Shown here one piece after another: positions 1 to 64,000 of a stretch of 64,000 nucleotides of DNA. Each line of letters begins with the position of its first letter. The stretch's first letter is position 1. Source of the DNA: an uncultured Anaerolineaceae bacterium (GTDB lineage: Bacteria > Chloroflexota > Anaerolineae > Anaerolineales > Anaerolineaceae); contig CAKMKJ010000002.1 in NCBI GenBank assembly GCA_927443345.1, positions 1-64,000 on the forward strand, written 5' to 3'. The notes under the pieces were generated by a model. That model saw only the letters and a list, made by a program, of their open reading frames with translations. It did no database searches and had not been told where the DNA came from. Made by a program: the position numbers and the translations under genes.

Positions 1-45
1 TTCCGAAAGTTCTTCTGCAAAGGTATAATCATTTTGGTGAGTCAT
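1..45 (-). CDS. 5' end of an unidentified gene (partial)
   Basis: Read on the minus strand, an ATG is followed by an open frame that leaves the window after 15 codons (MTHQNDYTFAEELSE). A good ribosome binding site (AAGGAGA) lies about 6 bases upstream. The fragment is too short to identify. An acidic, aromatic-rich start of this kind occurs in some transposases, but that is only a guess. Confidence 0.5.
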   Translation of the reverse strand, partial: MTHQNDYTFAEELSE

Positions 46-218
46 TTTGTTCTCCTTTTTTGGTTTAGTCACCTTAAGGATACTTCTGACTCACCGCTTT
101 TGTTAAGGTTCAGCATTTTACAGAAAGAATGTTACATCAACTATTTTCAACAAAAAATAAGAATCCGAAAATCAATAATCTCATTGGTATAATCTTCTTT
201 ACATAACAAAAATTGAAT

Positions 219-1484
219 ATGGATAAATCACTCGAAACTCCCCCCGAACTCCAATCCGCGGATGTGGTGAAAGCCAACTTTCGCAATGTGCAAATTGACG
301 CCATCGGTGTCGGCCTGGCCAACGCCGCAGCACCTTTTTTACCCGTTTATTTAACCCACCTCAACGCTACTTCATTTCAGGTTGGATTGCTCTCCTCCAT
401 GCCAGCCTTTACAGGTTTGCTGCTCGCCCTCCCTCTTGCCCGCTTTCTGCAGCGTCAAACTAACATTGTCAAATGGTTTAGTATTGCCAGATTGTTTGTT
501 GTCGCCAGCTATGCGCTCACTGGCATTATTTCGTTTATTCTTCCTCAAACAGTATTAATTAATTCCATCTTGTTGATTTGGGCATTGGCAACCTTGCCGC
601 AAACGATTGTCGCCATCGCCTTTTCAGTGGTGATGAATGCGGTGGCCGGTCCAAACCGCCGCTTTGAGTTAATGTCAAGGCGTTGGTCAACAATGGGAGT
701 CACCACCACCCTCATGGTGATTGGCGTCGGCCAACTGCTGGATAAAGTTTTCTTTCCATTAAACTATCAGCTCATGTTTATCGGCTTATCCATTGGCGGT
801 TTGATCAGTTATTACTATTCCAGCCACCTCAAACTGCCAGATATCGTTCATCCTCCCATGACCGCCGCGAAGTCATTAATTGTTCAATGGCGTGAACTCA
901 AAGGGCTTGTGTTCAAAGAAAAGCCTTTTATTTCATTCATGGTTAAACGCTTTATTTTTATGTCGGGTATCTCGATGGCGGTTCCGTTGGTGCCGCTTTA
1001 TCTGGTCCGCTACGTCCAAGCCTCAGATCAGTGGATCTCGATCATCACGACCAGCCAAACAGCCATTCTGGTAATCGGATACTTCTTTTGGACGCGCCTC
1101 GGCAGAAGAAAAGGCACCCGCTCCGTGTTGGTATGGACGACGCTTGGCATATCGCTTTATCCTTTTTTGTTAGCCCTCACCACATCCACCTGGCAGATTG
1201 CTGTTGTGGCTGGTATAGCCGGTATCTTCCAGGCCGGTCTGGATCTCGTGTTCTTCGATGAATTGATGAAGGTGGTGCCGGTTGAATACAGTGCCATCTT
1301 CGTTGGGTTGGCACAGAGCATCCAGTATCTGGCGGCCATCGCCTCGCCCTTGATTGGCACCTGGATTGCTGATCAATATAGTTTACCCGTCGGACTTTTC
1401 GCAGCGGCTGGTCTGCGCTTCCTGGGATTCTTCCTTTTCTTAATTGGCAAAAAACGAACGAAACGTGTTATCAGCGCTGTATAA
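219..1484 (+). CDS. MFS-type transporter
   Basis: A 421-residue, strongly hydrophobic protein with about twelve predicted membrane helices in two halves joined by a charged loop near residues 210-235. This is the usual build of a major facilitator superfamily exporter. Small and basic motifs follow the first helices, and the C-terminus ends in a lysine/arginine cluster, as expected for a cytoplasmic tail. I start it at the ATG; a TTG two codons upstream in frame is possible. There is no clear Shine-Dalgarno sequence. An extended -10 box (TGGTATAAT, 185-193) would give a leader of about 20 bases. Substrate unknown. It stands alone, before the glycine riboswitch. Confidence 0.8.
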   Translation: MDKSLETPPELQSADVVKANFRNVQIDAIGVGLANAAAPFLPVYLTHLNATSFQVGLLSSMPAFTGLLLALPLARFLQRQTNIVKWFSIARLFVVASYALTGIISFILPQTVLINSILLIWALATLPQTIVAIAFSVVMNAVAGPNRRFELMSRRWSTMGVTTTLMVIGVGQLLDKVFFPLNYQLMFIGLSIGGLISYYYSSHLKLPDIVHPPMTAAKSLIVQWRELKGLVFKEKPFISFMVKRFIFMSGISMAVPLVPLYLVRYVQASDQWISIITTSQTAILVIGYFFWTRLGRRKGTRSVLVWTTLGISLYPFLLALTTSTWQIAVVAGIAGIFQAGLDLVFFDELMKVVPVEYSAIFVGLAQSIQYLAAIASPLIGTWIADQYSLPVGLFAAAGLRFLGFFLFLIGKKRTKRVISAV

Positions 1485-1536
1485 CCCAAATATTCTTGTT
1501 CATATTGGTCCCCAGAAACCTTAACTTCACCTTCCA

Positions 1537-1565
1537 TTGACATTTTTCCCGCTTCTTTATAGAAT
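1537..1565 (+). promoter_or_regulatory. housekeeping promoter for the gcv operon
   Basis: TTGACA (1537-1542), a 17-base spacer and TAGAAT (1560-1565) form a near-consensus sigma-70-type promoter. Transcription would start near 1572, just before the riboswitch aptamer. Confidence 0.75.
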
Positions 1566-1581
1566 CAAACTACAATCTATT

Positions 1582-1678
1582 CCAAAATGTGGAAGAGTCC
1601 GTTTAATCGGCACCGAAGGGGCAAGGCTTCACCTGCTATGATGAAGTTGAAACTCTCAGGTAAAAGGACCCATTTTGG
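1582..1678 (+). ncRNA. glycine riboswitch, single aptamer
   Basis: The conserved core of the glycine aptamer is readable: GGAAGAGTCC, GGCACCGAAGGGGCAA and CTCTCAGGTAAAAGGACC in that order. A perfect 8-bp P1 closes it (CCAAAATG 1582-1589 with CATTTTGG 1671-1678). Only one full aptamer is present, so this is a singlet rather than the common tandem form. The 60 bases after it may form the reduced 'ghost' partner known from singlets. It precedes an intrinsic terminator and gcvH, so it should switch glycine cleavage on when glycine is high. Confidence 0.92.
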
Positions 1679-1742
1679 CTTTGCTCTGAAACTTGTTGGT
1701 TTTCTTTGTATCTTTTACCTTGCGAAGGAATCCAATAGACGT

Positions 1743-1784
1743 AACAGAGGACGCAATTAGTATATTTGCGTCCTCTGTTTTTTT
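1743..1784 (+). terminator. riboswitch-controlled intrinsic terminator
   Basis: A perfect 14-bp stem (AACAGAGGACGCAA 1743-1756 with its complement 1766-1779) has a 9-base loop and runs into a T tract. It lies between the aptamer and the gcvH ribosome binding site, the normal place for the expression platform of an ON switch. Confidence 0.9.
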
Positions 1785-1809
1785 ACCAAATTATCCTGAG
1801 GAGATCAAA

Positions 1810-2202
1810 ATGAACGTACCTGAAAACTTGAAATACACCCATGCTGATGAATGGCTGTCTATTGATGGCAATATCGCCACACTTGGAGTTACCGATTACG
1901 CCCAGGATCAACTTTCTGATATCGTTTTTGTTGAAATCACCGTAGAAAAAGGTGAAACAGTCAAGAAGCTGGCTCACGTTGCAACCATTGAATCTGTTAA
2001 AGCCGCCGCCGATGTCAATAGCCCCATTTCAGGCAAAATCACAGACATCAACGAATCGCTTTCAAATACACCAGAACTGGTTAACAATGATCCTTTCGGC
2101 CAAGCGTGGATGGTTAAATTTGAAATCACCGATCCGTCTGAACTAACCAGCCTGATGGATGCCAAAGCTTACGCTGATTACTGTTCAACCAGAGGGCACT
2201 AA
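1810..2202 (+). CDS. gcvH: glycine cleavage system H protein
   Basis: Lipoyl carrier protein of the glycine cleavage complex; it shuttles the aminomethyl group from P protein to T protein and is reoxidised by L protein. The 130-residue length fits the family. The lipoylation site is K64 in the motif ESVKAAAD, followed by the usual NSPISGKI turn. I start it at the ATG preceded by GAGGAG, because an in-frame extension upstream would run through the terminator hairpin. Its stop overlaps the gcvPA start (TAATG), so it is translated with the two P subunits. Expression is set by the glycine riboswitch upstream. No gcvT or lipoate gene is in the window. Confidence 0.96.
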   Translation: MNVPENLKYTHADEWLSIDGNIATLGVTDYAQDQLSDIVFVEITVEKGETVKKLAHVATIESVKAAADVNSPISGKITDINESLSNTPELVNNDPFGQAWMVKFEITDPSELTSLMDAKAYADYCSTRGH

Positions 2203-3554
2203 TGTTCAGTCCGCACACTCCGTCTGAAACGGTGGAGATGCTGAAGAACATCGGAGTAAAATCCATAGAGGATTTGTTTAAGGATGTTCCTCAGAAATAT
2301 CGCTTTCCAAAACTGAACCTTCCCGAAGGGCTGACCGAAATGGAAGCCCTCGCTGAAATGCACGAATATGCCGGCTCAAACGAAACAGTCAAAGGACTGT
2401 TGAGCTTTTTAGGTGCCGGCGCCTACCACCATTACATCCCGGCCGGCGTAGATAGTCTCTTGCGCCGTTCAGAATTCTATACCGCTTATACCCCCTATCA
2501 GCCAGAAGTCGCCCAGGGTACATTGCAGGCGATTTTCGAATTTCAGACCCTGATCGCCAACCTCACCGGCATGGAAGTCAGCAACGCCTCGCATTACGAT
2601 GGTGCAACTGCCACCGCAGAAGCCGGGGTGATGGCTTATCATAACTTTAGAGGCAAACGTCCAGGCATCCTCCTTTCTTCCGCAGTGAATCCCCAATATC
2701 GTGAAGTGCTATGCTCATACCTCTGCGGATACGAAAACATCAACATTCAAACGATCGGTGAAGATTTCACCATCCCCGGCAACCCTGATGACCTTGCTGC
2801 CCACGTGGATAACGAAACCGCCCTGGTGGTGGTTCAATACCCTGATTTCTTTGGCCGCATTTTTGACCTCACAGCCATGGCTCAAAAGGTCCATGAAAAA
2901 GGATCCTTATTAGCCGTTGTCACAAACCCGATTGCGCTTGGTCTACTAAAAACGCCTGGCGAAATGGGTGCGGATATTGTAGTCGGCGAAGGCCAGCCGC
3001 TGGGCATTCCTCTTTCATATGGCGGACCCTACCTCGGTTTCTTTGCTACCAAAAAAGAGTTTGCCCGCAAGATTTCAGGCCGCTTGGTCGGAGAAACCTC
3101 CGATGCCCAGGGCCGCCGCGGATACGTGCTAACACTCACCGCGCGTGAGCAGCACATCCGCCGCGAGAAATCCACCTCTAATATTTGCACCAATCAGGGG
3201 CTGATGGCGCTGGCCGCCACCATTTATCTCAGCTTGGTGGGTAAATCTGGTCTCAAACAGGTTGCCAATTTATGTTTTCAAAAAGCCCATTATGCCGCGG
3301 ATGTTCTCGGTCAGGTTCCTGGCTTTAGTGTTCTTTCAGACGCGCCATTCTTTCATGAATTCATCCTCAAGTGTCCCCGCCCGGTGGAGGCCATAAACAC
3401 CCTCCTGTTGGAGCGAGACATCATTGGCGGCTATGATCTCGGCAAAGATTGCGAGGCGCTCGCCAATCATATGCTGATTTGCGTCACCGAAATGACCTCG
3501 AAAGATGATATTGACTACCTCGCTTCCGTTTTAGAGGAGGTGACTCATGACTGA
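2202..3554 (+). CDS. gcvPA: glycine dehydrogenase (decarboxylating) subunit 1
   Basis: N-terminal subunit of the two-subunit glycine decarboxylase (P protein), 450 residues, normal for gcvPA. It has the hallmark stretches YTPYQPEVAQGTLQAIFEFQ, NASHYDGATA and the glycine-rich GEGQPLGIPLSYGGPYLGFF. It pairs with gcvPB to bind PLP, decarboxylate glycine and load the aminomethyl group on GcvH. It is translationally coupled at both ends: the start overlaps the gcvH stop by one base and the 3' end overlaps gcvPB by eight bases. Confidence 0.96.
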   Translation: MFSPHTPSETVEMLKNIGVKSIEDLFKDVPQKYRFPKLNLPEGLTEMEALAEMHEYAGSNETVKGLLSFLGAGAYHHYIPAGVDSLLRRSEFYTAYTPYQPEVAQGTLQAIFEFQTLIANLTGMEVSNASHYDGATATAEAGVMAYHNFRGKRPGILLSSAVNPQYREVLCSYLCGYENINIQTIGEDFTIPGNPDDLAAHVDNETALVVVQYPDFFGRIFDLTAMAQKVHEKGSLLAVVTNPIALGLLKTPGEMGADIVVGEGQPLGIPLSYGGPYLGFFATKKEFARKISGRLVGETSDAQGRRGYVLTLTAREQHIRREKSTSNICTNQGLMALAATIYLSLVGKSGLKQVANLCFQKAHYAADVLGQVPGFSVLSDAPFFHEFILKCPRPVEAINTLLLERDIIGGYDLGKDCEALANHMLICVTEMTSKDDIDYLASVLEEVTHD

Positions 3555-5010
3555 GCCCACCATCTACGAACTTTCCTCTGCAGGCCGCACCGGTGTGCGC
3601 TTCCCCGAACCGGATGTTCCGCTTACTCATCTGCCTCAATCATTGATGCGTGAAGTATTACCGCTTCCCGAACTATCCGAAGTAGATGTCATTCGCCATT
3701 TCACCCATCTTTCTTCACTAAATTACTGCATCGACAGTGGCTTGTACCCATTGGGCTCATGCACCATGAAGTACAACCCCAAGATCAACGAAGAAATCGC
3801 CCGGCTTGAAGGTTTTGCTTATACGCATCCTCTGCAGCCAGAATCAACCATTCAAGGCAACCTTGCCTTGATGTACGACCTGCAGGAAACCCTCAAAGAG
3901 ATAGCCGGCTTTGCTGCCGTAACCCTTCAACCGGCTGCCGGTGCCCAGGGTGAATTCACCGGTGTCATGATCATCCGCGACTATCACCGCTCCAGAGGGG
4001 ATGCCAAACGCACTAAGATTCTCATCCCCGATTCTGCCCACGGTACTAACCCTGCCACCTCTGCCATGAGTGGATTCGAGGTCGTGCCTCTGCCGTCAGA
4101 CGCCCGCGGCAACGTAGACCTCGCCAAATTACGCGAGGTATGCGATGACACCGTGGCCGGTTTGATGCTTACCAACCCCAATACCCTTGGCCTCTTTGAC
4201 GAGAATGTGATTGAAGTGATCAACATCGTGCACCAGGCAGGCGGATTGGTCTATGGCGACGGCGCCAACCTCAACGCACTGCTTGGCATTGTCCGCCCCG
4301 GCGATCTCGGTATCGACATCATGCACTTCAACCTGCACAAGACCTTCTCCACCCCCCATGGAGGCGGCGGACCAGGTTCAGGCCCGGTTGGCGTGTCTGC
4401 TCATTTGGCAGACTTCTTACCCACGCCGTTGGTCGGTATTGTCGAAAAAGCTACCGCAGACCTGCCTCCGCTTTATGGATTCATCAAACCGCCCAAGACC
4501 ATCGGCCGGGTTAAATCTTTCTTTGGTCAATTTGGCATGTTTGTTCGTGCCTATACCTACATCCGCATGCACGGACCGGAAGGTCTGCGCAAGGTGTCTG
4601 AATACGCAGTATTAAACGCCAATTACCTGCTAGCCAAAATGGGTGACGTCTACCATCTGCCTTACAAACGCACCTGCATGCACGAATTTGTGGTGGAGGG
4701 CTGCTGGCCTGATATACCCGAGATCCATGCGCTGGATATTGCCAAACGTCTGATGGATTATAAATTCCACCCACCCACCAATTACTTTCCGCTTATTGTT
4801 CATGAAGCGCTGATGATCGAGCCTACCGAAACCGAGAGCAAACAATCTCTCGACGCCTTCGCGGAAGCTATGCTTGCGATCGCCAAAGAAGCCCGCGAGA
4901 CGCCAGAATTACTCAAAGAAGCCCCGCACGACACCCCCATCGGCCGCCTGGATGAAGTCAAGGCTGCCAAGGAACTGGTGCTGTGCTGCTGGCTGCCTGA
5001 CGATAAATAA
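3547..5010 (+). CDS. gcvPB: glycine dehydrogenase (decarboxylating) subunit 2
   Basis: C-terminal PLP-binding subunit of P protein, 487 residues. The PLP lysine is K265 in HFNLHKTFSTPHGGGGPG, and the motif SCTMKYNPK near residues 71-79 is typical. The start is the ATG just after GAGGAGGTG, inside the end of gcvPA. It completes a gcvH-gcvPA-gcvPB operon that lacks gcvT, which most gcv operons carry. The T protein must be encoded elsewhere or the operon has been split. A strong hairpin follows the stop. Confidence 0.96.
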   Translation: MTEPTIYELSSAGRTGVRFPEPDVPLTHLPQSLMREVLPLPELSEVDVIRHFTHLSSLNYCIDSGLYPLGSCTMKYNPKINEEIARLEGFAYTHPLQPESTIQGNLALMYDLQETLKEIAGFAAVTLQPAAGAQGEFTGVMIIRDYHRSRGDAKRTKILIPDSAHGTNPATSAMSGFEVVPLPSDARGNVDLAKLREVCDDTVAGLMLTNPNTLGLFDENVIEVINIVHQAGGLVYGDGANLNALLGIVRPGDLGIDIMHFNLHKTFSTPHGGGGPGSGPVGVSAHLADFLPTPLVGIVEKATADLPPLYGFIKPPKTIGRVKSFFGQFGMFVRAYTYIRMHGPEGLRKVSEYAVLNANYLLAKMGDVYHLPYKRTCMHEFVVEGCWPDIPEIHALDIAKRLMDYKFHPPTNYFPLIVHEALMIEPTETESKQSLDAFAEAMLAIAKEARETPELLKEAPHDTPIGRLDEVKAAKELVLCCWLPDDK

Positions 5011-5021
5011 AAATGACCAAC

Positions 5022-5055
5022 ATACCGCCATGCTGCGCGCATGGCGGTATTATTC
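5022..5055 (+). terminator. terminator after gcvPB
   Basis: Perfect inverted repeat ATACCGCCATG / CATGGCGGTAT (5022-5032 and 5040-5050), 7-base loop, then a T-rich tail. An ATG at 5041 lies in its 3' arm, which argues against that codon as the start of the next gene. Confidence 0.7.
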
Positions 5056-5061
5056 TGTCTT

Positions 5062-6255
5062 ATGACAAAAACAATCAACCTTAACCCTCAAACTTTTACA
5101 AAAACGAAATATTTCCCTGGCTGTGCGGGCAACCCGTTTGACCGAATTTTGCACTCCCTGGAGAAATTAGAAAACATACCACCCTTGGTTTTGTATATAT
5201 TTTTGCTCTTGTTGGCTCTTCTCGGCGGATTGCCTTACTATTTGAAGTATGACACCTTTCCGCTGATAACAGGCTTTTTGGCCATGTTCTTTTTCCTGGA
5301 TTATATTTTGCTCTCACTGCTGCCCGTCACCCGACATTCATTTGGTCCGCCTAAAGTGGTCACTCTGATGTTAGCCTGTTTGCGCGTGCCATTCGCCTGG
5401 CTGCCCGACGGTTGGAACCTCGGCTTTGAAATCGCCGGTACCCTTCTGGTGATATATGGCTTTTATATCGAGCCTCTCTGGGTTGATGATCATCACGAGA
5501 CTTATGTATCCCCAAAGCTCACCGGGGATCAGCCGCTTCGCATTTTGCACGTCAGTGATCTTCACATTGAAAGACTCACGCACCGAGAAAAGACCATCAT
5601 AGATAAGGTTAAGCAATTGTCGCCTGATTTAATCCTCTTTTCCGGGGATGTGCTCAACCTTTCTTATCTCAATGATTTCACCGCTCAAGCGGATGCAATC
5701 TCCTTTTTCAATCAACTCTCGGCGCCGCTCGGTGTGTATGGCGTTACCGGATCTCCCGCGGTGGATGACCCCGCCTTTTTTGCTCGCCTTACAAAATCAA
5801 CCTCACTTCAATGGCTGAATAATGAGTCAATCTTGCTTGAAACGCCGTCCGGTCTGATCAAGCTGCTGGGTGTCACCTGCACCCACAATCCCGACCTGGA
5901 TGAAAAAGCCTTATCAGATTTACTTAATCATCAACAGACACCAGAAGAAGGCATTAACGTATTGCTCTACCATTCCCCCGACCTTTCCCTAAATTCCAGC
6001 CAGCTTGGTGTTGACCTCCAACTCTCCGGCCACACCCACGGCGGACAGGTTCGTCTTCCTATTTTTGGTGCCTTATTTACCGGTTCTCTCTACGGCAAAA
6101 TTTTTGAAGCTGGGCGATATCTGGTGAATGGCATGACCCTCTACATCTCTCGCGGACTTGGCCTTGAAGGCGCTATTGCTCCGCGTGTCCGTTTCCTCTG
6201 CCGACCAGAACTTATCCTGTGGGAGTTGACTAATAATTTTTCAAAACCACGCTAA
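5062..6255 (+). CDS. membrane-anchored metallophosphoesterase (YkuE-like), degenerate motif
   Basis: About 397 residues. Four hydrophobic segments occupy roughly residues 30-150. A calcineurin-like phosphoesterase domain follows: HVSDLHIE (metal site 1), LILFSGDVLN (metal site 2), LLYHSPD, and SGHTHGGQVRLP (metal site and family signature). The third canonical motif, GNH[DE], should follow 'GVYGVTG' but reads SPAVDD, so the metal-binding Asn and catalytic His are missing. Homologues act on phosphodiesters or lipid phosphates outside or at the membrane; the exact substrate is unknown. I prefer the ATG at 5062 because the upstream ATG lies in the terminator hairpin of gcvPB; neither start has a clear ribosome binding site. 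Confidence 0.8.
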   Translation: MTKTINLNPQTFTKTKYFPGCAGNPFDRILHSLEKLENIPPLVLYIFLLLLALLGGLPYYLKYDTFPLITGFLAMFFFLDYILLSLLPVTRHSFGPPKVVTLMLACLRVPFAWLPDGWNLGFEIAGTLLVIYGFYIEPLWVDDHHETYVSPKLTGDQPLRILHVSDLHIERLTHREKTIIDKVKQLSPDLILFSGDVLNLSYLNDFTAQADAISFFNQLSAPLGVYGVTGSPAVDDPAFFARLTKSTSLQWLNNESILLETPSGLIKLLGVTCTHNPDLDEKALSDLLNHQQTPEEGINVLLYHSPDLSLNSSQLGVDLQLSGHTHGGQVRLPIFGALFTGSLYGKIFEAGRYLVNGMTLYISRGLGLEGAIAPRVRFLCRPELILWELTNNFSKPR

Positions 6256-6517
6256 GCCAGTCACATAAACTATTATTAAAACCTATTTAGTCCTTTTTCT
6301 TCTCTCAAAACAACATTTTTAATTCACAAATTATTGATGTCTACTTTACATAATTTTTATTGTTTTTACAATAATTATTTGTAAAATACAAATATCAATT
6401 GTTTTTTAAATCTTAGGACAATAATTAAGTTTGCAAAATTATTAAATGCGGTTTTGCAGTAAGACAAGCAGTACAAATTAGTAGTATTCTTATTAGTATA
6501 GTTAGAGGTAGGTACAA

Positions 6518-7162
6518 TTGAATAACAATACTTTAGAACTGGTAGAAATATTGACACAATCTTTACTTGACATGGATCGGATTAAAGTAAAGAAAGTCAT
6601 TTTGTCAAATTGTGAAAATTCCTCAATAATCACTTCAATTGAAGAACTTGTGGTTCCTGCATTGGAACGAATAGGCCAATCTTGGGAAAACGGTTCACTT
6701 TCCTTATCTCAGGTCTATATGAGCGGACGTATTTGCGAAGAAACAATTGACGATTTACTTCCGCCATTAGATCCTGACCGGACAGATCAACCCCCAATGG
6801 CTATCGTCGTTCTGGATGATTACCATATGCTAGGTAAACGCATCGTGTATTCAACCTTACGTGCTAGTGGCTTTGAACTTCATAACTATAACCATATGGA
6901 TATTGAAACTCTAGTAAAACAAATAAAGCTCGACGAAATTAAGATATTGCTGATTTCAGTGTTAATGCTTCCTTCAGCGTTACATATAAAAGACCTTCGC
7001 CAAAAATTAGATCAGGAAAACATCACATTAAAGCTTTTGGTTGGAGGTGCACCGTTTCGGTTTGATTCCAATCTTTGGACCGAGGTAGGTGCAGATGCAA
7101 TGGGCATTAGTGCAACAGATGCTGTAACTTATGTAAAAAAATGTATTGAGGAGCTATCATAA
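6518..7162 (+). CDS. corrinoid (cobalamin-binding) methyl-carrier protein
   Basis: A 214-residue protein with the two-part build of MtaC/MtbC-type carriers: a helical cap (residues about 1-85) and a B12-binding Rossmann domain with DDYHMLG (D-x-H-x-x-G, the His being the lower axial cobalt ligand), LLISVLM (S-x-L) and LVGGAPF (GG). Such proteins carry a methyl group on cobalt between two methyltransferases. The start is a TTG after AGAGGTAGG. The stop overlaps the next gene's ATG (TAATG), so it is coupled to the UroD-type methyltransferase. The DNA here and 260 bases upstream is clearly more A/T-rich than the flanks, which suggests acquisition. Confidence 0.88.
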   Translation: MNNNTLELVEILTQSLLDMDRIKVKKVILSNCENSSIITSIEELVVPALERIGQSWENGSLSLSQVYMSGRICEETIDDLLPPLDPDRTDQPPMAIVVLDDYHMLGKRIVYSTLRASGFELHNYNHMDIETLVKQIKLDEIKILLISVLMLPSALHIKDLRQKLDQENITLKLLVGGAPFRFDSNLWTEVGADAMGISATDAVTYVKKCIEELS

Positions 7163-8199
7163 TGGTGAAAACAATGACCTCCCTTGAGCGAGTTTTAACC
7201 ACCCTCAGTTTCAAAGAACCTGATCGGGTACCATTCTTCTTACTTCTTACCATGCATGGCGCAATGGAATTAGGATTATCAATACAGAATTATTTTTCAA
7301 AATCCGAGAATGTTGTTGAAGGTCAGTTGCGTTTACGAGAAAAATATAAACATGATTGTTGTTTTCCTTTTTTTTATGCCGGCATTGAAACTGAAGCCTG
7401 GGGTGGAGAAATAATTTACAGCGATGATGGTCCTCCCAATGCTGGAGAGCCAATAATCACTAAATTTGACCAAATCGAACGTTTCGAAGCTCCCAAAATA
7501 AGAAATAATCAACCATTACAAAAAGTCTTAAACGCGATCGAAGATTTAAAATCCAGGATTGGCAATGATGCTCCCATCATTGGGGTCGTGATGTCGCCAT
7601 TTTCACTACCTGTGATGCAATTGGGGTTCGAAAAGTATTTAGATCTGATGATTGAACATCCCGCTTTGTTTAATAAATTAATGGCGGTCAATGAATCTTT
7701 TTGTGTTGAATGGGCAAATGCGCAAATTGCTGCTGGAGCAACAGCTATTTGTTATTTTGATCCTGTCTCTTCGACTACCGTCGTGACACCTGAAATGTAT
7801 GAGCGAACAGGATTTCAAATAGCCAAACGCGTGATTGCTCAGATTAAGGGTCCAACGGCCACACATTTTGCATCCGGCAGATGTTTGCCAATTATTCCTA
7901 AAGTAATGGAGACTGGAACTGCTATCATTGGATGCAGTGTTGAAGAAGACTCACAAGAGATTAAAAATAAATGTGCAGGTAAATTATCCATGTTGGGCAA
8001 TTTAAATGGCATTGAAATGCGCAGATGGACTTCGGTGGAAGCTGAAGCTAAGGTAAAAGAATTAATCTCTATAGCAGCTCCTGGTGGTGGATTTATACTG
8101 TCAGACAACCATGGAGAAATTCCTTTTCAAGTACCTGATGAAATTCTTTTGACAATATCTGAAACAGTTCATACCTTTGGAAACTATCCAATCAATTAG
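7162..8199 (+). CDS. UroD/MtaA-family methyltransferase
   Basis: A 345-residue TIM-barrel protein of the uroporphyrinogen decarboxylase superfamily. The opening 'SLERVLTTLSFKEPDRVPFFLLLTMHGAMELGL' and the pairing with a corrinoid protein point to the MtaA/MtbA/CmuA branch rather than HemE. Those enzymes use zinc bound by His-x-Cys...Cys to activate a thiol acceptor such as CoM. Here the region reads H235-F-A-S-G-R-C241 and the distal site reads SDNH317GEIPF, so the first Cys is Ala and the last Cys position appears to be His. Substrate and acceptor are therefore uncertain; the protein might work with another acceptor or serve as a sensor. Confidence 0.85.
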   Translation: MVKTMTSLERVLTTLSFKEPDRVPFFLLLTMHGAMELGLSIQNYFSKSENVVEGQLRLREKYKHDCCFPFFYAGIETEAWGGEIIYSDDGPPNAGEPIITKFDQIERFEAPKIRNNQPLQKVLNAIEDLKSRIGNDAPIIGVVMSPFSLPVMQLGFEKYLDLMIEHPALFNKLMAVNESFCVEWANAQIAAGATAICYFDPVSSTTVVTPEMYERTGFQIAKRVIAQIKGPTATHFASGRCLPIIPKVMETGTAIIGCSVEEDSQEIKNKCAGKLSMLGNLNGIEMRRWTSVEAEAKVKELISIAAPGGGFILSDNHGEIPFQVPDEILLTISETVHTFGNYPIN

Positions 8200-8205
8200 G
8201 CAGTT

Positions 8206-9768
8206 ATGAGTAAAACAATTAATGCATTTGTTTGTCACCATTACCAAAAGGAATTAGAAACGATTTTTCAACAAGAAAATATTCAGGATGTTAATATTCT
8301 GAATTATGATCCTGTGTGTATCAAACAGAAATTGGAACCCGTTGTCGCAAAAATGATTTCTGAAACAGAAAATGGTTGTTTAATTGCAGATACTTGTGTA
8401 TTAGCCCAACTTGATCAAATAAATAAAAAATCGAATCCGCTAAATAGAAATGTACAATTTGGCAATTGCCTACAAATGCTTGTCAGTAAAGAATTGCTAG
8501 AGTTTTACGCTTCAAATGGTGGTTATCTAGTTTCACCAGGCTGGTTATCCATTTGGAAGTCAAACCTAAAGGAATGGGGGTTTGATCAAAAGACAGCAAA
8601 GCAATTTTTTTCAGACTTTGCGAGAAAAATAATCTTGCTTGATTCTGGTGTTGATTCCAAAAGTGAAATCAACCTGACCAATTTCTCAGAATTTCTTGAT
8701 CTACCTAGCCAAACCATTCCAGTCGGACTTGACCATTTCCGTTTACTTGTATTGAACAAATTATCAAATTTTCAATCAGAAAAAAATATTGAAATACTTA
8801 TGAATCAGGCCAAACTAGCAAATCAACAAGTTGCAGATTATGCACTTGCATTTGATTTGGTGACAAATTTAACCAGGATGATGAATGAGTCTGAAGCAAT
8901 ACGAGAGATCGATAATACTTTTAAAATGCTCTTTTCACCCAAAGACACTGCTTATGTGTCTCTTCAAAATGGTAAATTGCTTAGCAATATGCCTCAATAT
9001 GCCAGTGAAGAAAAAGTAACCAAGCTGCAGCATTGGATAACAAACACTAATGACGATTATTCTGTAAATGAAAATAAAGATAGTTTCTTAATCCGCATCT
9101 CCCACCAATCTAAAACTTTAGGCGCTGCCGAAATATCAAAAATAGCCTTCCCTCAATATTTTGAAAAATACTTAAATATGGCATTATCAATTGCACCATT
9201 ATTTGGATTAGCGATTTCAAAAGCACGTGCTTTCCAACAACTTGAGGATGATGAAGTAAAACTTCAAAAACTTGCGTCAACAGATTCTTTAACTGGCCTA
9301 TTCAATCGTCGCTACTTTTTATCGGCATTGGATAATGAGTTTTCGCGTTCTAAAAGATACCATTCACCCTTAAGTGCCATTATGTTGGATATTGACCACT
9401 TTAAACTTGTAAATGACAACTATGGTCATCCCGTTGGAGATAAAGTTCTAATTGAATTAGCAAATATTATATCTGGCGAACTTCGCAAATCGGACATCGC
9501 TGCCCGTTTAGGGGGAGATGAATTCATTGTTCTCCTTCCTGAAACAAATCAAGTAAATGCCTTGATTTTTTCAAATCGTTTACGAAATAATATCGAAAAG
9601 ACTTTAACTTCTTATCAATCAGGACCAGTCTCTATTACAACCAGTATTGGTGTAGCCGAAATTAACAATGACTGTAAAACACCTGAAGATTTATTGCATC
9701 ACTGTGACCAAGCTCTGTATAACGCAAAAAACAAGGGTCGTAACATTGTTACAGCTTGGGAAAAATAA
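8206..9768 (+). CDS. diguanylate cyclase with DUF1638-like N-terminal domain
   Basis: A 520-residue soluble protein. The C-terminal third is a GGDEF domain: GGDEF at 436-440, 'DSLTGLFNRRYFL' at its start, and an RxxD inhibitory site (R427-KS-D430) five residues before the motif, so product feedback is expected. The middle (about 205-360) looks GAF-like. The N-terminal ~190 residues contain 'GGYLVSPGWLSIWKSNLKEWG', 'LLDSG' and 'GLDHFRLLVL' and resemble DUF1638, a family often found beside corrinoid methyltransferases; that assignment is from memory and moderate. It follows the methyltransferase by six bases, so c-di-GMP output probably responds to the methyl-transfer pair. Confidence 0.8.
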   Translation: MSKTINAFVCHHYQKELETIFQQENIQDVNILNYDPVCIKQKLEPVVAKMISETENGCLIADTCVLAQLDQINKKSNPLNRNVQFGNCLQMLVSKELLEFYASNGGYLVSPGWLSIWKSNLKEWGFDQKTAKQFFSDFARKIILLDSGVDSKSEINLTNFSEFLDLPSQTIPVGLDHFRLLVLNKLSNFQSEKNIEILMNQAKLANQQVADYALAFDLVTNLTRMMNESEAIREIDNTFKMLFSPKDTAYVSLQNGKLLSNMPQYASEEKVTKLQHWITNTNDDYSVNENKDSFLIRISHQSKTLGAAEISKIAFPQYFEKYLNMALSIAPLFGLAISKARAFQQLEDDEVKLQKLASTDSLTGLFNRRYFLSALDNEFSRSKRYHSPLSAIMLDIDHFKLVNDNYGHPVGDKVLIELANIISGELRKSDIAARLGGDEFIVLLPETNQVNALIFSNRLRNNIEKTLTSYQSGPVSITTSIGVAEINNDCKTPEDLLHHCDQALYNAKNKGRNIVTAWEK

Positions 9769-9877
9769 TCCTCATTTTAATCCACAAACTTTTTTCCAAA
9801 AAAATACTCTAAATTAGATTTATTTGACATTTCATATATAATATATCCAATAATAATAATGATTAAAGGGAGAGTAT

Positions 9878-10693
9878 ATGGTTGATTCATCGTTAAACGC
9901 CATTGTGACATCTAAAGTTGATTTATCTCCGCGTGTGATGACGTTGCGGGTCGCTGCCAATGGCTGGGAAATGCCAGATTTCACTCCCGGGCAGTTTGGC
10001 GTCCTCGGGCTGCCAGGTTCAGCACCTCGCGCTCCCTGGTCAGAAGCCGAACCCACCCCCAGTGACCCTGATAAACTCATTCGCCGACCCTACTCCATTA
10101 CTTCTTCCTCTAAAACAAGAGAATACATGGAGTTTTACATAAGCATGCTCTCCACTGGCGCACTAACCCCCCGTTTGTTCGCACTCAAGGTCGGCGATCC
10201 CATCTGGCTCGGACCCAAAACCAGCGGCATCTTCACCCTCAACCAGGTGCCCAAAGAAAAGCACATCGTCATGGTTGCTACCGGCACCGGTCTAGCGCCT
10301 TATATCAGCATGCTTACCACCGAACTGCAGTGCGGCAGCGACCGCAGATTTGCAGTACTTCACGGTGCCTACCATAGCTGGGACCTCGGCTACCGTTCTG
10401 AACTGCAAACCATGCAGTTCTTGTGTCAGAACTTCAAATACATTTCCACCATAGATAAACCCAACGAAGAACCCGTCTCCTGGGGCGGCAAGACCGGCTG
10501 GGTGCAAGAGGTATGGAAGTCTGGTGCTGTGGCTGATTCATGGGGACTGAAACCGACTCCTGAGAACACTCATGTCTTCTTGTGTGGTGTCTCTGGCATG
10601 GTTAACGCCATGCTTGAAGCACTCAATGCAGAAGGCTTTGTCGAACACACCAAACAACAAGAAGGCCAGATCCACATCGAACGCTTTGTCTAA
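9878..10693 (+). CDS. ferredoxin-NADP reductase-like flavoprotein
   Basis: A 271-residue FAD/NAD(P) oxidoreductase. It has the FAD motif RRPYSITS near residue 68, the nucleotide-binding motif VMVATGTGLAPYISML near residue 135, and the C-terminal VFLCGVSGMV typical of the ferredoxin reductase superfamily. It would pass electrons between NAD(P)H and a ferredoxin or flavodoxin. A 20-residue Pro-rich insert (SAPRAPWSEAEPTPSDPDKL) precedes the FAD motif. AAAGGGAGAG lies just upstream of the ATG. It is monocistronic, ends in a palindromic repeat, and returns to host-like base composition after the A/T-rich corrinoid operon. Confidence 0.82.
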   Translation: MVDSSLNAIVTSKVDLSPRVMTLRVAANGWEMPDFTPGQFGVLGLPGSAPRAPWSEAEPTPSDPDKLIRRPYSITSSSKTREYMEFYISMLSTGALTPRLFALKVGDPIWLGPKTSGIFTLNQVPKEKHIVMVATGTGLAPYISMLTTELQCGSDRRFAVLHGAYHSWDLGYRSELQTMQFLCQNFKYISTIDKPNEEPVSWGGKTGWVQEVWKSGAVADSWGLKPTPENTHVFLCGVSGMVNAMLEALNAEGFVEHTKQQEGQIHIERFV

Positions 10694-10699
10694 AAAAGA

Positions 10700-10735
10700 A
10701 TACCGGGAATCTGCTCTTTATTAGATTCCCGGTAT
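10700..10735 (+). repeat. palindromic repeat (family A), probable terminator
   Basis: Perfect 13-bp inverted repeat ATACCGGGAATCT / AGATTCCCGGTAT followed by CTAGGGTTT. The same arm and tail occur at 38101-38140, and the tail recurs at about 36971-36992, so this is a dispersed element rather than a unique terminator. Confidence 0.7.
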
Positions 10736-10831
10736 CTAGGGTTTAATTGATTTTTTATACCCAAGTCTTATTTAGATAATACAACCACGTGAGTTTCGAG
10801 AACTCCCGCAGTTTGCCGATAAAACAAGAAT

Positions 10832-13561
10832 TTACAATTTACTTTCTACAAACGGCACAACCTTATCCAGCGCCTCAGACAGCTTTGAAGCATCCTTACC
10901 GCCTGCCTGTGCCAGCACGGGGCGTCCCCCGCCGCTGCCGCCCATAATGCCTGCCACAGCTTTGACGATATCTCCGGCGTTCAGACCGCGTTTAACCAGG
11001 TCTTCTGTTACAGCGCAAATGATTGTCGGTTTGTCATTCACCACTGATCCGAGTGCCACCACGCCAGACGGATATTTTTCTCTGAAAGCATCTGTCATCA
11101 TACGCAGGGTATCATTATCCGCGTCTTTCAGAAGACAGCTCAAAACTGGAACATCCTTGATCATTTTCGTCCCGGACAATTGTTTGGTGAATTCTGTTTT
11201 GACCAACAACTGTTTCACTTCAATCATTTCATGCCGCAGGTCTTCATGCGCATCCATCAGTGCAATAATTTTTGTTGGCACTTCTTCGAGGCTGGCAGTT
11301 AACATCTTTGCAGATTTTCGTAGTGTCTTGTTGCGTTCTCTGATCACTTCGTAGGCAGCCCGACCGGTCACCGCTTCAATTCTTCTGACGCCGGCTGCAG
11401 CGCTGCCCTCGCTGAGGATCAGAAAGGTGCCGATATCGCCGGTATTTTCAACATGTGTGCCACCGCACAATTCATAAGAAATGGGATGCTCGGCATCAAT
11501 CGTCACAGTACGCACGATTTCACCATATTTTTCGCCAAACAATGCCATTGCGCCTTCAGCTTTGGCTTCGGCCAAAGATTTGGTCTTAATTGATAAGTCA
11601 TGATCTTCAAGAATCGCCTGATTGACGCCAGCTTCAATTTGGTCCAGCTTCTCGGCAGGAATGGCTTCATGATGGGTTAAGTCAAAACGCAGCCGGTCAG
11701 GCGCCACTAATGATCCTGCCTGGCGCGCGTGTTCGCCAATCACCTTATGCAGTTGTGCGTGCAACAAATGCGTGGCAGTATGGTTGCGCATGATATCCAT
11801 GCGCCGCTGATGGTCAACCATCACTACCGCTTCATCGCCAACCGAGACCTTGCCTCGGGTGACCATTCCATAATGGATGATCACGCCAGTGGCCGGTTTC
11901 TTGACTTCGATGATTTCAACTTCCCAACTTCCATCAGCCGCCTGAATCCAGCCCGTGTCGCCCATCTGTCCGCCGCTGTCAATGTAAAACCCGGTTTGTG
12001 GAACCAAAATTTCAACTTCTGTATCTGTCGGCGCAGAAGTGATTGCCTCACCTTCACTGAACAATCCTAAGATTTTGCCTTCTACTTTCATCAATTCATA
12101 TGGATTGTATTCAACCCCGTTGGCGTTAATTTCTTTGGCTTGTTTGCATTTTTCAAGCGCAGCGCTGTAGAGTTCTACATTTTCACAACCCATTTTTCCC
12201 ATGGCTTTACCACCGCCGGACTGAACCTTGTGCTCTTCCATGGCAGCCTTAAAACCCGCTTCATCCACATCCAGGTCTTGTTCCTGGGCAACGTCTCGAG
12301 TTAATTCAAAAGGCAGTCCGTGAGTGGCATAAAGCTCGAAAGCTCTTTTTCCATCCAATACTTTGCCGCCGGATTTTTTGAGTTCATTGAGAAGTTCATC
12401 CAAATAGCCGTAACCTTCTTCTACAGTTCGCGCAAAACGTTTTTCTTCTCGCGTAAAGTTATCGAGAATAGTATTGCGATTCTTTTCCAATTCAGGGTAG
12501 GCTTCACCATAACTGCTGATCACCACTTCTGCAATTTTTGCCAAAAAAGGTTCGGTCAACCCAAGTTTTGTGCCAAATCTTGCTGCCCGGCGGATGATCA
12601 TGCGGCAAATATAGTTGCGTCCCATGTTGCCAGGCACTACTCCGTCGCCAATCAAGAATGTCACAGCTCGCGTATGATCAGCAATCACCCGATAAGGGGT
12701 GAAATTCGCATCCATCTCTTCAACCGTCTTATTCGCCAGCGAACGAATCCTTTCAACCAACGGGTACAAAAGATCCGTGCGATAGTTGGAATTCTTGTTT
12801 TGCATGATCGATACAATACGATCCAGCCCCATGCCAGTATCCACGTGCGTAGCTGGCAATGGATCAAACTGGGTCAAGCTCACCCTATTGTATTGGATGA
12901 AAACCAGGTTCCAAATTTCGAGATATCGATTGCAGTCACCATTGACACCGCAAACATGCCCCGGCAAGTTTTGTTTGTTGCATGCAGCGGGGCCGCGATC
13001 CATATGAATCTCACTACACGGCCCGCACGGACCGGTTTCAGCCATTTCCCAAAAATTGTCTTTGCGCCCAAATTCCAACACATGGCTTGGATCCATGCCT
13101 GGTTGTTCTTTCCAGAAATTGGCTGCATCTTCATCTGTGGGCAGATTGCCCTTATCATCTTTGAAAACGGATGTGTAAAGGAATTTTGGGTCTATTCCCC
13201 ATTCCTTGGTCAAGAGTTCCCATGCCCAGGCAATAGCTTCTTTTTTGTAATAATCACCGAAAGACCAGTTGCCCAGCATTTCAAAAAAGGTATGGTGTGA
13301 ATCGTCCTTGCCCACATCTTCAAGATCATTGTGTTTTCCGGCTACGCGCATGCATTTTTGAGAGTTAACAGCACGTGTATATGGGCGATCATCTGTGCCT
13401 AAAAACACATCCTTAAACTGCACCATGCCTGCATTGGTGAAAAGAATCGTGGCGTCTCCGCCTGGCACCAATGAAGAAGATGGTACAAAAGTGTGTGCTT
13501 TTGAAATGAAGAAATCATTAAAAGATTGTCTGATCTCTGCGCCGGTCTTTGGTTTTTGCAT
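10832..13561 (-). CDS. alaS: alanyl-tRNA synthetase
   Basis: A 909-residue class II aminoacyl-tRNA synthetase with the full AlaRS layout. The catalytic core opens with EIRQSFNDFFISKAHTFVPSSSLVP, where TNAGMVQFKDVFLG and the 'FEMLGNWSFGDY' block are clear. The editing domain carries HTATHLLHAQL and the zinc motif CGGTHVENTGDIG. The C-Ala oligomerisation domain has GGSGGGRPVLAQAGG. I start at the ATG reading MQKPKTG; an in-frame GTG three codons upstream overlaps the AGGTGA that serves as ribosome binding site. The gene is on the minus strand and separated from the upstream peptidase gene by its own promoter-like region. Confidence 0.96.
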   Translation of the reverse strand: MQKPKTGAEIRQSFNDFFISKAHTFVPSSSLVPGGDATILFTNAGMVQFKDVFLGTDDRPYTRAVNSQKCMRVAGKHNDLEDVGKDDSHHTFFEMLGNWSFGDYYKKEAIAWAWELLTKEWGIDPKFLYTSVFKDDKGNLPTDEDAANFWKEQPGMDPSHVLEFGRKDNFWEMAETGPCGPCSEIHMDRGPAACNKQNLPGHVCGVNGDCNRYLEIWNLVFIQYNRVSLTQFDPLPATHVDTGMGLDRIVSIMQNKNSNYRTDLLYPLVERIRSLANKTVEEMDANFTPYRVIADHTRAVTFLIGDGVVPGNMGRNYICRMIIRRAARFGTKLGLTEPFLAKIAEVVISSYGEAYPELEKNRNTILDNFTREEKRFARTVEEGYGYLDELLNELKKSGGKVLDGKRAFELYATHGLPFELTRDVAQEQDLDVDEAGFKAAMEEHKVQSGGGKAMGKMGCENVELYSAALEKCKQAKEINANGVEYNPYELMKVEGKILGLFSEGEAITSAPTDTEVEILVPQTGFYIDSGGQMGDTGWIQAADGSWEVEIIEVKKPATGVIIHYGMVTRGKVSVGDEAVVMVDHQRRMDIMRNHTATHLLHAQLHKVIGEHARQAGSLVAPDRLRFDLTHHEAIPAEKLDQIEAGVNQAILEDHDLSIKTKSLAEAKAEGAMALFGEKYGEIVRTVTIDAEHPISYELCGGTHVENTGDIGTFLILSEGSAAAGVRRIEAVTGRAAYEVIRERNKTLRKSAKMLTASLEEVPTKIIALMDAHEDLRHEMIEVKQLLVKTEFTKQLSGTKMIKDVPVLSCLLKDADNDTLRMMTDAFREKYPSGVVALGSVVNDKPTIICAVTEDLVKRGLNAGDIVKAVAGIMGGSGGGRPVLAQAGGKDASKLSEALDKVVPFVESKL

Positions 13562-13603
13562 TAATTTCACCTGGTATGTATAAGATTTTTCGACTAATTC
13601 TTA

Positions 13604-13631
13604 ATTATATTCGATAACTTCGTTAAAACAA
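13604..13631 (-). promoter_or_regulatory. possible alaS promoter
   Basis: On the minus strand TTGTTT (13626-13631), a 16-base spacer and a perfect TATAAT (13604-13609). The -35 box overlaps the T tract of the preceding terminator. Confidence 0.4.
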
Positions 13632-13659
13632 AAAAACCGCAGAACAATTCCGCGGTTTT
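13626..13659 (-). terminator. terminator of the sigma-54 island operon
   Basis: On the minus strand AAAACCGC, an 11-base loop and GCGGTTTT followed by TTTG, 17 bases after the peptidase stop codon. It closes the TPR/peptidase operon before alaS. Confidence 0.8.
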
Positions 13660-13675
13660 ACAATCTACTGTTTCT

Positions 13676-16348
13676 CTATCGACTGACTGCTACTTTTAAA
13701 ACTTGACCTTGCTGGTCAAGGGTCACCTTGGCAAAATGCTTGTGAATTTTTTCAGACTGGTTGACTTGCTTGCTGAAAGAAACCACAACCCGTTTCGGTT
13801 GGCTTACGCCTTTGCCGCTGCCGGTAACCATGCGTGCCTGTTGATTTTGAATACGCATTTCAGCATATTCAATGCCGGGAAGATAGTCTTTTACCAATTC
13901 TTTGGCCGTAGAAACCATTTTTGGGGTAACTGTGGCGCTTTTTTCATCATAAGTAGTGCGGTCGCAGATGGTTTTAACCACTGGCGCTGCTGCTTCACGG
14001 CCCAGGTTCTTTGCCGCCCCTTGATAAGGATCATATGCAATAAGCGGATCCCCATACAAGATGAAAGATATTAGCGTTTTTTGGTCTTCGCCATCCAGGT
14101 AACCCTGACGACGGTTCATTTCGCGTACAAAATCCACCTTCGCCTTTATGAAGGCATTTCCTATGGCCAGTCCTTCAGAAAGGTTCTTAAAGATCAGGTA
14201 ACCCACCAGATCAGCGCCAATCAACGGCGTACTAATCGAGCCGTAAGCGATTGTTGAAGAACCAATCATTGCCAACACACCGATGCCGGTCATGGTCAAC
14301 GCTATGGATTGTTCTTCTTTCTTGCCAAAAATATGTCCGCCATAGCATGCTTCACAATAAACAATTCGCGGACTATTTGAATTTTTAATCAAATCTGATG
14401 GTTTAAGCGCAGTCGGGTAATCAGGTCCACCCAATTTATCTGAAGGGTCTTTTTGTCCATACCAATCGCTGCCGTCTTCAACACCATGAAGGTTAAAGTA
14501 CCCGATTGGCGCGGTTGCGAGCTTGGATGAAGAAAATGCTGCAGCCTTACCATTTGGAGATAAGAACAGGCTATTACCTTCTCCTATCGGACGAAATGCG
14601 GATAAGGAAGACCGTTTCCAAATGGAAGCGGTGTAACCGATATTGCCATTATTTTTAATCCAGGGCATATTCCAGGCCCTGACCATGTTCAAAATGCGGT
14701 TCACCCAGGTTTGCATTTGTGCTTCTTCCTGGTGATATTGAATTGTGTTTCTTATTTGGGTCAACAGCAAGCCAACCTCGCTGCCAGCTTCACCAGGCAG
14801 ACGTCCGACCGGCCAATCAGACACAAAGTAGTTCGTATCAAGAGAGCCATAAGGATTGTCAGATTTCACTTCTGCATCCGAATCGTCAGTGGGATTAGGT
14901 AGTTTGTGGAAAGGCACGATGCTTTCACCTCCAACGATTAAAACGCATCCAATCCGTTCACCCTTCTTTTGCAAAGCCTTATCCAGATCTGCCAAAGCTA
15001 ATTTGATCTTCCATGGGTCAATGGCGTCAATCGGAGTAATGCCATACCTGCCGCAGATTTCAAGGTCATCTGGCATAAACAAAATGGAACTCCAGGCATT
15101 TTTTTCCTGGATAGATTTCATCAATTTTTTGAGTTCGTCTTTGATGACCTGCGTACTCTGAGCACCGAACTGTGTTTCTAGTCCTTTATTCATGCTCAAA
15201 ACCACATAAGCCGGAAAGCGATTGTCTGAATTGCTGATCACCGGCTGGTTAATGCTTTCGGCTACCTTCTTTAACTCTTCTTCTACTTCTTTAACGGTTG
15301 AACTCTTACCAGGTGGTTTTTGTTTGTTGTCCTGGAATTTGGGGTGCTCTTGAAAACTGCCGTTTTCAGTGGGCAGCACTTTGTAGCCGTCAAAACTGCT
15401 TACTTCTGTGCGTAAGGGTTGTGTCAACTCCGGTTCAATTTCTTCAGTACTGTCATATGCGGATGAATCAAAGCTGGCTTGTCCATTCGATTTAGGATAT
15501 GAAGCAAATGAGGTCACATTGGGGGTACCCGGACCGGAACCCAAGATGTTCATTCCCAGTTTGCCCGCAACTTCAGCAGGCACACTGAAACTTGAAACTA
15601 CTTCCATCTTTGATGGATAAAGTGGTCTATATGCGAAGTTGCTGCCCCACATTCTGGTGGGCACCTGTGCAGATGCATCATTGGCAGCGCACAAATGCAT
15701 CATTTTTACGGCCTCATCATCATTGCCGGTTTCCATCCACGCTTTAGCCAGGATCAAATTGATTTGCAGACATTCAGGCCAGCGTTTTTGATAAAGGCGT
15801 GCCAAATTCAACACCGAAGTAGCATCAGATGTTTCAGAGGTAATTTCAAGGTGCAGCAGATCAGCTATTTCTGGATGAGTCGAATCCCCCATCACAGACA
15901 TTAACAGATTTTGAGCTTCGCTGAAATTCTTGGCCGCCATCGCCTGCTTTACCTGGATAAGTTTGGTTCCCCAGCTTGGCAGGTCAACAAATTGATTTGG
16001 CTGTTCGCCCAAACCCTGAAGAACACCGTTACATTTCTTTGCAAGTGCGGCATTTTCACTCGAGAAAAGTTCAACTCCAATTTTGAGCGCTTCCACATAC
16101 AACGGATCATTACTCAAAATTCGCTCAAGCACCTGGGAAGCTTGCGGGGCTCGTCCTTCATTGATTAGCGCTATGGCATAGTACAAGTTCACTTCAAGGT
16201 CACCCGGAAAAGCTGATAACCATACCAGCGCAGCCTGTCTGGTAAAGCGAAAGGATTTTGCATCCAAACCATTTTTAAGCAAGCGCAGCAGGTGTTCTCG
16301 ATCTATCATCTGAACTTTTTGCGGGGTTGGAGAAATATTTGAGATCAT
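13676..16348 (-). CDS. TPR protein with caspase-clan (C25/CHAT-like) peptidase domain
   Basis: An 890-residue cytosolic protein without signal peptide or membrane helix. Residues about 15-240 are TPR-like helical repeats, 240-370 is a Ser/Pro/Glu-rich linker, and the C-terminal ~500 residues look like a clan CD cysteine peptidase. 'GYFNLHG' supplies His621, and 'RIVYCEACYGGHIF' supplies the nucleophile, most likely Cys668 (Cys665 is a second candidate). The following 'SIALTMTGIGVLAMIGSSTIAYG' matches the strand-helix after the Cys in C25 and CHAT enzymes. Gingipains of this clan are secreted, but this one appears intracellular. Its ATG overlaps the stop of the giant TPR gene (ATGA), so the two are co-translated and probably partners. 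Confidence 0.78.
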   Translation of the reverse strand: MISNISPTPQKVQMIDREHLLRLLKNGLDAKSFRFTRQAALVWLSAFPGDLEVNLYYAIALINEGRAPQASQVLERILSNDPLYVEALKIGVELFSSENAALAKKCNGVLQGLGEQPNQFVDLPSWGTKLIQVKQAMAAKNFSEAQNLLMSVMGDSTHPEIADLLHLEITSETSDATSVLNLARLYQKRWPECLQINLILAKAWMETGNDDEAVKMMHLCAANDASAQVPTRMWGSNFAYRPLYPSKMEVVSSFSVPAEVAGKLGMNILGSGPGTPNVTSFASYPKSNGQASFDSSAYDSTEEIEPELTQPLRTEVSSFDGYKVLPTENGSFQEHPKFQDNKQKPPGKSSTVKEVEEELKKVAESINQPVISNSDNRFPAYVVLSMNKGLETQFGAQSTQVIKDELKKLMKSIQEKNAWSSILFMPDDLEICGRYGITPIDAIDPWKIKLALADLDKALQKKGERIGCVLIVGGESIVPFHKLPNPTDDSDAEVKSDNPYGSLDTNYFVSDWPVGRLPGEAGSEVGLLLTQIRNTIQYHQEEAQMQTWVNRILNMVRAWNMPWIKNNGNIGYTASIWKRSSLSAFRPIGEGNSLFLSPNGKAAAFSSSKLATAPIGYFNLHGVEDGSDWYGQKDPSDKLGGPDYPTALKPSDLIKNSNSPRIVYCEACYGGHIFGKKEEQSIALTMTGIGVLAMIGSSTIAYGSISTPLIGADLVGYLIFKNLSEGLAIGNAFIKAKVDFVREMNRRQGYLDGEDQKTLISFILYGDPLIAYDPYQGAAKNLGREAAAPVVKTICDRTTYDEKSATVTPKMVSTAKELVKDYLPGIEYAEMRIQNQQARMVTGSGKGVSQPKRVVVSFSKQVNQSEKIHKHFAKVTLDQQGQVLKVAVSR

Positions 16349-19300
16349 GATTGCGAACTCGCTTCCTGTGAGTGATGTACCAGCTTCAATGCCAATAATG
16401 CGCCGAGCTGCCTGCGGATGGTGACGTCTTGTGGATCAATTTGGACGGCTTTTTGTAAAACTTTCTCAGCCGCATTGTAATTCTTTGAGTTGCGATAAAG
16501 ATTTGCTGCTGCCAGGTAGCTGCGGGTATCATTGGGTTCTGCATCCATGGCTTGTTTCAATGCATCCAGCGCTTTGGTGAATTCACGCTGCTGTTCATAT
16601 ACTTTACTCAACATCAAATAACCATCAGTATTGGCTGCTTTATGTGCAATCCCCTGACTGAGGTGATGAATAGCCTGGTCAAGCTGCCCGGTTTCAACAC
16701 TGAGTTTACCCAATATCAGATGCAGTTCAGGTTCATCTGGTTCAACCTGCAAAGCACGTTTGACTGTCTTTTCGGCATCTGCCGTATCGCCGTTTTCTTC
16801 CTGCGCTGAAGCTAACATCTTCATCAAATCTACATTCTCTGGATATTTTTCTGAGAATGATGAAATTAATTCTTTTGCATAAGCGCCGCCGTTGATTTCT
16901 TTAACCAGGTTAACATGTTCAACCATGGTTTGCACGGTGACATTATCACACTGGCTGGTCATTTCGAGGGCTGCCAAAGCTTGTTGCTTTTCTCCTCTTT
17001 TATGCAGCACCTTTGCCAGGAATAATATTGCATTTGCGTCTTTTTTATTTTGGGTGACTGCCGTTCTTGCATGATCAAGCGCTTTATCCAGGTTGCCATT
17101 AAGCATATGGATTTTACCGCTCATCAAATATGGTTTGATTGAGAATGGGTTGACCTGGCTTGCTTTTTTGGCAGATTCCAGAGCCTGTTCCAATTGGTCG
17201 CAATTCGATTGTGCTTCAGCCAACGCTTCCCAGGCTTCATAAAAGTTCGGATTCTGTTTCGCCAGTGGAGATAAAATTTCTACCGCTTTTTCTGACGCAC
17301 CCTCAGATACAAAAGCCTTGCCCAATTCAAGCGCTGCCTCTGCATGCTCTGGATTTCGGTCAAATGCAGCCTGCAATTGGACGATGGCATTCTTGTTGTT
17401 GCCATAATTTTGCCAAAGGGATGCAGCTTTCATACGCCACAGAATTTCGTTGGGCCAATCGCTGATGGCTTGTTCAAGGTCATTGATTGCCAGATCCAGC
17501 TTGCCGAGATTTTCATAGATCAATCCGCGCAAAGCCACCGCTGCAGGGATTAACGGATCGTTGGCGATCAGTGTGTTCAAGGTTTCTAGCGCAGCAGCTT
17601 CATCCCCATCAGCCTGGACGCATGCCAGTTCAAAAAGCACTTGAGAATTGGTTGGGAATTTTTTGGCCACTTGTGCAGCCGTTGTTTCCTGTCCGTTCGC
17701 GTGTAAAGCTGCCACCATGGCAGCCGCATCTTCAGGGGTTGGCGTAACCAAGGCGAAAGCCCTGATATTTTCGGAGATAGGAGAGGCACACATCTTTCCG
17801 CGCAGCAGCCAGCGTTCAACTTCTTGTTCATATTTTCCGCCGGTCAAACCAGCCACACCGTCCAACTCTTCTTCAAAGTTGACCTTGCTCAAGAAGGCAG
17901 CAGGGTTGTGTGCATCAATTGAAAGTGAATTTGCAGTCTTCTCAAACTCTTTGGCTCTTGTCAGCGTGGATAGTGCCTGCATGACACAATCCATATGCCA
18001 ACTATGACGAGCCACGGCTTCATTGCTGAAAGTGAGTGCTTCATGCCAACGTTGTAAACTTGCTGCAGCTTTTACCAGCAATCTGTTTAGTCCAAATTGA
18101 ATATGAAGCTCTTTTGTTTTAATCTCGTCCCTGGCTGATAAAACTTCATCAAAAATTGCTTCTGCATCTGCCAGATGCCCAGTCATCAAGGTCAGTTGAA
18201 TGTCTGCGAGCTTGAGAGAAAGTGAATCTACTTTCCCAACTTTTTCAAAGATCTGCTGAGCTTCAATGGCCTGTTTATTTTCAAGCAAAGTGTTTATCTT
18301 TAATGAAGTCAGATGATCACTGGCTTCGTCATCCACTTCATTTGTCACTATCGGCATAAATAAGGCTTCACCGGGAAGTTCACCTAATGCCAGCGTGGAT
18401 TCAATCGCCATAATTCTGGCTTCTGCATTGTCAGGTTCTCCATCCAGCCACAAGGCAGTGACGTCAAGACAGGTTGCTGCTTTTCCTTGCATCAATAATA
18501 TCTTTGCTTCAATTGCCCGATTACCATAATTGGAAGCCATTAACTTCTTCCAGGCATCTGGAATAAACACCAGATCTAGTTCATCATCTTGCGTTGTTTG
18601 GTTGCTGTTCTGCACCAGGCTGATAGCTTTATCCAACTCACCTGTTTTGACCAAAACATCAGCCTTCAAACATTGCACCAGGTCCGATGAAATCTCAGAT
18701 TTATCCAACGCTTGACCAGCTTTTGCAAAATGTCCTTGCATGTAATCGTATCCGGCTAAATCCAAACTCGCCGATAGCGATTCGTAGGACTGAGCTCTGA
18801 ACTCCAAACAATTAAGGGCAGCTTCAATATCGTGGATACTGTCATACAATTTGGCAGCCGACAATAATTCTGTCTCTGAAGATTCAATAGACAAACTCGT
18901 TTTAATCTCTTCCATGAGTTCCAGAGCATCTACTGACTTGCCATTCTTGATCTTCATCTCAGCCAATTTCAACCGCAGCAAAAGATCATCAGATTTCATT
19001 TCAATAATCGTGGTCAGTTTATCTTCAGCAGTGTCACTCTTCCCCAACCCGGATGCAAAATCAGCAAACCATAAAGCACTTTCCACAATCTGGGGAGCCA
19101 CATCCAGCACACGTTCAGCCTGCACCAGCGCATCGGAGACTTCGCCTGCCAGACCATAAATAGTAGCCATGATCTTGCGCAGCCCAACCCATTCGGGTTG
19201 TGAATCTACAGCTTGTTTGATGGCAGCCAGCGCAACTTCAAACTTGCCCATGAATGCAGCCGTTTGAGCGAATCCCGCCTGGATTCTTTCCCACAAGGAT

Positions 19301-21672
19301 TTATCCACAGTGGTTTGTTTTTCAAGCAATCTTGAATACAGGGTAAAGGCTTCTGCATAATTCTTCTTGCTGACCAGCAATTCGGCTTTCACCAATTGCG
19401 CATGCGTATGATCAGAATCCTGCTCCAAATACCGGTCAATAATAGATTCTACTTTTTCCCTTTCTTGAGCCGATATGGATTTAGGTTCGCCTGAATAATG
19501 TACATCCATGCCAACCACTGCTTCGGCATAAGTGAGTGCTGTTGGCGTGTTGGATTGAACTTGTGACAGCTTGGCTTGCAAGACTGTCTTGGCTTCAGTG
19601 TGCTTGCCGTTCTTGATTAACTGCGCGGCAAAAGCCTGGGCTATTTCTTCATTCTCAGGGAATTTTGAGTAGAGTGAGACGACCATTCCGTCATACTCGG
19701 GCAATCCGAGTATCTTCAACGCATCAAGTTGTAGTACACCGATTAGGGCATCTTGATCCTCTTCAGCAAGATCATTCAACAACGGCAGTGCTTCAGAGGC
19801 TGATCCACTATCCATAAGTTGTTCAGCCAGTCTGCGCTTGATTTCACGATCCGCGGGTAAAGCCGCAAGACCCTGACGCAAGGTTTCAATCGCTTGTCTG
19901 AATTCTCCTCCCTTAACCTGCAGCTCAGACAATCCAATCCACGGATCGGCGGCATCAGAGCCCACTTCAATGGCTTTTGAGAAAAATTCCAACGCCTGGT
20001 CCCGTTTTCCGCTCTTTGCATAAGCCTTGCCGTTAATCGTCAAGGCGATTGCATTCATGGGATCTTGCTCAATAATTTTGGAGGTGATCGGAAAAACCTC
20101 ATCAGACCTGCCGGCAAAAATGGCCGAATCAGCAAACTTCAGCATATCCGAAAGAACTGGCGCTTCTACCTCAACCAATTGCTTGCGCACTTTATAGCAG
20201 GCTTCTGAGTTGCCGGTTTGCGCATAACAATCAGCCAAATTTCTCAGCATAGGGGTTGAATTTTCGCCAGCCATTGAGGCAAATTCAAACAATGGCAGTG
20301 CTAATGCATAATCCGCAGCGTCATAATAAGTTTCGGCTGAAGCTTGTGTGGCGCTCAGGCTGGCTGGATTCTTGGCATGCAAACTGGCTGCCATTTTTAC
20401 AGCTTCTTTTTTTGCACCAAGATCAACCAGTGTTTTGACCATCTCAACCGGGTTCCAGTAGGGATTAAATTGCGGAACAAATTCAACTGCCGCATCAAAA
20501 GTGCGATTGTCTATGCTAATAAACGCTTTTTCACATTCCGATTTTGCAAGTTCAGGGTTGCCCGCAAAATTAATCTTTTTTGCCTGGCTTATCGCTGCGA
20601 TGGGTGTAGATTGCAGATCATCTTTATTCTCATCTTGCGCGACCACTCCCACACTGGCTAACTCCTGTGCCATCACTGGATGACTGGCTTGCTCCAACTG
20701 GAATTTGCGTACTTGCTCGTTATACTCAAGCCTGTTCGCGGTTTGTTCAAGCAGTGAAAGGTTTTGAATCTTGATGCCGGTCGAAATGGCATCAAAAATA
20801 GCGCTTGATTTTTCAAGCAGAATTGACGCCAGATCCGTTTCACCTGCTATCTGGGCGACACTGGCAATTTGCTTATAGTGCATGGATTGCTGCAAGGATG
20901 CTTCGAGGTTTTCCAAAATATCTTTGGAACCTTTTTCTGAAGCCTCTTCGATTTTGTATTTTCCAACCAATAATTGAGCAGCGGATTGGGCTAATTCTTT
21001 CTCGTTGATCGAGATTAAGAAACTGAGTGTTTTCTCGATAATCGCAGCGGTCTGGTCTTGCAAAGCTTTGACCAACTTTTCTGCCTTCTCATTTTCAGAA
21101 ATCGGCAAACTGATCACAGCAAAAACGAGGCTGTCTAAGCCCTGCTCAGCCGTCTGAAGTTTTAAGAGATCATAAAGGAATTCGTCTTGATCTTTAATCA
21201 AGTTAATTGTGATGATTAGGGCTGTTCCCCACAAGCCTCTGAGGGCTTTGCCATCGCTTAAACGCATGCGATTGACCACTTCGAGCAGCGTATGCCGCCA
21301 TGCTGGTGCGATTTTTCTCTTTTCAATCAACACCACGGCCAATTTGGCAGCTTCTTCAAGTGTCGTAGGAGCATTGTGTTGCTGCAGGAACGACTCATAA
21401 TTAACCATGCACGCTTCCAGCAGTGATACCTGCATGCGAGAATCAGGATAATTCGATTTTAACAACTCCTGATTAAAAGCCAATAATCCCAATGTTCCGG
21501 GATTTAGTTTTTGGCTTGCAGCAAGATCAGAGATTTGCTTGGTGATTTCACCCGTGGATTGGGTCAAAAATGTCCAGATTTTTTCGTCTGCCCTGAGCGA
21601 TCTTACCAGGCATGCGGCGTAATCTGTCGCATCAAGACTCCCCAGGGTATTGCGCAATTCAAGCACCTGCAT
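16345..21672 (-). CDS. giant tetratricopeptide-repeat protein (1775 residues)
   Basis: Almost the whole protein is helical repeat. TPR signatures are easy to read from about residue 400 to the end, for example 'AEKVLQKAVQIDPQDV', 'ALDALKQAMDAEPNDTRSYLAAANLYR' and 'ALEFFSKAIEVGSDAADPWIGLSEL'; the first ~350 residues are more diverged helices. There is no enzymatic motif, signal peptide or membrane helix. Such solenoids scaffold protein complexes or sense partners. It is flanked by a small two-helix membrane protein upstream and the peptidase gene downstream, all under one sigma-54 promoter. I infer a scaffold or regulator for the peptidase, comparable in logic to TPR-CHAT pairs. A GGAAGGGAGC ribosome binding site precedes the ATG. 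Confidence 0.85.
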   Translation of the reverse strand: MQVLELRNTLGSLDATDYAACLVRSLRADEKIWTFLTQSTGEITKQISDLAASQKLNPGTLGLLAFNQELLKSNYPDSRMQVSLLEACMVNYESFLQQHNAPTTLEEAAKLAVVLIEKRKIAPAWRHTLLEVVNRMRLSDGKALRGLWGTALIITINLIKDQDEFLYDLLKLQTAEQGLDSLVFAVISLPISENEKAEKLVKALQDQTAAIIEKTLSFLISINEKELAQSAAQLLVGKYKIEEASEKGSKDILENLEASLQQSMHYKQIASVAQIAGETDLASILLEKSSAIFDAISTGIKIQNLSLLEQTANRLEYNEQVRKFQLEQASHPVMAQELASVGVVAQDENKDDLQSTPIAAISQAKKINFAGNPELAKSECEKAFISIDNRTFDAAVEFVPQFNPYWNPVEMVKTLVDLGAKKEAVKMAASLHAKNPASLSATQASAETYYDAADYALALPLFEFASMAGENSTPMLRNLADCYAQTGNSEACYKVRKQLVEVEAPVLSDMLKFADSAIFAGRSDEVFPITSKIIEQDPMNAIALTINGKAYAKSGKRDQALEFFSKAIEVGSDAADPWIGLSELQVKGGEFRQAIETLRQGLAALPADREIKRRLAEQLMDSGSASEALPLLNDLAEEDQDALIGVLQLDALKILGLPEYDGMVVSLYSKFPENEEIAQAFAAQLIKNGKHTEAKTVLQAKLSQVQSNTPTALTYAEAVVGMDVHYSGEPKSISAQEREKVESIIDRYLEQDSDHTHAQLVKAELLVSKKNYAEAFTLYSRLLEKQTTVDKSLWERIQAGFAQTAAFMGKFEVALAAIKQAVDSQPEWVGLRKIMATIYGLAGEVSDALVQAERVLDVAPQIVESALWFADFASGLGKSDTAEDKLTTIIEMKSDDLLLRLKLAEMKIKNGKSVDALELMEEIKTSLSIESSETELLSAAKLYDSIHDIEAALNCLEFRAQSYESLSASLDLAGYDYMQGHFAKAGQALDKSEISSDLVQCLKADVLVKTGELDKAISLVQNSNQTTQDDELDLVFIPDAWKKLMASNYGNRAIEAKILLMQGKAATCLDVTALWLDGEPDNAEARIMAIESTLALGELPGEALFMPIVTNEVDDEASDHLTSLKINTLLENKQAIEAQQIFEKVGKVDSLSLKLADIQLTLMTGHLADAEAIFDEVLSARDEIKTKELHIQFGLNRLLVKAAASLQRWHEALTFSNEAVARHSWHMDCVMQALSTLTRAKEFEKTANSLSIDAHNPAAFLSKVNFEEELDGVAGLTGGKYEQEVERWLLRGKMCASPISENIRAFALVTPTPEDAAAMVAALHANGQETTAAQVAKKFPTNSQVLFELACVQADGDEAAALETLNTLIANDPLIPAAVALRGLIYENLGKLDLAINDLEQAISDWPNEILWRMKAASLWQNYGNNKNAIVQLQAAFDRNPEHAEAALELGKAFVSEGASEKAVEILSPLAKQNPNFYEAWEALAEAQSNCDQLEQALESAKKASQVNPFSIKPYLMSGKIHMLNGNLDKALDHARTAVTQNKKDANAILFLAKVLHKRGEKQQALAALEMTSQCDNVTVQTMVEHVNLVKEINGGAYAKELISSFSEKYPENVDLMKMLASAQEENGDTADAEKTVKRALQVEPDEPELHLILGKLSVETGQLDQAIHHLSQGIAHKAANTDGYLMLSKVYEQQREFTKALDALKQAMDAEPNDTRSYLAAANLYRNSKNYNAAEKVLQKAVQIDPQDVTIRRQLGALLALKLVHHSQEASSQS

Positions 21673-21710
21673 GGTAGCTCCCTTCCGCGATCAATACGGA
21701 TAAATAGAAA

Positions 21711-22034
21711 TTAATTAATCTGTAAGACAAGTCCGTATGCTGCGGCTAACAAGATGATTCCTAACATCAGAAGCAAGATACCGATTCCGGCAGTGGTCTT
21801 CACCATACTGTTGAGCGCTTCAATCAAAGTACGTGCATTGCCCACCAAACCGGATATTTCTTCGGTAATCCCTTTTTGCGCCAATTTAGCGGTTTGATCC
21901 GCGATTGTGCGCAATTCTTTACCCATTAATTTGCCGATCAGGGTGTAGACCCCGATGCCAAGCATCACGATACCGCAGATTAATAAAGCGGTGGCCATTG
22001 AAAGCAGAAAGTCATTAACCGTCATAGAAAACAT
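21711..22034 (-). CDS. small two-helix membrane protein
   Basis: A 107-residue protein with one hydrophobic helix near residues 9-36, an amphipathic stretch of about 45 residues (KELRTIADQTAKLAQKGITEEISGLVGNARTLIEAL, written as two adjoining helices), and a second hydrophobic helix near 82-105. I do not recognise a family. It is the first gene after the sigma-54 promoter and has a strong GGAGGG ribosome binding site, so it should be the most highly made product of the operon. A role as membrane anchor or pore for the TPR/peptidase complex is inference only. Confidence 0.75.
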   Translation of the reverse strand: MFSMTVNDFLLSMATALLICGIVMLGIGVYTLIGKLMGKELRTIADQTAKLAQKGITEEISGLVGNARTLIEALNSMVKTTAGIGILLLMLGIILLAAAYGLVLQIN

Positions 22035-22070
22035 GGTGCCCTCCAGATATAATTTACCTAAACGGCATGA

Positions 22071-22086
22071 TGCAAGGTTTATGCCA
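22071..22086 (-). promoter_or_regulatory. sigma-54 (-24/-12) promoter of the TPR/peptidase operon
   Basis: On the minus strand TGGCATAAACCTTGCA: TGGCAT, exactly five bases, TTGCA, followed by T. This fits the TGGCAY-N5-TTGCW consensus with the invariant GG and GC at the right distance. It starts ten bases after the response-regulator stop and would give a leader of about 26 bases to the membrane-protein gene. Confidence 0.85.
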
Positions 22087-22095
22087 AAGCATTTC

Positions 22096-23268
22096 CTAGC
22101 GGGGATTCAAGATGTCGCGCGGAAGGTCACCCAATGAGATGGTTTCGCCATCGCAGAAGATCAAGGCACGTTCAATCGCGTTGGCCAGTTCGCGGATGTT
22201 GCCCGGCCAGTCATACTTGAGCAGCGCCTCCATGGCTTGCGGAGAGACACCGGTGATGTTCGCGCCTTGCCGGCCATTGTTTTGCCTGATAAAGTAGCCC
22301 ACCATTTCGGGGATATCTACTTTGCGCTCGCGCAGTGGAGGAAGGTCTAGATCAATTTTCTTCAAGCGATAATACAGGTCTTGCCTGAAACTACCTTCTT
22401 TGACCATGGCTTGCAGATCACGGTTCGAAGCTACCACAACTTGAATATCAACGCTAATTAATTGTGTGCCGCCGACCCTCATAAATGAATGTGTTTCAAT
22501 GGCTCTTAATAATTTTGCTTGAATCTCAAGCGGCATGGATGAAATTTCATCCATAAAGAGGATGCCGTTGTCAGCAACCTCCATAAGTCCAAGTTTCTTC
22601 CGATCCGCGCTGCTGAATGCGCCGGCTTCATGTCCAAAAAGCTCAGATTCCAACACTGTGTGCTGGATGGCCGCGCAGTTGATGGCGATGAAGGGTTTGC
22701 CGGCCCTGGGCCCGTTGGCATGGATGTATTGTGCCAGCACATCTTTGCCGGTGCCGTTCTCGCCAGTGATCATCACAGACACCTGGGCGTCTGCGGCTTT
22801 GAGTGCCTGTTCCACCACAATTTTCATCAAGGGGGTCTGCCCGATGACAAAGTTGCTATTCTTCATTTGCTGCTCGCGGTAATGGGCAATTTCACGCCGC
22901 ATTGCCACAATTTCTAAAGCCTTTGCCAGTGATTTATCAAGCTGCACAAAATCCAGCGGTTTGGTCAAAAAATCAAGTGCCCCATTTTTCATCGCATCCA
23001 CGGCGGTTTCAATGTCACCAAAACCCGTAATCACAATAATAGGAGGCCTCACAGCTAGCATTGCAGTTTCCATGATCAGGGTTGGGCCGTATCCATCTGG
23101 AAGCTGTACATCCAACAGGATGACATCTCCCTCTCCCCTTTTTACTCGCTCACGAGCCTCAGTCAGCGTTCCGGCTTCAATGATTTCGTGTCCTTTGCCC
23201 TTTAGAAACTCGCCAATATTTTGACGGGCACTTTCTTCATCATCCACGATCAAGACGCAAAAACTCAT
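22096..23268 (-). CDS. NtrC-type sigma-54 activator lacking a DNA-binding domain
   Basis: A 390-residue response regulator. The receiver domain (1-120) has the acidic pocket D9-D10-E11, phospho-acceptor D53 and K103. The AAA+ domain (about 138-375) has Walker A GENGTGKD (169-176), Walker B GILFMDE (235-241), the arginine region and WPGNIREL (354-361). The sigma-54 contact loop, normally GAFTGA, reads GAFSSA (216-221). The protein ends at DLPRDILNPR, right after the AAA+ domain, so the usual Fis-type helix-turn-helix is absent. Such activators can act from solution without enhancer sites. Its ATG overlaps the kinase stop. Confidence 0.93.
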   Translation of the reverse strand: MSFCVLIVDDEESARQNIGEFLKGKGHEIIEAGTLTEARERVKRGEGDVILLDVQLPDGYGPTLIMETAMLAVRPPIIVITGFGDIETAVDAMKNGALDFLTKPLDFVQLDKSLAKALEIVAMRREIAHYREQQMKNSNFVIGQTPLMKIVVEQALKAADAQVSVMITGENGTGKDVLAQYIHANGPRAGKPFIAINCAAIQHTVLESELFGHEAGAFSSADRKKLGLMEVADNGILFMDEISSMPLEIQAKLLRAIETHSFMRVGGTQLISVDIQVVVASNRDLQAMVKEGSFRQDLYYRLKKIDLDLPPLRERKVDIPEMVGYFIRQNNGRQGANITGVSPQAMEALLKYDWPGNIRELANAIERALIFCDGETISLGDLPRDILNPR

Positions 23269-25211
23269 CTCACCTCTCCATCTTCCGCTGGTAATCTAAT
23301 AGTAAAAACGGTACCACCTGGAAACGAGTTTACACTAATACTGCCCTTGTGTGCAGTGACTATCTGTTTTGTAAGGAACAATCCCAAACCGGTTCCTTTT
23401 TTACGCGTGGTCATATAAGGCGAAAACAAATGCTCTTTCACATCTTCAGGGATACCGGGGCCGTTATCCGTAATGCTAATATCCACAAACGGATGGTTGA
23501 CGATTTCTTTATTCATCACCGCAGTAACTGCCAATGTATCGCCTTTTTCAGCCATCGCATCCAGTGCATTGGTGATCAGGTTGGTAAACACCCGATCCAA
23601 AGATTTTGGGTCGCCCATAATTTTGGATAGGTTCGCTTGAATATTGAATACCGGGTTGACATTGACCTTTGCAAATTTCGGTCGCCAGCGATCTACGATT
23701 TTATGCAGATAAACATCCAGGTCAATCAGTTCCAATTGTGTGTCAACCGTGCGGACCGAGGACATCAAAGACTCAAGCAGGTTGTTTAAACGAGTGCAGT
23801 CGTTCTGGATGCGTCCGATGTTATCCTGATTCGGGTCATCCGGCGCAAGCTTCATGCCCAATAACTGGATGCCGGTGTAAATGGAGTTGATCGGGTTTCT
23901 CAAGTCATGCGCGATGGCAGCCGTGTAATCACCTAAAAGCGCCCTGTTTTCTAACTGCTGGGTCAGGGCTTTTTGTTGTTCATTTTCGCTAATATCTGCC
24001 AGCAGCACTTCAATCGAATAGACTTTTTTATCCCGCATCACCGGTATGACCTTCATCTGGGTCGGAAAGGACTGTCCGTTGCGTCGATTAAGATTGGCTT
24101 TACCTAAATTATGGGTTGTGTTTCCTTTTTTGGCATCTTCCAGCGCAGGCTGAAGCTTATCGGTGCCAATCAGCACGTTGTCATAAGGCTGCCCCAGCAC
24201 CTCCTGCTCGGCGTAATTCAACATCCATTCAGCCGCCTGGTTGATTTCAATAATTTCAAGCTCATTGTTCAGCACAATCACAGCTTCTTGCATATTCTCA
24301 AAGGTCGCGTTACGGGCAACCATTCTTTGCTGCTCAAAGACGATGCGGTCTTGTAAGTTCTTGATCAACATCGATTTTTGCAGGAAATTTAAAATGTGAA
24401 TCGAAAGGTATTGCAGCACGCTGATGCGCAGTTCTCTCGGCAGCACGCCTCTGCCGCAAACCACCATAATGCCGATGGCGGCATCATCCAATTTTAACGG
24501 GGCAGTCGCCACATATTCGACCGAATTCATACGTGCATATTTGTGAATGTCGGTGATCGCCCGGTCTCCTGCATTCCATATGGCCGGCTCGGTAAGGCGG
24601 ATCAAATCAGTAGATGGCAGTTCTGCAGGCAAATCTGTGGATCGGCCGTGCAGACAAACGCACTTCAAACTCGGGTAACTCGGATCCGCCTGGAAGATGG
24701 CAGCAGTCTCAACATTCAAGATCAGGCAAATCAATCGCATCAACTGCGGTAAGATCTGGTTGACATCTGATCCTTCAGAAACCTTGGTTAAGAGAATCAA
24801 TTGATCAATCAATCCTTCAATTTCAGGCTCCACATCCGATTCACTGGATTGATGTGCCAATATGCGGATCACAACCAAATGAGACGCGGTTCCAATGAAA
24901 TCAAACCTCACCCTGGCATGGATGGGTGTCTGTCCGCGGCGGTTCAGGTCTATTTCCCTGGATTCGCCTGAAGAGATTGCCTTGACATCTAAATTGGGAA
25001 ACAAAAAACCTGTGTTTTTATCACGCAGGTCAGCAGTAGTGAATGAAGTTGCTTTAATTAATCGGCTGTTCAAAAAGATAATCTTGTCAGCAGAGAGGTC
25101 AACCAAAGCGCAGGGTTCCTCCTGCAAATTCAACAAGGCAAATACTTCCTCGGCACCGGGGCCGCTCTTGCCAAGCAGGTTGGATGTTATCTGCGATGTA
25201 AATGATTTCAT
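23265..25211 (-). CDS. cytosolic sensor histidine kinase (PAS-GAF-PAS-HisKA-HATPase)
   Basis: A 648-residue kinase with no membrane helix. It has an N-terminal PAS-like region (about 20-120), a GAF-like domain (about 130-300), a second PAS (about 305-415), a HisKA box with phospho-acceptor H435 in IAHDLRNPINS, and a HATPase domain with N box TNLITNALDAM, G1 ITDNGPGIPEDV and G2 KKGTGLGLFLTKQIV. Family knowledge: the kinase phosphorylates its partner regulator on the receiver aspartate. Both ends overlap neighbours (rpoN upstream, the activator downstream), which makes the three a tightly coupled regulatory unit. The signal is unknown but must be sensed inside the cell. Confidence 0.93.
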   Translation of the reverse strand: MKSFTSQITSNLLGKSGPGAEEVFALLNLQEEPCALVDLSADKIIFLNSRLIKATSFTTADLRDKNTGFLFPNLDVKAISSGESREIDLNRRGQTPIHARVRFDFIGTASHLVVIRILAHQSSESDVEPEIEGLIDQLILLTKVSEGSDVNQILPQLMRLICLILNVETAAIFQADPSYPSLKCVCLHGRSTDLPAELPSTDLIRLTEPAIWNAGDRAITDIHKYARMNSVEYVATAPLKLDDAAIGIMVVCGRGVLPRELRISVLQYLSIHILNFLQKSMLIKNLQDRIVFEQQRMVARNATFENMQEAVIVLNNELEIIEINQAAEWMLNYAEQEVLGQPYDNVLIGTDKLQPALEDAKKGNTTHNLGKANLNRRNGQSFPTQMKVIPVMRDKKVYSIEVLLADISENEQQKALTQQLENRALLGDYTAAIAHDLRNPINSIYTGIQLLGMKLAPDDPNQDNIGRIQNDCTRLNNLLESLMSSVRTVDTQLELIDLDVYLHKIVDRWRPKFAKVNVNPVFNIQANLSKIMGDPKSLDRVFTNLITNALDAMAEKGDTLAVTAVMNKEIVNHPFVDISITDNGPGIPEDVKEHLFSPYMTTRKKGTGLGLFLTKQIVTAHKGSISVNSFPGGTVFTIRLPAEDGEVR

Positions 25212-26620
25212 TTTCCCTTGGCCATGGCTTTTCTAAGATGGGCAGGCAAAATGCCCTCAATTGCTCGATATTTGGCAACCGTGCGCCGCGCAACATTGAA
25301 TCCTTTTTCAGACAACAGTTCGACCAAATCAGAATCGCTGTAAGGTTTAGATTCGCCTTCAATAATCTCTTTCAGCACGCTGCGAATATTAAGACTGCGA
25401 TCAAAGAATACAGACAACGGCACAATACGACGATTGGGCAGTTGCACCGCTTTGTTGGCGACCGCACGTGAAATCGTGGATTCGTGTACTTCCATCTCGC
25501 GTGAGATTTGCGCCCTGGTGACTGGTTTTAAAAATTTTTCGCCGTGCAAAATGTATTCACGCTGCAGACTCACCACGCGCATCAATAGTCTTTCCATGGT
25601 GTGATTGCGCTGCTGCAAGCATTTCACAAACAATGAAGCCTTCTCCAGATCGCCTTTGAGATCAGGCTTGGTTTCTGGGCTGGCTTCTTTAATGGCTTGC
25701 TTAAACATCGGATTAACTTGCAAGGTTCCGCTGGTAGGCATAATAATTTCCACGATGAGCGGCTTTGTCGGATCATCATTAAGGTAATTGATTAAAATAT
25801 CAGGCTGATGATAAACCTGGGTTTCGTCGTGAGCAGGTTGACGAACATCTCCCCAATGCGCCCGAGCCGGGAACGGATAGAGGTTCTCGCTGATAAACTG
25901 GGCAGCCATGGAGATTTGTTTGACCGGCACGTCGAATTTGTGAGCCAATTCTGGATACTGGTGGTGGCTGAGTTGATCCATACCTTCGCGGATGCAGCGC
26001 TTAGCAGCAGCAGGAACAGCATCATTGGTTTCTTTGAGCACTTCAAGCTGCACCAACAGCGCTTCTTGCGGAGTGCTCGAACCAACACCAACCGGGTCTG
26101 CAAGTTGGATCAAGCGTTTTACTTTTTCAACCTCGGAAATCGGCACGTGCGTATATCGCGAAACTTCCATTAGCGTGGTAGTCAGCAGCCCATCTTCATC
26201 TAAATGGGTCAGCAAATAAGCCGCCAGAGCGCGCTGATTCGGATCAAGGTCTGGCGCAATTTGTTTTAAGACATAAACCGGCAGTTCTTCCACTTCGGGA
26301 GCGAACGGCTCATCATCCATCGTATTATCAATATAATCTTTGCGAGAAATGAATTCTTCACGCGGAGAGAGAAATACTACCGGCTCTTCAGAATTCAGAT
26401 TCGCAGGCAAACTGCACACGGGGCATTTTCCGGGGTCGGTCAACAGACGGTGACAGGTGGGGCATCTGCGTTCTTCAACCATTTCGAGAGCCGGGTTTGA
26501 AGCCAGCTCTGAATCAATCTCCTGCTGAAGTTCCTGGGTGGTCAAGCTCAACAAGGTCATCGTTTGAGCTAAATGAGCGGTGGTTAGGGGTCGCAATCCT
26601 GTCGTTTGTCTTTGTAACAT
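25208..26620 (-). CDS. rpoN: RNA polymerase sigma-54 factor with an inserted zinc ribbon
   Basis: A 470-residue sigma-54. Region I is clear (LQRQTTGLRPLTTAHLAQTMTLLSLTTQELQQEIDSELASNPALEM), as are the helix-turn-helix 'MEVHESTISRAVANK' and the RpoN box ARRTVAKYR near the C-terminus, which reads the -24 GG element. Directly after region I lies a four-cysteine ribbon (CPTC...CPVC), not part of the textbook sigma-54. Start choice: the ATG reading MLQRQ has AGAGGA nine bases upstream; a second ATG two codons earlier is possible. An in-frame TTG further upstream is inside the promoter. It is the head of a coupled rpoN-kinase-activator operon and has a sigma-54 site in its own promoter. Confidence 0.93.
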   Translation of the reverse strand: MLQRQTTGLRPLTTAHLAQTMTLLSLTTQELQQEIDSELASNPALEMVEERRCPTCHRLLTDPGKCPVCSLPANLNSEEPVVFLSPREEFISRKDYIDNTMDDEPFAPEVEELPVYVLKQIAPDLDPNQRALAAYLLTHLDEDGLLTTTLMEVSRYTHVPISEVEKVKRLIQLADPVGVGSSTPQEALLVQLEVLKETNDAVPAAAKRCIREGMDQLSHHQYPELAHKFDVPVKQISMAAQFISENLYPFPARAHWGDVRQPAHDETQVYHQPDILINYLNDDPTKPLIVEIIMPTSGTLQVNPMFKQAIKEASPETKPDLKGDLEKASLFVKCLQQRNHTMERLLMRVVSLQREYILHGEKFLKPVTRAQISREMEVHESTISRAVANKAVQLPNRRIVPLSVFFDRSLNIRSVLKEIIEGESKPYSDSDLVELLSEKGFNVARRTVAKYRAIEGILPAHLRKAMAKGK

Positions 26621-26641
26621 GGCCATCCATCCTCTGAAAAG

Positions 26642-26670
26642 AGTATAGCGTATTTTTATTTTTAGTGCAA
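26642..26670 (-). promoter_or_regulatory. housekeeping promoter of rpoN
   Basis: On the minus strand TTGCAC (26665-26670), a 17-base spacer and TATACT (26642-26647). The -35 box shares bases with the -12 element of the sigma-54 promoter, so the two polymerase forms should compete. Confidence 0.6.
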
Positions 26671-26681
26671 CTTCTATGCCA
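26666..26681 (-). promoter_or_regulatory. sigma-54 (-24/-12) promoter of rpoN
   Basis: On the minus strand TGGCATAGAAGTTGCA: TGGCAT, five bases, TTGCA. It shares TGGCATA and TTGCA with the site at 22071-22086. The predicted start near 26655 leaves a normal leader with the AGAGGA ribosome binding site. It implies positive autoregulation of rpoN. Confidence 0.8.
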
Positions 26682-26729
26682 AGCAATTTTCAGGTGAAAT
26701 GGTAGAATAAATGCGCAAACGGAGGCGTA

Positions 26730-28076
26730 TTGGACGAATTAACCATAATCGGTGGAGGACTGGCCGGAAGTGAAGCTGCCTGGCAGGCTGCTCAATTGGG
26801 TGTGCAGGTCAAGCTTTACGAAATGCGCCCCGTCAAATCCACAGATGCCCATGTCAGCGGTAATTTTGCCGAACTGGTATGCTCAAACTCGCTCGGCTCT
26901 TCCTTGCGCAACCGGCCTTCTGGCTTGCTCAAAGAAGAATGCAGTCTGCTCAAGTCGTTATTGGTTGCCTGTGCCGAAGAGTCCGCGATCCCCGCAGGTG
27001 ACGCCCTCGCCGTGGATCGAGAGAGCTTTGCCCTTAAAGTCACTCAGCGAATTGAATCCCATCCAAACATCAGCACCATCCGTCTGGAAGTTACTGAAAT
27101 TCCAAATGGCCCGGTCATCATTGCTTCTGGTCCCCTCACTTCTGACGGTCTGGTGTCCTCCATCCGGCAAATGACCGGAGCGCGCCGATTGTTCTTCTAC
27201 GATGCCCTTGCGCCAATTGTCAGCGCATCAACCATTGATATGTCCATCGCCTTCAGGGCTTCACGTTATAAATATGAGACTGACCCTCACGGCGATTACA
27301 TCAACTGCCCCTTTACTGAAGATCAGTATTTCGCATTTCAAAATGCTCTCAAATCTGCTCAACGCATCCCTTTAAAAGAATATGAAATCGATGTCATTAA
27401 TGGTGTGCAGGTCAACCAGCCTGCCTTTTTTGAAGCCTGTCTGCCGGTTGAAGTCATGGCCGCACGCGATCCGCTGGTGTTGACTTTTGGTCCCATGCGC
27501 CCCGTTGGACTTCGCAATCCAAACGATGCGCAGCGTCCGTTTGCCGTGGTACAGCTCCGACAGGATGATCTTGCCGACACGCTTTACAATCTGGTTGGCT
27601 TTCAAACCAACCTGCTGCATTCTGAACAGGCGCGTGTTTTCCGCTTGATCCCCGGCTTGGATAATGCTGAGTTTGTTCGTTTTGGTCAAATGCACCGCAA
27701 CACTTACATCAACTCTCCTGATTTGCTTGACAGCACGCTGCAAACACGTACGCGCGCAGACCTGTTCTTCGCCGGTCAAATTGTCGGCATTGAGGGTTAC
27801 ATCGGCAATATCGCATCAGGCTTGCTGGCTGGGATTAACGCCGCCCGTTTCATCAAAGGTCAGTCGCCTGTGCCTTTTCCGACTGACACCATGATTGGCT
27901 CACTACATCATTACGTTGCCAATGCCAATGCTGAACGCTTTCAACCCATGAAAGCCAATATGGGGCTGCTACCGCCGCTTGAGATCATGCGCCGCAACAA
28001 ACAAGAAAAAGGCTACATTCATGCCAAACGTGCATTGAATTCGTTGCAAAATTTTATAGAAACAATCTTGAATTAG
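26730..28076 (+). CDS. trmFO: tRNA (uracil-5-)-methyltransferase, folate/FAD-dependent
   Basis: Makes m5U54 in the T loop of tRNA using methylenetetrahydrofolate and FAD. The 448-residue protein has the N-terminal FAD motif IIGGGLAGSEAAW, the family stretch GNFAELVCSNSLG (first catalytic Cys) and FFEACLPVEVMAARD (second Cys), plus GYIGNIASGLLAG near the C-terminus. The start is a TTG with GGAGGC six bases upstream. An extended -10 (TGGTAGAAT, 26701-26708) lies in the short region shared with the divergent rpoN promoters. Confidence 0.95.
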   Translation: MDELTIIGGGLAGSEAAWQAAQLGVQVKLYEMRPVKSTDAHVSGNFAELVCSNSLGSSLRNRPSGLLKEECSLLKSLLVACAEESAIPAGDALAVDRESFALKVTQRIESHPNISTIRLEVTEIPNGPVIIASGPLTSDGLVSSIRQMTGARRLFFYDALAPIVSASTIDMSIAFRASRYKYETDPHGDYINCPFTEDQYFAFQNALKSAQRIPLKEYEIDVINGVQVNQPAFFEACLPVEVMAARDPLVLTFGPMRPVGLRNPNDAQRPFAVVQLRQDDLADTLYNLVGFQTNLLHSEQARVFRLIPGLDNAEFVRFGQMHRNTYINSPDLLDSTLQTRTRADLFFAGQIVGIEGYIGNIASGLLAGINAARFIKGQSPVPFPTDTMIGSLHHYVANANAERFQPMKANMGLLPPLEIMRRNKQEKGYIHAKRALNSLQNFIETILN

Positions 28077-28086
28077 GAGGGCTTTC

Positions 28087-28989
28087 ATGCAAAATAAATC
28101 GCTCAGGTTGATTTCAATCGGTTTGATAATCCTGTTGGGCATTGTGATTGCGATCCTTCTTATTAACATTCAGCCTAAACCTCCACATCAATTTGATGCA
28201 GACCGCGCCTGGCTGGATGTTCTCGCCCAAATGGAAATGGGCCCCCGCACTCCAGGTTCTGACGCCCACAATCAGGTTGTCTTGTACATTCAAACCGAAC
28301 TTGAAAAAGCCGGCTGGAAAGTAGAAATTCAAGAAACCGAACGCATGGGGCATCCCATCCGCAATATCATAGCCAAACGCGGCAGCGGTTCACCCTGGGT
28401 GATCTTCGGTGCACACTACGATAGTCGTTTTTTCGCAGATAACGATCCTGTCCCCGCCAATCAAACTATACCCGTCCCCGGAGCGAATGATGGCGCCTCC
28501 GGTGTTGCAGTACTACTTGAAATGGCCAGAACGTTGCCAAAAAATACTGACAAACAGATTTGGCTGGTTTTCTTCGATGCCGAAGACCAGGGCCGCATAG
28601 AAGGCTGGGATTGGATTTTAGGATCTCGCGCGTTTGCAGAATCCTTGACAAAAAAACCTGATGCAGTAGTCGTCGTAGATATGATTGGTGATGCTGATCT
28701 TAATATTTACCGCGAAATATCCTCAGACAAAGCCATCACCAATTCGATTTGGCAAACCGCCGCAGACCTTGGCTATTCTGACCAGTTTAATAATCAAGAG
28801 AAATACAATATTCTGGATGACCACCTACCTTTCCTCGAACTTGGAATACCGGCCATCGTTATCATTGATTTTGATTACCCCTATTGGCACACACTCGCCG
28901 ATACCCAAGAAAAGATCTCTCCTGCTAGTTTGGCGGTTGTTGGGCATACCCTCCTCACCTGGCTTGACAATGATTTGGGTCAAAAATAA
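28087..28989 (+). CDS. M28-family metallopeptidase or glutaminyl cyclase-like, membrane-anchored
   Basis: A 300-residue protein with an N-terminal signal anchor (residues 8-27) and an extracytoplasmic M28 fold. The zinc ligands are readable in order: FGAHYDS (His), GANDGASG (bridging Asp and general region), FFDAEDQG (Glu), VVDMIGD (Asp) and YPYWHTLAD (His). The spacing and the 'LDDHLPFLELGIPAIVIIDFDYPYWHT' stretch resemble the glutaminyl-peptide cyclotransferase branch as much as aminopeptidases, so the reaction is uncertain. GGAGGG precedes the ATG, 11 bases after trmFO. Confidence 0.85.
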   Translation: MQNKSLRLISIGLIILLGIVIAILLINIQPKPPHQFDADRAWLDVLAQMEMGPRTPGSDAHNQVVLYIQTELEKAGWKVEIQETERMGHPIRNIIAKRGSGSPWVIFGAHYDSRFFADNDPVPANQTIPVPGANDGASGVAVLLEMARTLPKNTDKQIWLVFFDAEDQGRIEGWDWILGSRAFAESLTKKPDAVVVVDMIGDADLNIYREISSDKAITNSIWQTAADLGYSDQFNNQEKYNILDDHLPFLELGIPAIVIIDFDYPYWHTLADTQEKISPASLAVVGHTLLTWLDNDLGQK

Positions 28990-29202
28990 TCAATAATTAT
29001 CAAACATGAGTCGTTGGGTGGTATTAGATTCAGCACCCAAGAGATTCATGAAGATGGTTGCGTTACGGTGAATCCAGCCCACCGATACACCCATGCGCAC
29101 AGATAAATAATACGCCAAATACCTTTTTGATGTAATTATTATGGAAATTCTTGGAATCATGAGATAATAAAACCGACAAAAATAACAAGGAATTATGGAC
29201 TA

Positions 29203-30393
29203 ATGAACAAAACAAACACCTTCGTACCGCCTTCAGACCGGATTTCTTCTTTTGAACCCTATTTTTTCGCTTCACTCGGCAAAAAATTGGCGTCTTTAAA
29301 AGCCGCCGGTATGGATGTTATTCGCCTGGATATGGGTGCGCCAGATCTTCCCCCTGAAAACTTTATTATTGACGCGTTGATAAATAACGCCCGTCGCTCT
29401 GATACTCACAGTTATACCGCCACCGGCGGCAGCCTTGAATTCAAACAAGCCGTCGCGGAATATTATATGGACCGCTTCGAAGTCTCTCTTGACCCCAAAA
29501 CCGAGATTATCGGTTTGATCGGCTCAAAAGAAGGTGTCTTTAATCTCAGCCAGGTCATTCTCAATCCGGGTGATATTGCCCTTGTACCCGACCCCGGTTA
29601 TCCTGTTTACAGTGCAAGCGGCATCATTGCCGGTGCCGAAATTTACAACGTTCCCCTCGAAAGCAAAAATGGCTTTCTGCCTGACCTGAATGCCATTCCC
29701 GCGGATGTATTAAAGCGCGCCAAACTGCTCTGGCTAAACTACCCCAACAACCCCACTGGCGCAGTCGCCACCATGGATTTTTTTGAAAAAGTGGTTCTCT
29801 TTGCACGTGAACACCGCATCCTCATCGCCCACGATGCCCCTTACGTGGATGTCTGTTTCGATGGCTATATTGCCCCCAGCCTGATGCAGATTCCTGGTGC
29901 GCGTGAAGTGGCAGTCGAATTCAACTCGCTTTCCAAGACCTACAACATGGCTGGTTGGCGTTTGGGTATGGCCGTCGGCAACGCGGACGTGATCGAATAT
30001 CTCTTCAATTACAAGAGCCAGATGGATTCATCCACTTTTGCACCTATTTATTCAGCTGGTGTTGCCGCTCTAACGGGTGATCAATCCTGGCTTGAAGGAC
30101 GAAATTTAACGTATAAAAAACGCCGCGACCTAATCGTTAAAGGGCTCAGGCAAGCTGGCTTCACCCTCGAAACACCCAAAGCAGCCATTTATGTTTGGGC
30201 TGCCCTGCCGGACGGTGAAAAAGACTCTGTGGCTTATTGCGCCAGAATGTTGGAAGAAACCGGTGTCAGCACCACGCCGGGTACGGTCTACGGCCCTCAC
30301 GGCGAAGGCTATCTGCGCATCTCGCTGGGTACCGCCACTGAACGTGTCGAACAAGCCATGCAGCGTATTGTGAAATGGACAAACGGTAAATAA
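29203..30393 (+). CDS. dapL: class I/II aminotransferase, probable LL-diaminopimelate aminotransferase
   Basis: A 396-residue PLP enzyme. The PLP lysine is K245 in EFNSLSKTYNMAGWRLG, which is the form seen in DapL and its close relatives, and 'LNYPNNPTGA' and the C-terminal 'YLRISLGT' are typical of fold I. DapL makes LL-diaminopimelate from tetrahydrodipicolinate and glutamate in lysine synthesis and is common in Chloroflexota. Other members of this branch act on different amino acids, so the symbol is provisional. It is followed two bases later by hflX, so they are likely co-transcribed. Confidence 0.75.
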   Translation: MNKTNTFVPPSDRISSFEPYFFASLGKKLASLKAAGMDVIRLDMGAPDLPPENFIIDALINNARRSDTHSYTATGGSLEFKQAVAEYYMDRFEVSLDPKTEIIGLIGSKEGVFNLSQVILNPGDIALVPDPGYPVYSASGIIAGAEIYNVPLESKNGFLPDLNAIPADVLKRAKLLWLNYPNNPTGAVATMDFFEKVVLFAREHRILIAHDAPYVDVCFDGYIAPSLMQIPGAREVAVEFNSLSKTYNMAGWRLGMAVGNADVIEYLFNYKSQMDSSTFAPIYSAGVAALTGDQSWLEGRNLTYKKRRDLIVKGLRQAGFTLETPKAAIYVWAALPDGEKDSVAYCARMLEETGVSTTPGTVYGPHGEGYLRISLGTATERVEQAMQRIVKWTNGK

Positions 30394-30395
30394 TC

Positions 30396-31751
30396 ATGTC
30401 AACTAAAAAATCTCAACCCACTGCACGCCCTCGCGAACGGGCCTTTATGGTGGGCGTTGAAATTCGACAGGAACCTTCTTTAATTTCGATGGAAGATTCA
30501 CTGAGTGAACTTGCACGCCTGGCTGATACCGCCGGCCTCGAAATTGTAGGAGAAACCAGTCAAAAGTTGGATACCCCCAACCCAAATACCTACGTCGGCT
30601 CAGGCAAGGTTGAAGAAGTGGTCGCATTGGTCGAAGAAACCCTCACCGATGTCGTCCTCTTTGACAACGAACTCTCCCCGCGCCACCTGCGCGAATTGGA
30701 AGAGAAACTCGGACTCCACGTGCGCGTGGTGGATCGCACCGCCCTTATTCTTGATATTTTTGCCCAGCATGCACACACCAGCGAAGGTATTTTGCAGGTG
30801 GCGCTTGCCCAATACGAATACCGACTTCCCCGTCTCACCCGCGCCTGGACCCATCTAGCCCGTCAGGGCGGTGGCGGTGGCGGACGCGCCGGTTCGGTCG
30901 GCGGTGTCGGCTTGCGCGGACCTGGTGAAACTCAGCTTGAGGTTGACCGCCGCGAAATTCGTAAACGCATAAAATTCCTCAAGGATGAACTTGAAAAAGT
31001 GCGTGCACACCGGCAGCGTTACCGTGCCCAACGCAAACGCTCTCGCATACCCTTGATCTCTCTTGTTGGCTATACGAATGCTGGGAAATCCACCTTGCTT
31101 AACTATTTGACCAAATCTGGCGTGCTCGTCGCGGATCAGCTTTTCGCCACCCTCGACCCCACTACCCGCAAGATCATCCTCCCCGGCGGACACGAATCAC
31201 TGCTCACTGACACCGTCGGCTTTATTCAGAAATTGCCCACCCAATTGGTTGCTGCTTTTCAAGCCACCCTTGAAGAGATTGCCGAAGCGGATTTGCTCAT
31301 CCACGTAGTGGATATCACCCATCCCAACGCCCTCGAACAGGCCAAGGCGGTGGATCAAACCCTCAAAGACATCAAGGCTGAGCACATCCCCATGATCGTC
31401 GCACTCAACAAAATAGATAACCTGCCCTATCCCGAAGCCGCCCAGGAGGCGTTAAAATACTTCCCTCAGGCTGTCGCCATCTCGGCCCTTAAAGGCACGG
31501 GCATCCCCGAATTGCTGCGCATGGTTGAAGGCGAACTATACGAAAACTACGTCAAAATCTCCGTGCAAATTCCCTACAGCGAAGGTCAGCTTATTTCACT
31601 CTTCCATGAACAAGGTCATATTGAACAGATTGAACACAATCGCAAGGGAGAGTTCATCAAAGGCCAAATCCCTGGCCGTCTCTTGGCTCGCTATGCCGCC
31701 TACCAAGCCTCCGCTCCCCCTGCTGAAGATATAACCTTCGTTGAAGAATAG
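30396..31751 (+). CDS. hflX: ribosome-associated GTPase HflX
   Basis: A 451-residue GTPase that splits stalled or stress-inactivated ribosomes in studied species. The N-terminal HflX domain (about 20-190) contains the glycine-rich linker GGGGGRAGSVGGVGLRGPGE (written without its end) that defines the family. The G domain has G1 GYTNAGKST, G3 DTVGF and G4 NKID. The C-terminal domain is complete. The gene begins two bases after the aminotransferase stop and ends before a strong 16-bp hairpin. Confidence 0.95.
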   Translation: MSTKKSQPTARPRERAFMVGVEIRQEPSLISMEDSLSELARLADTAGLEIVGETSQKLDTPNPNTYVGSGKVEEVVALVEETLTDVVLFDNELSPRHLRELEEKLGLHVRVVDRTALILDIFAQHAHTSEGILQVALAQYEYRLPRLTRAWTHLARQGGGGGGRAGSVGGVGLRGPGETQLEVDRREIRKRIKFLKDELEKVRAHRQRYRAQRKRSRIPLISLVGYTNAGKSTLLNYLTKSGVLVADQLFATLDPTTRKIILPGGHESLLTDTVGFIQKLPTQLVAAFQATLEEIAEADLLIHVVDITHPNALEQAKAVDQTLKDIKAEHIPMIVALNKIDNLPYPEAAQEALKYFPQAVAISALKGTGIPELLRMVEGELYENYVKISVQIPYSEGQLISLFHEQGHIEQIEHNRKGEFIKGQIPGRLLARYAAYQASAPPAEDITFVEE

Positions 31752-31764
31752 TCATTAGTTTATT

Positions 31765-31818
31765 GCAAGGTTCGGAATTCTTTTACCAGAATTCCGAACC
31801 TTGCTCTTATAAAAATTT
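31765..31818 (+). terminator. terminator after hflX
   Basis: Perfect 16-bp inverted repeat GCAAGGTTCGGAATTC / GAATTCCGAACCTTGC with an 8-base loop, followed after a few bases by an A/T-rich tract. Confidence 0.75.
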
Positions 31819-31825
31819 TTTATCG

Positions 31826-31858
31826 AATTTTTCGTGTATTCCGTGTATTTCGTGGTAA
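31826..31858 (+). repeat. TTCGTGTATT intergenic repeat, copy 1
   Basis: The line TTCGTGTATTCCGTGT followed by ATTTCGTGGT recurs in closely related form at 48260-48288 and 48394-48420. Each copy is preceded by TTGCTCTTA. No coding frame is conserved. Confidence 0.65.
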
Positions 31859-31880
31859 ATGGTTTAAAAGCTTTTAAAAG

Positions 31881-31906
31881 AAAAACGGACTTTTCAGTCC
31901 GCTTTT
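31881..31906 (-). terminator. bidirectional terminator after rpmF
   Basis: Hairpin CGGACT, four-base loop, AGTCCG with A and T tracts on both sides, 15 bases beyond the rpmF stop. Confidence 0.75.
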
Positions 31907-31920
31907 TCTCTCGATAAACT

Positions 31921-32118
31921 TTATTTTTTCTTGGTCTCTTTGCCCAGGTCGAGGACTTCCTTGCCGGCATAGTGTCCGCAATTAGAGCAGACCGTATGAG
32001 GCAATCGCATCTCACCACAATTGCTGCATTGAACCAGATTGGCTGCCTGCAGTGCGTCTTGTGATCTGCGGCGGTCTCGGCGACCTTTTGAAAGTTTCCG
32101 TTTTGGAAGAGGAACCAT
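31921..32118 (-). CDS. rpmF: ribosomal protein L32
   Basis: A 65-residue large-subunit protein beginning MVPLPKRKLSKGRRDRRRS and carrying two CSNCG motifs, the zinc-ribbon (C+) form of L32. The start is the ATG seven bases after CAGGAG; the frame remains open for 34 codons upstream but passes through the promoter. It is on the minus strand, alone, with its own promoter and terminator. Confidence 0.95.
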   Translation of the reverse strand: MVPLPKRKLSKGRRDRRRSQDALQAANLVQCSNCGEMRLPHTVCSNCGHYAGKEVLDLGKETKKK

Positions 32119-32172
32119 CGTAATACTCCTGTCAAGAATTCCGTACCCGTCATTCTTTTGACAGGCGGATAG

Positions 32173-32201
32173 ATTATAAGCTTGACTCATGCAACCGTCA
32201 A
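32173..32201 (-). promoter_or_regulatory. housekeeping promoter of rpmF
   Basis: On the minus strand TTGACG (32196-32201), 17 bases, TATAAT (32173-32178). It is among the best sigma-70-type promoters in the window. Confidence 0.8.
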
Positions 32202-32275
32202 GGCAAATCACCATATCCAATCTACCTAATATTAGTCACTTGTGCGTCCCTTTTCATTTGTTGTACAATCAACCT

Positions 32276-32998
32276 ATGGAAATTCACGTAGCCGCAGCCA
32301 AGACCAACAAATACGCCACTTCAGAAAGCGGAGACACGCTTGAGATGGTAGAAAGGCCTAACGGCGGCGTGTCAGTCGTTCTCGCGGACGGCCAGACCTC
32401 AGGCCGTGGCGCTAAGAACATCTCCACCCTGGTAGTGCGCAAAGTCATCAGTCTACTGGCCGAAGGTGTGCGAGACGGTGCAGCCGCCCGCGCTGCCTCA
32501 GACCACCTCTTCACCGAACGCAGCGGCAAAGTCACCTCCACCCTTAACATCCTCTCCGCGGATCTGCAAAGCGGCACCATTGTCATCACGCGCAATAATC
32601 CCTGCCCGGTGTTTATCGCTCGCGGCGACAAAGTCGAATGCATCACCAGTCCAAGCACCTCCATTGGCACCTCGCTAAATGTCAGACCCTCCATTACTGA
32701 ATTCCCACTCGAAAGTGGCTTGACCATCGTCTTCTACACCGACGGCATTCGCTTTGCCGGTGATCGCACTGGCGAGACTTTTGATATTTGCACCGCACTT
32801 GAAGCCTTGCTAGAAGAAGAAAACCCAACTGCACAAGAAATGGCAGACACCATCCTCTCCCACGCCATCCGTCTCGATAACAACCGCCCGAATGACGACA
32901 TGAGTGTGGTCGTGTTGCGTTCAATACCGGCTGAAACAGACCAAATCAGAAGAATGTCCTTCAAATTACCCGTTCCGCCATTGATGATTCCTCATTGA
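32276..32998 (+). CDS. SpoIIE/PP2C-type serine/threonine phosphatase
   Basis: A 240-residue single-domain phosphatase. The metal-binding acidic residues of the PPM fold are visible in VVLADGQTSGRG, VFYTDGIRF and NDDMSVVVL. Family members dephosphorylate anti-sigma antagonists or other regulators. No sensor domain is attached. The ATG at 32276 has no ribosome binding site; TTGTGC-N17-TACAAT (32240-32268) upstream would start RNA almost at the ATG, suggesting a leaderless message. It is followed by a small P-loop gene. Confidence 0.82.
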   Translation: MEIHVAAAKTNKYATSESGDTLEMVERPNGGVSVVLADGQTSGRGAKNISTLVVRKVISLLAEGVRDGAAARAASDHLFTERSGKVTSTLNILSADLQSGTIVITRNNPCPVFIARGDKVECITSPSTSIGTSLNVRPSITEFPLESGLTIVFYTDGIRFAGDRTGETFDICTALEALLEEENPTAQEMADTILSHAIRLDNNRPNDDMSVVVLRSIPAETDQIRRMSFKLPVPPLMIPH

Positions 32999-33043
32999 CC
33001 CTCAGGAGAGATTCGTAATAAGCACAACATTTTAAGAGAGAAC

Positions 33044-33412
33044 ATGTCTTTCAAACATGATCCGCCCTTAATTGGTATTGTGGGGGTTTGTGCATCAGGT
33101 AAGACAACCCTGATCATTGAATTACAGCGCATGGGATACTCATGCCGCCATATTGCCCAGGAACATTCTTACGTCCAAAATATGTGGCAGCGATTAACCA
33201 ATCCTGATATGTTGATTTATCTTGCTGCTTCATATGAAACAACGCTTGCCCGTCGTAACATAAACTGGACGCTCCACGAATACCAGATACAACTTGATCG
33301 CTTGCAGCACGCCCGCGAACAAGCCCACGTGCATATTGACACCAATCAACGCTCTGCACCAGAAGTACTTCAAACCGCCAAAGACCATATTGACAGGTTC
33401 CTATCTGTGTAA
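33044..33412 (+). CDS. small P-loop nucleotide kinase-like protein
   Basis: A 122-residue protein with a Walker A motif (GVCASGKTT, residues 13-21) near the N-terminus, then 'LIYLAASYETTLARR' resembling the strand and lid of small kinases. Too short for a standard nucleoside monophosphate kinase and without a clear Walker B. The function cannot be named. GAGAGAAC lies upstream of the ATG. The gene sits between the phosphatase and secD. Confidence 0.7.
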   Translation: MSFKHDPPLIGIVGVCASGKTTLIIELQRMGYSCRHIAQEHSYVQNMWQRLTNPDMLIYLAASYETTLARRNINWTLHEYQIQLDRLQHAREQAHVHIDTNQRSAPEVLQTAKDHIDRFLSV

Positions 33413-33516
33413 AAATAAGCCTCATAAATAGCTGGTAAACTACCGAATTGCGGTATAATCCTTTAGTTCCCGCCAGCGTGAGCTGGATTTTGTTTGCACC
33501 GGAGGTTACAAAACAC

Positions 33517-34893
33517 ATGGATCGTCGTTATATTAATTTCATTTTCATCCTCGTCCTGGTGGCAGCCATTATCTGGATAGACTTACCCAGAGCTGAAGGC
33601 GCCGCCGGCATCAAAATTGGTACGTTTGAACGTACCCTGAACCCGGTCCTCGGGTTGGATCTTCGCGGCGGCATGCAAGTGTTACTAGCACCCCCTGAAG
33701 GATCTGATATTGATAAGCAGGCTCTTGAAGATGCCGCCTTAACCCTTGAAAACCGTGCCAACGGGTTGGGTGTCAGCGAAGTCGTGTTTCAAGTCGCTGG
33801 TGAAAAATACATCCTCGGTGAATTTCCTGGCTTAACCAACACCGAAGAAGTCATCGCCACAGTCAAACAAACAGGTTTGCTCGAATTTGTTGACGCTGGC
33901 AACACTTATCTTCCTGATGGCACACTAATTACTACAGATCATGGTCTGACAGAACCAGTCATCAATGATCCCGCTATCGTCCCTGTGGTGAATTCAGAAG
34001 GTGTGGTTGAACCCGCTGATTATGTATTTCACACTGTGATGTTAGGCTCAGAAATTGAAAATGTTTCTGTAGAAGTAGATCAAGTGACAGGCACATTTAT
34101 AATCCCCTTTGAGGTTACTGCCGATAGCACCAAGATGTTTAGAGAATATACTGCTGCAAACATCAACAAGAATCTTGCTATCGTCCTGGATAAAAGAGTT
34201 ATCTCTTGTCCTACCATTCAAGGTGCATTGGATGGCGGTGGTCAAATCAGTGGTAATTTCACTTCTGAAACAGCCAACAATTTGGCCGTTACCCTGCGCT
34301 ACGGTCGTCTGCCCGTGGCTCTCGAAGTGGTTGAAAGCCGCATTATCGGCCCCACCCTCGGTGAAGATTCCTTATCCAAAAGTCTCCTCGCTGGAGCCAT
34401 TGGCTTTAGTATCGTAATTCTATTTATGACCATTTATTATCGTCTTCCTGGTGTAGTGGCAGTTTTTTCAATTGCCATTTATGCAGGCTTGACCTTTGCT
34501 TTGTTCAAACTCATTCCGGTGACCTTGACCCTTCCTAGCATCGCAGGTTTCTTGCTCTCAACGGGTAGTGCGCTTGATGCAAATATTCTCATCTTTGAAC
34601 GCTTAAAAGAAGAACTTCGAAACGGACGCACCTTGCAGCAAGCCATCGATCTGGGTTGGAAACGTGCCTGGCCATCCATCCGCGATTCTAACATCGCCAC
34701 CATTATCACCAGCATCATCCTCTTCTGGTTTGGCTCTGCTTTCGGCGCCAGTATCGTCAAAGGCTTCGCCCTAACACTTGCTCTGGGCGTAGGTGTCTCA
34801 CTCTTTACAGCGATTGTGGTCACGCGCAACTTCTTGAGCATTGTGATCAAATTAATAAATCCTGCCCGCCATCAAAAATGGTTCGGAGCATAG
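33517..34893 (+). CDS. secD: protein translocase subunit SecD
   Basis: A 458-residue membrane protein that, with SecF, uses the proton motive force to pull exported proteins through SecYEG. An N-terminal helix (residues 6-22) is followed by 'GLDLRGGMQVLL', the P1 head region, and the C-terminal five-helix block with 'GPTLGEDSLSKSLLAG' and 'GSALDANILIFERLKEELRNG'. The start is the ATG with GGAGGT upstream; an open frame 23 codons longer runs back through a small hairpin and is rejected. secF follows 11 bases later. Confidence 0.95.
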   Translation: MDRRYINFIFILVLVAAIIWIDLPRAEGAAGIKIGTFERTLNPVLGLDLRGGMQVLLAPPEGSDIDKQALEDAALTLENRANGLGVSEVVFQVAGEKYILGEFPGLTNTEEVIATVKQTGLLEFVDAGNTYLPDGTLITTDHGLTEPVINDPAIVPVVNSEGVVEPADYVFHTVMLGSEIENVSVEVDQVTGTFIIPFEVTADSTKMFREYTAANINKNLAIVLDKRVISCPTIQGALDGGGQISGNFTSETANNLAVTLRYGRLPVALEVVESRIIGPTLGEDSLSKSLLAGAIGFSIVILFMTIYYRLPGVVAVFSIAIYAGLTFALFKLIPVTLTLPSIAGFLLSTGSALDANILIFERLKEELRNGRTLQQAIDLGWKRAWPSIRDSNIATIITSIILFWFGSAFGASIVKGFALTLALGVGVSLFTAIVVTRNFLSIVIKLINPARHQKWFGA

Positions 34894-34904
34894 GAGGATA
34901 ACCA

Positions 34905-35825
34905 ATGCTTAATATTCTTGGAAAACGTTATATCTTCTTCGCAATATCTTTTCTGATCATCATCCCTGGATTGATCATGCTGGGCATCAATGGCATGCCC
35001 CTTTCTATCGACTTCAAAGGCGGCACTTTACTCGAAGTTCAGTTTCCCTCAAACGCACTCCCTTCTACTGAACAGGTCAAAGATATATATGACGGACTTG
35101 GTGTCAAGGATGCCCAAATCCAAACCACAGAAGACACTGTTCTGATTATTCGATCTTCAGTATTGTCAGATACGGTTCGCCTTGATATTCTTGAGCAATT
35201 AACCGCTTTGGCTGGCAGCGAACTTGTTATCCGCAAAGCCGATACTGTCGGCCCCTCCATCGGAGAAGGCGTTACTGAACGTGCGCTTCAAGCGGTCGGT
35301 CTCGCAGCATTGGCCATCGTTCTTTACATCACTTTCGCGTTCCGCGGCGTGCCTCACGCCTTCCGCTATGGTGTTTGCGCTATTATTGCCATGATCCACG
35401 ATGTGTTGATCGTTTTAGCGCTTACTGGCTACGGCGCCAGACTTTTCGGCTGGCAAGTGGATTCTCTCTACCTTACCGCAGTTCTGACAGTCATCGGTTT
35501 CTCAGTTCAAGACAAAATCGTTGTTTTTGACCGTATTCGCGAAAACAACACCATCTACCGCAAACTCGAATTTGAGAAATTAGCGAACCACTCCATTGTT
35601 CAAACATTGCAGCGCTCCATCAACACCCAATTAATGACTGTGGAATTCTTCCTGCTTTCTTTGGCGTTGTTCGGTGGTGTTACCTTACGTGAATTCGCTG
35701 TGATTCTTCTCGTCGGTCTGTTCAGCGGAACTTATTCCTCCATTTTCATTGCCGCTCCCCTTCTGGTTGTGTGGGAAAATCAAGAATGGAAGACTTGGTT
35801 CAGACGAACTCCAAAAACAGCATAA
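34905..35825 (+). CDS. secF: protein translocase subunit SecF
   Basis: A 306-residue partner of SecD with six membrane helices. The typical N-terminal 'LSIDFKGGTLLEVQF', the 'GPSIGEGVTERALQA' block and 'FSVQDKIVVFDRIRENN' are all present. It has a good ribosome binding site (AGGAGGA) and the same operon as secD. A hairpin with a T tract follows the stop. Confidence 0.95.
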   Translation: MLNILGKRYIFFAISFLIIIPGLIMLGINGMPLSIDFKGGTLLEVQFPSNALPSTEQVKDIYDGLGVKDAQIQTTEDTVLIIRSSVLSDTVRLDILEQLTALAGSELVIRKADTVGPSIGEGVTERALQAVGLAALAIVLYITFAFRGVPHAFRYGVCAIIAMIHDVLIVLALTGYGARLFGWQVDSLYLTAVLTVIGFSVQDKIVVFDRIRENNTIYRKLEFEKLANHSIVQTLQRSINTQLMTVEFFLLSLALFGGVTLREFAVILLVGLFSGTYSSIFIAAPLLVVWENQEWKTWFRRTPKTA

Positions 35826-35833
35826 GTCTACAA

Positions 35834-35871
35834 TCAAAAAGGTTCTGGTTTTTATACCGGAACCTTTTTTT
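35834..35871 (+). terminator. terminator after secDF
   Basis: Stem AAAAAGGTTCTGGT / ACCGGAACCTTTTT with one G-T pair and a T tract. Confidence 0.85.
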
Positions 35872-35906
35872 ATCATTATCCCAAAACTATTTAGAAAAGA
35901 GGACAA

Positions 35907-36935
35907 ATGCGTAAAGAGATTGTGTTGATCACAGGCGCAAATGGTGAGATGGGACACGGGTTAATAGCCCACCTCGGTGCTACCAAGAAGTACAGCATTG
36001 TTGCCATGGATGTGCAGCCGTTGGATGATTTTCTAAAACCCTTATGCGAACGCTTTATTCTGGGTGATATTCTTGATCTCATGCTTCTCGGACGGTTGGT
36101 CTCTGAATTCGAAATCCGCACCATCTACCATCTGGCATCCATTCTCTCCACGAAGGCTGAATATAATCCTGAAACCGCCCACCGCGTTAATGTGGAGGGT
36201 ATGCTCAACCTGTTGCGCCTCGCCGTGGAACAATCCTCCTGGCAAGGCCGCCCGGTCAAGTTCATTTATCCCAGTTCCATTGCTGCTTACGGCTTACCCA
36301 ACCTTGAAACCAAGCAACAAGCTGGTAAGGTAAAGGAAACAGATTGGAATATGCCCATCACTATGTACGGCTGCAACAAACTCTATTGCGAACACCTTGG
36401 CCGCTATTACACCAATAACTACCGCCAACTCGCCGCAGATCACACCAAAACTACCGTGGATTTCCGCGCCATCCGATTTCCTGGCCTCGTCAGTTCGGTT
36501 ACCGTCCCCACCGGTGGCACCAGCGATTACGGACCTGAAATGCTGCATCATGCCGCTCAATGTCTGCCTTATACCTGTTTTGTACGCCCTGATACTGCCC
36601 TGCCTTTTATGGTCATGCCTGATGCCATCAGATCCTTATTAATGCTTGAATCCGCTCCGCGTGAAAAACTGACCCAATTGGTCTACAACGTCACCAGTTT
36701 CAGTCCAACCGCCCAGGATTTTTACGATCAGGTAAAGGATGCCTTCCCTCAAGCCGATATTAACTTTAAACCAGACTTGGCCCGCCAGGGTATCGTGGAT
36801 AGCTGGCCTGCCGTTGTCGATGACAGTGCGGCCACAAATGATTGGGGTTGGCAGCCTGAATACAACCAGGCGCGTGCTTTTCAGGAGTACTTGATTCCCA
36901 CTATTAAGGCCAGATACGACAAGTGCAATGATTAA
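35907..36935 (+). CDS. SDR-family L-threonine 3-dehydrogenase-like protein
   Basis: A 342-residue extended short-chain dehydrogenase. It has the NAD motif ITGANGEMGHG, the catalytic 'IYPSSIAAYG' and 'YGCNKLYCEHL' (Y-x3-K), and 'PTGGTSDYGPEMLHHA' and 'SWPAVVDDSAATNDWGW', which are features of SDR-type threonine dehydrogenase rather than sugar epimerases. That enzyme makes 2-amino-3-oxobutyrate, the precursor of glycine. No partner ligase (kbl) is nearby. UDP-sugar epimerase is the alternative reading. Its last 34 bases are repeated 189 bases downstream at the start of the next gene. Confidence 0.75.
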   Translation: MRKEIVLITGANGEMGHGLIAHLGATKKYSIVAMDVQPLDDFLKPLCERFILGDILDLMLLGRLVSEFEIRTIYHLASILSTKAEYNPETAHRVNVEGMLNLLRLAVEQSSWQGRPVKFIYPSSIAAYGLPNLETKQQAGKVKETDWNMPITMYGCNKLYCEHLGRYYTNNYRQLAADHTKTTVDFRAIRFPGLVSSVTVPTGGTSDYGPEMLHHAAQCLPYTCFVRPDTALPFMVMPDAIRSLLMLESAPREKLTQLVYNVTSFSPTAQDFYDQVKDAFPQADINFKPDLARQGIVDSWPAVVDDSAATNDWGWQPEYNQARAFQEYLIPTIKARYDKCND

Positions 36936-37120
36936 CAAACCTCACAATACAAGGAACCTGGCTCTGTATTTTCCCGGTATTTGGGGTTTTTAATTTACTC
37001 TGGATTTCTAATATTGCTATCTAATTTGATCAATCGTCCCTCTCCATTTTATGGAGAGGGACCACAGGGTGAGGCAAAAAACAATGCCACTATTAAGACC
37101 AGATACGACAAGTGCAATGA
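36898..37120 (+). repeat. 155-bp non-coding insert flanked by a 34-bp direct repeat
   Basis: The 34 bases at 36898-36931 recur at 37087-37120 with one mismatch. The second copy, read in the frame of the upstream gene, still ends ...RYDKCNE-stop and carries the ATG of the next gene overlapping that stop. The 155 bases between the copies hold a TTCCCGGTATTTGGGG tail of palindrome family A and a CCCTCTCC...GGAGAGGG hairpin. The simplest reading is an insertion with target duplication that split two overlapping genes. Confidence 0.75.
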
Positions 37121-38100
37121 ATAAACCCACTGTTCTAATTACCCGGTCATTCTTTCCTGGCATTTTGCAGAAGTTATCAGAAAAGTGTTCGCTCTTGGTC
37201 TGGGAAGACGAATCCCCGCCTCCTTACGACTGGATCAAGCAGCACATCCCCGAAGCGGATGCTTTGATCTGCATGTTGACCGATAAAATCGACGCCGAAT
37301 TGATTAGCCTGGGCGCTACCAATCGCCTCAAAGTGATCAGCCAGATCGCTGTCGGTGTGGATAATATCGCCGTCTCTGCTGCCACAACACACAAAATTCC
37401 GGTCGGACACACCCCCGGGGTGCTCACCGAAACTACTGCGGATTTTGCCTGGTCTTTGATGATGGCTGCCGCCCGCCGCGTCGTTGAAAGCGCAGTCGAA
37501 GTCTCTCATAACATTTGGCGTCCATGGGGACCCGAAGTACTGTGCGGAGCGGATGTCTACGGCAAGACACTGGGGTTGATCGGCTTTGGCCGTATTGGCA
37601 AAGCCATGGCGCGCCGCGCCGCCGGCTTTGAAATGCAGGTGCTTTACAATGAGCCGCGCTTTAAACCAGAAAATGCAGCGATTACCAATGCGCGCTATGT
37701 CTGCCTGGAGGAACTGCTTCATGAGTCTGATTTCGTCAGTCTACACGCCTACCTCTCGGAATCCTCGCGCGGAATGATTGGCAAAGCCCAATTGGGATTG
37801 ATGAAACCATCTGCCATTCTCATCAACACTGGCCGCGGTGCAATGATCGATCATGACGCTCTTTTTGATGCAATCAAACGTAACACCATCGCCGCTGCCG
37901 CATTGGATGTCTTTGACCCCGAACCCATACCCCAAAATCATCCATTGCTGGGCTTGCCAAATGTCATCATCACCCCCCACATCGCCAGTGCCTCCACCGC
38001 CACCCGTCACCAAATGGCCGTCATGACCATCGACAACATCCTAGCTGGTCTTGAAGGAAGACCCATACCTTATTGTGCGAATCCCGAAATCCTTAAATGA
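37117..38100 (+). CDS. D-2-hydroxyacid dehydrogenase (glyoxylate/hydroxypyruvate reductase-like)
   Basis: A 327-residue NAD(P)-dependent enzyme. It has GLIGFGRIGKAM for the cofactor, 'INTGRGAMIDHDAL' with the catalytic Arg region, an acidic residue in 'ALDVFDPEP' and the catalytic His in 'ITPHIASAS'. Close to glycerate 2-kinase, it suggests reduction of hydroxypyruvate or glyoxylate to glycerate or glycolate. Phosphoglycerate dehydrogenase is less likely because there is no ACT domain. The ATG lies inside the 34-bp duplicated segment and has no ribosome binding site; a longer in-frame start upstream would translate the inserted repeat and is rejected. Confidence 0.85.
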   Translation: MNKPTVLITRSFFPGILQKLSEKCSLLVWEDESPPPYDWIKQHIPEADALICMLTDKIDAELISLGATNRLKVISQIAVGVDNIAVSAATTHKIPVGHTPGVLTETTADFAWSLMMAAARRVVESAVEVSHNIWRPWGPEVLCGADVYGKTLGLIGFGRIGKAMARRAAGFEMQVLYNEPRFKPENAAITNARYVCLEELLHESDFVSLHAYLSESSRGMIGKAQLGLMKPSAILINTGRGAMIDHDALFDAIKRNTIAAAALDVFDPEPIPQNHPLLGLPNVIITPHIASASTATRHQMAVMTIDNILAGLEGRPIPYCANPEILK

Positions 38101-38140
38101 ATTCCGGGAATCAGCACTGATTCCCGGAATCTAGGGGTTT
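38101..38140 (+). repeat. palindromic repeat (family A), probable terminator
   Basis: Perfect 13-bp inverted repeat ATTCCGGGAATCA / TGATTCCCGGAAT, four-base loop, followed by CTAGGGGTTT. The 3' arm and tail match the element at 10700. It directly follows the stop codon. Confidence 0.75.
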
Positions 38141-38249
38141 CACTAACAATTCTGAACTACACGAATCCACACTTGATTTCCATATCTTGGTTTTGATCTT
38201 AAGAATAATTCTCTAGCACTTCTCTATATTTTTTCTAACGTGGCTAACC

Positions 38250-38295
38250 ATCCCTCTCTCGCGTGCGGGAAAGGGATTATAGGGAGAGGGCAAAA
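38250..38295 (+). repeat. CCCTCTC...GAGAGGG intergenic repeat
   Basis: CCCTCTCTCGCGTGCGGG, then AAAGGGATTATAGGGAGAGGGCAAAA. A relative is inside the insert at about 37038-37080 (CCCTCTCC...GGAGAGGG...AGGGTGAGGCAAAA). Confidence 0.55.
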
Positions 38296-38329
38296 TTCAA
38301 GACCAGTTCACTCTTAAGTGTTTTATCTA

Positions 38330-38680
38330 TTAACTGCTTGCGAGATTATACTTTTCCCGTAAGAAAGAGTTCATTTTATCCCTGGCTGTTGAGCCATCAC
38401 CTCGATAAGGTTTCACAGTTTCACACGATAAGTACTCATTACATGTGGCACAAAAATCTATGCCTTTCTTATTCGCACAAGAACGAATTTCACAACGTGA
38501 ACAATCAGTAGCGATAAGTTTTAAATCTGGATATTTACAACCTAAGCAGACAAAATCAATAGCATTAGTTTTCTCATCGCCAAAATCTTTGTTCATTTTC
38601 TCGAGCAAAGCTTGATCACCGCTTATTGTCCCTTTATATGACGGACACTCGTCACAATTGATGCCACAATGCGCTATCAT
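38330..38680 (-). CDS. cysteine-rich DUF3795-type protein
   Basis: A 116-residue protein with eleven or so cysteines in pairs: CGINCDEC near the N-terminus, CLGCKYPD, CSRCEIRSC and CATCNEYLSC. The opening M-x-x-x-CG-x-x-C-x-x-CP-x-Y is the DUF3795 pattern. These are thought to bind zinc or an iron-sulfur cluster; the role is unknown. GGAGTTAAC upstream of the ATG serves as ribosome binding site. It is convergent with the dehydrogenase and separated from glycerate kinase by 239 bases in which I see no gene. Confidence 0.82.
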   Translation of the reverse strand: MIAHCGINCDECPSYKGTISGDQALLEKMNKDFGDEKTNAIDFVCLGCKYPDLKLIATDCSRCEIRSCANKKGIDFCATCNEYLSCETVKPYRGDGSTARDKMNSFLREKYNLASS

Positions 38681-38919
38681 CGTTAACTCCTTCGATAGTT
38701 AATTTCAACCGTGCCCAATAAAATATTATTAGAGCGTAAAATTTTATAACTTGGTAATTTGCGTAAATTCCATGGGGCTCAACCCCTGGCATGGTTCTTT
38801 TACCACCCACCATTACTTATTACATTTTTTTGCTCCTTGTAGTTAAACTATATTTTAATTCTCCTCGTTGGGTTTGTCAAAAGAGGATATTTTCTATTTT
38901 ATCTTTGGCAACTTAACAT

Positions 38920-40272
38920 TCAAAACCTAAAAATATAATTCAAATCATTCACATTCGTCCCACTCGGACCGGTAACAATCAGCCCTCCAACCTTCTCAAA
39001 GAACCGATAAGCATCATTGTTATCCAAATACGCCTCTGGTTCTATTCCAAGCGATATTGCCTTCTCAAGAGTCTCTCCGGTCACATACGCCCCCGCAGCA
39101 TCCGTCGGACCGTCCTCGCCATCAGTCGCTTGTGTCACCAGCAAACAATCTGCCAGTCCGCTCAGTTTTCTAACCGCTCCAAGCGCTACTTCCAGGTTGC
39201 GTCCGCCCAGGCCGTTGCCTTTAACCTTTACCGTCGTTTCCCCGCCAGCGATCCCCACCCATGGCCTGCCTTTTACCCTTCTGTTTAACAATTTATCCGC
39301 CAGAGCTTCACCCGCCAGCCTGGCGTCTCCCACCATTTCACATGTGATGATTTCAGCGTCAAAGCCCTCTTCTTGCGCTGCTTTCATCGCCGCCTCCGCG
39401 GATACCCTGTTACTGGCGGCAACCGTATGGCTTACTCTTGCTGCCATCGGATCATCTGGTTTTAGCGTCTCTTCAATCTCTCCGAGGCAGCCCTTTATAA
39501 ACCTCTCCCTCACGGTAGCCGGCACGTCATCCAGCGATACATACTTTTCCAAAATGGATGTTGCCTCCGCAAAAGTGGATGGATCAGGCACACCCGGTCC
39601 CGAGGCGATCACATCCAGCGGACTATTAACCACATCTGAGATCACCAAACCTGCGACTTGCGCCGGACGCGCCATTTTCAACAAGCCGCCGCCCTTGATC
39701 AAATCCAGGTGTTTACGTACTGCGTTCAATTCATTTATCGATGCACCAGACTTGAGCAAAGCGGAGGTCACTGCCTGCATATCCTGCAAAGTAATTTCAT
39801 CTGCTGGCCGGCACACCAATGCCGAGCCGCCACCTGAAATCAATAACAGCACAATATCCTCGGCTGTCAAACCACCGACCAGTTGCTCAATTCGCAAAGC
39901 AGCCTCGATGCTCTTATCATCCGGCACCGGATGACTGCCTTGTAGTACCTCCATCTTGCCAATAGAGTGACATCCAACAGGCAAATGTTTACACACCACA
40001 ATCCCTTTTTCAATCCGATCACCAAGGATGGCTTGAACTGCTTCTGCCATGGATATACTGGCTTTTCCAATTGCTACCGTAACAATGCGTGAGGTGGGAT
40101 ATAATAAAAAGGTTTTGCTTCCGACTTGAAGTTGGTCTTCAATAAATAAAAGGTTATGTTCAACCACTCTAAACGGTTCCGCAGCCTCTATTGATGCTTG
40201 CAGAATTCTGCTGATGGATTGAACTGGATAAGCTTGTGCTTGCAGTGGCTTGAGACTTTTTAGGAATTTCAT
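38920..40272 (-). CDS. glycerate 2-kinase (MOFRL family)
   Basis: A 450-residue class II glycerate kinase that makes 2-phosphoglycerate from D-glycerate and ATP. The N-terminal DUF4147 domain has 'AIGKASISMAEA', 'GSHPVPDD' and 'LLISGGGSALVCRP', and the C-terminal MOFRL domain has 'GGETTVKVKGNGLGGRNLEVAL' (split over two motifs) and 'ATDGEDGPTDAAGAYV'. Its neighbour is a hydroxypyruvate/glyoxylate reductase-like enzyme; together they would feed serine- or glycine-derived carbon into glycolysis. A weak AAAGG precedes the ATG. Confidence 0.9.
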   Translation of the reverse strand: MKFLKSLKPLQAQAYPVQSISRILQASIEAAEPFRVVEHNLLFIEDQLQVGSKTFLLYPTSRIVTVAIGKASISMAEAVQAILGDRIEKGIVVCKHLPVGCHSIGKMEVLQGSHPVPDDKSIEAALRIEQLVGGLTAEDIVLLLISGGGSALVCRPADEITLQDMQAVTSALLKSGASINELNAVRKHLDLIKGGGLLKMARPAQVAGLVISDVVNSPLDVIASGPGVPDPSTFAEATSILEKYVSLDDVPATVRERFIKGCLGEIEETLKPDDPMAARVSHTVAASNRVSAEAAMKAAQEEGFDAEIITCEMVGDARLAGEALADKLLNRRVKGRPWVGIAGGETTVKVKGNGLGGRNLEVALGAVRKLSGLADCLLVTQATDGEDGPTDAAGAYVTGETLEKAISLGIEPEAYLDNNDAYRFFEKVGGLIVTGPSGTNVNDLNYIFRF

Positions 40273-40433
40273 TCTTTACCTTTTGCAAACAAATGATGAA
40301 TGATTGATATTTTCAGGACTTTCGTTTGCGAAAAAAGTCTTAAAATGATTAAGTAGAAACATCACATCATATGACTTATTAAAACATAGATTTTGTATGC
40401 TTGCCAAATTTTATATGCCAAGGAGTGAATATC

Positions 40434-42545
40434 GTGGATAAGAACGTCTTAGATAAAATGCTTCGTCCCAAAACTGTAGCTGTAGTGGGTGCTTCTGCCA
40501 CCCCCGGGAAAATCGGCTACACCGTGATCAATAACCTGATCAAAGGTGGATATACTGGAAAAATTTACCCAATCAACCCCACCTGCACAGAAATTCTAGG
40601 CCTCAAGTGTTATCCAAGTATTTCAGAAGTTCCCGGCGAAGTGGATTCAGCCATCATCACTATCCCTGCCAAAGCCATGGCTGAAGTTACAGAAGCTTGT
40701 GGCAAAAAAGGTGTTAAAGGCCTTATTGTCATCACTTCCGGCTTTAGCGAATCTGGCCGCAAAGATCTCGAAGATGAAATGCTTGAAATCGCAGCAAAAT
40801 ACAAAATGCGCATCCTCGGACCGAACATCGTTGGTTCCCTCTCTAACTCAGATAAATTTAATGGTTCCTTTGCCCCCGGTTTACCTCTTCCCGGCAAGGC
40901 TTCTTTGGTCACTCAATCAGGCGCCCTCTTAATCGCCATTGATATGGCCACCTATACCCGCAAAATTGGTTTTGACAAACTAATCTCCATTGGCAACATG
41001 GCTGATGTCGATTTTGCAGATCTGATCGAATGGTTCGACGAAGACGACAACACCACCTGTGTTTCCCTCTACATCGAAGGTATGAAAAACGGCCGCAAAT
41101 TCATTGATGCTGCGAGAAAATCCAGCAAACCGATTGTGGCTCTTAAATCAGGCGTCTCAGCTCACGGATCCGCCGCAGCCGCTTCTCATACAGGTTCTCT
41201 GGCTGGCGCTGCAAAAATCTACAATTCTGCTTTCAAACAGGCTGGAGTCATCCAGGCACAAGATCTTAATGATCTTTTCAATCGCACCCTGACCCTTTCA
41301 CAGCAGCCTCCTATGAAAGGTGAAAATCTGTTGATTCTCACCAATGGCGGCGGTGTAGGTGTTCTGGCAACCGATGCCGCTGAAAAATATGGCATCCCTC
41401 TGCATTTCGCCCCCGCGGATGTTCAAACAGAATTAAAGAAACACATGCCCGAGTTCGGTTCAGCAAAGAACCCCGTCGATATGACCGGTATGGCTGGCAA
41501 CGATTGGTACTATCAGACCACAAAATTTAGCTATGCCCATGATTGGACTGACGGTTTGGTCGTTCTTTATTGCGAAACCGCCATGACCAATCCCTTCGAA
41601 ATCGCCAAGAGCATCAAACAAGCCGTGGATGATTCCGGCGTCACGGGTAAACCCATCACCGTTTCATTCGTGGGTGGTGAAAAATCCGACCAGGCCATGG
41701 GATGGTTGGTTGAGAACGGCATCCCCGCATTTGGCGGACCCGATATCGCTGTAAATGCGATGGCAGCCCTGCGCGAATATGCCCGTCTTCAAGAAAACAA
41801 GAGTGATGGCGCTTACAATTGTGATGAAAGTGCCAAGAAAACCGCTCTGGCTATCTTTGCCCAAGCCCGCGCTGAAAAACGCGATTCACTCACCGAAATC
41901 GAAGCTAAAGAAGTCTTCAAAGCCTATGGCATGCCTGTAACCAAAATTGCACTTGCCAAATCTGAAGACGAAGCAGTTGCCCTCGGTAACAAAATCGGTT
42001 TCCCCCTCGTCCTCAAAATCGTTTCCCCCGACATCTTGCACAAATCGGATGCCGGTGGCGTCAAAGTCAACATCAAGGATGACGCTGGAATTCGCGAAGC
42101 TTATCAGACCATACTCAAGAACGCCAAAGCCTACAAAGCGGATGCCAACATCCACGGTATTGCCATTCAAGAAATGGCACCTTGGGGCACCGAGGTCATC
42201 TTGGGCTCTGTAAATGATGCAGCTTTTGGTCCCACAGTTATGTTCGGTTTGGGTGGCATTTTCGTTGAAGTCTTGAAAGACGTTACCTTCCGTGTGACCC
42301 CTTTCACCAAATCTGAAGCCGCAGAAATGATCGGCGAGATCAAAGGCGCAGCCATTTTAGCCGGCGCTCGCGGTGAGAAACCCAAAGACCGCGCCATGCT
42401 TGCTGAAACCATTTACAATTATTCCTGCATGATCCACGATCTCGATGATGAGATCAAAGAATCAGATGCCAACCCCGTGCTCGTCTACGAAGACGGCCAG
42501 GGCCTCAAAGTGGCTGATGCCCGCATCATCCTCAAGGCAAAATAA
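40434..42545 (+). CDS. acetate-CoA ligase (ADP-forming), alpha-beta fusion
   Basis: About 703 residues. The N-terminal CoA-binding domain begins VVGASATPGKIGYTV, the succinyl-CoA-ligase-like region contains the phospho-histidine loop 'AAASHTGSLAGAA', and the C-terminal third is an ATP-grasp domain ('FPLVLKIVSPDILHKSDAGGVKV'). The enzyme conserves energy by making ATP from acetyl-CoA or other acyl-CoAs during fermentation. The start is a GTG nine bases after CCAAGGAG; an in-frame TTG upstream lacks a site. Degenerate copies of its 3' end occur at 42714 and 43842. Confidence 0.92.
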   Translation: MDKNVLDKMLRPKTVAVVGASATPGKIGYTVINNLIKGGYTGKIYPINPTCTEILGLKCYPSISEVPGEVDSAIITIPAKAMAEVTEACGKKGVKGLIVITSGFSESGRKDLEDEMLEIAAKYKMRILGPNIVGSLSNSDKFNGSFAPGLPLPGKASLVTQSGALLIAIDMATYTRKIGFDKLISIGNMADVDFADLIEWFDEDDNTTCVSLYIEGMKNGRKFIDAARKSSKPIVALKSGVSAHGSAAAASHTGSLAGAAKIYNSAFKQAGVIQAQDLNDLFNRTLTLSQQPPMKGENLLILTNGGGVGVLATDAAEKYGIPLHFAPADVQTELKKHMPEFGSAKNPVDMTGMAGNDWYYQTTKFSYAHDWTDGLVVLYCETAMTNPFEIAKSIKQAVDDSGVTGKPITVSFVGGEKSDQAMGWLVENGIPAFGGPDIAVNAMAALREYARLQENKSDGAYNCDESAKKTALAIFAQARAEKRDSLTEIEAKEVFKAYGMPVTKIALAKSEDEAVALGNKIGFPLVLKIVSPDILHKSDAGGVKVNIKDDAGIREAYQTILKNAKAYKADANIHGIAIQEMAPWGTEVILGSVNDAAFGPTVMFGLGGIFVEVLKDVTFRVTPFTKSEAAEMIGEIKGAAILAGARGEKPKDRAMLAETIYNYSCMIHDLDDEIKESDANPVLVYEDGQGLKVADARIILKAK

Positions 42546-42564
42546 CCACCGATATGCATTTTGC

Positions 42565-42626
42565 AGGGGCGTATGGCTATACGCCCCTCTCGACAAAAAA
42601 TCGTCTCATCTGAGGCGGTTTTTTTG
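42565..42626 (+). terminator. double terminator after the acetate-CoA ligase
   Basis: A perfect 10-bp hairpin (AGGGGCGTAT / ATACGCCCCT) followed by a second stem CGTCTCA / TGAGGCG with an A tract before and eight Ts after it. Confidence 0.85.
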
Positions 42627-42713
42627 ATCCCATTTTAAGGCCTTTCATATGGTTAGTGGTTAGTAAAGGTCTATAAGAGGTGGAACGGTAATCCATCAAC
42701 CTTGAATTATAAA

Positions 42714-42813
42714 GATGGGTCAAAGAATCCGACACCAATTCTGTGCTCAACGACCAAGACGGCCAAGGAATTAAAGTCACCATCCCTCGAATCATCCCCA
42801 AAGCCAAAATAAC
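42714..42813 (+). pseudogene. decayed duplicate of the acetate-CoA ligase 3' end
   Basis: Translated from about 42718 it reads VKESDTNSVLNDQDGQGIKV then TIPRIIPKAK-stop, against IKESDANPVLVYEDGQGLKV then ADARIILKAK-stop at the end of the intact gene. Roughly two thirds of the bases match, and the match continues a few bases past the stop (AAAATAACC). Nothing else of the gene is present. The rest of 42627-42950 shows no gene. Confidence 0.75.
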
Positions 42814-42950
42814 CCATCACATCCGCAGGAGCTTAGCGCACTCCGTATCCATTTGTTTCATATTCTATAAATTTTAGCTAACTCTATCATTCATAGGGTG
42901 ACTTTTCAACCATTATTAGCTATGATTGCCATTGAATGGAGATATTCAAA

Positions 42951-43622
42951 ATGAATAGTATCAAAACAGGCTTATTCATCGCTGATCTGCGCAAGAAAAA
43001 AGCATGGACGCAAAGCCAGCTTGCTCAACAATTGGGTGTCACTGACAAGGCGGTTTCACGCTGGGAAACAGGAAGAGGATTTCCTGATATTTCATTGCTG
43101 AAACATTTAAGTGTGATCCTTGAAGTGTCCGTCAACGAGATCATCATTGGCGAAAGAATTGAACCAGCGCAATATCAAAAAAGTGCGGATGAGACCATTC
43201 TCAAAACATTAACCGATTCCAAAAAGAAGATCAACCGCATGATAAACGGCGCATTATTCACTTGTGGTGCCATCCTTCTTGTGTTCTCGTTATTATTTCT
43301 GGGTGTAGATACCTCGTGGGTGTCAGTTTATTCGATTCTGGGTACTATTGTGATCGCCATAGCTATTTTTCTATGGTTTCGAAAAAAAATCATTAGAGCT
43401 CTGATTCTCGCGTTCGTGACCCTTCTGGTTGCTTTCGGGATATTTGAAGCGCGAGATTACATATACGTTACTCAATATTCCTTGCCGCCCCTGTACAACA
43501 TTAGTATTTTTACGAACTTTGAAAATGCAGAAAAAAAGATTACCTATCACAAAATATTTTTTAATGTGGTTCGTCACAACCCGGATGAAGAGGATGAGTT
43601 TTACACGATTGAAAAATACTGA
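42951..43622 (+). CDS. XRE-type transcription regulator with a membrane domain
   Basis: About 223 residues. The N-terminal HTH_3 domain (FIADLRKKKAWTQSQLAQQL and LGVTDKAVSRWETGRGFPD, roughly residues 6-60) belongs to the branch that fuses XRE DNA binding to membrane helices. Three hydrophobic segments follow at about 95-160, and an extracytoplasmic tail of about 55 residues ends the protein. It may sense an envelope signal. Start: the ATG with GGAGA upstream; another ATG five codons earlier overlaps that site. It sits between two decayed copies of the acetate-CoA ligase 3' end. Confidence 0.8.
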   Translation: MNSIKTGLFIADLRKKKAWTQSQLAQQLGVTDKAVSRWETGRGFPDISLLKHLSVILEVSVNEIIIGERIEPAQYQKSADETILKTLTDSKKKINRMINGALFTCGAILLVFSLLFLGVDTSWVSVYSILGTIVIAIAIFLWFRKKIIRALILAFVTLLVAFGIFEARDYIYVTQYSLPPLYNISIFTNFENAEKKITYHKIFFNVVRHNPDEEDEFYTIEKY

Positions 43623-43654
43623 TCATTCTTAAAATTGACCGCTTGTAAAACCAA

Positions 43655-43695
43655 AGAGCCGCGTTATTGAAGTAGCGGCTCTATTCATATTTTTA
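43655..43695 (+). terminator. terminator after the XRE gene
   Basis: 8-bp stem AGAGCCGC / GCGGCTCT with a 12-base loop, then an A/T-rich tail. Confidence 0.65.
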
Positions 43696-43715
43696 ATGAA
43701 GCTTCTTTAAAGCAC

Positions 43716-43846
43716 ACACCCATGCTGTACCCAGCCATTGATATTCAGGGGTCATAAAACTTGTACAGCTTCTGTCCCTTGACCCAGTAACCGCGTTTTT
43801 CCCAGGCTTCATACTGTTGTCAATATTCTCACTGAATTCGGCCAGG
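43716..43846 (-). pseudogene. truncated, internally deleted copy of the gene at 48432
   Basis: The plus-strand text runs parallel to 48461-48702: CCATGCTGTACCCAGCC against CCACGGCGTACCCAACC, then TGATATTCAGGGGTCATAA against TGATGTTCAGCGATCATAA, then GTTTTTCCCAGGCT in both. About 100 bases present in the intact gene between 'TTCTG' and 'ACCCA' are missing, the frame is broken and both ends are lost. Confidence 0.75.
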
Positions 43847-43891
43847 GCTTGAAATTCGCTGACTCACGCATCATCCTCAAAGCGGAATAAT
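43842..43891 (+). pseudogene. second decayed fragment of the acetate-CoA ligase 3' end
   Basis: GGCCAGGGCTTGAAATTCGC and CGCATCATCCTCAAAGCGG with a TAA match the last ~50 bases of the intact gene (…GQGLKVADARIILKAK-stop; here GQGLKFADSRIILKAE-stop). It begins where the preceding pseudogene ends, so the two remnants are fused. The rest of 43892-44187 shows no gene. Confidence 0.75.
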
Positions 43892-44187
43892 TCTTGTATT
43901 GCCGACCTCAGGACGCTTCACGAATCGCCTAAATTCGAAATATAAATGTAAAGCCATCTCTTTTGAGGTGATATTACATATGTGTTTTGTTTTTGCTTTT
44001 CGTTCAGGATTAAATTTCGTTTTTACTAAAGCACGGCAGAAATTCAATCACACTATTAAGCATGATCAAGTTAACGATGTATCATCCCGCATGATCAATT
44101 ACGATTATTTGTTTCATATCCAGTTTTCCCATTATAATTTTATCTATCTTTATGGGGTATTCAATTAAGGAACGCTGGACAAAAATC

Positions 44188-46611
44188 ATGAATAATATAA
44201 TCATAAAAAATGCGCATTTACACAATCTCAAAGGGATTGATGTTGCTATTCCCAAAAACAAGCTCACCGTGGCTACAGGCGTTAGTGGATCAGGAAAATC
44301 CACCCTCATGTTTGATATTGTTTTTGAAGAAGGCCGCAAACAGTATCTGCAATCTTTGGGTGTCCTTGCAGGAATAGATGATGAAGACAAGTTTGATAGC
44401 ATCTCAGGTATTGGCCCCACAATTGCTGTACAACAGAACATTATCCGTCAAAGCAATCCACGGTCGACAGTAGGATCAAGGTCAAATATTTTAAATCTAT
44501 TGGCTGTCCTTTATTCTGGTGAAGGACATATTTCTTGTTCCACATGTAACACACCTGTAGATAATAACCTTTGTTGTTCAGCTTGCGGGAATATCGAAGA
44601 ACGAATGGCCACAAGCTATTTCTCTTATAATGCCCCGAATGGAATGTGCTTAAGGTGCTCAGGCCGTGGAACCTTTTATGAAATCAACATGCAAAAATTG
44701 GTACCCGATAACCAAACAACCCTTTCGCAAGTTTTCCAAATAATAGGCCCCACACCTGGTTATTTAAAATTACTTCAAAGACATTTTCAGAACTATCTCG
44801 AAACGCCTTTTTCAATCATTCCAGACGAAATAAAAGAAGAAATCCTCTTTGGACATCAATTAAGCAACAACACTGATAAACGAAGCGTTTGTGTGTCTAG
44901 AATTCTTCAAGGTCGCATCTATTATGAGGGAGAAGATTCAAGTGGAATTTATGCTTGGACTGAATGCCCTGAATGCCATGGTTTTAGAATTGGAGATGAG
45001 GCACGCAGAGTTCTACTCAGCGGCAAGCATATTGGTGAACTTGGTAAAATGACCATTAAGGATTTATCTGTTTTTCTTGAAACCTTACACACGCTGGAGG
45101 ATTTTTCACTCTTAGGCCTCAACCTGCTTAAGGAAACGCTGAGAAAATTAAATAATTTGAACAAATCTCGTCTTGGACATTTAACCCTTTACAGAGAAAT
45201 GCCTACTCTGAGTGGCGGAGAAATCCAGCGTCTGTTTCTAAATTCGCATCTTGATTCACAAATGGATTCTCTAATCTATATACTTGATGAACCAACGGTT
45301 GGATTGCACGAATCCGAAAAAACTGAGCTTCTAAAATCCATTTTAACCCTCAAAGAATTGGGTAACACCGTTATTGTTGTTGAGCATGACCGTAAGACGA
45401 TTGAAATCGCAGAACACATCATCGACATAGGGCCAAAAGCGGGTATACAAGGTGGACAGTTGATTTATCAGGGCGACATGCAAGGTCTGTTTGCATGTGA
45501 TGAATCAATCACCGGGAAGTATCTTTCAGGCAAGGTTATGATGCCTGAAAGGAAAATAAAACTAATAAGCAAATCAAATCCTGGCTTGACCTTGCATAAT
45601 GTAAAAACCAATAATCTGCAGAACGTGACTATTTCTTTACCATTGGGAGTTCTGGTGGGTATTGCAGGTGTTTCTGGAAGTGGAAAAAGTTCTCTCATTT
45701 CTGATACATTGATAACCCTTTTAAAGGGATACTTCCATAACAAAAGAGAATATAACAATTCAGAAACAGAACTAGACGGCATTGAAGATAACGCTGAAAT
45801 ACCATCTATTAAAACCATCGCAGATAGATTGGAAGGTGTTGAATTAATCTCGGGATATGCAGAAGTATCTCAATCGCCAATTGGCAGAAACATGAACTCC
45901 AACCCGATTTCATATGTGGGCATATGGGATAAAATTCGCAAATTGTTTGCCGAACAGACTGAGGCGATTCAACAGCAGTTTTCTGCAAGTCACTTTTCTT
46001 TCAACTCAAAAGGAGCTTGTTCTGTTTGCAATGGGAGTGGTCGTGAAACCATCTGGCTGGGAGGAAATCTAAAAATCGATCATTCATGCAAAGACTGTCA
46101 TGGTAAACGATTTAATCCTCAAGCATTATCCGTCTTATACAAAGATAAAAATATTTATGATGTCCTCGAAATGACTGTTACTGAAGCTGTCACATTCTTT
46201 TCAGGCGAATCTTCTATTCTTCCAACTTTGCAGGTCTTGGAGCGGATTGGCATGGGATACATCAAACTAGGGCAACCGACTCCGACCCTTAGTGGAGGAG
46301 AAGCACAAAGAATCAAATTGGCAAAAGAAATCGGCAAACGTCGCAAGGGAAACATCCTCTATGTATTGGATGAACCAACTTCAGGGCTTAGTCTGTATGA
46401 CACAGCCAAACTAATCCAATTGTTAGACGAGTTGGTCGAATTGGGTAATTCTGTGATTGTGATCGAACATGATTTAGAGGTTCTTCAAATCTGTGACTGG
46501 ATTGTTGAACTTGGCCCGGGAGGCGGGTCAGATGGAGGAAAGATCATTGCACAGGGTTCTCCCAAAGAGTTGAAGCTTAATCCTCAATCAATTACAGGTA
46601 GGTATCTGTGA
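44188..46611 (+). CDS. UvrA-like ABC ATPase lacking the full UvrA architecture
   Basis: An 807-residue protein with two ABC modules of the UvrA class. The first has GVSGSGKSTL (Walker A), SGGEIQRL (signature) and YILDEPTVGLH (Walker B). The second has GVSGSGKSSL, SGGEAQRIKLA and YVLDEPTSGLS. Zinc fingers CSTCNT...CCSACG, CLRCSG and CSVCNGSG...CKDCHG are intact. It is about 130 residues shorter than housekeeping UvrA. Short UvrA paralogues are linked to drug or DNA-damage tolerance, not core repair. I start at the ATG reading MNNIIIKNAHLHNLK; an ATG 12 codons upstream is possible. The next gene overlaps its stop. Confidence 0.88.
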   Translation: MNNIIIKNAHLHNLKGIDVAIPKNKLTVATGVSGSGKSTLMFDIVFEEGRKQYLQSLGVLAGIDDEDKFDSISGIGPTIAVQQNIIRQSNPRSTVGSRSNILNLLAVLYSGEGHISCSTCNTPVDNNLCCSACGNIEERMATSYFSYNAPNGMCLRCSGRGTFYEINMQKLVPDNQTTLSQVFQIIGPTPGYLKLLQRHFQNYLETPFSIIPDEIKEEILFGHQLSNNTDKRSVCVSRILQGRIYYEGEDSSGIYAWTECPECHGFRIGDEARRVLLSGKHIGELGKMTIKDLSVFLETLHTLEDFSLLGLNLLKETLRKLNNLNKSRLGHLTLYREMPTLSGGEIQRLFLNSHLDSQMDSLIYILDEPTVGLHESEKTELLKSILTLKELGNTVIVVEHDRKTIEIAEHIIDIGPKAGIQGGQLIYQGDMQGLFACDESITGKYLSGKVMMPERKIKLISKSNPGLTLHNVKTNNLQNVTISLPLGVLVGIAGVSGSGKSSLISDTLITLLKGYFHNKREYNNSETELDGIEDNAEIPSIKTIADRLEGVELISGYAEVSQSPIGRNMNSNPISYVGIWDKIRKLFAEQTEAIQQQFSASHFSFNSKGACSVCNGSGRETIWLGGNLKIDHSCKDCHGKRFNPQALSVLYKDKNIYDVLEMTVTEAVTFFSGESSILPTLQVLERIGMGYIKLGQPTPTLSGGEAQRIKLAKEIGKRRKGNILYVLDEPTSGLSLYDTAKLIQLLDELVELGNSVIVIEHDLEVLQICDWIVELGPGGGSDGGKIIAQGSPKELKLNPQSITGRYL

Positions 46612-47645
46612 TAAAAAGAGAGTATTGGCCAACCCGCGAGTGGCAGAAATCAGAACCAGCATCTGTGGGTATGGATCAAGGAAAACTGATTAACCTCGAA
46701 CAGGTGATTAATTCTCACTATAGAAATATAAATGGAATTGTGATTATCCGTAATGGATTCATGGTTTATGAACGCTATTTCAATGGCAATGGCCCACAAG
46801 ATACCTGTCACGTGGCATCAGTAACCAAGAGCATCACTTCAGCATTGATCGGCATTGCCATTGATGCAGGCCATATCAAAAGCGTTGACCAGAAAATTCT
46901 TGACTTTTTCCCGGAATACGTGTCTGGCGCAAATCACTTTCAAAAACGGACAATAACCATCAGACATTTATTAACCATGACTGCTCCGTTTGCATGGAAA
47001 ACGACTGATCGGCGAGTAAATGAACCCCTGGATAGACTTCGCAGGCAAAAAGATTGGATAACATACATCCTAAATCTGCTTGGGCAAAATGGACAACCCG
47101 GCAATTTTCAATATTGCACTGCTGGCGTCCACCTGCTTTCTGCTATTCTCACTAAAGCAACAGGATTAAGTGCGCGTGAATTCGCCAATAAATATCTATT
47201 TTCACCTCTCGTTATGAAAGAAATCCCCAATCAGACAATGAAATCTTTCTTGATGGAAGATGTTTTTGGGAAAAACCTTCATGGGTGGATAAATGATCCA
47301 GGTGGCTACACGGTGGGAGGATGGGGGCTCACAATGTCGCCCAGAGACATGGCGCGTTTCGGGTTTCTATATCTTAACAATGGAGTTTGGGAAGACAAAC
47401 ATGTTATATCTGAAAAATGGATAGAAGAGTCGGTTGCATTAAATGCCAATAATTATGGATACTTGTGGTGGCTCAGTAATCAGAATGGTATCTTCTCTTA
47501 TTCAGCATTGGGAGCTGGAGGAAATGTTATTTGTTGCATCCCGGAAAAAGACCTTGTCGTTACAATCACCTCATCAATCATTGCCAAACCCCGTGATAGG
47601 TGGCAGCTTTTCGCAGAGATCATTCTCCCATCTATTACTAACTAG
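46608..47645 (+). CDS. serine hydrolase (class C beta-lactamase-related)
   Basis: A 345-residue enzyme with the S-x-x-K motif in 'HVASVTKSITSALIG', a Y-C-T in place of the usual Y-x-N ('FQYCTAGVHLLSAIL'), and a C-terminal 'SALGAGGNVICCIPEKDLVV' at the K-T-G position. These proteins include esterases, DD-peptidases and beta-lactamases. No signal peptide is seen, so a cytoplasmic esterase-like role fits best. The GTG start overlaps the UvrA-like stop by four bases, which makes a two-gene unit of ABC protein and hydrolase. Confidence 0.82.
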   Translation: MIKREYWPTREWQKSEPASVGMDQGKLINLEQVINSHYRNINGIVIIRNGFMVYERYFNGNGPQDTCHVASVTKSITSALIGIAIDAGHIKSVDQKILDFFPEYVSGANHFQKRTITIRHLLTMTAPFAWKTTDRRVNEPLDRLRRQKDWITYILNLLGQNGQPGNFQYCTAGVHLLSAILTKATGLSAREFANKYLFSPLVMKEIPNQTMKSFLMEDVFGKNLHGWINDPGGYTVGGWGLTMSPRDMARFGFLYLNNGVWEDKHVISEKWIEESVALNANNYGYLWWLSNQNGIFSYSALGAGGNVICCIPEKDLVVTITSSIIAKPRDRWQLFAEIILPSITN

Positions 47646-47721
47646 AGTCATCACTCATGAAACTACATTTTTGAGGATATTGTTATAAATTTTTATTGAA
47701 TAGTGCAAATAGAATTGAACC

Positions 47722-48174
47722 TTATATATGCTTGGCCACAACTTCGTCAATAAACTCCCGCCACACCGGATTCGGCGTCCAAACATCAATCATGGGATGC
47801 ACAGCTTCTTCTTCAGATTGCTTCAACACCAGCTTGCGATACAAATACACAAATGCAGATACCCTCATGTTCATTGCGCAATGTAACCAAACTTTTTGAC
47901 CCTGCGCATGCAATTCACTTAACAATCCGGCACACAGCTCAAATTGCTCCACTTCTGGCATTTCCCACTCAACAGGGATATTGATATAGTTCATATGCAG
48001 GTTAGCCACGATTTCAGCTTCACCTTTTATCGCATTCGTCGAATTAGGCATAGCCAGATTGATGATCGTAGTAAACCCATCTTTATTAAATTGCACAATA
48101 TCGTTTTCAGAAATCTGGCCAGAAGTCCACAGCCAATCAAACACCTTATTAGTATTCACCGCATCCATGGTCAA
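47722..48174 (-). CDS. protein tyrosine phosphatase-like protein with altered P loop
   Basis: A 150-residue protein of the dual-specificity phosphatase fold. 'WLWTSGQISENDI' and 'TIINLAM' match the DUF442/PTP-like start, and the active-site loop reads WLHCAMNMRVSAF. That is Cys followed by Arg after four residues, not five (C-x5-R), so activity is uncertain, although I recall related sequences with the same HCAxNMR loop. It is on the minus strand, alone. Confidence 0.75.
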   Translation of the reverse strand: MTMDAVNTNKVFDWLWTSGQISENDIVQFNKDGFTTIINLAMPNSTNAIKGEAEIVANLHMNYINIPVEWEMPEVEQFELCAGLLSELHAQGQKVWLHCAMNMRVSAFVYLYRKLVLKQSEEEAVHPMIDVWTPNPVWREFIDEVVAKHI

Positions 48175-48250
48175 TCCTTATATTTTCCATTTCAATTGAT
48201 TTTCAGTCAAATTATCAGAACAAATGTTAGACACATATTTTTTTGCTTTA

Positions 48251-48289
48251 TTGCTCTTAATATTCGTGTATTCCGTGTCGTTCGTGGTT
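48251..48289 (+). repeat. TTCGTGTATT intergenic repeat, copy 2
   Basis: TTGCTCTTA, then ATTCGTGTATTCCGTGT, CG and TTCGTGGTTA. It matches copies at 31826 and 48382. Confidence 0.65.
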
Positions 48290-48381
48290 ATAAAATAATG
48301 TGGGTGGTTCATTAAATTTTTTTCATGCCCTTACACCCAAAGAATTTTTACCAAAGGAATATCAGAAATAAAATTGTTTTT

Positions 48382-48424
48382 CTTGCTCTTAATTTTCGAG
48401 TATTTCGTGTCGTTCGTGGTTAAA
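48382..48424 (+). repeat. TTCGTGTATT intergenic repeat, copy 3
   Basis: CTTGCTCTTA, then TTTTCGAGTATTTCGTGT, CG and TTCGTGGTTA. It lies 130 bases from copy 2, the two on either side of an unremarkable stretch, just beyond the stop of the gene at 48432. Confidence 0.65.
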
Positions 48425-48431
48425 AAAGGTT

Positions 48432-48857
48432 TTACCCTTTCAAGTTTTTCCACGCTCCAACCCACGGCGTACCCAACCGATGATGTTCAGCGATCATAAT
48501 CTTGTTCAATTTCTGACCAATCTTCACAGCGTTCATTGCCACTGTCGCCCAATCTTCAGCCAGCAAAGCCTTCTTCATCGCCGTGGAACAGCTTCCGGCC
48601 CACTCCCACTCCAGGCGGAACTTATCTGCTTTAACCCAATAACCACGTTTTTCCCAGGCTGCCACACTGACATCAATATTGTCATTGATCTCTGCCAGCG
48701 CTAACACCACAAAGGCCGTCAGATCTTTGGTTTCAGCATTGGGTTCATTTTGCTTCATCAACTCGCGCAAGGCCAACACAACACTTTTTGATAATCGCGT
48801 ACGGTCTTTGCCGACGCTTTCGGGATTGTAGACTCTGCTCAAACGGTTAGTCCTCAT
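48432..48857 (-). CDS. conserved hypothetical protein
   Basis: About 141 residues, mainly helical, without signal peptide or membrane helix. 'KDLTAFVVLALAEINDNIDVSVAAWEKRGYWVKADKFRLEWEW' is its most distinctive stretch (given here in part: WEKRGYWVKADKF). I do not recognise the family. A decayed second copy at 43716 shows the gene was once duplicated in this region. Start: the second of two close ATGs (MRTNRLSRV); the first, two codons upstream, is equally possible. Confidence 0.65.
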   Translation of the reverse strand: MRTNRLSRVYNPESVGKDRTRLSKSVVLALRELMKQNEPNAETKDLTAFVVLALAEINDNIDVSVAAWEKRGYWVKADKFRLEWEWAGSCSTAMKKALLAEDWATVAMNAVKIGQKLNKIMIAEHHRLGTPWVGAWKNLKG

Positions 48858-48863
48858 ATTCAT

Positions 48864-49646
48864 TCAGAGAATGGCACAACGAGGCAAATTATAGTACAAG
48901 AATTCGTTATCGAAAATAACGGAAAAAATTTTTTCCGCTTTTGTTAGTTTGTATTTGTAAGATGGGTTCGGTGGTTGAACCCATCCTTATTACCCTAATC
49001 CAAATCCACCTCTTGACAAATTAGAACATTTTTACTATATTCAATATCAACGCTCAAAAACAGTGAGGAAATCATTCGTTTTTTGAATTCAAATATTCGT
49101 TTCCAACAATAATGTTACAACAAAATGCTACTAAATTTATTGGCAAAGCTAAAAAAATACAATATAGGAGAATTTTCTGACTAAAAATATTCGTTTTACC
49201 TGTGCCCGAGCAGAGCGAAGGGTATTTGTTTCTGATTTCGCGAACTTTGCGCCCCCGAGTAGCATCATCGCGAGTGGGGTTTCTTGAAACAAAAATAAAG
49301 ATTTTTTGAAGCAAAGTAACCTTAGTATTAATGTGTTTGTAGATGGTTACGAGTTTTTAGTGGTTGGATTTGGAAGTCATAGTCGTTTATTCGAATTGAT
49401 TTTTATTGTTTTATTAAATCTGGAATCATAAGCTTTGAAATGTTAATAAAAATGCTCCAAATAGTTAACATAAGTCAAATACTTCAAAAATATAATTCAT
49501 CAAATACAACGGTTCTAGGTTCTAGGTTCATCGGTTGATCGGTTTTCGGTTCACGATTCACGATTCACGGTTCTCGGTTTAATGTTTACGGTTTACTACT
49601 CACAATTGACGCAAGCTCCCCTCTCGCTTATAATTCTTCTCCGTCT
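48864..49646 (+). other. intergenic region without a supported gene
   Basis: 780 bases, A/T-rich. It contains a short AAAAAATTTTTT-centred hairpin near 48920 and, from about 49509 to 49600, runs of short tandem units (GGTTCTAGGTTCTAGG, GGTTGATCGG, CGATTCACGATTCACGG). Minus-strand frames here are short and repeat-like. The tRNA-Leu promoter is presumably at the end; TTGACG occurs at about 49606. Confidence 0.6.
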
Positions 49647-49728
49647 GGGGAAGTGCTGGAATTGGCAGACAGGCATGACTTAGGATCATGTGCCGCGAGG
49701 CGTGAGGGTTCAAGTCCCTCTTTCCCCA
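49647..49728 (+). tRNA. tRNA-Leu(UAG)
   Basis: Full class II tRNA. The acceptor GGGGAAG pairs with TTTCCCC (one G-U), the D arm contains GGAATTGGCAGAC, the anticodon stem-loop CATGA-CTTAGGA-TCATG gives UAG (leucine, CUA codons), there is a long variable arm, and the T arm is GAGGG-TTCAAGT-CCCTC. The discriminator is A and CCA is not encoded. Its 3' half is the integration site of the element to the right. Confidence 0.95.
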
Positions 49729-49729
49729 C
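49676..49729 (+). repeat. attL: left 54-bp direct repeat in tRNA-Leu
   Basis: From the anticodon stem to one base past the discriminator of the tRNA, identical over 54 bases to 58193-58246. The identity ends where the flanks diverge (CCTCA here, TGGCT on the right). Confidence 0.93.
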
Positions 49730-49760
49730 CTCATTTTTGAATATAGGTTATACGCAATTT

Positions 49761-50942
49761 TCATTGAACGGCTTTTTTCTCGGCGAAAATAGCCGTTTTT
49801 TGTTGCAATCTGTTGCAATCATCTAATTCAATCGCTGTAATAGTTGTAATATCATCCATTAGCCGACTTGCGCGTTCTTGATCGTCTTGAATATAATGTG
49901 CATAGGTTGACAATAAAACCGCTACACTTTGACCTAAAATACCAGCTACTCTTACCGGTGGCTCCCCATGTAAAAGCATTATGCTTGCTGCTGTATGTCG
50001 TATATCGTGAAAACGAATATCTGGTAATCCGGCAATTTTAATTAGTTTATCGAAGGCTTTCGATACGTTATAACCATTTCGCGGTGTCCCTTTTTCTGAA
50101 GGAAAAACCAAATCATTTTCTTGCCAATCGTCCCCGGCAATTGCCTTCATAAGCGGTATTGTTGTTTTGTAATGATTTCTCAATGCTTCGATCAATCCAG
50201 GTCCCAACCTGATCCCTCTTCTACCTCGTTCTGTCTTTGGACCTTGAAAAATAAAACCGCCACCTTCAGGTTCGTAAACTTGCCGGCGAATTTGTAACAT
50301 AGCTGCATTCCAATCTACATCTTTCCATTGAAGACCAATCAATTCACCTCTTCGCATTCCAGTTGCAAATGCCAGCCGATAAAATGGATCTTCAGGGACC
50401 GTTATTAAAAATTGATTTACTTGGGTTTCATCCCAAACTGACATTTCTCTTTTATCCGGTCTCGGAACTTCTACCATTTCTGCCCAATTTTGAGCAATTA
50501 ACCCTAATTTGTTCGCGTGACTTAAAAAGCCATGTAGAACGGTATGGACTAATTCAATTGTTCGTTTTCCAATATTTCGATTTTCTAATTCCCGGTAAAA
50601 TTTTTGTATCTTTGCCGGTGAAATATCTTGAAGTTTTGCATTCCCTAAAAATGGTGAAATATACAACCTTGATAAACGCCGGTATTGCTCTTCTGTGGCC
50701 GGTCTGGAATTTGTTTTTTTTGCAGCAAGCCATATTATCAGAAGTTCATTGACTGAGGTCTTTGAGCTTGAATAGGTAAGACCTTGCCTTACTTGACCTG
50801 TCGTATTTGTTAGCCATTCCTGCGCTTCTTTGCGTAGTTTGAATGTTTTACTTACTCGTTTCCCTTCGATACTGACCTGAGCAAGCCAGGTACCATTTGA
50901 CCTATGACAAAGTGATCCTTCGCCGTGTGATCGTTTACTCAT
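49761..50942 (-). CDS. tyrosine recombinase (integrase)
   Basis: A 393-residue phage-type integrase. An N-terminal arm-binding region (about 1-55), a SAM-like core-binding domain (about 62-160) and the catalytic domain are all present. Catalytic residues: R197 (TGMRRGEL), K236 (GPKTERG), H312-x-x-R315 (HDIRHT) and nucleophile Y347 (STYAHYI). The position usually held by the second His (LGHS) is Gln338 (LGQS). It ends 32 bases from attL and points toward it. Its 3' end carries the GTTGCAATCTGTTGCAA repeat that recurs near attR. Confidence 0.95.
   Translation of the reverse strand: MSKRSHGEGSLCHRSNGTWLAQVSIEGKRVSKTFKLRKEAQEWLTNTTGQVRQGLTYSSSKTSVNELLIIWLAAKKTNSRPATEEQYRRLSRLYISPFLGNAKLQDISPAKIQKFYRELENRNIGKRTIELVHTVLHGFLSHANKLGLIAQNWAEMVEVPRPDKREMSVWDETQVNQFLITVPEDPFYRLAFATGMRRGELIGLQWKDVDWNAAMLQIRRQVYEPEGGGFIFQGPKTERGRRGIRLGPGLIEALRNHYKTTIPLMKAIAGDDWQENDLVFPSEKGTPRNGYNVSKAFDKLIKIAGLPDIRFHDIRHTAASIMLLHGEPPVRVAGILGQSVAVLLSTYAHYIQDDQERASRLMDDITTITAIELDDCNRLQQKTAIFAEKKAVQ
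49802..49818 (+). repeat. GTTGCAA double repeat near attL (possible integrase arm site)
   Basis: GTTGCAATCTGTTGCAA lies in the last codons of the integrase gene. GTTGCAATCTTGTTGCAA recurs at 58044-58061 near the other end of the element. Symmetric placement suggests binding sites for integrase or the excision factor. Confidence 0.45.
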
Positions 50943-50961
50943 TTTGCGACCTTTCTTAATA

Positions 50962-51073
50962 ATAAAGTGCTGTACTCATGCGTTTTGTCTGACGTTTGTC
51001 TAGGACGTAAGGCTTTAACGCAATAAGTACAGCACTTTATAGACAAACAAAAAAGCCTTACAACGTCCTAGAC
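50962..51073. repeat. interleaved inverted repeats between integrase and cargo gene
   Basis: Arm A (50962-50976, ATAAAGTGCTGTACT) pairs perfectly with A' (51026-51040). Arm B (50998-51016) pairs with B' (51052-51073), except for a three-base bulge. GTTTGTCT (50994-51001) also pairs with AGACAAAC (51041-51048). The order A-B-A'-B' is a pseudoknot topology. Candidate roles are a replication origin, recombination accessory sites or a structured RNA. Confidence 0.7.
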
Positions 51074-51167
51074 AATTTCATTATACATTTTTTCTTCAAC
51101 CATAACAAGATAAATCTAATGCATTTTTATGTATAATCAGTAATTACTATTTATTTGGGAGGATACT

Positions 51168-52082
51168 TTGAAAAAAACATTTCTTTTTTTCAAGCAATTA
51201 CATCTTGTTTGGAAAATGGTTTGTATATTTAGTGTTTTATTATTTATCTATTTAATTTTTGCGAATATTTTTGGAGCAAAATACTGGTTACAAGAAACCG
51301 GTTTTTCTGGAAAGTATTTATGGGATTGGTTGAACCTCGCAATTCTTCCCATTAGTCTTTCGAGTGTGCTCTATTTTCTACAATCCAGCGAAAAGAAAAA
51401 AGATAGAGCGATTGAAGAAGAAAAACAAAGAGAAACAGATTTTCGCGAATATACTAGATATATAACTTCGCTTATTAAGGATATAAATTTAGATAATTAT
51501 GAAGACTGTAACTCAATTCATGCTATCGCAAATCTTGAAACTTCAACAATAATTTCCAAATTGGACAATAAAAGATTAGGCTTTTTAATTTCATTTCTTA
51601 GCTCATCTGGTTTAATTCAGAAAAGAATGAACGATTATACGTTAATATCGATAAATAATATTGACCTAAGTTCTTTGTCTCTTAATCCGTTTGTTTTTCA
51701 AACCTGTTATTTAAATTCATGTAAATTTTCAAATTCAAACCTAGAATTATTTCAATTTCAAAATTCCACTTTATTTAACTTAGATTTTTCTAATGCAATT
51801 ATTAATTTTTCGGATTTTTCAAATTCAAAAATTATAGGGACAAAATTCGTTAACTCAAAATTAGCCGGTGCTATTTTTTCCAATTCTGAAATAAAATCTT
51901 CGAATTTTTCGAATTCTTTATTGCTTCAATCAGAATTTAAAAATTGCAAATTTAATGGAGTAAATTTCACAAATGCCTGCCTTGATCAAACCAATTTCCA
52001 AAACGTGAGATATACAAATAATACTATTTGGCCTGAAGGGTTTGATCCAATAGCCGCAGGCGCGATTATTGTAGATTCATAA
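51168..52082 (+). CDS. membrane-anchored pentapeptide-repeat protein (cargo)
   Basis: A 304-residue protein. Two hydrophobic helices (about 14-35 and 50-68) are followed by a charged linker and, from about residue 155 to 285, repeated five-residue units of the F-x-N-S/A-x type (for example CKFSNSNLELFQFQNSTLFN and SDFSNSKIIGTKFVNSKLAG), which should form a right-handed beta helix. The start is TTG with GGGAGGA upstream. It is the only plus-strand gene of the element, very A/T-rich, next to the integrase, where satellites keep accessory genes. Defence or lysogenic conversion is inference. Confidence 0.75.
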   Translation: MKKTFLFFKQLHLVWKMVCIFSVLLFIYLIFANIFGAKYWLQETGFSGKYLWDWLNLAILPISLSSVLYFLQSSEKKKDRAIEEEKQRETDFREYTRYITSLIKDINLDNYEDCNSIHAIANLETSTIISKLDNKRLGFLISFLSSSGLIQKRMNDYTLISINNIDLSSLSLNPFVFQTCYLNSCKFSNSNLELFQFQNSTLFNLDFSNAIINFSDFSNSKIIGTKFVNSKLAGAIFSNSEIKSSNFSNSLLLQSEFKNCKFNGVNFTNACLDQTNFQNVRYTNNTIWPEGFDPIAAGAIIVDS

Positions 52083-52123
52083 AAAATCATATTTAGTTTG
52101 TAAAGATCAATTGTTGGTTGTAA

Positions 52124-52148
52124 GGGATGGTAGTTTTACTACCATCCC
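52124..52148. terminator. hairpin between convergent cargo and coiled-coil genes
   Basis: Perfect 10-bp stem GGGATGGTAG / CTACCATCCC with a five-base loop, placed between two converging stop codons. Confidence 0.65.
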
Positions 52149-52162
52149 GTAGTAAAAACTAT

Positions 52163-52927
52163 TTAAGAATTTTCAATATTCCTATTTTCAATAAATGTTA
52201 TATTGCCTTCGTTGTCCGTCCCTACACGGCCCAATTGTTGGAATAGTGTAAAGCTTCCAATTTCGCCATTTGGCTTTGTGTACCCTAAATCCGCGTCAGC
52301 GTGTTGGATCGTTTTCCTTGCCTGCTCTAATCCTTCAACGGCTTCAGCGGCCTTTTTATGTGCATCATCTAAATCAGGCATAGTACGCAATTCTTTTAGT
52401 TTTAAATTGGCTTTTGTGGCTAAACCATTAGCGCTTAAAACTTCGTGAGTTATCGGATTATTACCTTTTGGTAATAACTTGACTAATCCCCTAAAGACTT
52501 CGCAAGTCGCACGCTGCTGCTCTACGGTACCGCGCATACCGTCTTCAAAAAATCCCTCAAGATTTTTTACCGCTCTTCCAATGTCATCACGGCCTAACTC
52601 GGTTTTAATACGGTCTTCCATCATTTGACGTTGACTATTTATTTCGCTGGCATTCCAACGTTTTACTTCCTTAGCTTTCATGAGGTCAACGATCTCGAAG
52701 CTTGTTTTTACATGGTCGATTGCATTATTCCATTCGGTAATCGCGCCGGTTAATACTGATTTTTCTATCTTTTCACGCTGCTCGACAATCGACTTTTCAA
52801 TGATTGCACGCTCGAAAGGGGTCATAATATTGGTGTATTGATTGTATTGGTCGCGTGCCGCTTTTAGCTCTTTGAGGCTTTCCCGCCAATTATTACTGCT
52901 GTTAGTTGTGAAATGATTTGTAAACAT
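52163..52927 (-). CDS. helical (coiled-coil-like) protein downstream of the terminase
   Basis: A 254-residue, highly charged, mainly helical protein with no membrane segment; regions such as IIEKSIVEQREKIEKSV look coiled-coil. I do not recognise the family. It follows the large terminase by 33 bases on the same strand and would be translated with it (ribosome binding site GGAGT). In satellites this slot often holds packaging or capsid-size factors; nothing in the sequence proves that here. Confidence 0.65.
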   Translation of the reverse strand: MFTNHFTTNSSNNWRESLKELKAARDQYNQYTNIMTPFERAIIEKSIVEQREKIEKSVLTGAITEWNNAIDHVKTSFEIVDLMKAKEVKRWNASEINSQRQMMEDRIKTELGRDDIGRAVKNLEGFFEDGMRGTVEQQRATCEVFRGLVKLLPKGNNPITHEVLSANGLATKANLKLKELRTMPDLDDAHKKAAEAVEGLEQARKTIQHADADLGYTKPNGEIGSFTLFQQLGRVGTDNEGNITFIENRNIENS

Positions 52928-52960
52928 GTTATTACTCCTTTATTTGTCTTAGTAGATTTT

Positions 52961-54634
52961 TTATTTTTTCAAGCTATTCCAAAATATATTTTTTATTTCA
53001 ATACTCCTATCTTCCGAATCAGGTCCCATTGGACGTGAATTTAACAATCGGTCTATTTTTGTTTGTTCTGGGTCAACTGTTTTATTAAATTCTTTTTGTT
53101 CTTTCCAGAAGTCTTCTTCTTTTTGGTAAACACCTTCCGCATCCAGTTCGTCAATACAGGCTTGACATTTACTTGAAAAAGGACAATTTTCGTGATTTAT
53201 TCCTGGGGGGTGCGGCGCTTGATTACATCCAGGCACCTCTTCCCAATAAACAGCACCACCTCTTGGGATTTTCAAGTAATTTTTCTGCCAGCCGGGGGAC
53301 CAATCAACTTCTAGAAAACTTGGCATAATCTCAATTCTTTGATATTGATATTCCCGTGACATTAAACCGTCAACAAGTAATGCAACACAATCAGCTAAAT
53401 CATCATGCGTTATTCGTCCACTCTTTGGTGCTGCTATGTCAACGCCATTTCTAATTTGTAAAGCCTTAAGTTCATCTATCAGTTCCCCATCATTAGGCAA
53501 TAGGATCGTTTCAAGATTTATTGCTTCTTTGAGTGAGCCATAAATCTTTAGTTTCATTGGTCTGGTAAAAGGTTTGTAAACCATAGCCGGTATTTTTGGC
53601 TTTAGTCTTTGGACTGTTGAAGCATTATCACAAAGAACGCCTGAAGGTTTATATCGTTCGACTAGGCTTTGTAATAGGTCTTCAGCACCGTTTGCATCTA
53701 CAGGTGGATGTAATGCCTTTATATAATCAATAATAATTACCCCGTCTTGTTGGTGCGCTATCCCGAAACCGTAACGATCCCGCATAAGCGCCGGATCAAC
53801 TGCCATAAGGTAACTGTCTACCTTTATTTTTCTGTCAAAAATATGAACTCCTTTATCAATACAGCGTTCTAATGCTTCGCTATTAAAAAATGCTTCAGTT
53901 CGCTCTCTGAATTCACAAAGATATTCAGCGCTTGCACTTTCAGAATCACGCTTCAAAGCGCTTTGAATTGTCTTTTCACTAACCGCCGGATTCATTTCAG
54001 TAGTAGGTGCTTTGGTTACAAAGAATTCTGGCAATTCACCCTGGGTAGAACGGTCAAACAGGTCATAGACAAGCCCCTGTTTAGCCCCTACGGAAGTAGT
54101 GATAACAATACGTGCTTTATCCCCAAAAGTCGCTGTAGTAGGCTCTAAGGCCGTATAAATAGCTTCAGCGCTTGAATTCCCCAGCGTATCTACAAAGAAA
54201 GCAGCTTCATCTAATACTAAGGTACTAGCTGTATAACCGCGTGCGCTTCGTGCGCTTGCTGGCAAGCATAAAATAACGCAACCATTTGACAATATAATCC
54301 GGTCTTCAGCAACCTTTTCAATGAGTGATCCAATCTCTTTACGGTGTCGAAGTAACTTATTAATATTCCTGATATGTAATCCGGCGCTATCTTGTCTCAC
54401 ACTTACCAATAAAATATAACGATCCTCATTATCTCGGACCATTCCCTCAAAGTCAGGTACTAGTGCTTCATAACAGGCGATAACATCGGATAGAAGAGAT
54501 TTACCCGAACGGCGACCTGCCAATAATAGCCAGTTTTGTTTGCCACTCTCATAGTATTCAGAAAGTGTTGAAGCTTGGCCTGGGTGTAATTTCACTCCCA
54601 GCGTGTCATGTGCAAAGTTAACTATTTGGTGCAT
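52961..54634 (-). CDS. phage terminase large subunit (DNA packaging motor)
   Basis: A 557-residue TerL. ATPase: Walker A-like AGRRSGKS (39-46) and Walker B LVLDEA (139-144, D142-E143). Nuclease of the RNase H fold: D280 (MAVDPAL), D336 (VLCDNAS) and the pair D411-D412 (THDDLADCVALL). The C-terminal extension contains a cysteine cluster (CNQ...CPFSSKCQAC), possibly zinc-binding. It overlaps the preceding small gene by 17 bases. In a normal phage, portal and capsid genes follow; here they do not. Confidence 0.9.
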   Translation of the reverse strand: MHQIVNFAHDTLGVKLHPGQASTLSEYYESGKQNWLLLAGRRSGKSLLSDVIACYEALVPDFEGMVRDNEDRYILLVSVRQDSAGLHIRNINKLLRHRKEIGSLIEKVAEDRIILSNGCVILCLPASARSARGYTASTLVLDEAAFFVDTLGNSSAEAIYTALEPTTATFGDKARIVITTSVGAKQGLVYDLFDRSTQGELPEFFVTKAPTTEMNPAVSEKTIQSALKRDSESASAEYLCEFRERTEAFFNSEALERCIDKGVHIFDRKIKVDSYLMAVDPALMRDRYGFGIAHQQDGVIIIDYIKALHPPVDANGAEDLLQSLVERYKPSGVLCDNASTVQRLKPKIPAMVYKPFTRPMKLKIYGSLKEAINLETILLPNDGELIDELKALQIRNGVDIAAPKSGRITHDDLADCVALLVDGLMSREYQYQRIEIMPSFLEVDWSPGWQKNYLKIPRGGAVYWEEVPGCNQAPHPPGINHENCPFSSKCQACIDELDAEGVYQKEEDFWKEQKEFNKTVDPEQTKIDRLLNSRPMGPDSEDRSIEIKNIFWNSLKK

Positions 54635-55016
54635 CTTTTACCTCTTTATCTCTGTAAATATCCAAAATCGTTGAAGGGTCATACTTTGTTGCAGATTTGT
54701 CATTGATTGCAACCTGGGACCATGCTCTCAAAGTAACCCCTGAAAGCCATCCGAACCTTGAAATATACCGATCAAATGCGGCTAAATCACCGTCTGCTGC
54801 TGCCTTTTCAACTGCGTTAAAGTAAAGATTTAAACATGATTGCAACCGGATTGCATCACGTTTTACTATTTCAGCCTGACCATTGGCCTGTAATTCAGCT
54901 TCAACTGCCTTTTGTTCGTCTTTTGCCAGACCAATAAAGGGTTTTCCCTCTGAAATTCGCCTTATAGCGCCTTCGGCACCGTGTTTTATCGCATTCTGGT
55001 TATTTTCCTTTGTCAT
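54618..55016 (-). CDS. putative terminase small subunit
   Basis: A 132-residue protein immediately before and overlapping the large terminase. The opening NQNAIKHGAEGAIRRISEGKP and the helical remainder (LQSCLNLYFNAVEKAAADGD) resemble small, basic-start terminase partners, but no clear helix-turn-helix is visible. The assignment rests mainly on position. Family knowledge: the small subunit recognises the packaging site, so in a satellite it would redirect packaging to satellite DNA. Confidence 0.55.
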   Translation of the reverse strand: MTKENNQNAIKHGAEGAIRRISEGKPFIGLAKDEQKAVEAELQANGQAEIVKRDAIRLQSCLNLYFNAVEKAAADGDLAAFDRYISRFGWLSGVTLRAWSQVAINDKSATKYDPSTILDIYRDKEVKDAPNS

Positions 55017-55160
55017 GCTTTTACCTTTCCTTATGATTTACAATCATGTGCAACTGTTTAGGACCATAAATTGATCGTTTCGTAAGCATTCCTGGCCCGT
55101 AGAAGTAAGGGCGGGAAGTCTGTTTTTCTTTCCTTCTCAAATGTAAAAGCATCTGTAATC

Positions 55161-55219
55161 TGTAAGCCCCTTAAGAAAAGGGGGGCTTACATACACATCA
55201 TTAGCTGTAAGCCTTACAG
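55161..55219 (-). terminator. hairpin region between replication and packaging genes
   Basis: TGTAAGCCCC (55161-55170) pairs with GGGGCTTACA (55182-55191), and the palindrome CTGTAAGCCTTACAG (55205-55219) overlaps the helicase stop codon. The repeated TGTAAGCC unit may also be a protein-binding site. The remaining 140 bases up to the small terminase hold no gene. Confidence 0.6.
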
Positions 55220-56209
55220 TAAATTTACACACGGTTTACACCTTACAGACAAATCATAGATAGCCCTTTTACCTGTATTAGTTCTCGTTACAGTTCCTTT
55301 ACGTTTGAGTGAATATAGGGCTTGCCTAGCCCCTTGTGGGGTGCATGTGCTGGCTGCTTCTAGCATTACATCAACGTAAGAAGCGCCGTTATCAGTCAGA
55401 TATTGAATAATAAAGGTTTCACTTTTACCAGTTTCGTTTGGCTGCCTAATGGAAGGTTTCAAATAGAATTGATCTTCTGACCATATGGCTTCGGCTGCCC
55501 AGGCTGTTTTTTCGCCGTCCCTGTTTTTTTCGGTCTGGAAGTTAATCAAGTTGCTGCCATTATCGCTTGTTACCTGTACCATCAAGTCAACGCTGCCTTT
55601 GATCGCACTACTTCCCCTATATCCGCCTTGTTTATTGGAATGGTGAATTATCAGGATCGCGCTATCTGTGATTTCAGCCATTTTTCGCAAATGATTAAAA
55701 ACGGGTTGTATATCCTTTTTATCGTTTTCGTCCCCGTCCATTAAATCGCTAAGGGCATCGAATATAACCAGCTTGGCACCTGTGCTTTCAATTAGGGCTT
55801 GTAAAATGGTAGGGTCATTATCACTATCCAGTTTGAAGCCAGCAAGAGAGACAAAAAATATCTGACTAGTGGTATCACATAATTCACCCCGAATTGATTC
55901 ACTCAACCGGCGGGAAAATCGCCGTTCTCCACTCTCTTCATCTATGATAAGAACAGGCGCTTGTTTTGTTTTAAAATCAAGCCATGACTTTCCACTAGCC
56001 ACACAAACCGCCAAGCTTAGCATTGAATAGGTTTTTTTTGAACCCGGCTCCCCAAAGAAAACATTTACGCTGGAATTGGTAATTAGATTGTCAATGATGT
56101 AATCAATAGGCGGTTGGGGCTGGAGAGCAAAAGTTGCATCTCTTAGAATATAACGCGGTCTATCTTGGGGGGGTGGTTTTTGTGTGTCTACTTGGGTTGT
56201 TATATTCAT
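55214..56209 (-). CDS. RepA-like AAA ATPase/replicative helicase
   Basis: A 331-residue RecA-fold ATPase of the RepA/AAA_25 type. It has Walker A GEPGSKKTYS near residue 53, acidic strand VLIIDEESGE, Walker B KLVIFDALSDLMDG, and 'IIHHSNKQGGYRGSSAIKGSVDLM' near the C-terminal side of the core. These hexameric helicases unwind plasmid and satellite origins. A winged-helix-like tail follows (about 265-320). Its ATG overlaps the primase stop (ATGA), so the two work as a replication pair. Confidence 0.85.
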   Translation of the reverse strand: MNITTQVDTQKPPPQDRPRYILRDATFALQPQPPIDYIIDNLITNSSVNVFFGEPGSKKTYSMLSLAVCVASGKSWLDFKTKQAPVLIIDEESGERRFSRRLSESIRGELCDTTSQIFFVSLAGFKLDSDNDPTILQALIESTGAKLVIFDALSDLMDGDENDKKDIQPVFNHLRKMAEITDSAILIIHHSNKQGGYRGSSAIKGSVDLMVQVTSDNGSNLINFQTEKNRDGEKTAWAAEAIWSEDQFYLKPSIRQPNETGKSETFIIQYLTDNGASYVDVMLEAASTCTPQGARQALYSLKRKGTVTRTNTGKRAIYDLSVRCKPCVNLL

Positions 56210-57198
56210 TTTGCCCCCTCTAAATTGTCAAGTTCACTTAATAACCAATCCAGAACATCACCACCGGATTGAAAGTATTCTGATAGGTCTTTCCCTTGGG
56301 GTAAAGTACCTGCTTTATGTATTGCTGGAATAGCTTCAATTAGTTTTTCTGCCGCTCTCAGACCTTCAGCGTCTTGATCGTAGGCAATAATTAAATCTTG
56401 AATTGGGTCAAATATCGGTTGCCATTCTGGGTGAATAGAATTACCAGCCGGTAAACTAGCACTTCCAACGCCCGGCAAAGTCTGATAAGCCAGCAGCGCG
56501 TCAAATTCTGACTCAAATAAAAACGCTGTAAGCGCGTTCTTAAAAGTATTTCCCCCGTATATAAAACCTGTTGATCCTTTGACAATGTAATATTTTGGAT
56601 CGCCCGAAGGCCTTCTGATTTTCAAATACTTTAGTTGTTGGTCATGAAAACAAGGAATTACAATACCACGCGGCAACCATATTTTTTCGGTCGGTGATAA
56701 TCCCCATTTAACAGGATCGCCGTAGTGATCCTCTGGATTAAAACCGATTTGTGCATTACAAACAGTCTCAATCAATAATCCCCTTTTAGCTAGCCAATCA
56801 ATGGCTTTTTCAGCGTCTAAAAAAGAAAGTTTACTTTCTGATAAAAACTTGGTTGCTGCTTCATTCCATTTGTCTTTGTCATTCGTTTTTACTTGCTGGG
56901 GTGGTTGGTTTATAGGCGTACTCACTCCGGTTAATTTGGCAACTGCGTTCTTAAAATCAACCTTATCCCGCATCATGACAAAATCAATTGGACTATGCCA
57001 GCGGCCTTCGCCACATCCCCTACAAAACCATTTTCCCCCTTCTGGCCCGAACGGTTGCACTCGGAAGCGGTCAGTTCCTCCACATAAAGGGCATGGTCCT
57101 GCATATTCGCCGCCCCCACTACTGGATACTTTTTTATTTATTCCTGTGAGCTGTAGTAGGTCAACCATACGATTAACTTCATTAGCGTTTACTCGCAT
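56206..57198 (-). CDS. primase with CHC2 zinc finger and Toprim domain
   Basis: A 330-residue primase. The zinc finger reads CPLCGGTDRFRV and KWFCRGCGEG near residues 35-62; the Toprim core has the acidic residue in FLFESEFDALLAY and D-x-D in IIAYDQDAEG. It lacks the DnaB-binding C-terminal domain of chromosomal DnaG, as in phage and plasmid primases. It overlaps the AlpA-like gene upstream and the helicase downstream, giving a compact replication cassette. Confidence 0.88.
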   Translation of the reverse strand: MRVNANEVNRMVDLLQLTGINKKVSSSGGGEYAGPCPLCGGTDRFRVQPFGPEGGKWFCRGCGEGRWHSPIDFVMMRDKVDFKNAVAKLTGVSTPINQPPQQVKTNDKDKWNEAATKFLSESKLSFLDAEKAIDWLAKRGLLIETVCNAQIGFNPEDHYGDPVKWGLSPTEKIWLPRGIVIPCFHDQQLKYLKIRRPSGDPKYYIVKGSTGFIYGGNTFKNALTAFLFESEFDALLAYQTLPGVGSASLPAGNSIHPEWQPIFDPIQDLIIAYDQDAEGLRAAEKLIEAIPAIHKAGTLPQGKDLSEYFQSGGDVLDWLLSELDNLEGAK

Positions 57199-57398
57199 AA
57201 ATCTACCTTTGTCCTGTTTTTAGTAATGAATTGTTCCAGATCAGACGCAAGTACTCGAACCGTTGAAGTACCAAAACGGACTGAAGGAATTGCGCCAGTT
57301 TTTAAGAGTCGGTAGGATTCGGTTCTTGAAATATTCAAGATTTTTGACACATCAACCGCTTTTAATAATGAAGGTATTGACTGGGTTTCAATATTCAT
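57189..57398 (-). CDS. AlpA/excisionase-type DNA-binding protein
   Basis: A 69-residue winged helix protein: 'LKAVDVSKILNISRTESYRLLKTGAIPSVRFG' (given in part) is the HTH_17 pattern of AlpA and Xis proteins. It could direct excision, activate the replication genes that follow, or both. It overlaps the primase start by ten bases. Confidence 0.78.
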   Translation of the reverse strand: MNIETQSIPSLLKAVDVSKILNISRTESYRLLKTGAIPSVRFGTSTVRVLASDLEQFITKNRTKVDLCE

Positions 57399-57401
57399 AA
57401 T

Positions 57402-57596
57402 CTACCCCTTTTGATTTGTATTTTTATTCAAAACTATTTCACCTACAGAATAAAGACCGCGTTTTTCAGCAGCTTCACGGATCGCAACTCTGATAAATTC
57501 AGAAGTTCGTAAACCCTCTCGATTTCCCATTACTTCAACAAGCTTGAATTCTGGTAATGAAAGTCTGCTTGAAATAACAACATATTTTTCATTCAT
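57402..57596 (-). CDS. small ribbon-helix-helix-like protein
   Basis: A 64-residue protein whose 'YVVISSRLSLPEFKLVEVM' and 'LRTSEFIRVAIREAAEKRG' resemble the strand and two helices of ribbon-helix-helix repressors. It is first in the AlpA-primase-helicase transcript, so a role in controlling the element's replication is likely but unproven. A/T-rich DNA with short inverted repeats (CGTCTA...TAGACG, 57629-57652) lies just upstream and could be an operator. Confidence 0.65.
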   Translation of the reverse strand: MNEKYVVISSRLSLPEFKLVEVMGNREGLRTSEFIRVAIREAAEKRGLYSVGEIVLNKNTNQKG

Positions 57597-57680
57597 TTTT
57601 AACCATCCATTTAAATAAATTACCGTCTACTATATTGAGAATAGACGATAATTTACGATAGTATAAGTACCTTACAAGTA

Positions 57681-58028
57681 CTATTTATCAGGCAATATTG
57701 TAGGGGTTATTCCTCTGGATTTGAATTCGCGCATGACTGTATTTTGTTTTCGGTTTGTTAATAACGCAATGTCACTATAACCAATCTTAAATCCTGCAAG
57801 CTGCGATAATTCATAATAGAGGTACCACGCGTCCCAATCAATTACTTTTTTGGTAATGTATGGTTTTCCTGGCCTTGCCGTTATTTCTAAATCGCCGTTC
57901 ATAACCTTTTGAAGTCCCGAAGTCGTAAGATCAGTTCGTAATATTAGACTGTCTCTGATAATCTCTGGGTGTTTTTTTACTACCCAATCAAACCATTCAA
58001 TAACGCCTTCATCGGTAAAATCAATCAT
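57681..58028 (-). CDS. hypothetical protein of the satellite
   Basis: A 115-residue protein, not recognised. The middle reads TTSGLQKVMNGDLEITARPG and 'YSDIALLTNRKQNTVMREFKSRG', the latter like a helix-turn-helix recognition unit, so a regulator is possible. It is the gene nearest attR; about 160 A/T-rich bases with no gene separate them. Confidence 0.6.
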   Translation of the reverse strand: MIDFTDEGVIEWFDWVVKKHPEIIRDSLILRTDLTTSGLQKVMNGDLEITARPGKPYITKKVIDWDAWYLYYELSQLAGFKIGYSDIALLTNRKQNTVMREFKSRGITPTILPDK

Positions 58029-58043
58029 GGTCGTTTATCCTTA

Positions 58044-58061
58044 GTTGCAATCTTGTTGCAA
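58044..58061 (+). repeat. GTTGCAA double repeat near attR (possible integrase arm site)
   Basis: GTTGCAATCTTGTTGCAA, partner of 49802-49818. It lies between the last gene and attR. Confidence 0.45.
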
Positions 58062-58192
58062 ACTTTAAAAAGACACATAAGAAAAATGTTAGAAATGGTA
58101 CTCATGTTACTAGTTTAATCCTAATTCACTTGTTTGTTTAGTATAATAGGTACGCATTTAACGTATAGGGAACGATGATAAGCCCTTGGTGT

Positions 58193-58246
58193 TGACTTAG
58201 GATCATGTGCCGCGAGGCGTGAGGGTTCAAGTCCCTCTTTCCCCAC
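58193..58246 (+). repeat. attR: right 54-bp direct repeat
   Basis: Identical to the 3' half of tRNA-Leu(UAG) from the anticodon stem. It lacks the 5' half, so it is not a functional tRNA; it marks the pre-integration 3' end, 33 bases from the tig start codon. Confidence 0.93.
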
Positions 58247-58278
58247 TGGCTAAAAATAACAAAAGAAGGATTATTAAA

Positions 58279-59790
58279 TTGAAAATTGAGACCCAGGTTC
58301 TTGAAGATCATCAGATGAAAGTCATCGCGGAATTTGAAACTTCCGCACTCGAAAAATATAAACATCAGGCTGCTCGCAAAATTGCCAACAAAAGCAAGAT
58401 CCCTGGTTTCCGTCCCGGCAAGGCTCCCTACGACGTCATTTTACGCATCTATGGAGAAGAAGCCCTCAGCGACGAAGCCGTCGAATTAATGGTGGAAGAT
58501 ATTTATCCCCAAATGCTCACCGAAGCAAAAATCGAACCTGCTGCTCCCGGTTCACTTCAAGATATCGACAAAGGTGATCCGCTTAAGTTTACCTTTGTTG
58601 TCCCCCTCGAACCCACCGTGGATATGGCTGGCTACAAAGACATTCGCAAGAAATACACTTTGAAACCTGTTGCCACGAAAGAAGTGGATGAATTCATCGA
58701 CCGCCTCAAACGTAACTACGCCACTGCCGAACCTGTAGAACGTGCCGCAAAAGTGGGTGATCTGGTCTACATTAAACTGGATGCCGAGATTCTCAACCCG
58801 GGCGAAGACGACAAACCCGAACTGCTTAAAGATTCACCCATGCAGGTCGTGATTGGCGAAACTGATCCCAACGGCAACGACTTCCCTTACGAAGGGTTTG
58901 GCGACAATCTGGTCAAACTCAAGGCCGGCGGAACCAAAAAAGTCAAATACACCTATCCTGCCGATTCCCGCTATGAAAAGCTGCGCGGCATGGATGTAGA
59001 ATTTAGTGTTTTGGTTGAAAGTGTAAAAGAACTTAAACTTCCTGAGTTTGACGATGCCTTCGCTCAAACCGTTGGAGAATTTGAAAGCGTCGATAAACTA
59101 CGCGAGAGCATCCACGACCAACTTGAATCTCGTGCGCGTGATGAGTACGAAAGCACCTGGTTTGAAGAACTCATCGACCAGATAGTTGCTCAGTCAGTCA
59201 TCAAATTCCCGCCTCAGGTGGTTGAACACGAGATGGAACATGTAGTTGAGACCGTCCAGGAAGACCTGACAAGACAAAAGATGGAACTCGATACCTATCT
59301 CAAGACCATCAAGAAAGAGAAAGACGCCTGGCTCGAAGAAGATATCAAGCCTGTTGCCAAGAAACGTCTCGAGCGCTCTTTGGTAATGGAAGAAATAGCC
59401 AAACTTGAAAAAATCCAGGTCAAGAACGAAGATCTGCAAGAAGAAGTTTCCAACATGATCCATGAAATGCAGATGCAAGGTAATGTTGACTTCAAGAAGC
59501 TTGAAAAACAATTGAAAAACGAGCGGATTGCCAATAATATGGCCATGCAAGCCGCATCTCGTTTGATCAATCGCAAGACACTTGACCGTATGAAAGAAAT
59601 TGCCACTGGCAAAGCAGAATCCGCGCCGGCTGCCGAAGGTGCATCTTCAGACGCCGCTGCCAAACCTGCTGCCAAGAAAAAAGTCGCTCCCAAGGCTGAA
59701 AAATCAGTCGAACCCGCTGCCGATGCCGCTGAAAAACCGGTGAAAGCCAAGAAACCAGCCAAAAAAGCAGCAGACGATAAAGCAGAATAA
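58279..59790 (+). CDS. tig: trigger factor
   Basis: Ribosome-bound chaperone. The ribosome-binding domain contains 'IPGFRPGKAP' (the GFRxGxxP signature). An FKBP-like prolyl isomerase region (about 155-245, 'VGDLVYIKLDAEI') and the helical C domain follow. The start is a TTG after AGAAGGA; the frame stays open upstream only through the tRNA fragment. The last ~50 residues form an unusual Lys/Ala/Pro-rich tail (AAKPAAKKKVAPKAEKSVEP) absent from typical trigger factors. clpP follows, the usual pairing. Confidence 0.95.
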   Translation: MKIETQVLEDHQMKVIAEFETSALEKYKHQAARKIANKSKIPGFRPGKAPYDVILRIYGEEALSDEAVELMVEDIYPQMLTEAKIEPAAPGSLQDIDKGDPLKFTFVVPLEPTVDMAGYKDIRKKYTLKPVATKEVDEFIDRLKRNYATAEPVERAAKVGDLVYIKLDAEILNPGEDDKPELLKDSPMQVVIGETDPNGNDFPYEGFGDNLVKLKAGGTKKVKYTYPADSRYEKLRGMDVEFSVLVESVKELKLPEFDDAFAQTVGEFESVDKLRESIHDQLESRARDEYESTWFEELIDQIVAQSVIKFPPQVVEHEMEHVVETVQEDLTRQKMELDTYLKTIKKEKDAWLEEDIKPVAKKRLERSLVMEEIAKLEKIQVKNEDLQEEVSNMIHEMQMQGNVDFKKLEKQLKNERIANNMAMQAASRLINRKTLDRMKEIATGKAESAPAAEGASSDAAAKPAAKKKVAPKAEKSVEPAADAAEKPVKAKKPAKKAADDKAE

Positions 59791-59825
59791 TTTTATTCAC
59801 CTAGTTGGATTTTTACGGAGGTAAA

Positions 59826-60443
59826 GTGGAAATCCCCAATTTCAAATCAGTTCTCCCGATGGTCATTGAGAATTCGGGTCGTGGTGAAAGAGCATACGAT
59901 ATTTACTCATTGCTCTTCCGCGAACGTATCATCTTTTTAGGCACTCCCATTGACGACCAGGTCGCCAATGCAATTGTTGCCCAGTTGCTTGTCTTGAGCC
60001 GTGAAGATTCAGACGCCGACATCCAGATGTATATCAACTCCCCCGGCGGACAGATCTATGCAGGTCTAGCCATCTACGACACCATGAAAATGATCCCCAA
60101 CAAGATCAGCACCGTGGCCGTCGGTGTCACCGCCTCATTTGGAACCGTTTTACTCGCTGCCGGCACCAAAGGCAAACGCTATGCGCTTCCACACGCCACC
60201 ATCCACATGCACCAGCCACTTGGTGGAGCAGAAGGTCAGGCATCCGATATCGAGATTCAGGCACGCGAAATTCTGCGCCTTAAAGCCCGCTTGATGGGCA
60301 TCCTCTCAGAGACGACTGGTCAAACTCAAGAAATCATTGAGCGCGACACTGATCGCAACTTTTACATGGATGCACAGCAGGCCGTCGATTACGGTCTCGT
60401 CGACCAGGTCTTGGCTCCTCCCAAACCGGAAGAAAAAAAATAA
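59826..60443 (+). CDS. clpP: ATP-dependent Clp protease proteolytic subunit
   Basis: A 205-residue serine peptidase. The nucleophile is the Ser in [14 protein letters not shown], the His is in [12 protein letters not shown] and the Asp in '[10 protein letters not shown]'. It forms the barrel that degrades substrates fed by ClpX or ClpA. The start is GTG four bases after GGAGG; a TTG seven codons upstream lacks a site. It follows tig by 35 bases; no clpX is adjacent. Confidence 0.94.
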
Positions 60444-60449
60444 ACACTT

Positions 60450-60484
60450 ACAGACCGGGTGGCCAAGCCGTCCGGTCTGTTTTA
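60450..60484 (+). terminator. terminator after clpP
   Basis: 9-bp stem ACAGACCGG / CCGGTCTGT with a 13-base loop, followed by TTTTA. Confidence 0.75.
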
Positions 60485-60493
60485 TGAGGGCAC

Positions 60494-61294
60494 ATGTACA
60501 CTATTTCCAATGACCAACCCATAAAATCCTTGATCCTCGACATGGATGGCGTCTTGTGGCGTGAAAATGCCCCCATTGGCGATCTGGCGGCCGCCTTTGA
60601 CAGTTTTGAACGTGCCGGCCTTAAGGTGTTGCTGGCGACAAATAATGCTACACGCACTCCTGCTCAATACTTGCAAAAGATAGCTGGTTTCGGTGTCCAT
60701 CTCGATGAAGCTCAAGTGGTCAATTCTTCCATGGGTGTCGCCTATCTACTCAAAAAACGCTTTCCCCAGGGCGGACCGGTTTACATCCTTGGCGAAATCG
60801 GTTTGACCACTGCACTGAATGCTGCGGGCTTTTATCATTCCGAAGAACCTGGTCTTGCCGTGATTGGCAGCATGGATCGCGACATCACCTTCTGGAAATT
60901 GAAAGCTGCAACCTTGCTCATTCGCCGTGGCATCCCCTTTTACTTCACCAACCCTGATCGCACCTTCCCCACGCCTGAAGGCCTCATCCCCGGTGCTGGC
61001 GCAATCCTGGCTGCGCTTGAAACAGCCACCGACGTCACGCCGACCATCGCTGGCAAACCAGGCACCACCCTGTTTGACTTTGCCCTCGAACGACTCGGAA
61101 CCCTTCCCCAGGAGACACTTGTGGTCGGCGACCGCCTTGAGACGGATATCCTCGGCGGCCAGCGCGCAGGTTGCAAAACCGCCCTTGTCCTTTCTGGTAT
61201 TTCCACCCAGGAAGAAGCAAACGCCTGGCAGCCCTATCCTGATCTGGTGATCAACGAGCTATCAGACCTCCTTCAGGCTTTGGATGAACACTAA
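60494..61294 (+). CDS. HAD-IIA phosphatase (NagD-like)
   Basis: A 266-residue haloacid dehalogenase-type phosphatase. Motif I is LILDMDGVLWR, motif II LLATNNATRT, and motifs III/IV are 'PGTTLFDFALERL' and VVGDRLETDILGG. The class IIA cap between motifs II and III fits NagD, PNPase and phosphoglycolate phosphatase relatives; the substrate cannot be named. It overlaps rlmN by 11 bases. Confidence 0.85.
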   Translation: MYTISNDQPIKSLILDMDGVLWRENAPIGDLAAAFDSFERAGLKVLLATNNATRTPAQYLQKIAGFGVHLDEAQVVNSSMGVAYLLKKRFPQGGPVYILGEIGLTTALNAAGFYHSEEPGLAVIGSMDRDITFWKLKAATLLIRRGIPFYFTNPDRTFPTPEGLIPGAGAILAALETATDVTPTIAGKPGTTLFDFALERLGTLPQETLVVGDRLETDILGGQRAGCKTALVLSGISTQEEANAWQPYPDLVINELSDLLQALDEH

Positions 61295-62348
61295 ACCTTT
61301 CTTTTTTGACCTTAATCTCGATGCTCTCAAGGCAGAACTTAAAACCCTTGGGCTGCCTGAATTTAGAGCTAACCAGCTTTTTCAGGCTTTCTATGGTGAG
61401 CTCGTTTCGAGTGTCGAAGAAGTCACTACGCTTTCAAAAGACCAGCGCCAAATGTTATCCGATAAAATGGATTTCAGCCGTCTAAAACCCATTGAGCACT
61501 TACAGTCAACAGATAAAGAAACGGCAAAAATGCTTTTTGGCCTCATTGATGGAAGAGCGATCGAAACGGTCTTAATGCATTACGATGAACGGCAAACACT
61601 ATGCATATCAACGCAAGCTGGCTGCGCCATGGGTTGCGTCTTTTGCGCCACTGGTCAAATGGGTTTTGCCCGCAACCTGACCAGCGGCGAGGTCGTCGAA
61701 CAAGTATTGCATTTCGCTCGTGAACTCAAAAAAACGGGTCAAAACGTCACCAATATTGTCATCATGGGCATGGGTGAACCCTTCCATAACTACGATGCCG
61801 TCATGACCGCTGTGGACTTGCTAAACGACCCGTTGGGTCTAAACCTGGGCGCACGCCGCATCACCATTTCGACCGTTGGTTTGGTCCCCGAAATTTTGCG
61901 CTTTGCAGAAGAAAAACGCCAGGTCAACCTGGCCATCAGTTTGCATGCCGCGAATGATGAACTTCGGGCTTCACTATTGCCCATTGATCGCAAGTATCCG
62001 CTCTATGAACTGATGCAAGCCTGTCGTGAATATATTAACATCACCCACCGCAGACTTACATTTGAATGGGCGCTCATTTCAGATGTCAATGACCAGGATA
62101 AGGATGCTTATGAATTGGTCAAATTGCTCAAAGGCATGATTTGTCACGTCAACATCATCCAGCTCAATCCCACCAAAAAATATCGTGGCAAGACCCCCTC
62201 GCATGAACGTGCACTGGCTTTTCAAGCCATTCTCACAGAGAGCGGCATTCCCTGCACCATTCGCCTTCGCCGCGGCATTGACATTCATGCCGGCTGCGGA
62301 CAGCTTGCCCAGCATCAACGAAAATCTGAGAAAACGGAAATGATATAA
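61284..62348 (+). CDS. rlmN: dual-specificity 23S rRNA/tRNA adenine C2-methyltransferase
   Basis: A 354-residue radical SAM enzyme that methylates A2503 of 23S rRNA and A37 of some tRNAs. The cluster motif is CAMGCVFC in QAGCAMGCVFCATGQMGF. 'IVIMGMGEPFHNYD' and 'LAISLHAANDELR' are family signatures, and the C-terminal Cys of 'IHAGCGQLA' is the methyl-carrying residue. The start ATG lies within the end of the HAD gene, so they are coupled. ftsY follows nine bases later. Confidence 0.95.
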   Translation: MNTKPFFFDLNLDALKAELKTLGLPEFRANQLFQAFYGELVSSVEEVTTLSKDQRQMLSDKMDFSRLKPIEHLQSTDKETAKMLFGLIDGRAIETVLMHYDERQTLCISTQAGCAMGCVFCATGQMGFARNLTSGEVVEQVLHFARELKKTGQNVTNIVIMGMGEPFHNYDAVMTAVDLLNDPLGLNLGARRITISTVGLVPEILRFAEEKRQVNLAISLHAANDELRASLLPIDRKYPLYELMQACREYINITHRRLTFEWALISDVNDQDKDAYELVKLLKGMICHVNIIQLNPTKKYRGKTPSHERALAFQAILTESGIPCTIRLRRGIDIHAGCGQLAQHQRKSEKTEMI

Positions 62349-62357
62349 TTTTTACTT

Positions 62358-63278
62358 ATGGCTGATAACATTTTTGCTAAATGGAAAGAAGGTCTCGACC
62401 GCACCCGCAAATCCACTTTTGGACGGATTGCAACCCTGTTTGGGGCTACAGAGATCAAGGAAGAAACCTGGGAAGAGCTCGAAGAATTGCTCATCCAGGC
62501 TGATTTGGGTGTCGAAACTACCATGCGCCTTGTCAAAAAGCTTAAATCCCATACTTCCGAGCTTGGATTAACCAAAAGTTCAGAATTACAGCAAGTGCTG
62601 CATGATGAGCTTCTTTCTTTACTTAAAGTTCCCGAAGAATTACCCATAAATGGTGTTTCACCGGCCGTGATCCTGCTGGTGGGTGTTAATGGCTCTGGCA
62701 AGACCACCACAGCCGCCAAACTGGGCAAGCTTTATACTCAACAAGGCAAAAAGGTGCTGCTCGCCGCCGCGGATACATTCCGTGCGGCAGCCATCGATCA
62801 GCTTCAGGTTTGGGCAGACCGCCTTGGTCTGCAAGTTGTGGCTGGTCAACCCGAAAGTGATTCCGGTGCCGTGGCTTACGATGCCGTTCAGGCAGCCATT
62901 GCACGCAAATTTGATATTGTCCTGATTGATACCGCTGGCCGTCTGCATACCCGCTACAACCTGATGGAAGAGCTTAAGAAAGTTCACCGCGTGGTTGGCA
63001 AGGCCATGCCGGGCGCTCCACACGCCGTTCTGCTGGTCTTAGACGCCACCACCGGACAAAATGCCCTGCACCAGGCTAAAGCGTTTCAAGAAGCCGTCCA
63101 GGTCAATGGGGTAATCCTCTCCAAACTGGATTCCTCAGCCCGCGGTGGCATGGCATTCGCCATTCAACAGGAACTCAACCTGCCAATCTTTTTTGCCGGT
63201 TTGGGTGAAAAACCCGAGGATCTGACGCCTTTCGATCCCGAAGCCTTTGTCAAAAACATTCTGCTCAATCAAAATTAG
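62358..63278 (+). CDS. ftsY: signal recognition particle receptor FtsY
   Basis: A 306-residue SRP GTPase that docks SRP-bound ribosomes at the membrane. The N domain spans about 1-90. The G domain has G1 GVNGSGKTTTAAKL, 'ADTFRAAAIDQL', G3 DTAGRLHT and 'SKLDSSARGG'. It lacks the long acidic A domain of E. coli FtsY, as in many bacteria. prfB follows nine bases later. Confidence 0.95.
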   Translation: MADNIFAKWKEGLDRTRKSTFGRIATLFGATEIKEETWEELEELLIQADLGVETTMRLVKKLKSHTSELGLTKSSELQQVLHDELLSLLKVPEELPINGVSPAVILLVGVNGSGKTTTAAKLGKLYTQQGKKVLLAAADTFRAAAIDQLQVWADRLGLQVVAGQPESDSGAVAYDAVQAAIARKFDIVLIDTAGRLHTRYNLMEELKKVHRVVGKAMPGAPHAVLLVLDATTGQNALHQAKAFQEAVQVNGVILSKLDSSARGGMAFAIQQELNLPIFFAGLGEKPEDLTPFDPEAFVKNILLNQN

Positions 63279-63287
63279 AGGAACCAA

Positions 63288-64000
63288 ATGGAAGAACTTA
63301 CCGCATCACTTAAAGAATATCAGACAACCATCCATACGCTCATGGAGCGTCTTTGACTTAACCAACAAGCAGCTTCAGTTGGAGCATCTTCAGAAGCAAT
63401 CTGAAGATTCCAAAATCTGGGATGATCCCAAGCAGGCCCAGCAATTAATGAAAGATATCTCAGAGCTCAAAGATGAACTTAACCTCTGGAATTCTTTAAA
63501 TAAACGCATCAGCGATACGCTTGAACTTTCTCAGATGGAAGACCCTACACTCAACGATGAACTTACCGCTGAGACTGAAAAGATAAACCGCGAACTAAAC
63601 CAATTAAGCCTCTCCACGCTTTTGGGAGGTAAATATGATAAAGGCAACGCCCTGCTCACCATTAATACCGGTGAAGGCGGCACAGACGCCCAGGACTGGG
63701 CTGGTATGCTTGAACGCATGTATTTACGCTGGTGTGAGAACAAGGGTTTCAAGACTGAAATTCTTGATCAAACCGAGGGTGAAGAAGCCGGGATTAAGAC
63801 CGTCACCATGCTTGTTAGCGGTACCTATGCCTATGGGTTTCTTAAAGCAGAAAAAGGTGTTCACCGACTGGTGAGACTTTCACCTTATGATTCTGCTCAT
63901 CGCCGCCACACCTCATTTGCGCAGGTCGAAATCCTTCCCGAAGCTGCACAGGAAGATCCGTTGGTAGTGATAGGCCCAGACGAAGTCAAAATTGACATCT
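63288..64000 (+). CDS. prfB: peptide chain release factor 2, 5' part, with programmed +1 frameshift
   Basis: Release factor for UGA and UAA. The zero frame reads 22 codons (MEELTASLKEYQTTIHTLME...) and stops at an in-frame TGA (63354-63356) in CTTTGAC. A +1 shift there continues as LDLTNKQLQLEHLQKQ, KIWDDPKQAQ and on to VHRLVRLSPYDSAHRRHTSF at the window edge. GGAGCG just upstream can act as the stimulatory Shine-Dalgarno. This is the conserved autoregulation of prfB: low RF2 favours the shift. The GGQ motif lies beyond the window. Confidence 0.95.

Follow-up and report, generated by a model that had tools for sequence, protein, structure and literature searches.

A putative phage satellite with its own terminase in a tRNA-Leu gene of an uncultured Anaerolineaceae bacterium

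The island and its gene content

The window, the whole 64,000-nucleotide stretch of DNA analysed here, carries an island in a tRNA-Leu gene that sits upstream of the trigger-factor gene (Table 1). The insertion is clean and precise. As claimed in the preliminary description, it is bracketed by perfect 54-bp direct repeats (100% identity, spacing 8,517), and the corresponding empty site is found in a same-genus genome, G742, with 92.0% identity over 589 bp across the junction. GC content is 0.384 between the repeats and 0.460 in the remaining window, and all ten described island ORFs are open.

Table 1. Features of the island and its target site, in window positions
Feature	Position	Strand	Evidence or remark
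tRNA-Leu, integration target, left intact	49647..49730	+	ARAGORN
attL, 54-bp repeat, 3' part of tRNA-Leu	49676..49729	+	
Tyrosine integrase, 393 aa	49761..50942	-	Phage_integrase 73.5 bits, cut-off 27.1
Pentapeptide-repeat protein, cargo-like, opposite strand	51168..52082	+	Pentapeptide_4 64.9 bits
orf254, third gene of packaging block	52163..52927	-	homologues in all five relatives
TerL, 557 aa	52961..54634	-	Terminase_6N 30.7 bits, cut-off 22; PHROG_2 E 2e-25
TerL C-terminal tail, residues 434-557	52964..53335	-	conserved PHPxG...NC...CxAC
Putative TerS, 132 aa, overlaps TerL start	54618..55016	-	position, conservation, helical content
Intergenic, direct and inverted TGTAAG-type repeats	55017..55213	-	candidate origin and/or pac/cos
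RepA-like AAA_25 helicase	55214..56209	-	AAA_25 117.4 bits, cut-off 27
Primase (Zn ribbon and Toprim)	56206..57198	-	Zn_Ribbon_Prim 35.4, Toprim_2 26.3, both above cut-off
AlpA/excisionase-type HTH (HTH_17) protein	57189..57398	-	TIGR01764 30.6 bits, cut-off 28.8
Ribbon-helix-helix regulator	57402..57596	-	RHH_1 15 bits, below cut-off
orf115, first gene of row	57681..58028	-	no family match at E 0.1 or better
attR, second 54-bp repeat copy	58193..58246	+	

The intact integrase, the primase with its RepA-like helicase and the TerL named in the preliminary description are all borne out by open reading frames or family matches above cut-off. The integrase is 74% identical to that of the relative G774 and 69% identical to that of G691:C3. 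The proposed AlpA-like regulator stands in part: the protein matches the excisionase/HTH_17 model, but the AlpA model reaches only 15.2 bits, under its cut-off of 21, so its regulatory role is assumed. This protein has 51-56% identical counterparts in two relatives, and the ribbon-helix-helix protein has a 47% identical counterpart in the G774 circle. The pentapeptide-repeat gene and orf254 are additions to the earlier gene list; the pentapeptide-repeat protein has a hydrophobic N-terminus by eye, and PADLOC gave no match for it.

Capsid, portal and tail families are matched by none of the ten island proteins at E < 0.05, and the rows for orf254 against a head-tail adaptor (E 0.89) and for the helicase against a tail spike (0.056) are at chance level. 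Since orf254 and orf115 match nothing, the earlier statement that capsid and tail genes are missing holds in the sense that none is recognised. The marker genes of P4 are sid, psu, delta, epsilon and alpha, none of which is named among the family matches of the island proteins.

The putative TerS retains that adjective. Its position before TerL, its conservation (31-66% identity to homologues in four relatives) and its helical content (a helical model, pLDDT 69.5) point to a small terminase subunit, but profile searches gave no match to any TerS family. Likewise, orf254 has no sequence-family match, and its AF2 model (mean pLDDT 80) is largely helical and includes a helix of 55 residues. Foldseek searches with both models returned nothing at E 0.001, and the top VIA matches, to designed helical proteins and 14-3-3, are within chance for helical models; terminase folds are absent from these fold searches, an absence that does not amount to exclusion.

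In the gap between helicase and TerS, CTTACGAAAC and a small palindrome precede TerS and recur in part in relatives. The repeat density of this gap ranks 1, 1 and 2 in three islands, in a ranking made without L112, and 25/836 in the window and 67/814 in G752, which hints weakly at an origin in these two elements.

A family of six elements with a common packaging block

A search for homologous islands, proposed as a check in the preliminary description, found five relatives of about 8.5 kb. Four (G752:C41, G774:C80, G691:C3 and G691:C4) lie in three related Chloroflexota MAGs, and the fifth is the IMG/VR contig L112. With the window island, the lengths are 8,298, 8,452, 8,474, 8,503, 8,517 and 8,679 bp (mean 8,487, SD 123), the members having been picked by sequence and not by length. 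They differ in recombinase (tyrosine, serine or none seen), in replication genes and in cargo, and L112 has no integrase among its listed ORFs. TerL and orf254 are kept in all six, and a homologous gene in the TerS position in five. The exception is L112, whose ORF in that position (6411-6845) has no detected TerS homology and was left out of the TerS alignments; by eye it has only the GNxxAxKHG start in common, and it has a CPL-domain match just below cut-off (20.9 vs 22.3 bits). Head and tail families other than TerL were not found among 50 scanned proteins of the relatives, with both G691 elements covered.

Two relatives appear circular by the overlap of their contig ends, the only such cases when identical ends of at least 10 bp were sought in the collected loci. 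The ends overlap by 127 bp in L112 and by 10 bp in G774, the latter being less than an assembler's usual circle overlap, and a prim-pol ORF of G774 continues through the join. The G774 circle also holds a 54-bp counterpart of attL, 90.7% identical. Two traits of a phage satellite in the broad sense are seen here: site-specific integration, in the att repeats, the integrase, the empty site and the circular relatives, and less than a full virion gene set, of which TerL alone is recognised. Mobilisation by a helper phage would be the third.

These observations bear on two other readings. In the first, the island is what deletion left of a temperate phage after its head and tail genes had gone; a genuine phage, S-CBS4, does have a related TerL core (29.8% across 71% of the protein). 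Against this, the block is common to five relatives that are near-equal in length and vary in recombinase and replication genes, the listed ORFs are open, the att repeats are perfect and two members are circular; given these relatives and the empty site, we disfavour this reading as highly improbable. In the second, the element is a self-sufficient minimal virus or is carried in vesicles, with orf254 or other genes making a particle that TerL fills. The conservation of orf254 in 6/6 members with no family match, the tightly held length, as a fixed container would impose, and the origin of L112 in a viral contig collection are in keeping with it. Terminases require a portal, however, and none is recognised; orf254, moreover, is predicted as mostly helical with one long helix and has no fold match, which leaves this reading very unlikely.

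A mosaic terminase and the search for phages and helper

Residues G40, R41, R42, G44, K45, D142, E143, D280, D336, D411 and D412 are invariant among five diverse TerLs, and we take them to fill the Walker A, Walker B and acidic (Asp) nuclease roles. The protein thereby holds the residue set expected of a functional terminase. With the core/tail boundary set by us at residue 434, the window and G752, of the same genus, have cores that are 22.7% identical (z 0.9) and tails that are 53.3% identical (z 55.5). The TerL of the window therefore appears mosaic relative to that of G752, with cores not detectably similar and tails 53% identical with conserved His and Cys residues. Between G752 and G691:C3, the cores are 59.5% and the tails 34.7% identical. 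Only the window-G752 pair shows the mosaic clearly: weak similarity links the window core to those of G774 (25.7%, z 8.5) and G691:C3 (24.6%, z 4.2), and G774 and G691:C3 resemble each other more in the tail (58.7% over 46) than in the core (41.7%). Conservation of the tail where the core is not conserved suggests docking to a partner, and the Cys/His tail is likely an adaptor through which TerL meets the portal of the helper or orf254.

An integrative plasmid, in which TerS, TerL and orf254 resolve concatemers or block incoming phage by binding proheads, would account for plasmid-like replication genes, for the occurrence of a terminase gene on small plasmids in other phyla and for the lack of a listed integrase in L112. 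The pairing of the TerS position with TerL, the intact ATPase and nuclease residues and the partner docking suggested by the tail argue the other way, and we regard such a plasmid as unlikely.

Complete phages or prophages with the block were sought by way of its genes. The window TerL was found in 2 of 400 genomes in the phylum sample and 2 of 400 in the order sample, its own genome included in each. The TerL tail was found in 4 of 147 genomes of the family and in 1 of 327 of the class sample, its own only, with many genomes scored on only 12 candidates. Searches with orf254 gave 4/147 family genomes (five places), and those with TerS 3/400 genomes of the order sample (four places). A TerS pattern scan of genome contigs found three loci but not G691:C4, so counts from such scans are too low. 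IMG/VR searches gave one relative, L112, and at least 40 relatives of the TerL core, four of them viewed as ORF lists. INPHARED gave no match to TerS or orf254, and the TerL tail was not found in a full phage in the IMG/VR and class-sample searches.

The integrase was matched in 31 of 147 family genomes at E 1e-40, the four best places, whose gene contexts were viewed, at 100, 74, 69 and 53% and the remaining ones at 35-43%. Homologous full prophages, held in the preliminary description to speak for a remnant, were looked for among carriers of the TerL tail and orf254, as distinct from prophages sharing the integrase at 35-43%; the five relatives with both features are elements of about 8.5 kb, two of them circular, an outcome opposite to that expected of a remnant. 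L009 (G049:C84, 8,635 bp, TerL 29%, integrase) was not counted as a member, its ends having no overlap, and a G776 contig was uninformative, its integrase adjoining ORFs that resemble host genes.

Prophages with an HK97-type portal are present in the genome that the window comes from and in G752, so tailed phages infect these hosts. In G691 and G774, searches for a PF04860 portal and a PF05065 capsid were both negative. The search for a helper prophage, also proposed earlier, gave no candidate by shared genes: neither prophage has a protein in common with the window island, G774, G691:C3 or G752 at E 1e-3.

Packaging model and known satellites

We consider the island, with a probability of about three in four, to be a phage satellite that has its own packaging motor and is packaged in a helper's capsids. 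Its replication mode, packaging and helper, like the identity of TerS and the roles of the tail and orf254, are what we infer. In this model, the integrase and the AlpA/Xis protein would move the island into and out of tRNA-Leu, and the primase and RepA-like helicase would copy the circle into concatemers, perhaps from the helicase-TerS repeats. TerS would bind satellite DNA, and TerL would cut it and pump it into the proheads of a tailed helper phage, so that units of about 8.5 kb or multiples are loaded into helper capsids. The product of orf254 probably acts at the prohead, in size setting or docking, and could itself be structural.

PICIs and SaPIs use the helper's TerL. The island resembles them in its integrase, AlpA-type regulator, replication genes and absence of recognised structural genes, and differs from them in having TerL and orf254. 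The available text on PICIs defines them by an integrase, a replication module, a master regulator and no structural or lytic genes, a gene set that the island contains if its regulator is assumed to be the master regulator, and describes some PICIs as carrying TerS (PMC6092414). PICIs are there given as 12-15 kb, in contrast to 8.3-8.7 kb in 6/6 members of this family (PMC6092414). The cf-PICIs, as far as described in the source text, encode both terminase subunits as well as capsid, protease, portal and connectors (PMC10690885). The island has TerL and a putative TerS assigned by position and conservation, and no gene of the latter four kinds is recognised in it or among the 50 proteins of the relatives. 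The Streptomyces satellites MulchRoom and MiniFlayer have their own TerS and TerL but, according to the same text, also portal and capsid genes, and they lack an obvious replicase (PMC10690885). The Vibrio PICMI is also small, with integrase, AlpA and primase. It is described as packaged as a concatemer; unlike the island in tRNA-Leu, it integrates at fis, and in the available main text the word 'terminase' does not occur (PMC10803314). Marine VEIMEs and tycheposons, compared here through secondary mentions, are similarly integrative elements proposed as satellites (PMC10803314, PMC11389934, PMC10690885, PMC10187409).

Satellites with a terminase were not found for Chloroflexota in the open-licence papers searched, which agrees with the novelty claimed earlier for this phylum; TerL-carrying satellites as such are already known, with capsid genes, from the source cited for cf-PICIs (PMC10690885). 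A tentative extension, to which we give somewhat less than even odds, is a class of satellites built around the motor only: TerS and TerL, with an exchangeable core and a conserved Cys/His tail as portal adaptor, would form a complete motor, orf254, as a new helical prohead factor, would set the capsid size for a fixed unit of about 8.5 kb, and only shell and tail would be stolen from the helper. Such a class, if real, would invert the arrangement of classic satellites, in which the motor is that of the helper.

If the satellite reading is right, an own motor with a borrowed shell would be an added packaging strategy, in a phylum for which the open-licence papers searched gave no described satellites. 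It would also open a test of whether portal choice by the motor depends on the TerL tail alone, for which the TerLs of the window and G752, with similar tails and cores not detectably similar, may serve as a natural domain-swap experiment.

Gene layout and insertion site

The att repeats, the tRNA-Leu and the island genes lie in the window where the preliminary description had placed them. Genes orf115, RHH, AlpA/Xis, primase, RepA-like helicase, putative TerS, TerL and orf254 follow in this order in a single minus-strand row, with the integrase gene flanking attL, and the pentapeptide-repeat protein looks like variable cargo. This protein is weakly similar to HalA of the anti-phage Hailong (NCBIfam, 21.5 bits, far under the cut-off of 250). 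The claimed lack of recognisable capsid or tail genes was borne out: at E 0.001, TerL was the sole head or tail family detected, both among ten window proteins and among 50 proteins of five relatives (G774, 9; G752, 9; G691:C3, 11; G691:C4, 11; contig L112, 10), a set that excludes the G774 integrase and some short ORFs (below roughly 60 aa).

In G742, a genome of the same genus, trigger factor directly follows tRNA-Leu with no island between, and a 783-bp query made by joining the window flanks aligns to it with 92.0% identity over 589 bp spanning the junction. The tRNA-Leu site of G752, also of this genus, likewise lacks an island, the flanks matching in two pieces (79.9% and 85.6%) that adjoin in G752 but are separated by 75 unaligned bp in the query. 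The trigger-factor locus was obtained from 13 of 16 genus genomes, and ARAGORN located tRNA-Leu in 11 of these 13, adjoining the trigger-factor gene or at most about 1 kb off; of the two exceptions, one is the locus in the window, in which the island lies between the two genes, and the other is L080, on a contig cut off within the tRNA.

Relatives, integration and length

Homologous islands, proposed earlier as a check, do exist: five relatives carry an orf254 homologue and the TerL tail. TerL and TerL-tail searches retrieved G752:C41, G774:C80 and G691:C3, an orf254 search added G691:C4, and a five-row TerL-tail alignment led to IMG/VR contig L112. Integration mode is not uniform among them. 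The G774 circle holds a 54-bp match to the tRNA-Leu repeat (90.7% identity), and G691:C3 is flanked by 19-bp repeats at a spacing of 8,474 bp; ARAGORN detected no tRNA at the element or in its joined flanks. G752:C41 and G691:C4 encode serine recombinases and split a host gene, which we take to be comM, at one shared point immediately ahead of the Walker A motif; insertion may disrupt comM and excision may restore it. G752 also holds a degenerate extra copy of comM, roughly 2 kb away from the split one. No integrase was seen among the L112 ORFs. Judged by overlapping ends, G774 and L112 are circles; in G774 the overlap measures just 10 bp, but an intact prim-pol ORF crosses the join, resembling its G691:C3 counterpart along its length by eye.

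Coordinates and public records of the elements and associated features
Feature	Location or record	Remark
G774:C80	JAJFTV010000196.1	public Chloroflexi MAG record
G691:C3	SLTK01000007.1	public Chloroflexi MAG record
G752:C41	PHBW01000019.1	public Chloroflexi MAG record
Serine-recombinase islands inside presumed comM	L105 6000-14503; G752:C41 about 73366-81664	
Degenerate presumed comM copy	L056 14001-14700	
Pentapeptide-repeat protein gene	window 51168-52082	strand opposite to gene row
C57 prophage TerL	about 21452-23221	TerS-position gene adjoining; basis, position only

The six elements measure 8,298, 8,452, 8,474, 8,503, 8,517 and 8,679 bp (mean 8,487 bp, SD 123, n=6), the borders of the two comM islands having been placed by eye on a short core common to both, so that their sizes are possibly off by some bases. 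Gene content varies through a cargo of about 1 kb that is present or absent, recombinases that differ or are missing, and a primase-helicase that is separate or fused. Because gene content is more variable than length, length itself seems to be under selection, as expected from unit or multiple packaging.

The packaging block

The putative TerS shares 31-66% identity with the TerS-position genes of four relatives, and the L112 ORF at this position looks unrelated to it. Homologues of orf254 show 22-33% identity in four relatives and E 1e-11 in L112; its model consists of long helices (mean pLDDT 80), for which no fold match was found.

By sequence, the window TerL retains the key residues; it matches PHROG_2 best and PHROG_9 more weakly (E 1e-9), and the five relatives' TerLs match PHROG_9 best. 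With the core/tail cut placed 40 residues before PHP and z taken relative to shuffles, the window-G752 pair shows no core similarity above shuffles (22.7%, z 0.9) and a closely similar tail (53.3%, z 55.5), BLAST similarity starting at about residue 380, where the nuclease part ends. The G752-G691:C3 pair is reversed (core 59.5%, tail 34.7%). The contrast is less clear in the other pairs: window-G774 (core 25.7%, z 8.5; tail 46.2%), window-G691:C3 (24.6%, z 4.2; 32.9%), G752-G774 (48.7%; 52.0% over 50) and G774-G691:C3 (41.7%; 58.7% over 46). The tail motifs PHPxG, NC and CxAC are kept in five aligned members and, by eye, in L112. The simplest reading of these alignments is that the window lineage would have exchanged its TerL core and retained an adaptor tail, which, as expected of a TerL C-terminus, would meet a portal.

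Candidate helpers and other terminase carriers

The window's genome holds a prophage that could serve as helper. This candidate helper, on contig C57 (29.5 kb; L071, L072), extends past the contig end and has an HK97-type portal and, by eye, a tail-to-lysin gene order. PF05065 capsid occurred in G752 only among four genomes searched. Since no prophage protein of C57 or G752 had a counterpart at E 1e-3 in the island of the window or in the elements of G774, G691:C3 and G752, no helper is named.

Terminase genes also occur on plasmids of 11-30 kb from Salinibacter, Streptomyces, Rhodococcus and Komagataeibacter (NC_014026.1, NZ_CP108092.1, NZ_CP025962.1, NZ_CP134887.1); ten scanned proteins from three of these include fragments of terminase, a head protease and a protein resembling a tape measure, with no major capsid match. 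Small replicons with terminase may be widespread. A distant Chloroflexota contig (L009; G049:C84, 8,635 bp) encodes an integrase, along with a TerL that shares 29% identity with that of the window; the contig ends do not overlap, and it is a possible remote cousin of the island.

In the available portions of the literature, some PICIs carry TerS (PMC6092414), cf-PICIs encode full heads and Streptomyces satellites carry terminase plus capsid (PMC10690885), and terminase is unmentioned in the main text on PICMIs (PMC10803314). Whereas cf-PICIs and Streptomyces satellites pair terminase with capsid, the window family has a putative TerS and TerL with no capsid recognised, a combination that the accessible parts of PMC10690885, PMC6092414, PMC10803314 and PMC11389934 do not describe. 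Carriage of TerL by a satellite is as such already known; what looks new against these sources is an element of 8.5 kb with TerS and TerL but no capsid, a pattern seen in six elements, with the TerS position homologous in five.
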